A DNA stretch of 64,000 nucleotides. Source: Notolepis coatsorum. Lineage: Eukaryota > Chordata > Actinopteri > Aulopiformes > Paralepididae. The translations under genes were made by a program, and so were the position numbers. The stretch covers positions 19,410,290 to 19,474,289 of the forward strand of contig OZ020591.1 of NCBI GenBank assembly GCA_963971535.1, given 5' to 3'. The stretch's first letter is position 1; every line of letters begins with the position of its first letter. The notes below the pieces were generated by a model that did not search any database, was not told where the DNA came from, and saw nothing but the letters and a program-made list of their open reading frames with translations. This document shows positions 1 through 64,000 of the stretch, piece by piece.

Positions 1-2475
1 AGGTAAACTGTACCAGTGTCAGGTGAACTCTACCAGTGTCAGGTGAACTGTACCAGTGTCAGGTGAACTGTACCAGTGTCAGGTGAACTGTACCAGTGTC
101 AGGTGAACTGTACCAGTGTCGGGTAAACTGTACCAGTGTCGGGTGAACTGTACCAGTGTCGGGTGAACTGTACCAGTGTCAGGTGAACTCTACCAGTGTC
201 AGGTGAACTGTACCAGTGTCAGGTAAACTGTACCAGTGTCAGGTGAACTGTACCAGTGTCGGGTGAACTGTACCAGTGTCAGGTGAACTGTACCAGTGTC
301 AGGTGAACTCTACCAGTGTCAGGTGAACTGTACCAGTGTCAGGTGAACTGTACCAGTGTCAGGTGAACTCTACCAGTGTCAGGTGAACTCTACCAGTGTC
401 AGGTAAACTGTACCAGTGTCAGGTGAACTCTACCAGTGTCAGGTGAACTCTACCAGTGTCAGGTGAACTGTACCAGTGTCAGGTAAACTGTACCAGTGTC
501 AGGTGAACTCTACCAGTGTCAGGTGAACTCTACCAGTGTCAGGTGAACTCTAAGTGTCAGGTGAACTGTACCAGTGTCAGGTGAACTGTACCAGTGTCAG
601 GTGAACTGTACCAGTGTCAGGTGAACTCTAAGTGTCGGGTGAACTGTACCAGTGTCAGGTGAACTCTACCAGTGTCAGGTGAACTGTACCAGTGTCAGGT
701 GAACTCTAAGTGTCAGGTGAACTGTACCAGTGTCAGGTGAACTGTACCAGTGTCAGGTGAACTGTACCAGTGTCAGGTGAACTGTACCAGTGTCAGGTGA
801 ACTCTAAGTGTCGGGTGAACTGTACCAGTGTCAGGTGAACTCTACCAGTGTCAGGTGAACTGTACCAGTGTCAGGTGAACTCTAAGTGTCAGGTGAACTC
901 TACCAGTGTCAGGTGAACTGTACCAGTGTCAGGTGAACTCTACCAGTGTCAGGTGAACTCTAAGTGTCAGGTGAACTGTACCAGTGTCAGGTGAACTGTA
1001 CCAGTGTCAGGTGAACTGTACCAGTGTCAGGTGAACTGTACCAGTGTCAGGTGAACTCTAAGTGTCAGGTGAACTGTACCAGTGTCAGGTGAACTCTAAG
1101 TGTCAGGTGAACTATACCAGTGTCAGGTGAACTGTACCAGTGTCAGGTGAACTCTAAGTGTCAGGTGAACTGTACCAGTGTCAGGTGAACTGTACCAGTG
1201 TCAGGTGAACTGTACCAGTGTCAGGTGAACTCTAAGTGTCAGGTGAACTGTACCAGTGTCAGGTGAACTGTACCAGTGTCAGGTGAACTCTAAGTGTCAG
1301 GTGAACTGTACCAGTGTCAGGTGAACTCTAAGTGTCAGGTGAACTGTACCAGTGTCAGGTGAACTGTACCAGTGTCAGGTGAACTCTACCAGTGTCAGGT
1401 GAACTGTACCAGTGTCAGGTAAACTGTACCAGTGTCAGGTGAACTGTACCAGTGTCAAGTGAACTGTACTAGTGTCAGGTGAACTCTACCAGTGTCAGGT
1501 GAACTCTACCAGTGTCAGGTGAACTGTACCAGTGTCAGGTGAACTGTACCAGTGTCAGGTGAACTGTACCAGTGTCAGGTGAACTGTACCAGTGTCAGGT
1601 GAACTCTAAGTGTCAGGTGAACTGTACCAGTGTCAGGTGAACTGTACCAATGTCAGGTGAACTGTACCAGTGTCAGGTGAACTGTACCAGTGTCAGGTGA
1701 ACTCTACCAGTGTCAGGTGAACTGTACCAGTGTCAGGTGAACTGTACCAGTGTCAGGTGAACTGTACCAGTGTCGGGTGATCTCTAAGTGTCAGGTGAAC
1801 TGTACCAGTGTCAGGTGAACTGTACCAGTGTCAGGTGAACTGTACCAGTGTCAGGTGAACTCTACCAGTGTCAGGTGAACTGTACCAGTGTCGGGTAAAC
1901 TGTACCAGTGTCAGGTGAACTGTACCAGTGTCAGGTGAACTGTACCAGTGTCAGGTGAACTGTACCAGTGTCAGGTGAACTCTACCAGTGTCAGGTGAAC
2001 TGTACCAGTGTCAGGTGAACTGTACCAGTGTCAGGTGAACTGTACCAGTGTCAGGTGAACTCTAAGTGTCAGGTGAACTGTACCAGTGTCAGGTCAACTG
2101 TACCAATGTCAGGTGAACTGTACCAGTGTCAGGTGAACTGTACCAGTGTCAGGTGAACTCTACCAGTGTCAGGTGAACTGTACCAGTGTCAGGTGAACTG
2201 TACCAGTGTCGGGTGATCTCTAAGTGTCAGGTGAACTGTACCAGTGTCAGGTGAACTGTACCAGTGTCAGGTGATCTCTAAGTGTCAGGTGAACTGTACC
2301 AGTGTCAGGTGAACTGTACCAGTGTCAGGTGAACTGTACCAGTGTCAGGTGATCTCTAAGTGTCAGGTGAACTCTACCAGTGTCAGGTGAACTGTACCAG
2401 TGTCAGGTGAACTCTACCAGTGTCAGGTGAACTGTACCAGTGTCAGGTGAACTGTACCAGTGTCAGGTAAACTGT
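1..2475. repeat. 20-bp satellite array, about 125 copies, cut by window start
   Basis: Tandem repeat with unit aggtgaactgtaccagtgtc (20 bp). Two common variants occur: position 10 is g or c, and an 18-bp form has lost 'cc' and reads ctaagtgtc. The 18-bp form always carries the c at position 10, so it arose once and then spread inside the array. The left end is outside the window. It probably lies in the pank1 intron upstream of the exon at 8375. Confidence 0.97.
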
Positions 2476-3799
2476 GTTAGAACTGTTAAAGGTATCCAAC
2501 AGAGTTTTCTTGTATTATATATTCACATTTCCAGCCCAAATAGACTGAGTTTAGTCTACAATCTGAATACATTTCCTACTTCATATAACCATGAACATAT
2601 AACCAAATCATAAATACATTTTCACTTTCCGTTTTGGTGAAGTTTGATTGACAGGCAGTTGGCTTGTTCCATTTCAAGGAGGGAGTCGTATAGACCAATC
2701 AAATTGAAGCATCACCCCTCTGCTCACCGCATACCGCTGGAAGAAGACACAAATAAACTCCATTGGAACGCAATGTCAAGCTGGCATGGACTCAAGTCAG
2801 CCCAATGTTTGAGTGTGTGAGAGAGAGAAAGAGAGCGAGAGACCTCTTTCTTAGTACTACAATGATTTCATGAAGGCATAATTTCCTCGCGTCTAAATCA
2901 TCCGGTTTTCCGATTTCTATAAACTCATATTTAGCTAATTACACTTACAATCATTGGTAAACAAACGTAGTGCTGAAAATATACACTTCGAGTGCTGTTT
3001 TGACAGGGTTAGGGTCTTTACTCTTGGCTACGTTTGAAAAAGAAACGCAACATTAATTAATACGGACTGTATTGATCTATTCATGACGTGAAATTAATCT
3101 CAACCCAGTACCGGGCCGATCGGGCTTAAGGGGTTAAGGGTCAGTATTCCAGCACACAGCACTCAAGTACACAGTAGGTCTATTTTATTACTCTGTTCTA
3201 GGAGAGGAAACGTCTTGTCCTCATTAGGGAATCATTTCAACTACATTGTTGTTCAACAACATTAGATTAGATTCTGGAGGGAAACATCCATAGTCTTCTC
3301 ATAACTCGTCATGCACTTCCTGCAGATATGGCGCGATGCCATAAACGCTGTTCATTGGTCACGGTTGTCATTTAGTGATTTAGCACCCGTTGATCGCCTG
3401 TTATTTGCCCACCAAGATGTCTGCCGTGATGACCTAAAGGAATGCTGTGAATAGCATGTAATGTATCTGTCTGTCATACAGCCAATCGGACAGTAAAGCC
3501 AGTCAGCCCATCGTCCATTCACATTACACAGTGTAATGAGTCAGACAGACAGACAGTTAGTCAGTCACATTTGACTTGGCGTTATTCCACCTGAGAGAGG
3601 TGACTCATCAATGTTGTTGTTGTTGGAGTCACAAGACTGGTTGTACAGCTTCTGAGTTCCAAGGACATGTGCACATCTCTGAGCACATGGACCAGTGAAG
3701 CTTGTAACGACACTGCTGTCTATATTTAATGCTCACTGTATGTACTGTATGTGTAAGACGTGTGCGTGCACTGGCTTTGTTATAGGAAAGAAAAAGCAG
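2476..3799. other. No gene; decayed repeat sequence
   Basis: No exon-like stretch was found. Part of it recurs in the window: 2480-2580 is matched in reverse near 27170-27240, and 2930-3130 resembles 18030-18120 and 23690-23760. This is an old interspersed repeat whose right end reads GGGCTTAAGGGGTTAA. Confidence 0.6.
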
Positions 3800-3900
3800 G
3801 TGTGTGTAGACAGGTACAGGTGTGTAGACAGGTACAGGTGTGTAGACAGGTACAGGTGTGTGAGGTCAGGTACAGGTGTGTGAGGTCAGGTACAGGTGTG
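3800..3900. repeat. 18-bp minisatellite
   Basis: About five to six copies of tgtgtagacaggtacagg; the last copies read tgtgtgaggtcaggtacagg. Confidence 0.9.
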
Positions 3901-4850
3901 TGTGAAATAAAAAAAATCGTAGACAGGTAGAGATGTGTGCTCAGGTCAAGTGAAGGTCATGTTTGCAGGCATTAAAGCGTTCCGTCTTGAGACGGATTTC
4001 CGTCAATTTTATTCAGAGTCGTGACGGATTAATATGATTTGTAGACGGAACAACATAAGCACCCGCCAAGCGCCAATGGCGGCAGGTTTTAGGTTTGGCG
4101 AGTGACATTTGTGAGGTCTGAGAGGTCTGTCCGCCACATGGCGGGTAACAAAATAGTCATGTAAACTAATAAACTGCAGTGTGTTTTGGTCTTACGACAG
4201 TTGCCTTTTTTGCAGCCTCGCGCGTCAACTCTCCTTGTTTACCGACGTCACATCCACCACCTGCTTATGTACCTGCTTGCACTGTAACGTTACGCACGCC
4301 TGCTATACCGATGAGCTAACGTTAGCTTAATAGCATTAAATGGAAGGAGTAAGCCGGCCACTAAAAAGAAAACCCACCTCGGTTTTCTCAGACGAAAAGG
4401 ATGAGCGGGACCACCTAACAAAAGAAAGTTTCAAGAGGAATGGAAGTTTGAAGATAGCGGTGTTTCAAGAGACTGCTCTGATCATCACCCTGAAATTCGT
4501 CTTGGCTGAATGACAGGCTAAACAAAATAGCCATGTGAGCATCAACTTTTCGAATTGAAACGATAAATAAGCACATCGTCTCATACTGGTTTCATAATAC
4601 AACGTTTCCGAATGGACGTTTGGATTAAACAAAGTGTATGCAGTGATGCTTTCCCAGCGGAACACAAGCTGCTTAACATTACAGGTATGCGTCATGCACG
4701 TTAACGCAGCTAACGTTAAGGTAGCAGGAGCCGGCCCGTCGGCCAACAAAGTTCTTTCAACAAATGTATTCACAAAATGGATTATCATTCAAATGTTATT
4801 GAAGCCTCCCGTGACCAGTAAGTAGGTACTACTACTCAACCGCAGCAATG
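3901..4850. other. Probable DNA-transposon remnant with a 57-codon basic ORF
   Basis: The only readable piece is a + strand ORF at 4340-4513 that starts MEGVSRPLKRKPTSVFSDEK and is rich in Lys/Arg. An overlapping frame reads EWKFEDSGVSRDCSDHHPE. The look is that of the N-terminal part of a decayed transposase, but no family could be fixed. No host exon was recognised. Confidence 0.3.
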
Positions 4851-4997
4851 TTCACCATGAATTGAAAATGGGGGACCCTGATGTAAACAAGACGAAAGTC
4901 TTTCTCTGGTCTGCATCCCCTTAACAATTGTGTGCATTGAGCCGTACTGTATTGTACCCATTCTGCAATCTGTTAAATAAAGTTTTCATTCAATGTG
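4851..4997 (+). mobile_element. LINE 3' end (CR1/L2/Rex-like), + strand
   Basis: Matches the 3' tail of the LINE family whose reverse-transcriptase end is read at 36482-37181. It runs from the 'gaaaatgggggaccctgatg' block to the 'ctgcaatctgttaaataaag' block and a CATT/AATC-type tail. It faces the oppositely oriented copy that begins at 5094. Confidence 0.75.
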
Positions 4998-5093
4998 CTA
5001 TGTGGTACTGAACTAGAAAAAACCTGCGAGTAAGTCAAGTATGCTGGAGTGAGGCGCACACGGAAGTGGCCATAAAATACCAGAGGGAGGTGA

Positions 5094-5166
5094 ATGAATG
5101 AGAACGTTATTTAACAGATTGCAGAATGGGTACAATACAGTATGGCTCAATACACACAATTGTTAA
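5094..5166 (-). mobile_element. LINE 3' end, - strand, left part
   Basis: Tail plus 'attgcagaatgggtacaata' and 'acacacaattgttaa', as in the other copies of this LINE family. It is broken at its TTAA by the piggyBac-like element 5167-6600 and resumes at 6601. Confidence 0.75.
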
Positions 5167-5580
5167 CACTTTGAGTGCCAGCAGGGGGCGGACGATTTAG
5201 CGTTTGAGTGCCAGCGCTCTATTCAATGAGAGGGCAAGCACATTTGCGAACGCATAAACTATATCTTAAATTATGGCTATGTGTCTAATACGCCTGTCGC
5301 TTATCAATGACTTGCTTGCAGTCAACATTGTCGAAACGGATAGTTTTTTCATCTGTACATTTCCGTTTTATACCATTTTGAAAAACGCTCGTTTTTGAAA
5401 ATTTTCAGAAAAAAAAGAGATTCTGCAGGAATCGCCCTTTACTGGAATACACCGAAAACGTTGTAATTTTTCTGCCTATTTATGATCGTTTTCAAATCAA
5501 CGCTAGATTATCGATAGTATATGTGTACTTATGCACTCTAGAGAAGCGGGCTGAAAAATGTAGTATTTTATTTCCTGATC

Positions 5581-5619
<39 letters not shown>

Positions 5620-6600
5620 GGCCCACGTTGATATATGTGAAAAAAGCTCTGATTACCCCAAGACTGGTAAAATAGATTCCTTACCTCAGTTCTCCAAAAA
5701 GATTATTCCAATTCCTGATCGCCATTCCAAATATCGATCGCGTTTATTGATCCAACGCTGGGTGCTCGAAACACATATTCCACGCTGTTCTGAGGGACCA
5801 CAAAGACTGCAATCGGCTCGGATTACATGCCTGACAAGTAAAATGTGGATTCCGGATTTTCTTTTCCCCATGCGTTTTCATTCAGTCCAATCCAATGGGT
5901 GCATTATCATCCGGGAGACGATATGGGGCGGTATTTTCCCTGTTCGAGCTCAGAGAGAGTGGTAACGTGAGGCTAGATTGATGAAAAATGAATGGAAATC
6001 GCTAATAAAAAAAATAACGATTTATAACGATAACAATTTCTCGTCGTTGGGCGGCTAGGTGGTGTAGTGGGCAAGGCACTCGCCACCAGTGTGGAGACGC
6101 TAGGATTTGCGTGTTCGAATCCAGCTCTCCACATTGTTTTCAGTTTAGCTGGTCTTCCGCAGTAATACACATTGGCCGTATTACGGGGAGGGAAAACTGA
6201 AGGGTTGGGATCGAACGTTGTGAACAAGCGACTCCTACAAGTCGGTTGGTGCGCCTGCGCAGTAGAATCAGGAAGTGTCGGGGGCAGCGTGAGCCTCCCA
6301 CGCGTTACTCCTCGACACTGAGAGATCGAGCTGCGCAGGTGAAAAGATGCGACTGCTGTTACCTCAAGTACCGGAGGGGACTTGTGCTATGTATGACTTA
6401 GTCCACATTGCAGCCGGCTTGTGGGAGGCAAGAAACAGCGTTCGTGACAGGGGAGGGTTGAATTGGATGATACGAAATTGGGATGGGAGAAAATATAGAA
6501 AAATGGGAGAAAAAGTGGATAAAAAAAAAAAAAATTTTCTCGTCGTTGGCACTGAACGGTTGGCATGAAATAACGAGAATTCTCATCGTTGGCACTCAAA
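5167..6600. mobile_element. piggyBac-like non-autonomous element carrying a nested SINE
   Basis: It starts directly after TTAA (5163-5166) with CACTTTGAGTGCCAGC and ends with the inverted GGCACTCAAA at 6600, where the expected GTGTTAA has been lost. It sits at the TTAA of the LINE consensus 'attgttaaggggatg'. The internal part matches 14628-15544, including 'cgctagattatcgatagtat'. No transposase was seen. A (CA)n run lies at 5582-5617 and a SINE at 6051-6535. Confidence 0.7.
6051..6535 (+). mobile_element. tRNA-derived SINE, about 485 bp
   Basis: tRNA-like head with box A (ggtgtagtgggcaaggc) and box B (gttcgaatcc), then a long body and an A-rich 3' end. It is flanked by the 14-bp duplication tttctcgtcgttgg at 6037-6050 and 6536-6549. 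Same family as 29060, 33251 and 57560. Confidence 0.88.
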
Positions 6601-6850
6601 GGGGATGCAGACCAGAGAAAGACATTTGTCTTGTTTATATCAGGGTCCCCCATTTTCAATTCATAGTGACATTTATGACATGCACAACATACATGACATT
6701 TATGGCATAGGGACATACATGACATACAGGTATATAGTACTGTTACATTTGTGACATATACGATATGCAAATATACAGTACTGTTACCCATAGATCCTAA
6801 CAGAGAATATATGATGGGGAGGAGACTGTACAGTGTATATTAGGAGACTG
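6601..6850 (-). mobile_element. LINE 3' UTR, right part of the copy begun at 5094
   Basis: It resumes with 'ggggatgcagaccagagaaa' exactly where the piggyBac-like insert ends. It then follows the same 3' UTR as 20500-20742 and 36550-36800, with the recurring 'atatacagtactgtt'. Confidence 0.7.
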
Positions 6851-7224
6851 TACACAAAGTGACGTCAGACTACACCTCCCTATTTAGGAGCAAATTGTTT
6901 GCATGATTAAAAACGATGGTTCAAACATCCGTTCGAAAAACCCTGGCGAATGTTCGAATCCCAAAAACAGGCTTGGGACAGCAGCTCTAACTGGAGCTGA
7001 GCTGAATGTGTTAAAATAGACATAAAAAAGCGAAGGATTGGACTTTGTGAGCTAACTGTAATACAACGTTAGTTTTTACGTCATTTACATAACATCTTAA
7101 GAAATTACTAATGTGTATGGGAACTGACAAAACAGGTCATGGTAAAGGTAACGCTTAAAATGTATTATTGCAGCGGCGGTGCACCTACATGAACAAGTTA
7201 GGCGCACTGGTGCAATCAATGTTA
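6851..7224. other. No feature recognised
   Basis: AT-rich intronic sequence without an exon, TIR or clear repeat match. Confidence 0.5.
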
Positions 7225-7968
7225 AAAGTTTGAACTATACACAATACATAATTTGAACTATAGACAATACATCATTTGAACTATAGACAATACATAATTT
7301 GAACTATAGACAATACATAATTTGAACTATAGACGATACTGAATTTGAACTATACAATAATACTGAATTTGAACTATACACAATACTGAATTTGAACTAT
7401 AGACAATACATAATTTGAACTATACAATAATACTGAATTTGAACTATAGACTATACATAATTTGAACTATACAATAATACTGAATTTGAACTATAGACAA
7501 TACTGAATTTGAACTATACAATAATACTGAATTTGAACTATACACAATACTGAATTTGAACTATAGACAATACATAATTTGAACTATAGACAATACATAA
7601 TTTGAACTATAGACAATACATAATTTGAACTATACAATAATACTGAATTTGAACTATAGACAATACTGAATTTGAACTATACAATAATACTGAATTTGAA
7701 CTATAGACAATACTGAATTTGAACTATACAATAATACTGAATTTGAACTATACACAATACTGAATTTGAACTATAGACAATACATAATTTGAACTATACA
7801 ATAATACTGAATTTGAACTACCGGTATACACAATACATAATTTGAACTATACAATAATACATAATTTGAACTATACATAATTTGAACTATAGACGATACA
7901 TAATTTGAACTATAGACGATACATAATTTGAACTATAGACGATACATAATTTGAACTATACTAACACA
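7225..7968. repeat. 23/24-bp AT-rich minisatellite
   Basis: About 31 copies. Two unit types are interspersed: aatttgaactatagacaata plus cat (23 bp) and aatttgaactatacaataat plus actg (24 bp). The mixing of types suggests repeated unequal exchange or block duplication. Confidence 0.95.
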
Positions 7969-8374
7969 ATACTGAAAAGTTACAGTATGTAGATTTGTTT
8001 ATTTGTATGACAAAGTCAGTCAACCCTTGCAATCGGTTTCATTTAATGAATTGAAAACAGCATTGATATTACGTAAAAGCAAACTGGCAATAGAAAAGAT
8101 GTTCAAAATGATCTAGTTCCCTTAAAACGCTAATGCTATTAAATAAAAAATATATAGTGGAGGTTAAAATAAGAATATGACTTGGCCTGAAAAAAAGTTC
8201 AGTCAGGAGATTTTTTTTTTGCTTTAATCCCTGTGTTTGCTGAAGGTGCGAGAGTGGCTTTGATCAACCATCCGTGGGTACAGTTATAGTGACTGTTGTC
8301 AAATCTAATTTGATATCTCTCTCTCTCTCTCTCTCGCTCATCTTTCTTCCCTCCTTCATCTCTCGACCCATCAG
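7969..8374. other. Intron end with splice acceptor of the pank1 exon
   Basis: No gene. The last part is the polypyrimidine tract, containing a (CT)n run at about 8317-8335 and then cttccctccttcatctctcg, ending in the acceptor AG at 8373-8374. Confidence 0.75.
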
Positions 8375-8551
8375 TCTTGGAGGTGGTACGTTCCTGGGGC
8401 TGTGCTGCTTGCTGACTGGCTGTGAGACCTTCGAGGAGGCATTGGAAATGGCCAGCAAGGGGGATTCCACCAACGTGGACAAGCTGGTGAAGGACATCTA
8501 CGGGGGAGACTACGAGCGCTTCGGCCTGCAAGGCTCTGCTGTAGCGTCCAG
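8375..8551 (+). CDS. pank1: Pantothenate kinase 1, internal exon (first in window)
   Basis: Pantothenate kinase phosphorylates pantothenate, the first and rate-setting step of coenzyme A synthesis. The 177-bp exon starts with the last base of a Ser codon and ends with AG of the next split Ser codon. It encodes [20 protein letters not shown], then [20 protein letters not shown] and [18 protein letters not shown]. The glycine-rich GGGTFLG belongs to the ASKHA-type nucleotide-binding core. The wording [18 protein letters not shown]...[10 protein letters not shown]...GLQGSAVAS follows PANK1; PANK2 and PANK3 read GLPGWAVAS. The acceptor is ccatcag; the donor is AG|gtcggc, a GT site with a weak tail. 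The N-terminal part of the kinase is encoded left of the window. Confidence 0.95.
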
Positions 8552-8640
8552 GTCGGCATCATCGGTCATCAGCACTTGTTAGCACTCGTCATAAGTCTTG
8601 ATTCACCGGATTCACCCGGGGATTTGACACACGGTACAAC

Positions 8641-9135
8641 AGAGGCTCCTGTTACAAGCATAGATATAACACTAGATGGCTCACCCGCGCTGCTGGCCAA
8701 CGGAGACCGACGTTGCCACATGGCGGCCATCTTGCGAGGGTGGAGCACGCCCACTCAGAACATGCGTGTCTATGGTGCATCATGTACTATTGAAATAACC
8801 ATAGCTTGCAAAATGTTCACCCGTTTGGTTTGTTAAAAACGTCAGAGATGTAGTTATCATACTGCATACTTATAATGGACTTTAATATGGAAAAAAAAAA
8901 TACAAATGATAAAGAAATGTCTTCCAAGCAAGAATCATAGCCACGTTAATAACGTTTGTAATAAACCGTTTGTAAATACGTCAAGATTTCAGCGAGTTAA
9001 GAGTATTTTTGTTTGTGCAGATCATCACCTTAAAGCAGTAGTCCACCCTCGTAAGATGGCCACCGGTGAAGTATGCGGGAGACTCCGCCTTGAGCCGTCT
9101 AGTGTTCTATATCTATGGTTGGTTACAAGGACACA
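8641..9135. mobile_element. Short element with about 95-bp inverted ends
   Basis: The left arm (cctgttacaagcatagatat ... gcggccatcttgcgagggtg) is matched in reverse by the right arm (ccaccctcgtaagatggcca ... tctatggttggttacaagga). This makes a foldback, MITE-like unit of about 490 bp starting only 90 bp after the pank1 exon. The family was not identified and no clear target duplication was seen. Confidence 0.6.
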
Positions 9136-9815
9136 CTGAAGCTCACCAGGGAGACATCATTACTGTAATTACTGTTTGTTTTTTTACTGGTAAAAATCCT
9201 ACCAAATTCTCCAGATCCGGTAAATGGTTATTTGCCGATCACATAATATAATTTAATGGAAACAAAAGAACAAAAATGAGCCGTTAGAATGTTGAAAATA
9301 AATGAAACGGAGTGAAGTCCTGTTGGTCATCAACATGTGCTTTAGGAAACCCTGGTACACATGAAGACATACACAGACGTGAAGCTGGACTAACTACACA
9401 GTCGGTGTCACTGACATAAATTGGTAGGCGCGTGCACACATAGAGCCCAAGGGCCTCATAAAAAAAGTGCCCTTTTTGGAAACAAATTATTATTATTTTT
9501 GATTGTTTTTGCCGTTACGCATAGACTGCTCTTCCAACTGAAAAATGTCAGGATGGAATCAAAATATTAGGTAAAGAGAGAGAGATGCCCCATATTCCAT
9601 TGCAGTTTGCACGGCCTCCTCAGCGTGCCTCTCCGCGGACCTATATATTTTATGCATAGCGTGGGTGGTGGTGATGATGATGATGATGGAAACCGCTGTG
9701 GCGCATACAGTTGAATGCTGGTATTACACTCATTGAGGGACACGAAGAAGTCAAGTCCGATGGGATTTGGGAATCTCAAATACAAATCGGGATTGGAATA
9801 AAAAATGCATTTATA
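9136..9815. other. No gene; intron sequence
   Basis: AT-rich sequence with a short (TGA)n run near 9671-9690. No exon was recognised. The piece from 9420 resembles TIR ends seen near 11090, but too weakly to call an element. Confidence 0.4.
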
Positions 9816-9819
9816 TTAA

Positions 9820-10770
9820 CACTTTGGTTGTCTAAGGTTAAATTCATGATATACCATAGATTGCCAGCGCTATTTGTCTATGGAGAAAGGCCCCTTCTTT
9901 GCAGGGCTATAACTTTTTAAATTCTATTGCTACATTGCCATTATTAGGGCCCATTCAAAGTCCTATATGTATTGTTCATTGTGTAGCAACGTTAAACTTT
10001 TTCATTCACATATTCATAGTAAAGTATGGTCTAATGTATAAGTATGTTTTCATCTCTTTCTGCAGCTTTCTCCAGAACGTGATCTATAGCCCCAAATACA
10101 TTATATTGATGATGCAATACAGTTTTATGGCAATCAGCGCGATATAAAAAATTACAACTAGACGTACTTCTAGAAGTTACTACACGTCATCTGATGTTGA
10201 CCGGATGGGCTAGGGGCCGTTTATAATTCCGTGGGCAGCGTTATACCAATCATCTAATGTGGGTCAAATGTTGATAATAGCAGTTAGTATCGAAGACGGT
10301 AACGTTACACGCTGAAACTCACCCCAGTCTCCGCGCGCCGTTGGGCGATCATCGTAGAGTTGAAATCTTATCATTATGGGAGGTAAATTTACCCGGTCCA
10401 TCTCCAGCTTGTATAATGGTATATACGTCCAAATCATGTTGTTTATCGAGTTATTGGCAATCGATCACTGTGTAGCGTGACGAGCCAGAGTCGCGGGACC
10501 TATAGCGAGCACCCGGAAGTACTACGGACGTAGCACAACCTCTATGCCACTTCCTGTTAAAGCGATTGCGCCGATCGGCCACCAGATGGCGCTCCTGAAC
10601 CGCCAGAGAGCTCAGTGGGTCCTGCTGGTGGATCTCAGGCCAGCGGAGGGGACATATGAATCCGATCGCAGATTTTTGAAATATTGATATAAGGACGCTG
10701 TACAGCGTCCCCCGGCAACTTGAGCATGGCCAGCAATGACGTCAAAACACGTTTCATGGCAGTCAAAGTG
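9820..10770 (+). mobile_element. piggyBac-like non-autonomous element (951 bp)
   Basis: It lies exactly between TTAA at 9816-9819 and TTAA at 10771-10774. The ends are CACTTTGGTTG and, inverted, CACTTTGACTGCC. The inner part shares 'tttgcagggctataactttt' and 'cgtttataattccgtg' with 12248, 16221 and 18759. There is no transposase frame, so it would move only with help from another element. Confidence 0.8.
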
Positions 10771-10774
10771 TTAA

Positions 10775-11929
10775 ACAATACAGAATATACTGTTATTCTT
10801 ATTGGGGTCTGTAGGGTAAGCACTTATTCCCTCCCCCCTGAACATTTATGGAGATGTATGGGCCTTTTAAGTCAGTGATAAAAGTGTCTTTCAAGGATAA
10901 GTGAGCTCCTGCACTGATTATTATAGTTCAATATTCAATATTTGATCACCAAAACCCCCCAAAAAGCATAAAAAGGGGGCCCCCCCGCCCGAAAAGGGCC
11001 CTTAAAAATCGGGCTTGCGCTCGGTTAAAACACACACAGGTATAGTGCCCTTTTCAGCCTTTGAGCACCTGCCCCTCTAAAGTCCTGTGCACGTCCCTGC
11101 ACACACGCATACACGCACGTATACACATGCACAAACGCACACCTTCCACAGAGGGGACGACGAATGCTTTACAAGGCTTCTCCACACAGGTTAGCATGTT
11201 AGCGTTATACTTGAGACTGACTAGATACACCGACCGTCTCAAGTTAACCCCCACAGGGAGCCGCGCACCTCGCTTGGGGGAAATCCAGGCGTCACAGCAG
11301 CGGAGTGTACAGGTAGAATAGGTAATAGTAGAGCCTCTCCTCGTGAACAGTCGCTTCTTCCTCTCGATAGCAGAATGAGGCTGTCCCCCTACCCCCCCCT
11401 CCCGCGGGTGTTCCGTGCCCTACATGGCAGCCGAGCTACACTGTGGTTGGGGGGGCACCAGGATGCTGATGATGTCTCGCCCTCCCAATCCCCCCCCCCC
11501 CCCGCGGGTGTTTCCGCGTCTAACATGGCAGCGGAGATACGCACACGTCTGTCTCAAGACTAGTGTGCCATTATTACTACCAAATGTAATAATTGTGGAA
11601 TATTACTATAATGAGCTGTATGTGTATGAACCAAGCATCCTATGTGAAGCACTTTGGTTGACAAGTGTCATGTCTAAATGTGCTATATAAATAAATTTGA
11701 TTGATTGTTAGAGGTAATAATAATAATAATAGAACATAGTTGTGTGCAAATTAAATGTATTCACCAAAAATAATGACTTATGAGACAGAGTGATGACACT
11801 CGTCAAGTCATGTTAATTTCCATATCAATACTCTGATAAGGTTGATTACCAACGAACAAACGTTGATTATTGATGAGCATCTCTTAACACAAGATATACA
11901 CACACCTCTTCTGGCTGTAGAGCACATGG
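10775..11929. other. No gene; low-complexity patches
   Basis: Holds a G/C homopolymer cluster near 10970-11000 and a partial duplication in which 'ccgcgggtgttccg' (11403) recurs as 'ccgcgggtgtttccg' (11503), each followed by a 'catggcagc' block. A short (AAT)n run lies near 11717. No exon was recognised. Confidence 0.45.
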
Positions 11930-12079
11930 CAACACGCTAGGGATGGGAATCCTAATTGTCCGATTCCTTGGACTATCGATTCCTCTTATCGATGCCATGT
12001 TTTTCCAACAGTTGCGCATTTTAACGCCGTAGAGAACGCATGCTGTATACTATGTTTCAGTTTGTTTGGGACCGGAGCC

Positions 12080-12246
12080 ATGGCGGGCAGAAATAAACGT
12101 TCAAAAGCGTGGCTGCATTTCACAAAAGTAGATGAAAACAGCGCAAGTTGTAGTATTTGCAAAATGTCAATTTCATGTAAGGGGGGAATGTAAGGGGGGA
12201 AATACTAGCAATATGCTGAAGCATTCGTCAACACAGCATGCCCTTA
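12080..12246 (+). pseudogene. BED zinc-finger fragment of a hAT transposase
   Basis: From the ATG at 12080 the + strand reads MAGRNKRSKAWLHFTKVDEN, then SASCSICKMSISCK, and in another frame GGNTSNMLKHSSTQHAL. The aromatic residues, the Cys pair C-x2-C and the H-x4-H (KHSSTQH) are those of a BED finger, used for DNA binding. A 13-bp tandem duplication (tgtaaggggggaa twice) shifts the frame before the histidines. The downstream part is cut off by the TTAA insertion. This is a dead plain DNA-transposon gene. Confidence 0.8.
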
Positions 12247-12247
12247 A

Positions 12248-13142
12248 CACTTTCCCCGCCATAGGTTATATCCATCAATATAGCCAGTCTGCCAGCACTA
12301 TAACCCTATGGAGATGTTCACCTTCTTTGCAGGGCTATAACTTTTTAAATTGTATTGCTAAATTGACATTACTATGGCCCATTCAACATCGATTATCTAT
12401 CGTTCAGGATGTGGGAACGTTATACTTTTTCATTCATACAAAAATACCTTCTAGAATATAAGTATGTTTTTATCGTTTTCTGCAGTAATTCCTAGAACGT
12501 GAGTTATAGGCCTAAACGCATATATAGATTATCGATTGCCGTTTATTCCCCAGACACGCTATATAAAAAAATTCAACTGTGTATGATCCTATACGTTATG
12601 CGTCATCATGCGTGAAAGGAGGGGGGGGGGGGGTCGTTTATAATTCCGTGATCGTTAGTAAATGCTTTATGTAGTATGGGTGGTATATTGATCAGATCGG
12701 TTTGCAGTGAAATTTATAAACAATTGGGCTGAAAACAGCGTTAGTGTCCTCTTACCGTGCGTCAATGAGACTGGCGGTGAAAGATCCCAGGTATAGGACG
12801 TCGATCGCCTAGGTCCATTTCCGGTTTGTATGTCGCAATAAACGCCAAAATCATATAGATTCATCCGGCGACAATATCTGACGGCCGGATGAATTTAATT
12901 GATGCACAGCAGCCATATCCTGTTTACCAGTGTAACTCGCCCGACCATCCACCAGGCGGCGGTATTGAGCCGTCGTTGTATTGAGCCGTAGGGTCCAGCT
13001 GCAGCACCGGAGGTGTATATATGAATTATGAATGCCATGGCGAAAACATTTTATATTGATCTCAATATCGCTGTACAGCGTGGTCTGGCGGTCAAAGCAT
13101 GGCGGGCAATAACGTTTTAAAGCGTTTCCGGCGGTGGATGTG
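12248..13142 (+). mobile_element. piggyBac-like non-autonomous element (895 bp)
   Basis: Bounded by TTAA at 12244-12247 and 13143-13146. The left end CACTTTCCCCGCCATAGG and the inverted right end CACATCCACCGCC are imperfect TIRs. It shares the 'tttgcagggctataactttt' block near its left end with 9820 and 16221, and lies in reverse orientation to the related 18759-19687. Confidence 0.8.
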
Positions 13143-13421
13143 TTAAAGTGCAGGAATGTTGTGTTTTGATGTTCTACGGGCGAGTGCTGCATCTCCTCAA
13201 CCCTCCGTTACCGAATGTAAAATCCAATGTTATTATAATGTTAGCGCCACGCAGACTATTTGATTCCTTGACTAGGAAAACCTAAATGAAAAACTAATGC
13301 TTTCACTGTATAAATATTCTCCCATTTCATCCATTTTAGATGATGACAATCAGACTGAGGCTGCAGCTAGTGCTAGTGGATCTCGCGCACCTTATCCTTT
13401 CACGCTCGCACAGCGTGTCAA

Positions 13422-13454
13422 ATGACTCGGGGGGGGGGGGGGGGGGGGGGGGGG
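13422..13454. repeat. Poly-G run
   Basis: About 33 consecutive G with no interruption, inside the hAT element. Its exact length is likely to be uncertain in assembly. Confidence 0.9.
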
Positions 13455-13496
13455 TGAACGAGTGTCACGAGCAGTCACAAAATGTGTGGTGTGTAG

Positions 13497-14213
13497 TAGG
13501 GATGCACGATAATTATCGGGCAGATACCAGCTATTATGACGTCATCCCGATAAACCCGATAAAATTATTGATAGCTCCGATAATTTTTTTTTTTTTTTTT
13601 TTACACTTTTTCTTTTACACTTTTTTTTTAAAATCTTTTTTTCTTTTTGTGTCAACGTTCACACGCACAATATATGCTTACTTAGGATTTTACTTGATTC
13701 AACAACAAAGCAGTCGGGGCAATGGCAAGCCGAAAACGGTCGAAAATTTGGTTATTTGAAGTTTGGATTTAAATATTTTTTTTACAACTGAGGCTAAAGT
13801 ACCGAAAAAAGGTACCGTTGGGTACCGGTATCGATTCACAGGTACCGGTACCCATCCCTACTGACAAAGCACAATACCTGTTGGTTTTTAGTTCACTCAT
13901 TGTTCAGGGAAACACATTGTTAATGACATTGACGGATTGTGAATTTTGTGAATGACTCAAATTATATTTATTTGGAAAAATAAATATAGTCACTTTATTT
14001 GAAGAGTCAAAACTGTTCTCTTGGCTTTGTTTTGTTCATAGTAGTAACGCTCATGTCATGATAAATCTGGTTAGGTCAAAACTACAGGAATATACATAAA
14101 AAAATATATATTATAATACAATAAATTATATATAATATCAGTTATCGGTATCGACCTTGAGGAGCAGAAAGTTATCGATATCGGGGTCAAAAAATCAATA
14201 TTGTGCACCCCTA
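13497..14213. mobile_element. hAT MITE (717 bp) with a partial second element inside
   Basis: Ends TAGGGATGCACGATAATTA and, inverted, TAGGGGTGCACAATATTG. It is flanked by the exact 8-bp duplication GTGTGTAG (13489-13496, 14214-14221). The piece around 13650-13860, ending GGTACCCATCCCTA, is a partial copy of another hAT-like unit that recurs reversed at 43508-43740. Confidence 0.85.
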
Positions 14214-14627
14214 GTGTGTAGTGTCGAAGGATGGGAGACTGAGGCGGTGTGTTGAAAGAGAACTCTGAACGTGTATTCAGCAGAGAAAACACAACAACAC
14301 TCCATGACGTTACTACTAGACGCTAAAACTGTCTACCTGCCGACAGGAAGACAACACTCTAGTGTCCGTGCGGAACCAATATTCCCAACAACAGTTCCGT
14401 AGGTGAATTATGTCTAATCACCACAGGTGAAAGCTTTGCACCCTTACGCCACGGTAAAAGCCTCGGAATTTCGGTAGGTGAATTGCTTTCCTAGATGTTA
14501 CTTATGTGTCAGTTTATGTTTTTACTTTTAACCTTTATTTATACAGGTAGGTTTTTGATAACAAATTCTCTTTTACAATAACGACCTGTTGAATGTAACT
14601 ACAGTTCAATAGATTAAATTAGTTTAA

Positions 14628-15544
14628 CTCTTTCAGTGCCAGCAGGGGGCGCACGATTTAGTGCTTGAATGCCCACCATCCACTTCAATGTTAGCGTTAA
14701 TATCGCCTAATCTATGCTTTAAATTATGGCTATGTGTCTAATCTGCCCATCGCTTATCAATGACTCATTTTCCAGTCAACATTGTCGAAGCGGATTGTTT
14801 TTTTATCGGTTCATTTCCGTTTTATAGCATCTTGAACAGCCCTCGTTTTCAAGGAAAATAAAAATATTCCATAATAAACGGAATATTCGAGAATACACAA
14901 ACTTTCAAATTTGTCTGCCTATTTATGAATCTTTTCAAATAAACGCTAGATTATCGATAGTATATGTGTACGTATGCACGCTATATAGGCGATCTGATAT
15001 CTGATCTGATATATTTCCTGATCGCTCGCACAGCCAAACAGCCACATCACACATAGGGGAAAAGCTTATATCTCCGTGAAAACGGGTCTGATTATCCTAA
15101 GACTGGTAAAATAGATTCCTTACCTGAGATCAGATGTTATCCAAAAAGATTATTCCAATTCCTGATCGCCATTCCAAAAATCTATCCTTTTATTGATCCA
15201 ACGCTACATACTGTAAACACATATTACACGCTGTTCTGATGGTCCACAATGACTGGGATCATCTCCGGTTACATGCGTGAGAAGTTAAATGTGGATTCCG
15301 GATTTTTTTCTCTCATCCATTTTCATTGAGTCCATTCCAAAAGGGTGCATTACCATCTGGGAGACGATAGGGGGCGCTTTTTTCACATCTGAGCTCCTGA
15401 TGGGGCTGGTTTCCCAACGGTAGACTCGGTTGATGAAATATGAATTCAGAGCGCTAATAAAAAAGAAATCACGCTAATTGTCGTGGTGGGCATTCAGGGG
15501 GCGGGCTGATAACACGTGTTATGTCGTGGCTGGCATCCAAAATG
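14628..15544. mobile_element. piggyBac-like non-autonomous element (917 bp)
   Basis: Bounded by TTAA at 14624-14627 and 15545-15548. It starts CTCTTTCAGTGCCAGCAGGG and ends with the inverted GGCATCCAAAATG. Same subfamily as 5167-6600. Confidence 0.78.
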
Positions 15545-16220
15545 TTAAGAGAATCTCAAATACATAATTTTATTTGTGTAGTTAATTTCTTTTTTTTACA
15601 GTTTTTGTATTTTTCCGACATGGGGGCATAAATGACAATCAGAAATGTCAAGTTGCATGTTGGTATTCTAACCAGCTTAGTTCTGTTGCATTTCCAATTT
15701 ATTTAAATTATAAATTTAACAATTTATCGGGAATCGATAAAGAATTGGATCGATAAGCAGAATCGATAATGGAATCGGTATCGATAAAATCTGATCAATT
15801 CCCATCCCTACAACACGCTCTGTTCAAAGGTTAGCTGGTAAAATGAACTCCACAACGGCTTGCATCATCGCCAGAGGATAATCAGTGTACCTTGTTATGG
15901 TGTTGATAAATCACTTTGTTTATCATAACCACACACACACACACACAACGCCCCAGAGTTTCCCCAATGTGATCAATAAAGGAATATCTTATTTTATGTT
16001 TTAAATAAGTCTGCATTCTGTTTTCAGTTTTTGGTATAAAGAACCTTTGGCTATTTATGTAAAGGACCATAACCTACCTTAAAGGTAGAGTCTGTCATGT
16101 CGTCAAACAGCCATGTCTATACTCTTTCTAGAGCCATTTTAACATGTTGAGGCATTGACTCTGTCTAGAGACTCATTTAAACGTGTTGTGGTATTGACTC
16201 TTTCTATAGACGCATTTTAA

Positions 16221-17164
16221 CACTTTGGTCGCCAGGCTTATATTTTTAATATACCATCCTCCGCCAGCTCTATTTGTCTATGGGGATGTTTACCTTCTTT
16301 GCAGAGCTATAACTTTTTAAATTGTATTGCTAAATTGACATTACTATGGCCCGTTCAACGTCAAGTATATTGTTCAGGGTGTAGCAACGTTATACTTTTT
16401 CATTCACATATTCATACTAAAATACGGTCTAAAGTATAAGTATGTTTTTATCGTTTTCTGCAGCTTTCTCCAGAACGTGATTTATAGCCCCAAATGCATT
16501 ATATTGATGATCAAATACAGTTTGATAGGAATCTGCGCGAGATAAAAAATTTCAAATGGACGTGCTTCTAGAAGTTACTACTGATCATCTGATGTTGACC
16601 GGATGGGGGGAGGGTCGTTTATAATTCCGTGGCCAACGTTAGATGATTCATCTAGTGTGGGTGATATGATCATTAGAGCAGTTAGTATCGAACACGTTAA
16701 AAAACAACGCTGAATCTTACCGTAGCTTCCTCATAGTGTTGGGCGATGAGCGTGGAACAGAAATATTCCTATTATGGGATGTAGAAATATGCGATCCATT
16801 TCCAGGTTGTATAATAGTATATACGTCCAAATCATGTTGTTTATCGAGTTATTGGTAACGGATTGCTATCTGTTGTGTCTAGCTCGAGTCCTGGGACTAT
16901 TACCGAGTGATCGGACCGAATTGGAATGAGCACCAGCTTCCATTTCCTGTTTCCGCTCTGGGCGATCCGCCGATCGGCCACCAGATGGCGCTCTTGAACC
17001 GTTGGAGAGTTGAGAGGGGATCAACAGTAGATCTCAAGTTTCCGGGGGAGAAATATATAGATAATAGATTTTTGAAATATTGATATCAAAGACGTGGTAC
17101 GGCGTCTTTGGCAGAATGAGCATGGCGGGGAATGACGTGGTACAGCGTTTGGGCGACCATAGTG
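16221..17164 (+). mobile_element. piggyBac-like non-autonomous element (944 bp)
   Basis: Bounded by TTAA at 16217-16220 and 17165-17168, both from minisatellite units. Ends CACTTTGGTCGCC and, inverted, CACTATGGTCGCC. Closely related to 9820-10770. Confidence 0.85.
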
Positions 17165-17269
17165 TTAATGTGTTGTATTGACTCTTTCTAGAGACAAATT
17201 TTAATGTGTTGTATTGACTCTTTTCTAGAAATGCATTTTAACGTGTTGTGGTATTGACTCTTTCTAGAG

Positions 17270-18515
17270 CAGGGGTGGCCAACCCGAGGCTTGCGAGCCG
17301 CATGTGGCTCTTTGCCCGTCAATGTGCGGCTCTTCCATACATTAAAAAATATAAATAAATTGCTTTTTTCTTTTTTTTTTTTTCTTCTTTTTTTTTATGT
17401 CACTCATTCCATAAGGACGTAGAATAAACATTTAAAACAAATATTAAATGGTCCATTTGCATGTTCTTGGTATCTGAATCTAGGGACATATGGATCAGTG
17501 TCAGAAATATTGTGTCTGTTACTAGGCTTGAGTAAATTGTAATGAACCAAAGGAGAATATCAATTCTATTTAAAACATTTTTTATCTTTGACTGTGAATA
17601 ACACCATGCTAAAATTGACCAGACCTGAAAAATCTAAGCAAATGAATAAAGGGAAGATGATTAAACAGAAGGTTTTGTAGATACAGTACTGAATTCTGCC
17701 ATCTTTTTTATAATGTAAATTTCTCCACCATTTTTCATCATATTGCAACACCATTTTTTGCAAGACGTTCACAGAAAGGTAGAGAAACTAACTGCGTTCT
17801 GTTTTATGGCAATAACGTTCAGGTTTGTGGGAGATAATCCCAAAAAATAAGAGAAATAAAAAAGTGAAGTCAGATGATTGACGGGGGCTGGTGTGAGCTG
17901 GGTATGGTAGTTTTTCAAAATTTGAAAGCCCTGAGTCTCTTCCTTCAAAAGACTACACTCACTTTTGGCTGTGCCACTTCCTCCTGTCAATATGCGCCGG
18001 TTTCCGACTCAATGCCCTGAGATTTCTATAATCTTATATTTCACTAATAACAGTTAAAATAATTGGTAAACAAACGTAATTCTGAAAATATACACTTTTA
18101 CTGTATATCTCGGGCTTAAGAGGTTAACCCTGTGAGGCCCAAATTAAAAAGACATTAGCAACTTCAGAGGCCAGAGGGTGGGACATAAACACATTTACTA
18201 TCAAATAGCATTGTGAGGCTGAACAACAGGACCAATTGACTATACATGTGCATAAAAATCTTTAAATAAACATTCTTTTTTTAAATGGCTAAAAGTGATT
18301 TTGTAATTTTGCAACCATGGGTCTCACAGGGTACTTTTAACCCTGTGAGGCCCAAATAAAAAAGACATTAGCAACTTCAGAGGGCGAGACCTATAAACAC
18401 ATGAAGGGTGCCGTGACTGAAAAAAAAGTTGAGAAACGCTGGTATATGGTGTGGCTCTTTGTGGTACCATAGTCATTTTTGTGGCTCTTAGTCTCTGACT
18501 GGTTGGCCACCCCTG
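17270..18515. mobile_element. hAT-Charlie-type element (1.25 kb)
   Basis: Ends CAGGGGTGGCCAACC and, inverted, CAGGGGTGGCCAACCAG. It is flanked by the exact 8-bp duplication TTCTAGAG (17262-17269, 18516-18523), which is part of the minisatellite unit. The inside is composite: 17440-17630 matches the arm of the foldback unit at 23754-24609, and 18123-18340 is a TTAA-started unit with CCCTGTGAGGCCC ends. No transposase was seen. Confidence 0.88.
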
Positions 18516-18758
18516 TTCTAGAGACTCATTTTAACATGTTGTAGTATTGACTCTTTCTATAGACGCATTTTAACGTGTTGTGGTATTGACTCTATAGACT
18601 TATTTTAACGTGTTGTGGTATTGACTCTTTTCTAGAGACTCATTTTAACATGTTGTGGTATTGACTCTATATACTTATTTTAACGCGTTGTGGTATTGAT
18701 TATTTTCTAGAGACGCATTTTAACATGTTGTGGTATTGACTCTATAGACGTATTTTAA

Positions 18759-19687
18759 CACACGTTAACGGCGTAAATCGTTATTGCCCGCCATGCGTTG
18801 AACGGCAACAACGGCGTATCACGTGTTTGGGATCAATATTACATTTATTCGCCATGGCATTCATAATTCATCCAGCCTCCCTCCGGATCGCAGCCGGACC
18901 CTGTTCTAATATTGCAACGCCTCAATACCGCCGCCTGGTGGATGGTCGGGCGAGTTACACTCACGCCAAACCGGAAGTGGCGATCGGTGCATCGAGGAAA
19001 TTCTTCCGCCCAGAGATATATTGTGGCGTGGATCAATATACACACTCGAGTGCATTTGGATCGCTTTCGAAACGCAATAATCGATATGATTTCGGCGTTT
19101 ATTGCGTCATACAAACCGGAAATGGATCTAGCAGATCGACATCAAATAATTGGGATATTTTTCCTGCAGTCTCATCGGCGAACGGTAAGAGGAAACTAAC
19201 GTTACTTTCAGCTTGATTGTCCATTTCTTTGTTTGCAATCAGTCTGATCAATATATCAACCCATACTAAATAAAGCCGTTACTGACGATCAAGGAATTAT
19301 AAACGACCCCCCCCCCCTTTCCTTCACGCATGATGAAGCATAATGTATACCGATCATATACATTTGAATTTTTTAATATAGCGTGTATAGGAAAGAAACG
19401 TCAATCGATAATCTATCATATGCTTCAGGGCCTATAACTAGCGTTAACTAGCATTAAAAACATACTTATATTCTCGACGGTATTAACACAACAATGTATG
19501 AATGAAAAAATATAACGTTCCCACATCCTGAACGATAGATAATCGATGTTGAATGCGCCATAGTAATGCAGATATTGCTATAATATTTAAAAAGTTATAG
19601 CCCTGCAAAGAAGGTAAACCTCTCCATAGGCTTACAGCGGTGGCAGAGAGGGCATAATGATGGGCACAATGCATGGCGCCCAATGTG
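18759..19687 (-). mobile_element. piggyBac-like non-autonomous element (929 bp)
   Basis: Bounded by TTAA at 18755-18758 and 19688-19691, again in minisatellite units. It carries the conserved 'aaaaagttatagccctgcaa' block near its right end, so it is inverted relative to 12248-13142. The right end is 68 bp from the next pank1 exon. Confidence 0.83.
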
Positions 19688-19755
19688 TTAATGTGTTGTG
19701 GTATTGACTCTTTTCTAGAGACGCATTTTAACATGTGGTATTTGTTGTTTTCTAG

Positions 19756-19879
19756 TTTTGGTCACATGATGAGTAAGGAGAAGAGGGATAGCATCAGCAA
19801 GGAGGACCTGGCCAGGGCAACGCTCGTCACCATCACCAATAACATAGGATCCATAGCACGCATGTGTGCCGTCAACGAG
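19756..19879 (+). CDS. pank1: Pantothenate kinase 1, internal exon
   Basis: The 124-bp exon starts with T, which completes the Ser codon begun as AG at 8550-8551. It encodes [20 protein letters not shown], then [20 protein letters not shown] and E. The [29 protein letters not shown] stretch matches PANK1; PANK2 has REAVSKED here. The acceptor is ttgttttctag and the donor GAG|gtacac, phase 0. The acceptor region is the shrunken end of a minisatellite, so only about 16 bp of non-repeat intron precede the exon. The following intron carries mir-107. Confidence 0.96.
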
Positions 19880-20085
19880 GTACACGCACACATCTCCACA
19901 CACACACACACACATTTCTTTCATTATCTTGCAGTAGGTTTTGAGGTAAGAAACGTATACAACACATATAAACGGGTGTTCACTAACTTATGATCCATTG
20001 TTACAACATTGGGTGTGTTAACACTGGTGTTTATTTAGGCTTTACTATCGGACAGGCTTCTCCCATCGCACGTCATGAGTGTTTT

Positions 20086-20165
20086 TGTGTGCTGTGAGCT
20101 TCTTTACAGTGTTGCCTTGTGGCATGGCGATCAAGCAGCATTGTACAGGGCTATCATAGCACACA
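20086..20165 (+). ncRNA. mir107: microRNA mir-107 hairpin in a pank1 intron
   Basis: The 3p arm at 20134-20156 begins AGCAGCATTGTACAGGG and ends CTATCA. The final TCA separates miR-107 from miR-103, which ends TGA. The 5p arm is at 20097-20119 (agcttctttacagtgttgcc). The stem base pairs tgtgtgct (20086-20093) with agcacaca (20158-20165) without mismatch. It lies 207 bp after the exon ending at 19879 on the gene's strand, the same place as in vertebrate PANK1, and is presumably processed from the pank1 transcript. Known role of the family: repression of metabolic and cell-cycle mRNAs through the GCAGCAU seed. Confidence 0.97.
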
Positions 20166-20399
20166 GAGCTGCAGCTGAGACGAGCATTAACCAACACACG
20201 CATTATATGCTGTATCTCTCTGTAAAACTCACTCTTGTCTTGTTTACAAATCACAGTCTCGGTTGGGTATTCTGCTCCAAGTGGAGAGAGTCACATTGTT
20301 ATCCTCTGTACATTGTGTTATGATATCCTAACTGCAATCTGTCAGTCACATGGAATCCACTGGGAGCGTCGTATTCTGTGTGTGGACTCTATTGTGTTG

Positions 20400-20400
<1 letters not shown>

Positions 20401-20430
<30 letters not shown>

Positions 20431-20742
20431 AATTGAACATTTTATTAACGGATTGCAAAATGGGTACAATACAGTACAGCTCAATACACACAATTGTTAA
20501 GGGGATGCAGACCAGAGAAAGACTTTCGTCTTGTTTACATCAGGGTCCCCCATTTTCAATTCATCATAACATAATATGACATACACGACATACAGGTAGA
20601 CAGTACTGTTGCATCTAGACATTTATGACATACCAGATCTACAAATATACAGTACTGTTTATGATACAAAAAGAGTCTAAAAAGAGAGTATATACATTTG
20701 AGGGGGAAGAAACTGTACATTGGAGGAGGTTGGGTAGGTGGG
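20401..20742 (-). mobile_element. LINE 3' end, 5'-truncated, - strand
   Basis: Starts with the (GATT)n tail and reads 'acggattgcaaaatgggtac', 'ggggatgcagaccagagaaa' and on to 'ggaggaggttgggtaggtgg', nearly the same as 36482-36780. It breaks off where the 23-bp array begins. Confidence 0.8.
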
Positions 20743-20757
20743 GTGTTCCTCCGGCAG

Positions 20758-21800
20758 ACTATGTTCTTCTACACAGAGAGCAGACTATATTCTACACACA
20801 GAGCAGACACTTCTACACACAGAGCAGACACTATTCTACACAGAGAGCAGACACTATTCTACACAGAGAGCAGACACTATTCTACACAGAGAGCAGACAC
20901 TATTCTACACAGAGAGCAGACACTATTCTACACAGAGAGCAGACACTATTCTACACAGAGAGCAGACACTATTCTACACAGAGCAGACACTATTCTACAC
21001 AGAGAGCAGACACTATTCTACACAGAGAGCAGACTCTATTCTACACAGAGAGCAGAGAGCAGACTATTCTACACAGAGAGCAGACACTATTCTACACAGA
21101 GAGCAGACTCTATTCTACACAGAGAGCAGACTATTCTACACAGAGAGCAGACACTATTCTACACAGAGCAGACACTATTCTACACAGAGAGCAGAGAGCA
21201 GACTATTCTACACAGAGAGCAGACTATTCTACACAGAGAGCAGACTCTATTCTACACACAGAGCAGACACTATTCTACACAGAGAGCAGACTCTATTCTA
21301 CACAGAGCAGACTCTATTCTACACAGAGAGCAGACTCTATTTACACAGAGAGCAGACTCTATTCTACACAGAGAGCAGACTATTCTACACAGAGAGCAGA
21401 CTCTATTCTACACACAGAGCAGACACTATTCTACACAGAGAGCAGACTCTATTCTACACAGAGCAGACTCTATTCTACACAGAGAGCAGACTCTATTTAC
21501 ACAGAGAGCAGACTCTATTCTACACAGAGAGCAGACTATTCTACACAGAGAGCAGACTCTATTCTACACAGAGAGCAGACTATTCTACACAGAGAGCAGA
21601 CACTATTCTATACAGAGAGCAGACTCTATTCTACACAGAGAGCAGACTCTATTCTACACACAGAGCATACTCTATTCTACACAGAGAGCAGACCCTATTC
21701 TACACAGAGAGCAGACACTATTCTACACAGAGAGCAACACTATTCTACACAGAGAGCAGACACTATTCTACACAGAGAGCAGACACTATTCTACACAGAG
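20758..21800. repeat. 23-bp minisatellite, about 45 copies
   Basis: Unit cactattctacacagagagc plus aga, with variants ctctattc, a short form lacking 'ctct', and doubled 'agagagc'. Because 23 is not a multiple of three and the unit has no stop in any frame, all three + frames stay open for about 370-430 codons and give the same peptide (YSTQRADTILHREQTLF-like). This is an artefact of the repeat, not a gene. Confidence 0.95.
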
Positions 21801-22093
21801 AGTTGGACGACGTGCCACTTGGCCACAAACTGCATAAACATGCAGATAATGCTCATTAAATTTAAATCTAATCTAATTATCCTTTTACAGCAGGCTGCTG
21901 TTCTGTAGCGCTAATGCTCCCCTTTGTGGTTAGAACAGGTATTACACATACACATTTTTGTTTTTTGTTTTTCTTTTCTAAACAGAATTGCATCTCTGCT
22001 ATACCTTAAATATCAGGTTAGGGAATCTTGTACGCTAATGCTTTTTTGTATGTTTGTTTACATTTCTTTATTATTATTATTATTATTATTATT

Positions 22094-22287
22094 TAGGGCT
22101 GACCCCCATTAGTCGAATAGTCGACTAATCGATCGAAAGGAGCCGTAGTCGACTGCCAACCTCTTAGGCGAATGCAAAAAAAAGGCCTCTTTTCTTTTGG
22201 AAAGAATGAAATAAAAATACTTTTTTTTTCTGCAAATTTTGGCGACTACAAGTCGACTATACAAATCCTTATTCGGGGACAGCCCTA
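22094..22287. mobile_element. hAT MITE (194 bp)
   Basis: Ends TAGGGCTGACCCCCATTAG and, inverted, TAGGGCTGTCCCCGAATAAG. Inserted in an (ATT)n run; flanks ttattatt and ttattata match at 7 of 8. A partial second copy starts at 26503 inside another hAT element. Confidence 0.8.
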
Positions 22288-22695
22288 TTATTATATATAT
22301 ATATATCTTTTTTTTTTACACATTATTTATTCGTTTATATTCTGAAAGGCGGGTGCATGTGTCAGATTAAACAAAGGAGACGCACATTTATACTTGTATT
22401 GCAAGGATTCCACTTCACATAGAGCTTGGGTTTGGCGCTCCATGTAGGTTACCAAAGAGACGTCTTCACTACCAACTTCAGATAGACTGCTGTATTTAAG
22501 ATATTCAGGGGAACAGTATTTCTATATTACGTGTCTTTGGTTTTTTTATACTGGTTTACCATGTTTTGCTTTCTTTCCACTAAATTACCGGTAAGCTTTT
22601 GTCGGTCGTGGTTTTTGTTTCCACATTCAACAAATAAATTGAGCATTCTGTTTGTGTGACATTTTTATAAATTTCTTTTGTCTCGCCCCAACCAG

Positions 22696-22821
22696 AAAAT
22701 TGAACGTGTGGTGTTTGTGGGGAATTTCCTGAGGATCAATACGGTGTCAACCAAACTGCTGGCCTACGCCATGGACTTCTGGTCGAAGGGACAACTCAAA
22801 GCCCTGTTCTTAGAACACGAG
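22696..22821 (+). CDS. pank1: Pantothenate kinase 1, penultimate exon
   Basis: The 126-bp exon is in phase 0 at both ends and encodes 42 residues: [20 protein letters not shown], then [20 protein letters not shown] and HE. By my count the Gly of FVGNFLR (codon 22720-22722) is the residue equivalent to human PANK2 Gly521, a frequent site of disease substitution, and it is kept here. The acceptor is ccccaaccag. The donor is GAG|gtcagt at 22822. The last 34 bp of the exon plus the donor are the seed of a 46-bp tandem array that follows at once, so 18 further copies of the same donor lie downstream. Confidence 0.96.
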
Positions 22822-23678
22822 GTCAGTACTGAGGGGACGACTCAAAGCCCTGTTCTTAGAACACGAGGTCAGTACTGAGGGGACGACTCAAAGCCCTGTT
22901 ATTAGAACACCAGGTCAGTACTGAGGGGACGACTCAAAGCCCTGTTCTTAGAACACCAGGTCAGTACTGAGGGGACGACTCAAAGCCCTGTTCTTAGAAC
23001 ACGAGGTCAGTACTGAGGGGACGACTCAAAGCCCTGTTCTTAGAACACGAGGTCAGTACTGAGGGGACGACTCAAAGCCCTGTTCTTAGAACACGAGGTC
23101 AGTACTGAGGGGACGACTCAAAGCCCTGTTCTTAGAACACGAGGTCAGTACTGAGGGGACGACTCAAAGCCCTGTTCTTAGAACACGAGGTCAGTACTGA
23201 GGGGACGACTCAAAGCCCTGTTCTTAGAACACGAGGTCAGTACTGAGGGGACGACTCAAAGCCCTGTTCTTAGAACACCAGGTCAGTACTGAGGGGACGA
23301 CTCAAAGCCCTGTTCTTAGAACACGAGGTCAGTACTGAGGGGACGACTCAAAGCCCTGTTCTTAGAACACAAGGTCAGTACTGAGGGGACGACTCAAAGC
23401 CCTGTTATTAGAACACCAGGTCAGTACTGAAGGGACGACTCAAAGCCCTGTTATTAGAACACCAGGTCAGTACTGAAGGGACGACTCAAAGCCCTGTTCT
23501 TAGAACACGAGGTCAGTACTGAAGAGACGACTCAAAGCCCTGTTCTTAGAACACCAGGTCAGTACTGAAGAGACGACTCAAAGCCCTGTTCTTAGAACAC
23601 CAGGTCAGTACTGAGGGGACGACTCAAAGCCCTGTTCTTAGAACACGAGGTCAGTACTGAAGGGACGACTCAAAGCCC
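22822..23678 (+). repeat. 46-bp minisatellite made of exon end plus 5' splice site
   Basis: Each unit is gtcagtactgaggggacgac followed by tcaaagccctgttcttagaa and cacgag. The second half is the end of the preceding pank1 exon and the first half is the start of its intron. The 19 copies of the donor (first one genuine) sit at exact 46-bp steps from 22822 to 23650 with no indel. Variants: cacCag for cacGag, ttAttag for ttCttag, gaAggg or gaAgag for gagggg. The coding copy alone has ggacAactc; the repeats have ggacGactc. Confidence 0.98.
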
Positions 23679-23753
23679 AAAAACATAATCCCTCTCAATC
23701 ATCGGGCCGAGATTTATTTCACGTCACAAATAGATCAATACAGTCCGTATTAA

Positions 23754-23959
23754 GCTCTTAAGCCTGAGCCCTATTTTCTGAAAATCCGCCTAAAAATACA
23801 TACCTAAGTAAATGGAAGATTGCTCCACTTCTACAAGGTCCATTTGCATGTTCTTTGTATCTAGGGACATCTATGGATCTCAGGGAATGTATTCCCAGCA
23901 ATATTGTGTCTGTTACTAGGCTTGAGTAAATTGTAATGAACCAAAGGAGAATATAAATT

Positions 23960-24010
<51 letters not shown>

Positions 24011-24609
24011 GGTATATCTTTTCATCTTTGACTGTGAATAACACCATGCTAAAAATGACCAGACATGACAAACTACAGGTCAATGGTACTAAATCCAGAT
24101 TGAACTCTGCCATTGGGAAGAGGAGATTTAGCCCGATCCATAGATGTATGACTTGGTCATAATAAGGTAATTTATAGGCCTGATATTCTATATTCTATAT
24201 TCCTATTCCTATGTGTCCGGATGGCAAAATTCTGTACTGTATCTACAAAAAACCCTGTAAATGATCTGCCCTTTATTCATTTGCTTAGATTTTTTGTACA
24301 CTTGATCTCAAGAAGGTGCTGAATTTGGTCAATGTTAGCATGGTGCCATGGTGTTATTCACCGTCAAAGATGGGAAAGTATATATATATATATAATAATT
24401 TTATATTCTCCTTTGATTCATTACAATTTACTCAAGCATAGTAACGGACACAATGTTCTCGTCACTGGAAATACATTCCCTGAGGTCCATAGATGTCCCT
24501 AGATACCAATAACATGCAAATGAGCCTTGGAGAAGTGCAGTAATCTTCCATTTACTTGGGTATGTACTTTTAGGCAAATCTTTTGGAAATATGGCTAGGG
24601 TTTAACGGG
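23754..24609. mobile_element. TTAA-flanked foldback element with a (TA)n core
   Basis: Bounded by TTAA at 23750-23753 and 24610-24613. The two halves are long inverted copies: 'tccatttgcatgttctttgt' on the left against 'aataacatgcaaatgagcct' on the right, and likewise the 'gtaatgaaccaaaggagaat' block. (TA)n runs lie at 23962-24008 and 24379-24393. Outside it the block 'aaacataatccctctcaatc' occurs on both sides (23681, 24630). No coding region. Confidence 0.7.
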
Positions 24610-25002
24610 TTAAGACTATACACTCGTACAAACATAATCCCTCTCAATCATCACTTAAGACAGGGGTGGGCAACTTTGTATATGGTGAGGGCCACAAAAT
24701 GTCCACAATCAATCTGGGGGGCCGCATTGTTTATCGGCAGTCCCGCCAGTAGTACCCCATCACTCAAATAGCCCATAATAGTCACAGATGTGATAAATAA
24801 GGTATATAAACAATTATAATTTGTTGTAACTTTGTTTTTATTCCATTTCAAATGCATTTAGTAATGCAATTTCAACTTTATGAATTTATAAACAGCTGAA
24901 TTTAAAAGTATTGCTGTAACCCCAAATATATACAAACATGATCAATTATAATTAAGGCTTCTAATAAAATAAATGTATGAACTTAAAGCCCACTGCTCAA
25001 CA

Positions 25003-25264
25003 AACACAAAGCAGCATTCCTGCTGCATTTCACTACAACAGTAAATCAAAAGTGCAATAATAAATTATTTTGTTAAATGTATAAACTTTTATCCTGCTAC
25101 TAAACAAAACATTATAACACTGAAATGCATGTTATGGATATGAAGCACTCAGGAATGTTTTGTTTAGTAGCAGGATACAAGTTTATACATTTAACAAAAT
25201 CATTTATTATTGCACTTTTGATTTACTGTTGTAGTGAAATGCAGCAGGAATGCTGCTTTGTGTT
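25003..25264. repeat. 111-bp near-perfect inverted repeat, 40-bp loop
   Basis: 25003-25113 and 25154-25264 are reverse complements with only about two mismatches over 111 bp; both hold 'gcagcaggaatgctgctttg' or its complement. Transcribed, it would fold into a long hairpin. Confidence 0.93.
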
Positions 25265-25407
25265 TGTGTTATTAGTGTTATCTGAACACTACAAAAGTAA
25301 ACAAGTAAAGTGCAAGTAAAGTAAAGTGCAATACTACATGCCTCCCATTGACCCTTTATCAAACTGGCATGACATTCACCCTCGCCCCACAGTGGGTCAA
25401 TAATGGT

Positions 25408-25409
<2 letters not shown>

Positions 25410-25465
<56 letters not shown>

Positions 25466-25600
25466 GTCCCCTCTCTACACCTCTCCATCATCTCCCCCCC
25501 CCTCTCTACACATCTTCATCATCTCTCCCCCCCCTCTCTACACCTCTTCATCATCTCCTTCCCCCCCTCTACACCTCTTCAGCATCTCCTCCCCCCCCTG
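25410..25600. repeat. (TAA)n followed by a C/T-rich 31-bp repeat
   Basis: 25410-25463 is (TAA)n. It is followed by about four copies of 'ctctctacacctcttcatca' plus 'tctcccccccc'. Confidence 0.9.
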
Positions 25601-26712
25601 TCTTTAATGAGACACTTGTGGTCTCTCCATTTGGCACACAATAGCAGGAATGTCAACTTCAATGTTTGTGCATGCAATCTGTATCAGATGAAATAATGTT
25701 TCATCCGACAGCCTGTTTCTCTCCTTTGACTTGATGTGCTTCATGTTTGAGAAATTGCTCTCACGTATGTATGTGCTCCCAAACATACTGGCCATAGAGA
25801 GGGCCTGAGGAGTGGGAAGCGGGGCTCAGGTAGCAGTTTCCAAAACGAAATTCCCCTCTCATTTCTCTTTGCTTGAAAAAAAGGATCTGACTGTAGCTTG
25901 CACAGTTCAAGCTGCAACGGTGGGGGCTGCTCTGACACCGTAGCGGTGAGGGGGCCGGCAAACAGCGCTATCCGTGACTGCATGCCGTTGAAATCTTCAA
26001 ACCGATCATTGAATTGCATTTGCAGTGTTTCAATGTCGCTCCTGTACTTTCCGACGGCTCAGCCATCGGATTTCTGTGTGTAGCTGCAAGTCGCCATAAT
26101 CAGTGTCCATCTCTTCCAAAAAGGAGACAAACTTTCTATGGTTTAGTGACCTGTTGCCTCCACAAATTAGATTGGTAACCTTGGTAACCAAATCCATAAC
26201 ATGGCTGTATTCAAGCTTCTTGGCACAGAGAGCCTCCTATATCAGATAAAAAAAAAGAAACGATTTAACGACTCTCGCATATAATTTGACTACACTCGAC
26301 TCGCATTGGTCATTATAGTGACGCACAATAGATGGAAATTATGTTAGCGAACTTACCTAATGTATAATGCAGTGCAGCATTGGACACTCAACGCCACTCT
26401 GACTTAGAAGCCCGGCGAATCCATCGGTAACAACAGCCGACAGTTTATCAAAACCCCCATATTGCTGCACGGCACTTTCAACAGCGTTGAATATGTGCAC
26501 ACTAGGGCTGACCCCTATTAGTCAAATAGTCGACTAATCGATCGAAAGGAGCCATTGTTGACTGCCAACTCTTCTTAGTCGAATACAATACAAAAAAATA
26601 AAAAAATATTATAATTTTTTATTTTTATTTTTTTTATTGGCCTGGGGCCGCATGGAACGTCGGTGAGGGCCGCCAGTTGCCCCTCCCTGACTTAAGACAA
26701 TGTATAGACTCG

Positions 26713-26865
26713 TACATGAATGAATGAAAATGAATGAATGAAAACTTTATTTAACAGATTGCAGAATGGGTACAGTACATCTCAATACACACAATTGTTA
26801 AGGGGATGCAGACCAGAGAAAGACGCTTGTCTTGTTTACATCAGGGTCCCACATTTTCAATTCAC
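26713..26865 (-). mobile_element. LINE 3' end, - strand
   Basis: (GAAT)n-type tail then 'acagattgcagaatgggtac', 'ggggatgcagaccagagaaa' and the 'cagggtccc' end. Same family as 20401 and 36482. Confidence 0.72.
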
Positions 26866-27308
26866 TTCCCTCTCAATCACATTATTGCTTGCATGTATCC
26901 TCTCCCGTTCCCCAGGTGTAAAATGCTTGGATAAACGCGCTGCTAGTCGGCAGTCCGTAGTTCTCTGCTCTCGTTTTCAAAAAGAAAATGGAAAATATTT
27001 TCCTGCTTCAAGTTGAACCTAAAATGTTTCTGACAATATCTTTAGTGTTAAGTTTGATATCTTGAGTGATTCTCTAGTGACATCTAGTGGCTGAAACTGC
27101 TTAGTACGCCTTTAACAGGGATGGAATATAAACATTGCAAGAGCAAAGATCATGGATTTTGCAGAGGTTATGTGAGGTAGGAAATGTATTCAGCTTGTAG
27201 ACTATAGAACAACAATAGAAGACTCTGTTGGAGACCTTTAAGTCCTGTTTCTAAAACACTGAACACAGTCACACTCGCACATGTCATGTTGTTCATGGCT
27301 TATCTGTG

Positions 27309-27656
27309 GAGTAGGGTATATCTGCAGAGCCACAAGCCCAACGTCTGGGCGGGGCTTCGTGGCTTGTACTTGGTTTGAGGCGGGTCTTCGGGCCCTGTAC
27401 TCGGTTTGACTGGGCGGGGCGTCGGGGCGTATACCTTGTCTTGTTTCCTGTAAAACCCGGAAGTAGTCAGTTTGTGCTGTTTTTTAACCCTAACCTTAAC
27501 CCTAACCTTTACCCTAACCTGTTTGTAAAAATAAACGGCACAAACTGACTACTGCACAGTCAAACTGAGTACAAGCCTGAATGCACAGTCAAACCGAGTA
27601 CAAGCCCCGCCCGGACGTTGGGCTTGCGGCTCTGCAGATATCCCCTATTCCTATTG
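27309..27656. mobile_element. Foldback element (348 bp) with telomere-like loop
   Basis: The arms 'tatctgcagagccacaagcc ... aacgtctgggcggggctt' and its inverted copy at 27590-27650 pair over most of the unit. 'agtagtcagtttgtgc' and 'gcacaaactgactact' pair near the loop. The loop holds aaccctaaccttaaccctaa (about 27486-27523), short and interrupted. Flanks TATCTGTG at 27301-27308 and 27657-27664 look like an 8-bp target duplication. Confidence 0.75.
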
Positions 27657-27847
27657 TATCTGTGAGGCTTGTGATTGTGTAAGGTGTATTCTACCTTGTC
27701 CCACAGGGGGGCGCTCTTGGCTCACTGTTAGTTATAGAGATGGTCATGTGTCCTCCACATGTACTGGATGTATTATGAGAGATTTAATGGGCCAAGTAAA
27801 GAGCTTCAACCAAAATAATAATATACATGATATACAGTACCCATGTA

Positions 27848-29020
27848 TGTACAGCACACACGCACAGCACAATCACACACAGGCACAGCACAAGCACACA
27901 CAAGCACAATCACACACAAGCACAATCACACAAGCACAGCACAATCACACACAGGCACAGCACAAGCACACACAAGCACACACAATCACACACAAGCACA
28001 ATCACACACAAGCACAGCACAATCACACACAAGCACAATCACACACAAGCTCAGCACAATCACACACAAGCACAATCACACACAAGCACAGCACAATCAC
28101 ACACAAGCACAATCACACACACAAGCACAATCACACACAAGCACAGCACAATCACACACAAGCACAGCACAATCACAATCACACACAAGCACAATCACAC
28201 ACAAGCACAAACACACACAAGCACAATCACACAAGCACAGCACAATCACACACAAGCACAATCACACACAAGCACAATCACACACAAGCTCAATCACACA
28301 CAAGCTCAGCACAATCACACACAAGCACAGCACAATCACAATCACACACAAGCACATTCACACACAAGCACAGCACAATCACAATCACACACAAGCACAT
28401 TCACACACAAGCACAGCACAATCACACTCACACACATGCACAGCACACTTACTCGCACACAAGCGCAGCACAGTCACACTCACATTCACACACAAGCACA
28501 GCACAATCACACTCACACAAGCGCAGCACAATCACACTCACACAAGCGCAGCACAATCACACTCACACAAGCGCAGCACAATCACACTCACATTTACACA
28601 CAAGCGCAGCACAATCACACTCACACAAGCGCAGCACAATCACACTCACACAAGCGCAGCACAATCACACTCACATTTACACACAAGCGCAGCACAATCA
28701 CACTCACATTCACACACAAGCACAGCACAATCACACTCACATTCACACACATGCACAGCACACTCACATTCACACACAAGCGCAGCACAATCACACTCAC
28801 ATTCACACACAAGCGCAGCACAATCACACTCACATTCACACACAAGCGCAGCACAATCACACTCACATTTACACACAAGCGCAGCACAATCACACTCACA
28901 TTCACACACAAGCACAGCACAATCACACTCACATTCACACACAAGCGCAGCACAATCACACTCACATTCACACACAAGCACAGCACAATCACACTCACAC
29001 ACAGCGCAGCACAGTTACCC
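27848..29020. repeat. CA-rich composite minisatellite, 1.2 kb
   Basis: The left half is built of cacacaagcacagcacaatc-like units; the right half of longer units that add 'acactcacattcacacacaa'. All three + frames are open for most of its length and encode only HTQAQHNHT or SHTSTAQSH runs, so the ORFs are by-products of the repeat. Confidence 0.95.
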
Positions 29021-29059
29021 ACAGTAGCTCACGCTCAGATTCAAGATGAGTGCTGCACA

Positions 29060-29529
29060 GGGCGGCTGGGTGGCGTAGCGGAGATTGCACTAGTCACCAA
29101 CGCAAGAGACTCCGGTCTCGACTCCCCGAGTCAGCGTTGCCTCCGGCTTGGGCCAGTCGTCATACTATCTCAATTGGCAGAGGTAGCGGGTGGAAGTCGA
29201 TGGGTGGGGATTGGACGTTGTGGACTGCGACTCCTACAGGTCGGTTGGGGGACGCCTGCACAGCAGAGACAGGAAGTAGCAGGGGTAGTGTGAGCCTCCC
29301 ATGCGTTACACCTCGCCACTGAGTCCGCGCTGTCTGGTGAAAAGATGCGACAGGCTGCCTCCTCGTGTACCGGAGGGGACACGTGATGCAAGGCTTCTAT
29401 CCTCCCTACGACCGACCAGTGGGAGGCATAGTCTAGCAACGTTCAAGACAGGGGAGGGGAGAATTGGCAATACGAAATCGGGATGGGAGAAAAATAGAAA
29501 AATAAGGAGAAAAAGTGGATACAAAAAAA
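29060..29529 (+). mobile_element. tRNA-derived SINE, about 470 bp
   Basis: Starts gggcggctgggtggcgtagc and ends gagaaaaagtggatac plus A-run. Flanked by agatgagtgctgcaca (29044-29059) and agattagtgctgcaca (29530-29545), one mismatch. It sits 90 bp before the last pank1 exon, in the sense direction. Confidence 0.88.
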
Positions 29530-29619
29530 AGATTAGTGCTGCACACACATAGTCAAGAGTGCAGTTGTTATGGAGAAGTGTTTACTGACCCCCCCCCCCC
29601 CCCCCCCCTGTGTTTCCAG

Positions 29620-29679
29620 GGTTATTTTGGAGCGGTGGGAGCGCTGATGGAGCTGCTGAAGACGATGGAGGAGCCGTGA
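29620..29679 (+). CDS. pank1: Pantothenate kinase 1, last coding exon and stop
   Basis: After the acceptor tgtttccag the exon reads GYFGAVGALMELLKTMEEP and stops at TGA 29677-29679. GYFGAVGAL is the family's conserved C-terminal signature; the tail LMELLKTMEEP resembles the PANK1 and PANK2 tails (LLELFKMTDDK, LLELLKIP) rather than that of PANK3. It joins the exon ending at 22821 in phase 0. The polypyrimidine tract is an uninterrupted run of 20 C (29589-29608). Confidence 0.94.
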   Translation, partial: GYFGAVGALMELLKTMEEP

Positions 29680-30235
29680 AAGAGCACCACATTGTGATGT
29701 CATCAACCCCTTAGCGGCATGACGTCATGGACCCACTGCTTCGGGAGGTCCTCCCCACAGGAGGCCTCCACAGGAACTACTGGGAGGGAGACGGATACTG
29801 GGAAAAGCCATTTTAATAATTTAAACAAATGTACATAATATCCTCCCCGGAGAATCCCCCGAAATAGAGGTTTTAATATTGTAAACACTAATTTATGGTG
29901 TCCTACGAATCTGCTCTGTGTAAGTGTTGGGGGACGAGACGATGGAGCGTTTTAGTTTCTTGGTACTCTGTGTGTGAGTGAGTGTGTGAGTGAGTGAGTG
30001 AGTGGGTGAGTGAGTGAGTGAGTGAGCGAGCGAGTGAGTGTGTAAATAGCTACTGGAGCGTCACGTTGTGTCCTTTAAGGCCGTGACACTTTGTCCCATT
30101 CATTTGACCATGTTTGCCTGTCAGGGGTTGTGATAAGGGTCCTCATGGAGTCCTTACTAAGGGTCCGTATGGAGTCCTAATTAAGGTTCTTTATTAAGGG
30201 TACTTATGGAGTGCACTGAAGCCAAATCCTGCTGA

Positions 30236-30345
30236 TATTCCTACTAGTCCTGCTATATTGACCTCACTTCCTGTCTGTCCTGCTATATTGACCTCACTTC
30301 CTGTCTGTCCTGCTATATTGACCTCACTTCCTGTCTGTCCTCCAC
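30236..30345. repeat. 30-bp repeat, three copies
   Basis: Unit tcctgctatattgacctcac plus ttcctgtctg, in the probable 3' UTR. Confidence 0.9.
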
Positions 30346-30819
30346 TGAATATGGCCTTCTCTTTTTTTTTTTATATACTTTTTTTTTCTTCTTAAAACTC
30401 TGTAAACACAACGTTGTATTGGCCGATACGGACATTTATCAGCTGTTAAATGATGGGACCAAGGTATTGACTTCCAACAGACGGCGCTACAACATGTGGT
30501 GATTTGTTTAGATACAGTGCAGTGCTATGGCGCCCCCTGTTGGCAGACAATGGGAACCAAGAGGCTTGTTTTGTCAACGACCTCAACAGCCCCTGTCATT
30601 GTCATTGGAAATTCTTACTGCATGTACGAATGCTGCCCCCCCCCCCCCCCAGCTCTGGTGCCCTGTGATTGGTCAGGGAAAGGCCTAGACCAGTATTTCT
30701 CACACTGTTTTATGTCAAGGAACCTGTCTGACAAGATGTTTGTTCTTGTATATGATTTAGAATTCCATAACTGCCTGTTGGTGGGGAGATACTTGAAAGT
30801 TAATATTTACTTTTATACC

Positions 30820-30980
30820 TTTGTCTCATTGGTCTGACTTCTAGCCAATGAAGTAACGGCGATATCAAACTGTTCTCGTCTCATTGGCCTGTCTTCTAGC
30901 CAATGAAGTAACGGCGATATCAAACTGTTCTCGTCTCATTGGCCTGTCTTCTAGCCAATGAAGTAATGGCGATATCAAAG
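30820..30980. repeat. 55-bp repeat, about three copies, each with an ATTGGC/GCCAAT inverted pair
   Basis: Each unit contains attggcctgtcttctagcca followed by atgaagtaacggcgatatca and a c/t-rich spacer. ATTGGC and GCCAAT in one unit are inverted CCAAT motifs; in RNA they could form a small hairpin. Confidence 0.9.
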
Positions 30981-31328
30981 CCTAGGTCAAAGGTCATTCC
31001 ATCTGCTTCCGGCCTGTTCCTCCAGGCCTCTTACCTTCAATGGGATGTCATCACAGCTGAACACAAAGTGCTCGTTAACAGTTTAAACCACTGTTTTTAG
31101 ATAAAAATACCCACAACGTCACTCACGGTTAGCCCCTAGTGGTGGTTCACATGTATGGCGCTTTGTTTCACATTTATGACGCTGTGTGTCCTTGGTATGT
31201 GTTTAACCACATGAACGGGGACCTTTGGATCTTCCATATCTTGGGAACGGTCGTCTGTTCTGTATCTAATTGCCTTTATCAGGGGTCTCCTCCTGGTGGG
31301 TCCACTCCCCCCCCCCCACCCCCATGAC

Positions 31329-31435
31329 TTAACCCTTTCACTACCGTCTGCAGTGTGACAGTAAAGGGTTAACATTATGTCTTGTCGTCGCAGTGAAAGG
31401 GTTAACCTTTGGTAGTGCGGCAGTGGAAGGGTTAA
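31329..31435. repeat. Three consecutive TTAA-delimited mini-units with inverted ends
   Basis: TTAA sites lie at 31329, 31369, 31402 and 31432. Between the first two is CCCTTTCACTACCGTCTGCA and then GTGTGACAGTAAAGGG, an inverted pair. The next units end CAGTGAAAGGG and CAGTGGAAGGG. This looks like stacked ends of a TTAA-targeting (piggyBac-like) MITE; a related stack is at 40401-40486. Confidence 0.55.
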
Positions 31436-31439
31436 CATG

Positions 31440-32375
31440 CTTTCATAGGCCTCGGTTTCGTTTGGAAGATCCTCCGGTTTAGTGATTTACTGGCACTGTA
31501 TAATGTTGTTCACACAATAGGCTGACGATATCGATCTTTACCATTAATGAATCTTTCCTAGAGACTACACTTTAGACCCTAACAACAACCCGATTGCTGC
31601 AATCTGGTGCTGTTTTCTTAGGTCAATAGAACCAACTGTATAGTCCAAGGAGAGAGCCTGAAAGACCACAACAAGCCCATATTGTTTAGGACAATAATGG
31701 CCACCGCTGACCAGGAAGCGTTGATGGTTTTGGACGGGCCAAATTCATCTAGTCATCCATCCATCAATTCATCCCTCTATCCACCTGGAAACTTTCATTT
31801 CCAAATCAAACGATGATGAAACATTGCTTTTTGCAATCTTTCTTCCACAAAACCTCGCCAGCTGTGATGACGTCACAGAATGTGGTATTCTTGCCGTTTT
31901 CTCTCTTTTTGTTTTATTTCTCTCTTTTTGCCTTCCTCCTCTTGATGGATTCATAACCAATGGCCTTGACCTATCAGGTGCCACATAGCTTTGACACTGA
32001 GATGGTATAGGGGTTACCCTGTGCCACCCCAAATCTGCCCTGGTTGCCTTGGTGACTGTGGCCTACGCTTCCTTTCTAACCTGCCAAATCCTCTACTTTT
32101 ATATACATATTGTTGTTTATACTATATTCTGTTGAGGTGTCACTGAGGTTGCAGTTTGTTTGTTTTTATTTTTTAGCTATGTAACAAGAGGACTAGTGTT
32201 TTTTGGATCACTCTTGAAAAAAAGAGTACCTATAAAACTCACCCACCAGCAGACATAAAATATAGCCACATATACAGTTGATGCTAAACTGTACAACATT
32301 CAATCACATCCATAGCATAACAGTCGAGACACAGCAGGCTTTCTCCCCAAAAGCAATGCTGACTTACAGACAGTA
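31440..32375. other. No feature recognised
   Basis: Unique-looking sequence in the probable 3' UTR, without an exon or repeat match. Confidence 0.4.
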
Positions 32376-32612
32376 CAGCTAAATATGTCCCATTGACTTA
32401 CAGTACAGCTAAAGATGTCCCATTGACTTACAGTACAGCTAAAGATGTCCCATTGACTTACAGTACAGCTAAAGATGTCCCATTGACCTACAGTACAGCT
32501 AAAGATGTCCCATTGACCTACAGTACAGCTAAAGATGTCCCATTGACTTACAGTACAGCTAAAGATGTCCCATTGACCTACAGTACAGCTAAAGATGTCC
32601 CATTGACTTACA
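32376..32612. repeat. 30-bp repeat, eight copies
   Basis: Unit cattgacttacagtacagct plus aaagatgtcc, with c/t variation (gacCta or gacTta). At 30 bp it gives an open frame of LTYSTAKDVP decamers; there is no sign that this is translated. Confidence 0.95.
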
Positions 32613-33250
32613 GTGGAACCGAGATGATTCCTGTGTCCAGGTGCTTTTGGGGAACCTAGAGTGAGACAAGGGCTTGTTCACTAGGCATCACTGTTGATCA
32701 GAACTGGATTTTTTTTTTTTTACTTTTCATTATTTTTGTTTTCACGGTCAGTCGTCTGTGTGTTGGACCTGCAGATTCCCACCCGGCGTACAAAATGGAT
32801 GGCATTACTTCTCTGGGATCATTGCTCTGCACAACAGAACCAAACGTCATCCCCCCCTAAAGGAAAACTAGACCCTGTTGTGCCTCTTGTGCTCTGAATG
32901 TAATGGATATGATTTCTCTCGGTTGAATTGGTTCTCCATGTGCAACACGGTACACTTATGAAGCTCAACAGCCGGCTTTCTCCAAAACGTCTCCCTGAGT
33001 CTTGCTAACTGACTGCTAACTGAGGACCTTGGGAATATGCTGTGGGTGTCCACCAGAGACACTGTCTCCCCAAATTGTCAATCTTTCAAGATTTTAGAAA
33101 AGCCGTTTGATTTTCCCGATTGATGTCCATGCATATTCAATATGGCATGGTCTAAGGTCGACCTAGACCGAATATAGGAAACATGTCTGGTATGGGGAAG
33201 AATTATTTTTTAAATTCATACATGAATTGATTATAAATTACAACATTGGG

Positions 33251-33722
33251 GGCGGCTGATTGGCGCAGTGGGCAAGGCGCTCTCGCCTCTAACGCAGGAG
33301 ACGCTGGGTTCGAGCCCGGCTCTCGGCGTTGCTACCGGCTGGCCGGTCGTTCATACTAACACACTTGGCAAGTGTTAGAGGGTGGGAAAGCCGGTGGGTG
33401 GGGATTTGACGTTGTGGACGGCGACTCCTACAGGTCGGTTTGGTGACGCCGGTGCGGCGGAAACAGGAAGTAGCGGGGGCAGCGTGAGCCTCCCACGCGT
33501 TACTCCTCGTCACAGAGTTCGAGCTGCTGCGGTGAAAAGATGTGACAGGCTGCCTCCTCGTGTACCGGAGGGGACACGTGATGCAAGGCTTCTGTCCTCA
33601 CTACAGCCGACCAGTGGGAGGCATAGTCTAGCAACGTTCAAGACAGGGGAGGGAAGAATTGGATAATACGAAATTGGGATGGGAGAAAAATAGAAAATAG
33701 GGAGAAAAAGTGGATCAAAAGA
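33251..33722 (+). mobile_element. tRNA-derived SINE, 472 bp, best-preserved copy
   Basis: Head ggcggctgattggcgcagtg with box A, box B (ggttcgagcc), body and A-rich tail. Flanked by the perfect 16-bp duplication aaattacaacattggg (33235-33250, 33723-33738). Confidence 0.92.
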
Positions 33723-33738
33723 AAATTACAACATTGGG

Positions 33739-35426
33739 AGATGTAAGGTTTCTGCGGTAGACTGACCTATGAGATTTCATATTGTATTTCTTATGTAAAC
33801 TTTTTATTTTATTTCTAGTATTGTGGATTAATTTGGTCTGCTGGCCTGGCCCATCCAAAACGGTCCAGCTAACCAGAATGTTTTGCCCCGCCTGTACCGT
33901 TTGCTGCTGCGAGTGAATGAAATCGAGGTGTAGCATTGATCCGTATTCGAGATCTTGGTTGGTTTGGCCATGTCGTTGAGATACTTCGGGTATTGTGTTG
34001 GATCTGTATTTGCTTTCCATGCGGTTTGCTGTTCTCTTGGGGGGCCTCCTGGTGCTTCTGACGAGAATTTTTAAATTTAGGTTTTTCTTTTATATGAACT
34101 TGGTCATGCGAAGTAATGTCAGGACACCGCAGATCACAATACATCACCGGGCCCCATTATAAATAATGCCCGTGTTCAGGAACAAATCCGGTCATTTGAG
34201 TAAATAAGCTTTTCAACAAACCTTGGGTTTACTGTGTACTAAATAAAGAGGACATTTGGCCTGTTAAATGGTACTAGTTTAAGATCTTGATATCTTTTAA
34301 TTAATGGAGCTACGAACATGTTGCGAAGAGAGGGAAAGGACAGGTGTTTCCTTTTGTTTTCACACATAACATACTATAGTGAATCCATATGAACAGGCAA
34401 TGCAGTTGTTCCCCTATTGAGCTCCTTGTTAATATGCCAGCAGAACCTCCTCCCCTCAAATAAAAAGGAAAGTTGTGGAATTTGTAAAAAGAAAATATAT
34501 ATATATATATTGTTTTGTAAAGGAATTATGCAAAGACATGTGTTCTTGTCCTGGGAAATCCTGTGTGAATCTTGATGGAGATTTGTCTCCTAGCCTGTTG
34601 TGTGTCCTGCTGATTTGAGTCGTCCCCCTGCCCCCCGGGACGTCTCCTGGGTCTGATTTAAAGCATTGAGGGATGCAGTCCCGTCCCAACGCTTCAGCGC
34701 TCGCCAACGTTTTGGCCGATGAGGCGCGGGGCGGCCTCATTGGTGCTAAAACCCATCGAGATTGTGTAATCTGTGTTGTGGGTGTGCAGTCACCCTGAAA
34801 CTGTATTCTGGAATGCTTGAGTGGCAGACGGACATTTTGTATCATTGTTGATTTTGATTGTACAGAGATTTTGTTTATAATATATAGATTAATGATATGA
34901 TATATTCTACACCAGCAATCTTGCCTGCTGATATGAACCTGTTTTAACCTCTTGGGGCTTGGATTCCTAAAAACAGCTCAGTACCAAGGCTTCATTCATA
35001 AGCTGCTGGTTTAGAGCCCTAACACAGACTGAACATGTGTCTAGGTTCAAACCACGGCACGGCTACACACTAGAGGGACTCGAATGTCTCTACAAACAAC
35101 CTACATATTAGGAGAATTAGGGCCAGTTTAAAAAAAATAATAAAAAAATTGGATTTTAGCCTTAGTCTAGGACTATAGGTGTAATCTAATCAGTATCTGT
35201 GGAACCGGCCCTGTATCGTTTCCAATACCTCTTTGTTGTGTGTTTTAAACTCTGTGGGTTAATCCGTAGTGATCTGAGAGGAAACCAAGCTCTGGTCGTT
35301 AGTGCTGCTGCTTTAACGCTCTCGCTTCAACCAGAAAAAGAGCTAAAGATCACTGACTTTATGCTGAGTGCAATGTCTATGTACTGAAGTGAAGAGATTC
35401 TTTTTTTGTTTGTTTTTCTAAAAAGG
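33739..35426. other. No gene; unique-looking sequence
   Basis: Small - strand ORFs here match nothing I recognise and have no splice or promoter context. A short (TA)n lies at about 34494-34510. Confidence 0.4.
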
Positions 35427-35432
35427 AATAAA

Positions 35433-36039
35433 ACTGTAAAACTGAAGGTCTTGGGGTGTCATTTGTTTGTTGGGGTAAGGAGTATGGGTTTTGAGTTTTT
35501 TGAGAATGCAAGTGCAACAACCGAATAGAGTAGCTGAGCCATAGATAACCACCACTAGTGTCTTGACCTGTTCTCCAATCAATAGGAGTACTGCCTGGTG
35601 ATTCACTCACAACTTGATTTTACAGCTACAAATACATGGGATGGGATGTCCAAAATAAATTTAAACAGACTTTTGGTTATTCAGTGCAAGGGTTCAATTT
35701 AGGATACAAACAAACCTTAACAGATAACCATGACATGTAGTTCATATATGAACAAGTTTTAATCTGCATGTAATGTAAATGTTGTCACTACTAATTTGTC
35801 AAGCCAATGACACCATTGTCAACAAGGCAAAAAAGAAAAATATGCTTATTTATATATTAATATGATTCTTAACAGTAGAAGCACAACCAAGAGAGTTTGA
35901 GTTCACACCTCTATAACGGTTACATTTTAGGACCCCTTTGAGTAGAATTTAATATTTCACTGCTATACTGACAAAATATGAAGGAAAATTACTACGAAAG
36001 AAGTAATGCCATACGAATTGTTGGGGGGCTGGGCCTGGG
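35433..36039. other. No feature recognised
   Basis: AT-rich intergenic sequence after the probable poly(A) site. Confidence 0.45.
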
Positions 36040-36185
36040 GAATTTGATTGATTGAAAACTGTATTAACAGATTGCAGAATGGGTACAATACAGTACGGCT
36101 CAATACACACAATTGTTATCGGGATGCAGACCAAAGAAAGACTTTCGTCTTGTTTACATCAGGGTCCCCCATTTCAATTAATCGT
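36040..36185 (-). mobile_element. LINE 3' end, - strand
   Basis: Starts ttgattgattgaaaactgta, then acagattgcagaatgggtac to cagggtcccccatttcaatt. Same family as 20401. Confidence 0.75.
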
Positions 36186-36364
36186 CACTATTATTACCAT
36201 ACATGTATGTATACTGCTTACTTTGCAGCCCGGACGTTTCCCCCAAACACATTTAAGTGAGATACAGAGAAGTTATCGCAACATAGAAGTGACTTCTTAA
36301 TCCAATACATTTGTAAGGCCTCTAATTCGAATTATTAAATGTAAGACCTTGAACCCGGTTTAAG

Positions 36365-36475
36365 TCTGAATCAGAAAGGTCTTTATTGCCAAGTAGTTTA
36401 ACATGAACGGACAGATAATTACAGTAGAATAAAAATAATAGGTCAGGGCTGTACAACTGTGGTCAAGTAGGCTAT
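36365..36475 (-). mobile_element. Second LINE-type 3' tail
   Basis: 'gaatcagaaaggtctttatt' plus 'gccaagta' is the reverse of a common fish LINE tail ending in AATAAAGACCTTTCTGATTC. It is also found at 56885-56920. Confidence 0.55.
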
Positions 36476-36481
36476 ATACAC

Positions 36482-37181
36482 TGATTGATTGAAAATTGTA
36501 TTAACAGATTGCAGAATGGGTACAATACAGTACAGCTCAATACACACAATTGTTAAGGGGATGCAGACCGAAAGACTTTCATTTTGTTTACATCAGGGTC
36601 CCCCATTTTCAATTCATAACATATGACATACAGATAGACAGTACTGTTGCATCTAGACATTTATGACATACCAGATCTACAAATATACAGTACTGTTTAT
36701 GTGTACAAAAGGAGTCTAAAAAGAGAGTATATATATTTGAGGGGGTAGAAACTGTACATTGGAGGAGGTTGGGTAGGTGGAGTGGGGAAACTACATTGGA
36801 GGGGGTTGGGTTTAGACATTTACAGGGGCCAGTTTTGAATTGCAGTCTCCCGTAGGTGCTCTTTGAGAGTGTTTTTGAAAGTGGGTAATGATTCACATTC
36901 CTTTACAGCTGTGGGTAGGGCGTTCCACATTGATGTGGCATAATTGCGAAACGTGTTTAGTCCCTTGTTTGAGCCGAATCTGGGTTGCACATGATTTGTG
37001 GAGCTCCCTCTGGTGTTGTGATCGTGGTATTCACTGACCTTTGGGAAGTATTTTGACATGTACATGGGTACCTTAGTGGTGTAGTGTATCTTGTAGACCA
37101 GGCCCATTGCAAGTTGCTGTACTCTGTCGTCTACTCTAAGGCAAGCCATCCTAGGTAGTCAAAGTGGGCAGGGGTGAGGTG
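36482..37181 (-). mobile_element. LINE 3' part with reverse-transcriptase C-terminal region
   Basis: The - strand at 36820-37149 encodes the end of a CR1/L2/Rex-like reverse transcriptase: DRVQQLAMGLVYKIHYTTKV, then HDHNTRGSS, NTFRNYATSMWNALPTAVKE and SLPTFKNTLKEHL. The 3' UTR and GATT tail follow toward 36482. The coding part is cut at 37181 by the 3-kb insert and resumes at 40217. This copy defines the family seen as tails at 4851, 5094, 20401, 26713, 36040 and 58606. Confidence 0.85.
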
Positions 37182-37689
37182 CAGTGGCGGACTCAGGCTG
37201 TTTGAAGGGCAGGGGCGAAAAGAAAAAAAGGACACCTACTGCACAACATGGGACCCCATCAGTGAGCAAAAAGCTATGATGCGTCATGTATGGTGAAATA
37301 GTCTTTATCCTTGATTAAGATTAACATTAGAATAACAGACAATCCAGATTAATAGTATAACCACACCTCTATGATAAAAACACAGGGAACAATACACCTT
37401 TAAAATTTTTATTTCACCTCATTGTCATGGTGTTTGAAAAGTAGATGTATCATGGTGTTTGAAAAGTAAATTATCATGGTGTTTGAAAAGTAAATGATCA
37501 TACCTAAACCATTGCTGCAGTGGTACATTTATCAATGCTAAAGATATCAGTGAGGAATAGAAATATTTGGGAAACAGCATTTTAATATAGTCTGGGTTGA
37601 AAAATAGTGAACCTATTCTTTAAAACTATTTACAACATATATTTTACAGGATATAAAACAGTTTAACAGTTGAAGTTAATTCGAGTGCC

Positions 37690-38115
37690 GTTGAGCTTCT
37701 TCCTTTCTCCCAACTCTCCTCCTGCCCTCTCCTTCTGTCCTCCTATACTCCCGTTCTCTCCTCCTGCCCTCTCCTTCTCTCCTCCTGCCCTCTCCTTCTG
37801 TCCTCCTATACTCCCCTTCTCTCCTCCTGCCCTCTCCTTCTGTCCTCCTATACTCCCCTTCTCTCCTCCTGCCCTCTCCTTCTGTCCTCCTATACTCCCG
37901 TTCTCTCCTCCTGCCCTCTCCTTCTGTCCTCCTATACTCCCCTTCTCTCCTCCTATACTCCCCTTCTCTCCTCCTGTCCTCTCCTTCTGTCCTCCTATAC
38001 TCCCCTTCTCTCCTCCTGCCCTCTCCTTCTCTCCTCCTGCCCTCTCCTTCTGTCCTCCTATACTCCCCTTCTCTCCTCCTGCCCTCTCCTTCTCTCCTCC
38101 TGTCCTTTCCTAATG
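37690..38115. repeat. Pyrimidine-rich minisatellite, about 42-bp unit
   Basis: Blocks ctgccctctccttctgtcct and cctatactccccttctctcc alternate. One strand is almost pure pyrimidine over 420 bp. The open frame (PPALSFCPPILPFS runs) is a by-product. Confidence 0.92.
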
Positions 38116-38329
38116 TACTCTCCTAATGTACTCTCCTATCTCCATCTCTCCCTCCCCCCTCTCTATCTTCCCCATTCTCTCCATTAAACTTAATATATTG
38201 TACCTGGATACTGGCTGGATCAGTGGGATATTTTAATGGCAACAGGAGAGCATTCAAGTTATTTGTTGTTGTGTCGTTTTAATTATTTCTCTCCCATCAT
38301 CATTTTCATCCTCGCTTTCTTTAGCATCT

Positions 38330-38515
38330 CCATGACAGTCTTCATCATCATTTCTCTCCATAGCATCATCTGCATTCCCCTTCCTCAACTTCATCATTTC
38401 TCTCCATAGAATCATCTGCATTTTCTCTTTCCTCCACTTCTTCATCATTTCTCTCCATAGAATCATCTGCATTTTCTCTTTCCTCCACTTCTTCACCATC
38501 TCTCTTCCTGATATC
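38330..38515. repeat. 54-bp repeat, about three copies
   Basis: Unit catttctctccatagaatca, then tctgcattttctctttcctc and cacttcttcatcat. The - strand reads as a Lys/Glu/Met-rich ORF of no known family. Confidence 0.85.
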
Positions 38516-38788
38516 ATCATTTCCCACTTGAATATCTCCATCTTCATTGTCTGTACGGGTTCATCCCTGTTCCCCGGGTCCTATGTTCCCTGATTGATTG
38601 AACATTTTATTAATTTTTATTATTTTATTAATTATTAATGTCCGCCTTGTTTCGAACTGGTTAAGCTTGCGACTCTTTCAAAGTTGGTTAAGGTTAGAGT
38701 TTGGAATCAGGGCTGGTGGTCTGACTATCTATCACTACCGGGGAACATAGACATGCTCCCGTCTGTACTGTCTTTATCTAAGGTGGAG

Positions 38789-39318
38789 TGTTACGATGGG
38801 GTAGGTGTGTTGGACCCAATTGCAGAGTTGAACATAAGGAGGCGGAATGAGATAGTTGTTCTTTCACAATTAAACAGTTTCTTTATTGTGAACAGGAAGC
38901 ATAACACACTAAAGTAAATACTTTGAAACAGGCAAATCACAGGGAAGACGTAAGTCTCCAAAAACGAGGAAGTAGTTCTAAACTCGAACTGAGAAATGTT
39001 TGTAGGGCAAACATCCACACGATAATACATTAATTAATAAATGAATACTAAATGGACTAAGCACGACACCACTCTTGGTATCACCATTATGCTCCCGACA
39101 TGAGCGATAACAAATGCTTCAGGTAGTACTCACGCCTGTGGACAGTGAAGAACTGACAAAGAGAGAGGACATCAGGTGAGCATATGAAGGAGAGTCAACT
39201 ACACACAGCAGGCGTTAATTAGCAATCAGGACAAATTAGAAGAGAGGAAGGGTGAAATACTCCAGGGTGGCGCTAGGACTTTTACTCCTACAAGAGAGCA
39301 AAAGGCCCAAACATTACA
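38789..39318 (-). mobile_element. Solo LTR (530 bp) of a Ty3/gypsy-like element
   Basis: A fossil LTR reading, on the - strand, TGTAATGTTTGGGCC to CATCGTAACA, with a CACAATAAAG poly(A) signal inside. Flanked by GTGGAG on both sides (38783-38788, 39319-39324). No internal region is present. It lies inside the hAT-like element 37182-40216 and is therefore younger than it. Confidence 0.75.
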
Positions 39319-39924
39319 GTGGAGCAAATAATATTTGTTTTATAATAGTAATATAATTGTACTGTATATTCATACTGTAGCCTACAATGTTATAATTGTA
39401 TTATAAAATAATATGTATACAGCACTACCACTAGCCCTCTTGCCTTGATTGGAATAAAAAGGGTCTATGGTTGGTCAATTTAAATGTTTAAGACAGAATT
39501 TTCTGTCCAAAATAAGCATTATTGACCATGTTAGCACCAGATTCTCAGTTATAATCCAAACTATGGCTCTGTGAGACAAGCTTGTACACGTAGCTAGTAG
39601 TGAGGACTTACAAATACATACCTGTATCCTTATCTCCTCCCTTACTATTGTTGCTTTGGACTAACATTTTCAGAAGAGAAGCTGCCTCTTGCAGCATTTT
39701 CAGCTGCTTATTAATATTCTTCCGATTTCTTTCTCTCCTTGGCATTCTGTAATCATACAATATAGGCCAATGCTAAACCCACTTTTAAGTTAGCTTTAAA
39801 AAGCAATTCACACTGAACTTTAAAATGCTATGGGTATATTTTGTGCAAATTATCCTAAAATAATTTGTACACTTTATTTCTGAATTGAGAACACAGGTTA
39901 GCATAGAATCAGCTAAGCAAGGTA

Positions 39925-40165
39925 AGCGCAATGTTTTCAACTGTGGGGGCACATGGTCACATTTAGACCATTGGAGGGGCACCAATGGGCACATCCTCTA
40001 GTTTTTTCACTCAAAAGGGCATTTTAGCGTGATGTTTTTCAACTGTGGGGCACATGGTCAAGTAACAGTTTAGACCATTGGAAGAGCACCAATAGGGCAC
40101 ACCCTCTCATTTTTCAAAAGGGCACTTTAGCGTGCATTTTTCAACTGTGGGGGCACCATGGGGGG
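39925..40165. repeat. About 105-bp repeat, 2.3 copies, ending in a G-run/C-run palindrome
   Basis: 'tcaactgtgggggcacatgg' and 'accattggaggggcaccaat' recur at 39936, 40040 and 40140. Next to it, G14-cgatcg-C runs at 40160-40205 form a strong hairpin. Confidence 0.75.
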
Positions 40166-40216
40166 GGGGGGGGGCGATCGCCCCCTTGCCCCCCCCCCCC
40201 CCCCCTGAGTCCGCCA

Positions 40217-40345
40217 GGGGTGAGGTGGGTTCTAGGAGTCAGGTCAAGCAGTAGTCTGACCAGTTTGTTTTGTGATGTTTGTAATTTTGTTTTTAGCGCC
40301 TTTGAGGTGCTTTGGTACCATGAGGTGCAAGCATAGTCGCACTGC
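40217..40345 (-). mobile_element. LINE reverse-transcriptase segment, continuation of 36482-37181
   Basis: The - strand reads DYACTSWYQSTSKALKTKLQ before it meets the insert, the stretch that normally precedes the region at 36820-37149. The LINE was therefore one piece before the insertion. Confidence 0.75.
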
Positions 40346-40400
40346 AGTACCCTTGATTAGAATTAGAACACACATTTACTGTACACTTAAAAAAAACTTT

Positions 40401-40486
40401 CACTGCCACACTACCAAACGGTTAACCCTTTCACTGCAACAATACACAGGTTAACCCTTTCACTGCCACACGACAGCCGGTTAACA
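40401..40486. repeat. TTAA-delimited mini-units, related to 31329-31435
   Basis: GGTTAACCCTTTCACTGC recurs twice, and a third GGTTAA closes the stack, with 25-35 bp between TTAA sites. Confidence 0.5.
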
Positions 40487-40582
40487 TACATTTTCCGAAC
40501 AACGGGAGAGTTGGTGAAAAGTTTATCTGATAATATACGAGGTGAACAGGTGTGAGTGAACGGTAAGAACACAGCGTCCGCA

Positions 40583-40715
40583 CCTCCTCCCTCCTCCCGT
40601 CACCCCCCCCTCCTCCTCCCTCCTCCCGTCACCCCCCCCTCCTCCTCCCTCCTCCCGTCACCCCCCCTCCTCCACCCTCCTCCCGTCCCCACCCCCCCCT
40701 CCTCCTCCCTCCTCT
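40583..40715. repeat. C-rich 29-bp repeat
   Basis: About four copies of cccccctcctcctccctcct plus cccgtca, directly upstream of the TATA box. Confidence 0.9.
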
Positions 40716-40723
40716 CCTCCCTC

Positions 40724-40729
40724 TATAAG
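40724..40729 (+). promoter_or_regulatory. Candidate TATA box of an unassigned promoter
   Basis: tataag follows a C-rich repeat and precedes a GC-rich stretch (gcccgggggcaccgggcccc). Transcription would start near 40753-40758. Confidence 0.45.
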
Positions 40730-40753
40730 CCCGGGGGCACCGGGCCCCGTGCA

Positions 40754-40913
40754 CGGCGGAGTCCCTGAGGCAGGAGGATGGAGTGCGGGCGCGGAGACAA
40801 ACGGCTCAACAGAAAACTATAAAGAGGAAAACTGTTGCTCGATGACTCAGAGCTGCTCACGTGTAGAAACGCCGGTGGAATGGACAGAGAAGGAACGGTT
40901 GGAAGACGTTGAT
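40754..40913 (+). other. Candidate first exon of a downstream gene
   Basis: A GC-rich leader about 30 bp after the TATA box ends in the strong donor GAT|gtaagt (40914). The first ATG (40778) opens a 14-codon uORF (MECGRGDKRLNRKL, stop 40820-40822). An ATG at 40842 in another frame reads MTQSCSRVETPVEWTEKERL up to the donor. TGACTCA and CACGTG motifs lie inside. In mammals the same-strand gene after PANK1 is SLC16A12, which has untranslated first exons. That would fit, but no MCT coding exon was found in the window, so the assignment is only a guess. Confidence 0.35.
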
Positions 40914-41136
40914 GTAAGTAAAACACTTTTCCACTTTTTCTTTTTCAGTTGTGTTTCCAGTAGCCGCCCCTCTCATTCTCAGCACCTTAACGTGTCTCCA
41001 AACAGAGGTACACAACTATAACGTATGTGTTCAATCATCTGTATGTATACTTATTACATACATGCCATTCATTACACTGTCAATCAGCTTGATATCGGTA
41101 TCTTTGTCAAGTTGTTTTACTTACTTTACTTTACTT

Positions 41137-41139
<3 letters not shown>

Positions 41140-41221
<82 letters not shown>
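41140..41221. repeat. (CT)n microsatellite
   Basis: About 40 uninterrupted CT units following a (TTTAC)n run. Confidence 0.97.
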
Positions 41222-41225
<4 letters not shown>

Positions 41226-41660
41226 GCTTCACTATTCTGAATACTCACTTTTCCCAGCTGTGACAGAAGAAAGCTGTAGATTTGGTCTGATCAGAGGCAG
41301 CAGGAGGTATTTGCTAGTATTTATAATAAAACACAAGTTACTTGTGCCCTAATGATACGGATAAGCACAATGAAGAAACCCACTCCCATTGTTGCCAAAA
41401 GAAAGTCTTAACATGCCTATATACTTATACTATGGAATTAGACACTATGCATGTATTACCATAATGGCCCCCAAACAACATTGCCAACTTCACCAGACCC
41501 ACACAGCTGGCCCCTGCTCTGGATAAGGGGTCCCTCTCAAGAGCTTTCCATAATTAGATTTCCCACTCTCTTCTTAAAGAAGTAGTAGCCTACCAAATAA
41601 TACAACCATATGTCTTGTTCTCTAAACTCTTACACAATGTAGATTTGATTTGATCCTTTT
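41222..41660. other. No feature recognised
   Basis: Unique-looking sequence between two microsatellites; no exon was recognised. Confidence 0.4.
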
Positions 41661-41735
<75 letters not shown>

Positions 41736-41736
41736 T
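41661..41736. repeat. (TTTA)n microsatellite
   Basis: About 19 perfect tetranucleotide units. Confidence 0.97.
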
Positions 41737-42323
41737 AACAGCATATTGAATAATATCTTATAAAAGAACATCTCAATTAATCTTTAGTACGAATCTGATT
41801 TCTTGTGGTGTTCTGCTGGCTCTCGCTGCCTATCTACACGTTGGGTTGTGGTGGCCATGTGGTTTGGTATGTAGCGTCTATCTACACGTGGGTTGTGGTG
41901 GCCATGTGGTTTGGTATGTAGCGTCTATCTACACGGTGGGTTGTGGTGGCCATGTGGTTTGGTATGTAGCGTCTATCTACACGTGGGTTGTGGGGACCAT
42001 GTGGTTTGGTATGTAGCGTCTATCTACACGGTGGGTTGTGGTGGCCATGTGGTTTGGTATGTAGCGTCTATCTACACGGTGGGTTGTGGTGGCCATGTGG
42101 TTTGGTATGTAGCGTCTATCTACACGTGGGTTGTGGGGACCATGTGGTTTGGTATGTAGCGTCTATCTACACGTGGGTTGTGGGGACCATGTGGTTTGGT
42201 ATGTAGCGTCTATCTATCTACACGTTGGGTTGTGGGGGCCATGTGGTTTGGTATGTAGCGTCTATCTACACGGTGGGTTGTGGGGACCATGTGGTTTGGT
42301 ATGTAGCGTCTATCTATCTACAT

Positions 42324-43803
42324 CAGGGGTGGGCAATTATTTTTCCCGGGGGGCCGAATGAGCAACTGAAAATATGTTGGAGGGCCGGGTCAAAATTCCA
42401 AACTCAATTATGCATAATATACATTTTATTTCTATATAAAAAGCAGTAAATGGCATTGTTTTGACCCCTGGTAAGAGTGTATGTTATTATTTGGCAATTA
42501 AAAGGTGAGGTTAGCTTTCAAAAATATAATTTATTCAAATATAATTTATTTCCAAAATGATAAACAAAATGTGAAACATTAATAACAAAGGGCATATATG
42601 AAAAAGTGCTATACAAATAAAGTTATTATTTTGAGTTTCATATACTATTGAAACAAGGATTTTCTTAGCTTTCTAAAGACATATCACATCATCTTATAGC
42701 CAAAATAAACAAGACATGTCACTGAACTGTGTAAAGAAAAGTGTCCCAGTAGCCTTTTTTACTTTACATGCCTATATTAAACATTTAATGTTTTCAGAAC
42801 TGTGCAAAAAAAAGAAAAAGAAATATCAAGTGTCCCATTTCACTTGTTATATTTCCACATTTTAGTGTTCTTCAGCTCTTTTTTTTTCATTCGGTGTGAT
42901 AAATCCAGTCTCTGTTGAGCTTTAACAAGTCCATCAAAGTCAGGTTGCATGTCTGAGGTGGAGATGCGAAGCACAGCTGCCAGATGTTCATCAGTGAGAG
43001 AGGATCTGTACCTGGACTTGGTAAACGTCATGACTGAGAATGTCTGTTCACATATAGGTCGAACCAAAGAGAACCAACATCTTCTGAGCATGTCTCCTCA
43101 TGTTTGGAAAGTTCTCCTCCTTGAGAGCAGAGTAGAACTCTAGCAGTGATGCTGACTTAAAGTGCTCTTTCAGTAGTGAATCAGACTGCAGGTCAATGAG
43201 TTCAAGCTGAACATCAGTGGGTGCACTATCAACACTGTAGGTAAAGGGAGAGGAAACCAGCTGCATTTCATCCTCAACCTTTTTGAAATCTTGAAAACGC
43301 CTTGAAAATTCATCATGCAGTGCTCCCAACATGGATGAGTACCTGTGCCGGTGATCAGCTGATGGTTTGACTTCTTTCAGGGTTTTCATGTGTTTGAGAT
43401 TGTTGCTGCCTAGTTGCCTTGAAATTAATTGCAACTTTGTCATGAAGGCTTTCACATGGCTATGCATTTCATGAGCAAAAATGCCCTTGCCCTGCATGTG
43501 TTCAGTAGGGATGGGTACCGTTCACATTTGAACCGATACGGTACCGGTACCTGTGAATCGATACCGGTACCCAACGGTACCTTTTTTCTGTACTTTAGTC
43601 TCAAAAAATGTAATCTACCTACCTCAGTTGTGAAAAAAGAAATCCAAACTTCAAATAACCACACTTTCGACCGTTTTCGGCTTGCCCCGACTGCTTTGTT
43701 GTTGAATCAAGTCAAATCCTAGGTAATCGTATATTGTGCGTGTGAACGTTGACATGAAAAGAAAAAAGTATCCGGCCCGCAGGCCGTACAATGCCCAGGT
43801 CTG
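42324..43803 (-). mobile_element. hAT element with ZBED5/GTF2IRD2-type transposase C-terminal part
   Basis: Ends CAGGGGTGGGCAATTATTT and, inverted, CAGACCTGGGCATTGTACGG. Flanked by the exact 8-bp duplication ATCTACAT (42316-42323, 43804-43811), taken from a minisatellite unit. The - strand at 43048-43497 reads MQGKGIFAHEMHSHVKAFMT and FSRRFQDFKKVEDEMQLVSS; 42840-43091 continues with CEQTFSVMTFTKSRYRSSLT and DEHLAAVLRIST, the hAT dimerisation region. The N-terminal half and catalytic Asp are gone. 43508-43740 is a partial second element (TAGGGATGGGTACCG). Confidence 0.87.
43508..43740. mobile_element. Partial hAT-like unit nested in the transposase
   Basis: Begins TAGGGATGGGTACCG. It is the reverse complement of 13650-13860, sharing the 'accgttttcggcttgccccg' block and the GGTACCGGTACC motif. 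Confidence 0.65.
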
Positions 43804-43958
43804 ATCTACATGATGGGTTGTGGTGGCCATGTGGTTTGGTATGTAGCGTCTATCTATCTACACGGTGGGTTGTGGTGGCCATGTGGTTTGGTATGTAGCA
43901 TCTATCTATACATGTTGGGTTGTGGTGGCCATGTGGTTTGGTATGTAGCATTTGCATC

Positions 43959-44022
<64 letters not shown>
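43959..44022. repeat. (CA)n microsatellite
   Basis: About 30 CA units ending in tatatata. Confidence 0.97.
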
Positions 44023-44028
<6 letters not shown>

Positions 44029-44372
44029 CACTTATACACATATGATGACCTTTTTATTTGACCCCCATGAGTAGCATAGGTGTTTGGCAAGGGGATTGTG
44101 ATTCTTCATTGAGCGCTTGTCCTTATCGTCAGGGCACAAGTATCTTGTGTTTTATTATGAATTAATTACACAGCTACAAAGAGCGGTTGCTTAGTCTTAA
44201 ATGGTTTGACGTATAATTCAACCTACCGTACAGCAAAGAGACTCTGGACGGTGGACTCTCAACGGAAAAGTATCACGATATTTAGCTCCAAGTGAAAACA
44301 TAGCGATAATTATGAATAACGTGAAAGAATAAATACAGGAAAACATCAATGCAAATTCACTTTGTATCACTA
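44023..44372. other. No feature recognised
   Basis: Unique-looking AT-rich sequence. Confidence 0.4.
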
Positions 44373-44376
44373 TTAA

Positions 44377-45253
44377 CTCATTGACCGCCACGCTCTTTTC
44401 CCATCTTTACTCAATAGCGCCAGCATTATTGACCATTTTAGCGATGTTTGCAGACCCATCGTGTGTTCTGTATTATAGCTATGGAGACAATAGTATGGCT
44501 CATTTGAAAGGCATTGTTCATAGTCCATCACTGACTAACCAGTTAATTTCTACATACTGTAGTTTGTTCACTATTACACGCTAAACATCGGCCCGTTCCA
44601 AAATAATCCAGTCTTTTTTCATAGATCGCGAGATATGAGGCGTTATATGCAATATGCCCAAATCATTCGGGTTGCTCGCTTGAAACCCAAAATACTTCCA
44701 AATCAAAGGTATATACCATGTACATATGTGTCATCACAAAATTATCAAGGGGGGGGGGGGGTCATTTTAACTCAATACTGCGATCGTTACCAAAAGTGCG
44801 TTTTAGGTCCGGTAAAATACGACACTGTGATCGGTACAAAAACATGTTTCAGGTTCGGTAAAATAGACATAGAATAGACCTTACCTTAGCCAGAAGGTAC
44901 TACAAAAAGAATAATCCCCAGTGATCCCATCGCCATCGCGATTACTCATGTATATGTGTATACTTGTTGTGTATAAGGGAAATAGGTTTAAGGCGATAAA
45001 ATCTCGTCGCTCTGTCCTCTGAAGGGGAGGAGTTCTTGCAAAATAAAATAAAAGTGTCCACACACTAAACTATCCCAGTTCAAAAGGTAGGCGATACTGC
45101 CACCTGGCAGGATTCGATCGTCATTGCAATTGTAACGTAGGCAGATGTGCCAGGGAGACCCAGGGAGCTCCGGCCGAGTGTCTAGAACGGGGATCAAAGG
45201 AAAAATATCAAAGGATCCAAAAACGAGTATATTCGTTTTTGGCGCAGAAAGAG
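44377..45253. mobile_element. piggyBac-like non-autonomous element (877 bp)
   Basis: Bounded by TTAA at 44373-44376 and 45254-45257. Ends CTCATTGACCGCCA and, inverted, CTCTTTCTGCGCCA. It is a separate subfamily: it lacks the 'gcagggctataac' block of the others. Confidence 0.75.
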
Positions 45254-45257
45254 TTAA

Positions 45258-46479
45258 TACCAAACCTGTCATATTATAACGTTCTGAAGGGTTTGGAGTC
45301 CAGACCTCAGCCTTGAACCTTGAGGTAAACATCTCCATGGGGTTATTCTGAGGCTGAAGTCACTCTTGTGTTTTCTCATAAATCAGAGTGAAACCACCAG
45401 CTGGCCGGTGCAGGCTCCTCTGCATGTACTGTTTGTCTTGCTAGATACTTTAGGGGCGCTTCATTTACCTTCCCCGAGACCAATGGGCCAAATCAGACCC
45501 AACTCACTGCAATGCAAACATTGCACAGATGGTGTGGTGTGGGGGGTGAGCTTTAATCAAGCGCATCTTGAGCATTCTGAATGGAAACTAACATTTCAGC
45601 GTGAATGGTCCGCAGGGACGTGCGTAGGACGGCTGGTCAGGTCTGTGTGGAGTTACTTGCCAGGTCAGAAGACAGACCTGCCTGTTGTATATATAGGCCT
45701 CCATCTGGCTCCAGCAACGAGTTGGCGCAAAATACCGTCACAGTCGTAGTGTGTGGCACTTTTTAAATACTTATTTCACAGTAGCTGCACTGTTGCTCCA
45801 CCCCACCGGGAGGAATTGCTGAGCAAATCCTGTGGTGCAGGATCCTGTGTGGTGCTAATGCAGGGTGGGAGGACGTTCACATTAGCCACCACTGAACTGG
45901 ATCTGAATCCAGATTAATCACCAGGTACATGCAGGCTATTTATATACTACTAGTTACTAGCTCTGGTGAGTTGGTGGACATAACATAAATTGGACAAGAT
46001 AAAGTGACATATTACGGATATAATGGACATGGACAAGAGACAGATTGAATGAAATCACACAGACATTTTAGCTTGTCGCACGAGAGCGCAGAATAATGTG
46101 CACATATGAGGAGGGAAGGTCTGCGTAACCGTGCGTAACCTTGTGTAACGGTGTGTAACCGTGCGTAACCATGTGTATCGGTGTTTCCACAGCTGGAAAT
46201 GATAGAACTCCCTGCGACAGGCAGCTACATCTTGTATTTGAATGTGGGCGTGATGACCTTAAACAACCTGCGCCGTACTAGATCAGACCGCCCCCCAAAG
46301 AAATGCTACCACTATAAACATGAATTAATTTGATTTGGATTCATTTTGAAAAATTATACATTTTTAGATCATGCCAGATGCATGTTTTGGGTCGGATATT
46401 TGGCCATTTTAATGTAGGTGTTAACATCACCTAAGGTAGGGAAATACCTGTGAACCTGGGGCTGTGTGGATCTGTAGGT
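45258..46479. other. No gene recognised
   Basis: Mixed sequence. A cagggacgtgcgtagg block at 45614 resembles a TIR end. Near 46120-46185 there is a short array of 10-11-bp 'cgtgcgtaac' units. The 127-codon + frame at 45366-45749 matches no known family. Confidence 0.35.
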
Positions 46480-47243
46480 GCTGTTGTTATATATAGGTAT
46501 TGTGTTGTTGTAAGATGCAGGCGTTGTTGTAAGATGCAGGTGCTGCTGTAAGATGCAGGTGTTGTTGTAAGATTCAGGTGTTGTTGTAAGATGCAGGTGC
46601 TGCTGTAAGATGCAGGTGCTGCTGTAAGATGCAGGTGCTGTTGTAAGATGCAGGTGTTGTTGTAAGATGCAGGTGTTGTTGTAAGATGCAGGTGTTGTTG
46701 TAAGATGCAGGTGTTGTAAGATGCAGGTGCTGCTGTAAGATGCAGGTGTTGTTGTAAGATGCAGGTGTTGTTGTAAGATGCAGGTGCTGTTGTAATTAGT
46801 GCTGTCAATCGATTAAAATATTTTACTCGATTAATCGCATGATTGTCCATAGTTAACTCGCGATTAATCGCATTTTTTTCCCTACCTTAAACGAAAATGT
46901 TTCAAGTTCCACGTTTTAATACTCTTATCAACATGCGAGTCAACGAATGCTTGCTTTATGCAGCCATTTAACACAAAAGGAGGACCCTCATGCATTGCAA
47001 ATTTGCATCAAATTCAAAACAGAGTGATGCACAAAATAACTTAAAAGAAAATAATAATTTGAACAATGAATAAAGTGTGCATGAAATAATAGGGGAAAGA
47101 AAACGTTAGGAACTTGTTACATTCACCCACACAAGGGCTGATTAATTACACACCCCCCCCCTCTCTCTCACACTCTCTTGCCCCTTCCTCATCTCTCTCA
47201 CCCCCCTCTCTCTCTATATCTCACACACACACACGCACGCACG

Positions 47244-47286
<43 letters not shown>

Positions 47287-47702
47287 ACGCACACACACAC
47301 GCACACACACACACACACTTCAGAAACAAAAATAGTATCAATGAGAGCATCAATAATACACCTGAGTGAAGTCTAGTAAAAAAAAAAAAAATCTTAAAAG
47401 TTAATCGTGAGTTAAAAGAAATAGTGGCGTTAATAGAATCGAGCGATAACGCGTTAATACCGCCTTAACTTTGACAGCCTTAGTTGTAAATAATATATAG
47501 GTGCTGTTGTAGGATGCAGGTGCTGTTGTAATATATAGGTGTTGTTGTAAGATGTGGTGCTGTTGTAAGATGTGGTGCTGTTGTAAGATGCAGGTGCTGT
47601 TGTAAGATGCAGGTGCTGTTGTAAGATGCAGGTGCTGTTGTAATATATAGGTGCTGTTGTAATATATAGGTGCTGTTGTAATATATAGGTGCTGTTGTAA
47701 GT
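46480..47702. repeat. 19/20-bp minisatellite split by a hAT MITE
   Basis: Unit gtgctgttgtaagatgcag, with tgttgt, ctgctgt and atatatag variants. About 16 copies left (46480-46796) and about 11 right (47483-47702) of the insert. Confidence 0.93.
46797..47482. mobile_element. hAT MITE (686 bp)
   Basis: Ends TAGTGCTGTCAATCGATT and, inverted, TAAGGCTGTCAAAGTTAAGG. Flanks gttgtaat (46789-46796) and gttgtaaa (47483-47490) match at 7 of 8. Contains a CA-rich run at 47222-47318. No transposase. Confidence 0.8.
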
Positions 47703-47984
47703 CATAAATGAGACCATAAATGATTCAGCTCTTTTGATGGTTGAGTTATCTACTACAGCATGCCAAGGAATAGGGTGTTATATTGCTGTATCATTATTTC
47801 CCCTCATCCCTACTAGTAGACATACTGTGTCATGTTGGAGAAGATGTTTATGGTTGTTATGGATCTTAACTCACAGTCATAGGAACATTGCATTGAAATT
47901 GGGCCCAGAACAGCATGACCTTTGTATTATGGAAGGAACTGATAAACAATTACAAAATAATCTCTGAGGGCATCATATTAGACC

Positions 47985-48078
47985 CAACACAGTCTCTGGA
48001 GTGAAACAGAAGGAAGCATTTTGTATAAAAGTATTCTGTACTTCTGTATGACAACTAATAAAGAACTTGAACTTGAGA
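47985..48078 (+). mobile_element. LINE 3' tail
   Basis: 'tattctgtacttctgtatga' then 'caactaataaagaacttgaa'. The reverse of the tail at 60068-60140. Confidence 0.65.
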
Positions 48079-48458
48079 CCCAATTTCAGCCATAAAAAAG
48101 TTAACCAGTCTGTGTTCCTGTACACACACTGTATTAGTATTTTTACTTTGTACCATACTTAAAAGGTCCACTATCTTATAAATGGCCTTTTCCAGTGGTT
48201 TGCATTGTTTTCTAGCAATGTGGGGTTGTACCAACACTGACTAGATGTGAAGTCTCTAGCCACTCCCGTTTCTTCAGTTCAGCTCAGACAAGAACCTCCC
48301 CCACTGAACCAAGCCATTCAGAATTGACTTGCTATCCTATTGCTAACGTATTGCTGCATAGCGTCGTTTTCTGGGATTAGACAGGATTACTCTAAAACTA
48401 TAGTCAAATTCACCACGGTATAAAACGGGAATGTATGGATGCATTTTTTTCCCCTTTA
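48079..48458. other. No feature recognised
   Basis: Unique-looking sequence; no exon. Confidence 0.4.
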
Positions 48459-48632
48459 ACACATATTGAACGATAGATAGTCGATGTCAAATGGGCCATA
48501 GTATTGTATCCATAGCTATAATATAGAATATGGTTATAGCCCTGCAAACACCGCCTAGTATTCCTATATTTTAGAGCGTCTGCCTTTTAACAACACATCA
48601 CGCATATCGCTGTGGCGTCCATAGTGTTAAAA
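48459..48632 (-). mobile_element. Fragment of a piggyBac-like element
   Basis: TTAA at 48457-48460, then 'gaacgatagatagtcgatgt', 'ggttatagccctgcaaa' and the end 'gcgtccatagtg' before TTAA. A shortened relative of 18759-19687. Confidence 0.6.
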
Positions 48633-48639
48633 GAAAAGA

Positions 48640-48960
48640 GTCAGGGCGGAAGGGGGAAAGGGGGTGGGCTACTTGGGAGCCGGGCCATGTTGCACGAAGG
48701 CAAGTGTGAACAGGTGGGTTTTTAGGTGGGTTTTGAAGAGGTTGATGGTGTCGGAGCCTCGGATGGAAGGGGAGAGGGAGTTCCACAGCCTGGGGGCAGC
48801 TACGGAGAAAGCTCGGTCTTTCTGATTATAGTCACAGGTCAACAGATTATACTGCATTTTGTAAACAACAAACATGAAACAAAGCTCTGTGGTCTGGAGC
48901 ACGTTTTGATGTAAATAAGTGGGAGGGGCCTGAGGGTGTCAAAGCCACTAATTGGCCTTG
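48640..48960 (-). mobile_element. LINE (L2/Maui-like) reverse-transcriptase end
   Basis: The - strand reads QKDRAFSVAAPRLWNSLSPS, then IRGSDTINLFKTHLKTHLFT and LAF, the usual C-terminus of fish L2-like LINEs. 5'-truncated. Confidence 0.75.
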
Positions 48961-48997
48961 TATGTTGTCACACCAGAACTCTGCTCTCTGATTGGCG

Positions 48998-50089
<1,092 letters not shown>

Positions 50090-50336
50090 ATGGTAAATGG
50101 TGCATTTATATAGCAGCTTTTATCCAAAGCACTTTACAATATTTGTTCCTCACATTCACCCATTCACTCACACATTCACACACCGACGGCAGAGGCAACC
50201 ATGCAAGGGTTAGAGCCTTAGAGGTTAAGTGTCTTGCTCAAGGACACTTCAACATGCTGCCCGGGAGGAGCGGGAATCAAACCGGGAACCTTCCGATTAC
50301 CAGACGACCGCTCTACCTCCTGAGCCACTGTATACT
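50090..50336 (-). mobile_element. tRNA-derived SINE, - strand
   Basis: Reversed, it has a tRNA head (cagtggctcaggaggtagag ... ggttcccggtttgattcccg) and the conserved core 'agtgtccttgagcaagacac', then the tail. A widespread fish SINE type, different from the 470-bp family. Confidence 0.85.
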
Positions 50337-50685
50337 CTATGACCCCTTCATACTACAAATCTATGACCCCTTTCATACTTCAACTATGACCGCTTTCATA
50401 CTTTAACTCTATGACCCCTTCATACAAACAAATCTATGACCCCTTTCATACTTCAACCATGACCCCTTTCATACTTTAAATATATGACCCCTTTCATACT
50501 TTAAATCTATGACCCCTTTCATACTTTAACTCTATGACCAACTTCATACTACAAATCTGTGACTGTAACCCCTTTCATACTTCAACTATGACCCTTTCAT
50601 ACTTTAACTCTATGACACCTTTCATACTTTAACTATATGACCCCTTTCATACTTTCAATCTATGACCCCTTTCATACTCACAATC
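50337..50685. repeat. About 24-bp minisatellite
   Basis: Units of tatgacccctttcatacttt plus aact, about 14 degenerate copies, starting where the SINE head ends. Confidence 0.9.
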
Positions 50686-50771
50686 CAGTTGAATTCCTAG
50701 AGGTACATATGTATACTGTACAACTACTAATTTGCTTTGGCGGACACATACATTGAGCAAATTAAACAGAC

Positions 50772-51347
50772 TGTGAGGATGGGGGGTTCTTGCGGAGCCC
50801 AATAGCAAAACACAGGAGGAGAGAATGGAGCGGTTTAGGGTTCTTTAATTATTCTTCCCAACCAAGCAGAGTATAACAGGAATGTGAAACAGGAATGTGA
50901 ACAACACGGAGGTTATAATGTTCTTGGGGGGAAGAAGAATGAGAGCAGGTGCACTTCAGTGCAGCTGTCGGCAGCGAGAGAGAGAGGACACAGGTCTTGC
51001 GCTTGAGAGCGAGCAGGAGTCCTCTTTGCGGGGCTCGAGAGCGTCAGGGTGGAAGGATGCTGGGGCTCGAGACGTCAGGGTGGAAGGACGCTGGGGCTCG
51101 AGACATCAGGGTGGAAGGGCGCTGGAGCGAAGTCCTGGGGCACAAGAAACAGAAGGTTAGGGCAAGCATAAACAGGGGTAGTTACAGCTGGTCTTCAGGT
51201 AGCGTCGTCGTACCTCGGTAGGCAGTTTAACACTGCGACGTCGGATGACGGGATCTGCCAGTTGAAGTAGGGAACGCTTGATGAGGTGATCTCTTGCAGC
51301 CGCGCTGATTGCCCCTCATCTGGCAGACTCGAGCTCCGATCGTGACA
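50772..51347 (-). mobile_element. Solo LTR (576 bp)
   Basis: A fossil LTR. On the - strand it reads TGTCACGATCGGAGC to CCATCCTCACA. Flanked by the 5-bp duplication CAGAC (50767-50771, 51348-51352). Contains a GAGAGCGTCAGGGTGGAAGG-type short repeat, three copies, near 51035-51125. No internal region. Confidence 0.72.
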
Positions 51348-51446
51348 CAGACATAATATACATAGTAAAGGACAAGAGATTTTTACATAACATACACAAT
51401 GGGCCTTATTCACGAAGCAATATAAGAATAGATTTCCTCTTATTTT

Positions 51447-54400
51447 TGTAATGGTCCACCTGTCCTGAGGTTTTCCCCTGCCCTTCACTCGCCTCCACCT
51501 TTGCACAGACTTTCCCCTGCTCCTCACTTGCCCCCACCTTTGCACAGACTTTCCCCTGCTCCTCACTCGCCCCCATCTTTGCCACCTACTGGACAGATGC
51601 TGTCATTGCTCCTCCTCCATTTATGTGTTGTTAAAGTGTCAGTGTTTTTGTGTTTTCTCCCCATTTTGCTGTCGCTCCCTGTATATCTGTTACCCTCTGT
51701 GCTCCCGTGTTTTTGTTAAGTGTTATGTTCCTAGTTGTTAGTTATTTGCGTTGTTGTATGATTGTTGTTATGTTTACTCTGTCTAGTGTTCAGTCTTTTC
51801 TTGTGTCTATTTCCTTCCTGGTTGTCTCTCTCCCCATGTGTATCTCGTTTTGCTGATTGCCCTTCTGTGTCTCATGTGTGTTAATTGTTCCCCCTATATC
51901 TGTTGTGCCTTCCCTGCCCTCCAGTGTCGGTTCATTGTTTGTGTTCATGGTCTGTTTGCTGTCTGTTTGCTGTCTGTTGTTGTCGATGTCCATGTTCTGT
52001 CAGTTACTCTGTTCCTGTGATCCTGTGACTCCCTATCCAGTATTTTGTAGTAAGTGTTTCCAGTGTTAATGTTCTTTGTTCTCCATCTTTGTTTTCGTGT
52101 TACAGTTCGTTTTTGGTTAGTGCTTTGTTTGTAGATTAGTTTGTTTGTTTTCCCTACCAGCTCTGCTGTGGTTCTTAGTTATTTGGTTTATGTTTTTGTC
52201 CTCTGCCAGCTATTGCTGTGCTACCCCTGTCTTGTTGCACCAAGTAAAGGCTCATTTTGATATACTTCACCCCTGGCTCCTCGTCTCGTTCTGCCTATTG
52301 CCCTTTCTCTTCATCCTGTTCTGCGCTTGGGTCCTCCGCCAACACTATCCCTAACATTATGAACTGACCAGAATTGGACCCAGCGAACAGGACAAGGGAG
52401 GCCTTGAGCACCCTGGCTGTCCTCGCCATGGGCGAGGTTGATTCCTTCTCCTTGGAGGAGAAGAGGGCCACCCTGTGTCTGGTCTACTCGGTCAGAGAGT
52501 GGAACCCTGAGCCGACCCCACAGCTGGACAAGTACCTGAGGACCTGGATAGAGTGCCTATTCCAGCCTCCAGTCTCCAGCCAAGCCTCTACTGCTGGCAA
52601 GGCCTCAACTGCCAGCATGGTCCCGACTGCTGGTAAGGCCTCTACTGCCAGCATGGCTTCAGTGGTTAGCTTAGCCTCAACTGCTAGCATAGCTACTGCT
52701 AGTACAGTCCCTACTGCTAGCGTAGCTTCCACAGCTAGCACGGCCTCCACTGCTAGCACAGCCCCTACTGCTAGTACCTACTGCTAGCGTAGCATCGTCA
52801 GCTAGCCTGTTCCCCACTGCTAGGACTGCCCCTTCAGCTAGCAAGGTCAGTTTGCCAGGAGCCGCTCTGTTGGCTAATCCCTTGGTTTCCATGGCTAGCA
52901 CAGCCCCTACTGCTAGTTCAGTCCCTACTGCTAGCATAACTTTGTCAGCTAGCCTGTTCCCCACAGCTAGGACTGCCCCTTCAGCTAGCTTGTTCCCTAC
53001 AGCTAGCACAGCCTCTACTGCTAGCTTAGCTTCTACTGCTAGTACAGTTTCTACTGCTAGCGTAGCTTCCACAGCTAGCCAGGCCTCCACTGCTAGCGTA
53101 GCTACTGCGTCTAGCCAGGCCTCCACAGCTAGCACAGTCCCTACTGCTAGTGTAGCTTCGTCAGCTAGCTCGTCCCCTATGGCTAGGAGAGCACTCTGTG
53201 TGGGCTCCTTAGCCCCTACTGCTTGCCTACCCCCTACAGCTAGAACGGCCCCTTCAGCTAGCTTGTCTCCCACAGCTAGGACTGCCCCTTCAGCTAGCTT
53301 GTTCCCTGCAGCTAGTAGTTCTCCGAAGGCTAGCAAGACTCGGAAGGCTAGCAAAGCCCTTACAGCTAGCAAAACGTCTGCAGCTAGCAGAACCTCTACA
53401 GCTAGCATGACCTCAGCTGCTAGTGTAGCCCCGGCTGCTCCTGTCCCTGCTCCGGCTCCCGGGGAGACCCCGACTCCTGGTCCGGGTCATGCTTTTGCTC
53501 CGGTTCCTGGGGAGTCACCAGCTCCCGGTTCTGCTTCTATGCCTGGTCCGGCCTCTATGCCTGGCCCAGCCTCTACGCCTGGTCCGGCCCCTACGCCTGG
53601 CCTGGCCTCTACGCCTGAGTTCGGTTCTACGCCCGGTCCGGCTCCCCCGCCTGGCCCAGCCACTACGCCCAGGTCTGCTTCAACGCCTGGTCCCGGTCCC
53701 ACGTCTGGTCCTGCCCCCAAGTCCAGGTCCGCGTCTATGTCTGGTCCCGGCTCTACATCTGGTCCCGGCTCCTCGTCTGGTCCCGCCTCTACGTCCGGGT
53801 CTGCTTCTACGTCTGGTCCCGACTCCTCATCTGGTCCCGCCTCTACGTCCGGGTCTGCTCCTATGTCTGGTCCCGACTCCTCGTCTGGTCCCGCCTCTAC
53901 GTCCAGGTCTGCTTCTACGTCTGGTCCCAGCTCCCCATCTGGTCCCGCCTCAGCACCCGGTCCTGCTTCTTCGCCTGGTCCCGGTTCTGCGCCTGGTCCA
54001 GTTCTACGCCATGGTCTGCACCGTGGTCTATGCCGTGGTCTGCGCCGAGGCCCACGTCTGGGTCTGCGCCGAGGTCTACGCCTGGAGGCACTCCTGTCCG
54101 GGGTCCTACACCGGGTCCCGTTTCCGGGGGGACCCCAGCCCCAGGTCCTACTCCTGGGCTGTCGCCTCAGCCCCCCTGCTCCAGCCCCCCCTCGTCGGCC
54201 CTCCGTCCCCGTTTCCAGTCCCCCTGATCCTGTGTCGCGTTCTCCCTTCTCCAGACCCCTCTCCGGTCCTGTTCCCTGGCCCCCCTTCTATGCCCCTCCT
54301 GGGTTCTTTTCTCCACCCCCGTGCTCCAGTTCTCCTCGGCCCCCCAGCCCCAGTCCCATTGGTCCTTTCCCCTGGCCCCCCTACTCCAGCCCCTTTCCTC

Positions 54401-55422
54401 AGCCCCCCTTCTCCTATGCCCCTCCAAGGTTTTTGTCACCGCCCCCCTGCCCCAGGGCCCCCCATCCTAGCCCTGTTCGTCCTGACCTTTTCCCCGGACT
54501 CTCCCTGTGTTCACCCTCCCTGGATCCCGGCCCCCGTCTTGCCCGTCCCCGGGTGGTCTTATGGGCCGTCTGGTAGCCGTCCCTTGAGGGGGGAGAACTG
54601 TAAGGGTCCACCTGTCCTGAGGTTTTCCCCTGCCCTTAACTCGCCCCCACCTTTGCACAGACTTTCCCATGCTCCTCACTTGCCCCCACCTTCGCACAGA
54701 CTTTCCCCTGCTCCTCACTCGCCTCTTTGCCACCTACTGGACAGATGCTGCCATTGCTCCTTCTCCATTTATGTGTTGTTAAAGTGTCAGTGTTTTTGTG
54801 TTTTCTCCCCATTTTGCTGTTGCTCCCTGTATATCTGTTACCCTCTGTGCTCCCGTGTTTTTGTTAAGTGTTATGTTCCTAGTTGTTAGTTCTTTGTGTT
54901 GTTGTAGGATTGTTGTTATGTTTACTCTGTCTAGTGTTCAGTCTTTTCTTGTGTGTTTCCTTCCTGGTTGTCTCTCTCCCCATGTGTGTCTCGTTTTACT
55001 GATTGCCCTGCTGTGTCTCATGTGTGTTAATTGTTCCCCCTATATCTGTTGTGCCTTCCCTGCCCTCCAGTGTCGGTTCATTGTTTGCGTTCATGGTCTG
55101 TTTGCTGTTGCTATTCCTGTCGATGCCTATGTTCTGTCAGTTACTCTGTTCCTGTGATCCTGTGACTCCCTATCCAGTATTTTGTAGTAAGTGTTTCCAG
55201 TGTTAGTGTTCTTTGTTCTCCATCTTTGTTTTCGTGTTACAGTTCGTTTTTGGTTAGTGCTTTGTTTGTAGATTAGTTTGTTTTCCCTACCCCTGTCTTG
55301 TTGCACCAAGTAAAGGCTCATTTTGATATACTTCACCCCTGGCTCCTCGTCTCGTTCTGCCTATTGCCTTTTCTCCTCGTCCTGTTCTGCGCGTGGGTCC
55401 TCCGCCAACACTATCCCTAACA
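51447..55422 (+). mobile_element. LTR retrotransposon without a recognisable pol region
   Basis: A fossil with two LTRs, 51447-52356 (910 bp) and 54599-55422 (824 bp), both running TGTAA...GGTCCACCTGTCC to CCCTAACA and clearly alike along their length, so the insertion is fairly recent. Flanked by ATTTT (51442-51446, 55423-55427). A purine tract (gaggggggagaa) precedes the right LTR. The 2.2-kb inside begins with a gag-like leader whose first residues resemble the MDPA start of Ty3-type gag, then becomes Ala/Ser/Thr and Pro/Gly-rich repeat. No protease, reverse transcriptase or integrase was seen, so it looks non-autonomous (Ty3/gypsy-derived). Confidence 0.88.
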
Positions 55423-55706
55423 ATTTTGTTCTTAACTAGCATTTTTTCTTATTTTGTTCTTACCTGGGATTCAGCAATGTTTTCTTATTTTTGCTTTTCT
55501 CTTAGGCAAGACCAAATTCTAAGAGTGGTCGAGAGCACTCTTACCCAGATAAGAAACTGGGTAAGAGTATTTCTGAGTTTATAAACTCAGAAAATAAAAA
55601 AAAGCCTACCATTGGTCAATTGCCCCCAAATATGACTTTAAAAACTCAGAACTTATTGCGTGCATTCTGCTTCTGAAATGGATTATATGGCTGTTAGAAC
55701 AGTTAG

Positions 55707-56021
55707 ATGCTCTGGCAGGCTGTACGCATAGAATGCAGATTTAGAGATCTTCTAGATCTATTTGCAGAGCCAGATGAGTGGCTTCTTAGCCGTTTCAGAT
55801 GGCCAAGAGTGGTCCTTTTCGATGTATGCAATACTAGTCTGGAGCCTCAACTTAGATACAACACACGCCGGTCAAATCCTGTGCCTCCACACCTACAAGT
55901 TCTGAGCGCACTCAGGGTTTTAGCCACAGGGACCTTTCAGAGAGAGATGGGTGACAGGACCAGTATTTCCCAACATACTGCCCGATTGGCTCTTGACAAG
56001 CGTGCAGTTGTTCAGTATTGA
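55707..56021 (+). pseudogene. Harbinger transposase (HARBI1-like) N-terminal fragment
   Basis: 105 codons reading FRDLLDLFAEPDEWLLSRFR, then WPRVVLFDVCNTSLEPQLRY, NTRRSNPVPPHLQVLSALRV and LATGTFQREMGDRTSISQHT. This matches the region before the catalytic core in HARBI1-like transposases (RR...P..QVL.AL.....G.FQ..MGD..GIS). It stops before the DDE motif, and the sequence that follows is LINE-derived. Dead remnant of the surrounding element. Confidence 0.82.
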
Positions 56022-56221
56022 CAAAGCCTACTTTGCTGGAACGATTAATTTTGCACGTATACAGTACGTGTGTGTGTGCGCTTGTGCGCTGAGAGGCTGC
56101 CTCATTAAGCCGTTTTTATATTTATTTATTTATGGAGCATTTATTTATCCACTCTGGTTGGATGGTGTATTGTACTTGTGCTGTATAATAGATAGATGGA
56201 TAGATTTAGATGGATAATTTT

Positions 56222-57265
56222 ATTGCAATTTCAACACATGGTTGATTGGGATTTGTCTCTGTGCAATGCTCATTACATCATAAAACAGTGTAAACACATA
56301 CAATATAAAAACATACAAGAATACATACAATGCAATCCATGAAGTAGAAGTATTTCACAAACATAAAAAAAAAAAAAATGCTACAGTGCATAAAAGAGCT
56401 CAGTGCTCCATTTAAAGTGCATAATATTGCCTTAAAGTGCCTGTCGGCTAGTGCTAGCCCTTATAGTACAAAGTGCCTGTGCATTAGGGCTTGAGTTCAG
56501 GTGACGGACAACCTCGGGATATATTCTTAAAACGAGATGTCCTACACCTGAGACTTTGGAGTCTTCTATCAGAGGGAAGGGGATTAAAGAGGTAGTAAGC
56601 AGGGTGAGAGGGGTCACCAATCAGCTTCTCCCCTTTCCGCCTGCTGTGTGTGGCATATGGAGGCCACAGAAGGAAGATCACAGCCAATGATTTTTGACGC
56701 CGTGCGTACAGTTCTTTCTAGCTGTCCCCCATCATGGACGGTTGTGTTTCTGTACCACACCACCGTCACTGAAAAGGTGAGGATGCTCTGTAGAAGTTGA
56801 GCAGCGCCTCCCTGGACACACCAACCTTTTTAAGTTGGCGCAGGGAGTGGAGCCTCTGGTGGGCCTTGCTGATTATCAGACTCAGAATCAGAAAGGTCTT
56901 TATTGCCAAGTATACTTTTCACATACAAGGAATTTGCTTTGGATGTTACTGGTGCAACATTAGCGGACAGACATTAACAGACAGATAATACAATAAAGAG
57001 GTGGAGTAAAGTAAAATGAAATATGAGCTAAGTTAAGCACAATAGAATAATATATTTATGAAATAAAATACAATTATATACACTAATTAGAATGAAGTAA
57101 CAAAACAGTGGGCAAGTATATCGTCCAGTAGGGTGTGTTAATGTAACACATTGGGGGGGGGGGGGTGCCAAGGAATTTAAAACGATCTACTCTCTCCACC
57201 TGCTGGCCATTTATGAACAGAGGAGGGTGGACTGCCTCCCCACGCCAGAAGTCAACTATAATAAC
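56222..57265 (-). mobile_element. LINE-derived remnants
   Basis: The - strand holds the text of a common fish LINE: 'gaatcagaaaggtctttatt' tail at 56885-56910, the block 'cgcctccctggacacaccaa' before it, and the 'gtggactgcctccccacgcc' region at about 57226. The frames are broken. A poly-G run lies at 57153-57165. Confidence 0.55.
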
Positions 57266-57559
57266 AATACATTTGAATATAATCTAATTGTGAGATCAGT
57301 CGCAAATCGCTTCCGCGCTACCTGTTGAATGGATCAGCATGGACTGCAGACTGGAGGCAATGCCGAACCCTCTCAAGCTGTTTTGCACACCGCCCTCGCC
57401 GTTGTGCACACGCCTCATTCGCCTTATAAGGAGCTGGTGGGGCGTGTCTGTATGCAAATGTATCAACGAGAATGCGCATTTCAGTTTAAGCATGAGTGGG
57501 ATTCATCATTCAAGACACCTGGGTAATAACAGATTTGGATGTTAAGAACGGGTTGATGG

Positions 57560-57921
57560 GGGCAGTATTAGGGGGTGGGAAAGCCGGTGGGTGGGGATCG
57601 GACGTTGTGGACAGCGACTCCTACAGGTCGGTTGGTGCGCCTGTACAGCAGAATCAGGAAGTATCGGGGGCAGCGTGAGCCTCCCATGCGTTACTTTACT
57701 CCTCGCCACTGAGAGATCGTGCTGTGCAGGTGCAAAAGATGCGACGGCTGCCTCCTCGTGTACCAGAGGGGACACGTGATGCAAGGCTTCGTCCACATTG
57801 CAGCCGACCAGTGGGAGGCATGGTCTAGAAACGTTCGAGACAGGGGAGGGAATAATTGGATAATACGAAATTGGGATGGGAGAAAAATAGAAAATGGGGA
57901 GAAAAAAGTAGATAAAAAAAA
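57560..57921 (+). mobile_element. tRNA-derived SINE lacking its tRNA head
   Basis: Body and tail of the 470-bp SINE family (gggtgggaaagccggtgggt onward). Flanked by the perfect 16-bp duplication aagaacgggttgatgg (57544-57559, 57922-57937). The first about 110 bp with boxes A and B are missing. Confidence 0.88.
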
Positions 57922-58605
57922 AAGAACGGGTTGATGGACGCGGTGGTGGCCTTTCTTATATTTCTCTTAACAGACAGTTGAGAAAAAACATAAGAAAAAT
58001 ATATATTGTGAATGAGGCCCAATGTATAGGCTACACAGTATACACCAGTGATGGGAATAATGGCATTATAAATAACGGCGTTACTAACGGCGTTAGTCTT
58101 TTCAGTAACGAGTAATCTAACGGATTACTCTTCCAATCTTAATAACGCTGTTACCGTTACTGCCAAAAAATGCGGCGCGTTACTATGATTGAAGCTGTTT
58201 TTTTCATCAGACAGATCTCTGCACCGAGAGGCAATATTGTTCTTCCTTGTTTAGTGGGCAGCGCGCGAGACAAGCGCATACATGCTGACGATTGGCTGAG
58301 GTTGAGTAAAATGTTATGGTAAGCCAATCAGAGGTAGAGGTGGGCGGGTGTTTGAAAGCATCCACAGTCTGACACACAGAGACAACACAGCGACAACACA
58401 AGCGACTCAGTCAACGACAGACCGCGGGTCCATGAGCGTTTTTTGTTCACTCTACACATAGTGCTGCACTTCCTGGTTTAATAGCACAGTATTCAGGTGC
58501 TCAGAGATATATATATCTGTATTTCATGCATGTCTTAAATGTCATGATTAGATTAGTTTAGAATGATTAGATTAGATTCTTATATCTGTATGTCATAAAT
58601 GTCAT

Positions 58606-58653
58606 GAATTGAAAATGGGGGACCCTGATGTAAACAAGATGAAAGTCTTTCTC
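58606..58653 (+). mobile_element. LINE 3' tail, left part
   Basis: 'gaattgaaaatgggggaccc' to 'gaaagtctttctc', then broken by the TIR element. Resumes at 60897 with 'gtctgcatccccttaacaat' and the AATC tail to about 60985. Confidence 0.75.
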
Positions 58654-59447
58654 CAGGGCCCCGTTCCCCGTACCTGGCTAACTGAGTTAGCCGGATAATT
58701 TCCAGCATAGCCTGACTTAAGCCAGACCTTTCCATTCCCCGACGCTCGATTGTCTAAATCACCATGACAACAGATCAAAAAGTTTGAGCCTGGTCGGGAG
58801 CAGGGTTAAGTTCAGTTAGCTGGATGAACCATGGCCACGCCCCCGCAAAGAAATGCCAGCTCGCTTCCTGAAATATTTCTCACAGTCTAGATCCCATTAT
58901 ACCATTCTGAATTATGTTTTTGTGCTTCGTTTTCCTAGAGGGGGCTTTTGAAATGTATAATAATAGAACTAAATGCTGATAATAAATCATATTGAGCCTA
59001 TAGATTTACTTTGTCCTAAATAAAATAATGCACGTCATATACGGCGCTCGGAGTCGCGATACACACTGCATGTGGTTATTTTAATAACGGCGCATTGCAA
59101 ATGTGAATCCCGCTGGGATATTTTTAATGAATGAAACCTATCGGCCGTTTGGCTCTGATTAGTTTCATATATTCTCCGCTGTAGATTTGCTTAACGGAGC
59201 GCCCGGATTGTGTTTCATTCAAGCATAAAATTGAAGTGTCTATGCGTGGATTGTGGTTTTTGTGTGATATTGTAACTGGGATTAAAATGTCTGATGAGAT
59301 GCGCTGTTTGACGGATTTGAGAAATTGAATGAGCCGTTGACGTCACATTAATGCATTTGAGAATAAAGAGATAAAACTTCATTCAAAAGAAAAATATTCG
59401 AAACACGGGTTTCTTGTCCATTGATGGATACACAATGAATATATCCC

Positions 59448-59516
59448 GTCTGGCACAGTGGTGCAACGGCTAGTGTTTACAACCGGGCGACCCGAGTTCG
59501 AAACCCCGCGTTTCCA
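59448..59516 (+). other. tRNA-like sequence (Pol III box A/B), + strand
   Basis: Box A-like tggtgcaacgg and box B-like agttcgaaacc at normal spacing. The T-arm pairs poorly, so this is a tRNA-derived sequence and not a working tRNA gene. Confidence 0.5.
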
Positions 59517-59687
59517 ATATAATTTTTTTGGAATATAATATTAATGATTATACGCAAAAGTAGCCTAGTTTTAAGTTAAAATATTATAAATCTACATGCA
59601 TTGAGGATGTCATTCTTTATATAGCTCTCAACGTGCACCAAATTGATGTATTTACATTGCAAAAAGAAGAAAATGACTAGAAGAAGG

Positions 59688-59754
59688 GGGATTCGAACGC
59701 GGGTCGTCTGCGTGAAAGGCAAAAGGACAAACCGTCACACCACAGTGCAGATAA
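59688..59754 (-). other. tRNA-like sequence, - strand
   Basis: Reversed it reads actgtggtgtgacggtttgt, with a ctttcac anticodon-type loop closed by a five-pair stem and box B cgttcgaatcc. The loop matches tRNA-Glu(TTC), but the acceptor stem is not closed. Derived, not functional. Confidence 0.5.
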
Positions 59755-60067
59755 GTAAAACATCCACCATACATCAATCAATGGATAAGAGAGCCGTATC
59801 CTTATTCTGAAACAGTTGAACTAATTATTTTCGCTAGCAAGATCTCATTTGATTATTCAATCCATAAACCTACTGCCAGCAGGAACGTTTAAAGAAATAT
59901 AATCTGATTGATTGGGGTAATGAGGGATTTAAAATTAGCCTATAGATTATGCATTTAACTTGTCGGCAAGGCTATTGAGCCGCCTGCAATCGGTTAATAA
60001 AGTTTTAAAACAATCAATCAATCAATGCCGTTAGAAGATCAGGATTTCTGCTATCGACACCTGCTGT

Positions 60068-60710
60068 CTTTTCAAGTTTCAAGTTTCTTTAATAGTTGTC
60101 ATACAGAAGTACAGAATACTTTCATACAAAATGCTTCTTACTGTTACGCTCCAGAGACTGTGCTAGACAAGATAGTATCAAATAACATAGTATAGCATGT
60201 AATTTAGAAGTAGAAAAGTAGAAAATGAGGTCACAGTGTTCAGTATAGACATATGTACAATGTTCGATGCAGAATAGCGTAACTGAGTTACCATATAATA
60301 TACAATACTATGCAGTGTACTAATGTACAGTACTTTATATAGTGCAAAGCAGAAATGGGATGAGGTACAATTTAGGTACAATTTACAGTAAGGTGTACGA
60401 GTTGTAGTGCAATCCTTCATCAATAAATATAAAGTGTGGGGAGTGGGTGCTACAGTGTGTTTGTTTAAAGTGAGTGTGTGCTATAAAGTGTGTGGGGTGG
60501 GTGCTACAGTGTGTTTGTTTAAAGTGAGTGTGTGCGTGTGGATGTGTGTGCTATGTGCGTTTGATGGTTGTTGTTGTGTAGTGTTCATTGTTCGTTTAGC
60601 AGCCTGATGGCCTGGGGATAGAAGCTTCTTCTGAGTCTTTCTGTGCTCGCCTTGAGACTCCGGTATCGCTTGCCTGACCGCAGCAGTTCAAAGAGGCAGT
60701 TGTTCGGGTG
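60068..60710 (-). mobile_element. LINE C-terminal piece and 3' tail, - strand
   Basis: The - strand near 60600-60695 reads LFELLRSGKRYRSLKASTER and LRRSFYPQAIRLL, typical of the C-terminal domain of a fish LINE. The UTR (with a 60-bp 'gtgggtgctacagtgtgttt' repeat at 60436-60535) and the caagtttcaagtttctttaa tail follow. Confidence 0.7.
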
Positions 60711-61565
60711 ACTGGAGTCTTCAACTGAAGCGGCCGCGCGCAATTATCCAGAGTCTCAAGTCTGGTTCGAGTTAACGAGACTGAATCAGCGTTCGAGGAA
60801 CAGGAAAATCCCGGCTTCAAACATCGGGTTAATTGAATCTGGATAATGGGACTCTTGATCGACTTAGTTGAACCAGGTACGGGGAATAAGGCCCTGGTCT
60901 GCATCCCCTTAACAATTGTGTGTATTGAACTGTACTGTACCCATTCTGCAATCTGTTAATTAAAATGTTCAATCAATCAGTATATATTTGTTATTTATTT
61001 TTGGTATAGTGCTTAACAAGCATAATTTAATGTTGCCCAGTTGTGGCCTGTTGAGGGGCAATACATATCAAAAGTTCCAAACATCGATTGTGTTTGTATT
61101 TGTATGATCCATTCCACTATATAAACATAGTGATTATAATATCTACATACATGGCATTTGATTGGAGGCTAGTCTAACTTTGTCCCACAGCAACATTAAA
61201 ATAGTTCATATTTGTGTATGTTGTTCATGTAAAAAATGTACTTGAAAGTAACTAGTTACTTTTATAATTTGTAACTGAGTAAGTAATTTAGTTACTTTTT
61301 GGAAGAAGTAACTAGTTACTTTTTAAAAGTAACTTGCCCAACACTGGTGTACACAGTACAATATGACAGATTGAATTCACACGGATACATCATAGCTGGT
61401 CGTCTGAGGGTTAGCAGAACAATGTCCCGGATCATAGTGCAAATATGAGAGTAGGAGCCATGTAATATTGAGAAGGCTCAAGGGATGAGGCTCAAGGGCT
61501 AAAGCTAGCCCTAACTCCAGGCTAAAAATAGGCTGGTGATAATTATGATTCCAAGCCCCGTTTTG

Positions 61566-61915
61566 GCGTTTTCTGATCAAGCTTGATGTATCAGTGGACC
61601 TGTCATGTGTTTTCTGACCCGGCTTGATGTATCAGTGGACCTGTCATGTGTTTTCTGACCCGGCTTGATGTATCAGTGGACCTGTCATGTGTTTTCTGAA
61701 CAGGCTTGATGTATCAGTGGACCTGTCATGTGTTTTCTGACCCGGCTTGATGTATCAGTGGACCTGTCATGTGTTTTCTGACCCGGCTTGATGTATCAGT
61801 GGACCTGTCGTGTGTTTTCTGACCAGGCTTGATGTATCAGTGGACCTGTCATGTGTTTTCTGACCCGGCTTGATGTATCAGTGGACCTGTCATGTGTTTT
61901 CTGACCAGGCTTGAT
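61566..61915. repeat. 41-bp minisatellite, about eight copies
   Basis: Unit gcttgatgtatcagtggacc plus tgtcatgtgttttctgaccc and g, with gaccAgg and gaacagg variants. Confidence 0.95.
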
Positions 61916-61952
61916 GGGAATCAATGACGTCTTGGAAATGTTTAATTGCATT

Positions 61953-62505
61953 TTAGCCCCTCACTCAGATGGACCATGTAAACCTAGGTGTGTATTAACT
62001 CCTCAGTCAGATGGCCTATATACATCTAGGTGTGTATTAACTCCTCAGTCAGATGGCCCATGTAAACCTAGGTGTGTATTAACTCCTCACTCAGATGGCC
62101 TATATACATCTAGGTGTGTATTAACTCCTCAGTCAGATGGCCTATATACATCTAGGTGTGTATTAACTCCTCACTCAGATGGCCTATATACATCTAGGTG
62201 TGTATTAACTCCTCAGTCAGATGGCCTATATACATCTAGGTGTGTATTAACTCCTCACTCAGATGGCCTATATACATCTAGGTGTGTATTAACTCCTCAG
62301 TCAGATGGCCTATATACATCTAGGTGTGTATTAACTCCTCAGTCAGATGGCCTATATACATCTAGGTGTGTATTAACTCCTCAGTCAGATGGCCTATATA
62401 CATCTAGGTGTGTATTAACTCCTCAGTCAGATGGCCTATATACATCTAGGTGTGTATTAACTCCTCAGTCAGATGGACCATGTAAACCTAGGTGTGCATT
62501 TTGTT
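61953..62505. repeat. 42-bp minisatellite, 13 copies, open in one + frame
   Basis: Unit cctcagtcagatggcctata plus tacatctaggtgtgtattaa and ct. 42 bp is 14 codons, so the frame CVLTPQSDGLYTSR stays open; with flanks it runs from ATG 61911 to 62732. c/g (PHSD/PQSD) and GPCKPR/GLYTSR variants occur. The ORF ends inside a reversed SINE, which argues against a real protein. Confidence 0.95.
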
Positions 62506-62619
62506 TGAAACTCGACTGTTGGTTGGATTATAGCAGCACCGCCCAATTTGTGGCCCAAGCTCCCTTTGTTTTGGCCGCCATGGCATTTGACAGGCTCTTG
62601 TTTATTCTCCTCTTATTTT

Positions 62620-62809
62620 ATTTTTTTAAACTTTATTTTTTAGCATTTATCGCTTTTCCTGGTCAAACACGACCGACAGATACAGTGAGGGTGAAACGGG
62701 AGAGAGAGCAGGGGAAGACATTTGGCAAATGACGGCGGGTTCGGGAATCGAACTCGGGTTAGCCGATCCGCGACGCAGCGCGGTACATGGTGTGCTACTG
62801 GAGCGCCCC
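62620..62809 (-). mobile_element. tRNA-derived SINE (190 bp), - strand
   Basis: Reversed: ggggcgctccagtagcacac, box B gagttcgattccc, body, then an A/T-rich tail. Flanked by the perfect 14-bp duplication tctcctcttatttt (62606-62619, 62810-62823). Third SINE family of the window. Confidence 0.85.
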
Positions 62810-62823
62810 TCTCCTCTTATTTT

Positions 62824-63080
62824 TAAAGTGCTGTAAAATCCTGACCATAATGACTACAAAACTTATTTCTGTGCAGCTAAAAGTACATAATCTGAGTTTT
62901 ACAGCAACATACAGCGCAATGCTACTTCCCTATTTATTTACATACTGTATGTAATTTATGAGGAATTGTAAATTGCTGCTAACAACAAGATGATCTTATT
63001 GTACAGGTAGCAGTGATGTGTGTAACAGTCACCTGTAATGAACCTGAGACAGTTATCAGTGATGGTGTAACAATCACCTG
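62824..63080. other. No feature recognised
   Basis: AT-rich sequence; 'tcacctgta' recurs at 63030 and 63073, next to the following element. Confidence 0.4.
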
Positions 63081-63825
63081 TAGGGGTGGAACGGTTCACA
63101 AAACCCACGGTTCGGTTCGTATCACGGTTTTCGGTTCGGTTCGGTATACGTTGTTTTTTATTTAAAAAAAATGTAACACTCCAAAAATACCATACATCAG
63201 CATAAGATATATAGCCTAAAAATAATCAAATTTTTCAGTTATTCTCAAGGACGTAGTCATGCAAAAACTGAAAGAATGAGGCATTTTGACGGTGACCGGT
63301 TAGAGGTTTTGGTACAAGAGGGGAGGCATTGCTGATTTAAACATGCTTCTCATTTATTTGGTAAAAAAAAAAGTTTACAGCGGTTTGCCTTAAATAATGT
63401 TTGGCACACAAAGACCGAACTGATTGAAAAATATAGGCAACATTTGTCAAAGTATTAACTTTGCAAACAAACAAAATAATTAAACCTTTCTATTTTTGTG
63501 GCCACATTATACATTTAGACAAAGGCCATCAACATAAAGTATGCATATGCTCAAGTACCAGCAATAGACTTTCTTATCAAAAAGGAAAAGTCACTGTGTT
63601 ATTTAAAATAAATAAATCATGTGTACTAAATATATATTAACTTTTTAATTGCATGAAACATTATGAAGTATTCTCTTATGCCGCTTTTCACTGCATGGTA
63701 CCTCGACTCAACTTGCTTTTGCTTTTTGAGCGTCTTGGTAGCCGTATTTAAAGTGACGTCACACGAGGAAGTAAATAGTCAACAGTAACACAGCGTTGGA
63801 ACCTGGAGAAGCCCTGGGCCCAGCC
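63081..63825. mobile_element. Left end of a hAT-like element, right end not seen
   Basis: Starts TAGGGGTGGAACGGTTCACA, then the cggttcggttcg block typical of a widespread fish hAT group. No matching right end was found before 64000. The piece near 63680-63760 (ctgcatggtacctcgactca) resembles another MITE start. Confidence 0.5.
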
Positions 63826-64000
63826 CGTTCCCCGTACCTGGCTAACTGAGTTAGCCGGATAATTTCCAGCATAGCCTGACTTAAGCCGGACCTTTCTGTT
63901 CCCCGACGCTCGATTGTCTAAATCACCATGACAACAGATCAAAAAGTTTGAGCCTGGTCGAGAGCAGGGTTAAATTCAGTTAGCTGGATGAACCATGGCC
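63826..64000. mobile_element. Second copy of the 58654 element, cut by window end
   Basis: 'cccgttccccgtacctggct' onward matches 58661-58830 almost base for base, up to the last base of the window. Confidence 0.85.

What the first reader, a model, noticed from the sequence alone, without database searches (positions are those of the whole stretch)
22788..23678. pank1 exon end and its splice donor amplified into 19 perfectly spaced 5' splice sites
Seen: the last 34 bp of the penultimate coding exon plus the first 12 bp of the intron are repeated in tandem. GAG|gtcagt or CAG|gtcagt occurs 19 times at exact 46-bp steps (22822 to 23650) with no indel. The CAG form is closer to the donor consensus than the genuine GAG form. 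Inference: if the first repeat donor is used, 46 nt are added and the last exon is read in another frame. If the second or a later donor is used, translation stops at TGA 22876-22878; from the third on, that stop is 81 nt or more before the junction and should trigger nonsense-mediated decay. A copy-number-variable repeat could thus tune pank1 output or C-terminus.
Basis: partly seen in the sequence, partly recalled or inferred. Interest (0 to 1): 0.82.

Follow-up and report, generated by a model that had tools for sequence, protein, structure and literature searches.

The report
Splice-donor minisatellite in pank1 intron
A repeated DNA block grew out of the end of a pank1 exon and copied the signal that starts the intron 18 more times; a similar case is known in a human gene, and the DNA alone cannot show whether the extra copies are used.

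Summary
The first is the authentic 5' splice site of the penultimate coding exon of a vertebrate pank1 gene.

Regulation is not shown. No transcript, second individual or related species could be reached. The array shows no sign of selection on its donors. Minisatellites cover 19% of the window, and five other arrays repeat donor-like motifs, three of them on the + strand. My reading is a minisatellite founded on an exon end and tolerated in the intron, with the authentic donor dominant and low use of the next one or two. Human IFI6 is a direct precedent. Against this, papers report that the intron-proximal of two comparable donors is favoured. Unlike a unit of a multiple of three, 46 bp makes every downstream donor change the C-terminus, so the locus is a natural test of choice among near-identical donors.

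The parts
22696..22821 (+). penultimate coding exon of pank1 (126 nt, 42 codons)
   Evidence: translation P0001; best solved relative PANK1 2i7n, E 1.1e-19; Fumble domain
22788..23678 (+). 46-bp minisatellite, 19.4 copies; the first copy is exon end plus 12 nt of intron
22819..22827 (+). authentic donor GAG|GTCAGT
   Evidence: exon end by comparison with PANK1 chains
22868..23655 (+). 18 extra donor copies, first intronic bases at 22868 + 46n, n = 0 to 17: 10 GAG, 7 CAG, 1 AAG
22876..22878 (+). TGA met in frame if donor 2 or any later donor is used
29620..29679 (+). last coding exon, GYFGAVGALMELLKTMEEP and stop; acceptor TTTCCAG before it
19756..19879 (+). preceding pank1 exon; edges inferred from AG and GT next to the match
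8375..8551 (+). next upstream pank1 exon; edges inferred from AG and GT next to the match
20087..20164 (+). mir-103/107 precursor in the intron before the penultimate exon
   Evidence: Rfam RF00129, 89.2 bits, E 2.1e-20

Best explanation
A tandem duplication crossed the end of the penultimate pank1 exon and the start of its intron; an intronic copy then multiplied to 18 full copies and a remnant (supported by the base that all 18 share and the exon lacks). Each copy carries the donor with at least 34 nt of the exon before it, so U1 could bind any of 19 sites (inferred). The likeliest outcome is that the first donor, which closes a 126-nt exon, makes most mRNA, and that the next one or two are used at low level (inferred, by analogy with IFI6). 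Donor 1 would give a 46-residue foreign tail and donor 2 an 18-residue tail in place of the conserved GYFGAVGAL end; donors 3-18 would give targets of nonsense-mediated decay (frames computed, fate inferred). The array is then mostly a tolerated passenger and not a switch.
For: Unit structure and shared base at position 6. The exon copy keeps the conserved Gln codon and the last exon encodes a conserved end, so the gene looks intact. Window rich in minisatellites: 36 arrays, 19.0% of bases. In human IFI6 two downstream repeat units are used as donors, giving three mRNA species (PMC4526556, passage). Donor k = 1 to 3 would give exons of 172-264 nt, k = 18 one of 954 nt; that very long internal exons are poorly recognised is recalled.
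Against: No transcript data. Seven CAG copies and the AAG copy score higher than the authentic donor by a recalled matrix, though AAG is not better by duplex energy (-6.2 against -6.3). The authentic donor is the most intron-distal of 19, and PMC6002489 says that the intron-proximal of two comparable donors is favoured (passage). Predicted accessibility of the authentic donor is lower with the array (0.001) than with it removed in silico (0.011).
Confidence: 0.55

Rival explanations
1. Regulated switch: a copy-number-variable donor array tunes the fraction of productive pank1 mRNA, or makes a useful alternative C-terminus.
For: 16 of 18 extra donors give a stop 81-771 nt before the last junction; donor 1 leaves an open frame to 29714.
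Against: No sign of selection: 4 of 46 positions vary among 18 intronic units, one of them in the donor (position -3), which fits chance. The donor-1 tail replaces a conserved end. 46 bp is an arbitrary length for a designed tail.
Confidence: 0.1
2. Damaging allele: later donors win, most transcripts are truncated or decayed, and pank1 is weakened in this individual or species, with other pank genes covering.
For: Preference for intron-proximal donors when two are comparable (PMC6002489; SRSF1 effect in PMC5585400); CAG copies match U1 better.
Against: The four exons found read through without a stop and keep conserved sequence. Whether other pank genes exist in this genome was not testable.
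Confidence: 0.12
3. Strictly inert: only the first donor is ever used, because exon signals or RNA structure set it apart or hide the copies.
For: Unit holds the palindrome TCAGTACTGA over the donor; predicted chance of a fully unpaired donor is 0.008 or less at 19 of 19 sites.
Against: The authentic donor is hidden as well (0.001); background median is 0.008. A 10-nt palindrome occurs in 4.6% of shuffled units, and 157 of 500 shuffled-unit tandems fold at least as stably.
Confidence: 0.12
4. Assembly artefact: the repeat exists but the copy number is wrong, or the array belongs elsewhere.
For: Near-identical tandem units are hard to assemble; units 1, 4-9 and 11 are identical.
Against: Eight distinct unit sequences are interspersed, and the array starts in register with the intact exon.
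Confidence: 0.08

Closest known systems
[quoted passage not shown]
   Same: A tandem repeat at an exon end whose units carry the donor; two downstream units are used there (PMC4526556, passage; the 1995 paper itself is not held, only its title was seen).
   Different: The IFI6 unit is 12 bp and keeps the frame (recalled). Here it is 46 bp, so donor 1 shifts the frame and later donors meet a stop. Use is shown in IFI6 and unknown here.
Internal tandem repeats at exon-intron boundaries of human genes in segmental duplications (PMC2812944)
   Same: Expanded minisatellites that cross exon-intron boundaries and can change splicing (passages).
   Different: Those are young primate paralogues with transcript support and novel introns; this is a conserved kinase gene without transcript data here.
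Intron gain by tandem duplication of an AGGT segment (Rogers model; PMC4974935)
   Same: The duplicated segment contains AG|GT. The potato case crosses an intron-exon boundary, and fission yeasts have an AGGT-containing 24-bp exonic segment duplicated several times (abstract and Introduction).
   Different: AG|GT here is an existing donor, and no new intron is shown. Introns of 84 nt and more inside the array are possible on paper; the acceptor-like CTTAG or ATTAG in the units ranks 33-47 and 74-76 of 437 AGs in the intron.

Membership tests
IFI6-type splice-donor minisatellite | tandem array that begins at an exon end, with a donor in each unit | tested here: met
   19 of 19 full units; exon end supported by PANK1 alignment
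IFI6-type splice-donor minisatellite | more than one repeat donor used in mRNA | not testable with these tools
   no transcript data; own-genome search not answered
IFI6-type splice-donor minisatellite | unit length a multiple of three (a property of IFI6, recalled, not a requirement) | tested here: not met
   period 46
Intron gain by tandem duplication | duplicated segment with AG|GT | tested here: met
   GAG|GT, CAG|GT or AAG|GT in each full unit
Intron gain by tandem duplication | a new intron removed from RNA | not testable with these tools
   no transcript data
pank1 (vertebrate pantothenate kinase 1) | closest to PANK1 among solved kinases | tested here: met
   best hit is a PANK1 chain in 4 of 4 searches; margins over PANK3 are small for single exons
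pank1 (vertebrate pantothenate kinase 1) | mir-103/107 in an intron (found in PANK genes; the link of mir-107 to PANK1 is recalled) | tested here: met
   the family does not tell mir-107 from mir-103

The most novel reading that the evidence does not exclude
A frame-breaking donor array whose copy number sets how much pank1 transcript goes to truncated protein or decay, so that a variable minisatellite acts as a heritable rheostat on coenzyme A synthesis.
Probability: 0.08. Interest if true: 0.8.

Novelty: new member of a known kind. Interest (0 to 1): 0.42.

Why it matters
How the spliceosome picks among comparable 5' splice sites is called not known in PMC6002489 (passage). Here 19 near-identical donors with the same 34 nt of exon before them (apart from a few single-base variants) are evenly spaced, and each leaves a junction that reads can tell apart. 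Counting those junctions would give a natural curve of donor choice against distance from the upstream acceptor, with no designed construct. If copy number varies and matters, it would also be a variable repeat that acts on an essential metabolic gene through splicing.

Tried and rejected
Selection on the donors: no evidence. Four of 46 positions vary among the 18 intronic units, one of them (position -3) in the donor.

RNA structure hiding the copies: not beyond controls for stability (157 of 500) or palindrome (4.6%). Accessibility had no shuffled control.

Donor-like array as such being unique: rejected. Six of 36 arrays, this one included, hold at least three sites at or above the authentic score on one strand (four on +, two on -), and the array at 1-2475 holds 107 CAG|GTGAAC just below that score.

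Arrays concentrated at exon edges: rejected. 1 of 8 pank1 edges lies in an array; circular shifts give at least one in 66% of trials (one edge was entered as 8372, 3 nt off).

CTNS minisatellite lead: not relevant, it lies within an intron (passages). PMC12771815: nothing on point in the passages.

Errors and limits: the row '8550' was set 2 nt wrong; that exon ends CAG|gtcggc at 8551 and was not rescored. The donor and acceptor matrices were typed from recall and are approximate; no MaxEntScan was at hand. Paper searches aimed at a fish or pank1 case (1 paper; 7 papers, 6 listed) were seen as listings only; none had a title on this. Other listings.

Full report
Observation. The array at 22788-23678 is in the sequence as described: period 46, 19.4 copies, no indels. 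In register it has 19 full units and a 17-nt remnant, and xAG|GTCAGT occurs in 19 of 19 full units: 11 GAG, 7 CAG, 1 AAG.

The gene. Coding exons of a pantothenate kinase gene lie at about 8375-8551, 19756-19879, 22696-22821 and 29620-29679. Their matches to a recalled human PANK core are 98, 95, 89 and 63% identical. Frames holding three of the four (the last was not tested) hit Fumble in Pfam. The best solved relative is a PANK1 chain in 4 of 4 searches, by small margins over PANK3 for single exons. A mir-103/107 precursor lies at 20087-20164. The host is therefore taken to be a vertebrate; the species was not identified. With the recalled query no upstream pank1 exon was found in the window.

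Origin. The exon copy reads GGACAACTC (Gly-Gln-Leu, as in the PANK1 and PANK3 chains); 18 of 18 full intronic units and the remnant read R-variant GACGACTC. So one intronic copy probably changed once and then multiplied. Of 19 unit junctions, 5 read GAA as the exon does and 14 read GAG; 3 of the 5 continue GGGAC like the exon and 2 read GAGAC. The GAA form is probably the older and now sits towards the 3' side (inference). Units 1, 4-9 and 11 are identical, which suggests recent growth on the 5' side (inference). The 18 intronic units have eight distinct sequences; pairs differ by 1.5 bases on average, at most 3, and 31 of 153 pairs are identical.

Donor strength. By a recalled matrix the authentic GAG|GTCAGT scores 3.56, the CAG form 4.60 and the AAG form 4.43, against 8.63 for the consensus; the 19 sites take ranks 2-9 and 12-22 of 332 GTs from 22822 to 29619. 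Rank 1 is ATG|GTGAGG at 24685, outside the array. U1 duplex energies are -6.3 (GAG), -7.7 (CAG), -6.2 (AAG) and -11.8 kcal/mol (consensus). The donor of the preceding exon, GAG|GTACAC, scores -0.84. So the authentic site is moderate, and eight copies equal or exceed it by matrix, seven by duplex.

Consequences, computed. Donor 0 gives GYFGAVGALMELLKTMEEP. Donor 1 adds 46 nt and gives a 46-residue foreign tail that ends at 29714. Donors 2-18 stop at 22876-22878 after an 18-residue tail; the stop lies 35 nt before the junction for donor 2 and 81-771 nt for donors 3-18. By the usual 50-55 nt rule (recalled), 16 of 18 extra donors would give decay targets and 2 of 18 would give altered protein. 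GYFGAVGAL is identical in the five PANK1 and PANK3 chains shown, so altered proteins are probably inactive (inference).

Controls. Thirty-six minisatellite-like arrays (period 9 or more, score 100 or more) cover 12,164 bases, 19.0% of the window. One of 8 pank1 exon edges falls in one; circular shifts hit at least one edge in 66% of trials. Six of 36 arrays hold three or more sites at or above the authentic donor score on one strand, this one included: four on + and two on -. What sets this one apart is that it starts on a real exon end and holds the donor in every full unit. Tests of structure were negative or inconclusive, and selection was not seen. The acceptor-like CTTAG or ATTAG in the units ranks 33-47 and 74-76 of 437 AGs, so introns inside the array are possible but not favoured.

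Against my reading. PMC6002489 states that the intron-proximal of two comparable donors is favoured, for reasons not known (passage), and PMC5585400 describes SRSF1 acting that way (passages). The authentic donor here is the most intron-distal. If that preference ruled, most transcripts would be truncated. I keep the first donor as dominant because the gene looks intact, because exon length grows from 126 to 954 nt, and because IFI6 uses the first few units; this is inference.

Precedent. [quoted passage not shown] the paper itself is not held). PMC4526556 says that two downstream repeat units serve as donors, giving three mRNA species (passage). PMC2812944 reports tandem repeats at exon-intron boundaries of human duplicated genes that alter splicing (passages). 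PMC4974935 reviews new introns made by duplication of AGGT segments, including a 24-bp segment duplicated several times in fission yeasts (Introduction). So the kind is known; the frame-breaking unit and the 18 extra donors are the differences.

Verdict. Observation confirmed, frame logic right, regulation unproven. Most likely a tolerated minisatellite with the first donor dominant and low leakage into the next one or two.

Noticed in passing
51447-52356 and 54599-55422: Two direct repeats of roughly 0.8-0.9 kb, 96-97% alike in five ungapped pieces, flank a stretch with a 616-codon low-complexity frame (52726-54576) built on an 18-bp period; it looks like an LTR-type element. No Pfam hit for two frames.
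   Followed up: partly
1-2475: A 20-bp array of about 126 copies holds 107 exact CAG|GTGAAC, a donor-like motif slightly weaker than the pank1 donor by a recalled matrix.
   Followed up: partly
61984-62476: A 42-bp array holds 12 copies of TAG|GTGTGT, donor-like at or above the pank1 score, and lies in a 275-codon frame.
   Followed up: no
26916 and 23865: Two acceptor-like sites in the same intron score 5.85 and 5.47 by a recalled matrix, next to 5.62 for the authentic acceptor at 29620.
   Followed up: no
11921-12193: A 90-codon frame just reaches the Pfam cut-off for a BED zinc finger (20.8 bits against 20.6), perhaps a transposon fragment.
   Followed up: no
20087-20164: mir-103/107 precursor between two pank1 exons.
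   Followed up: yes
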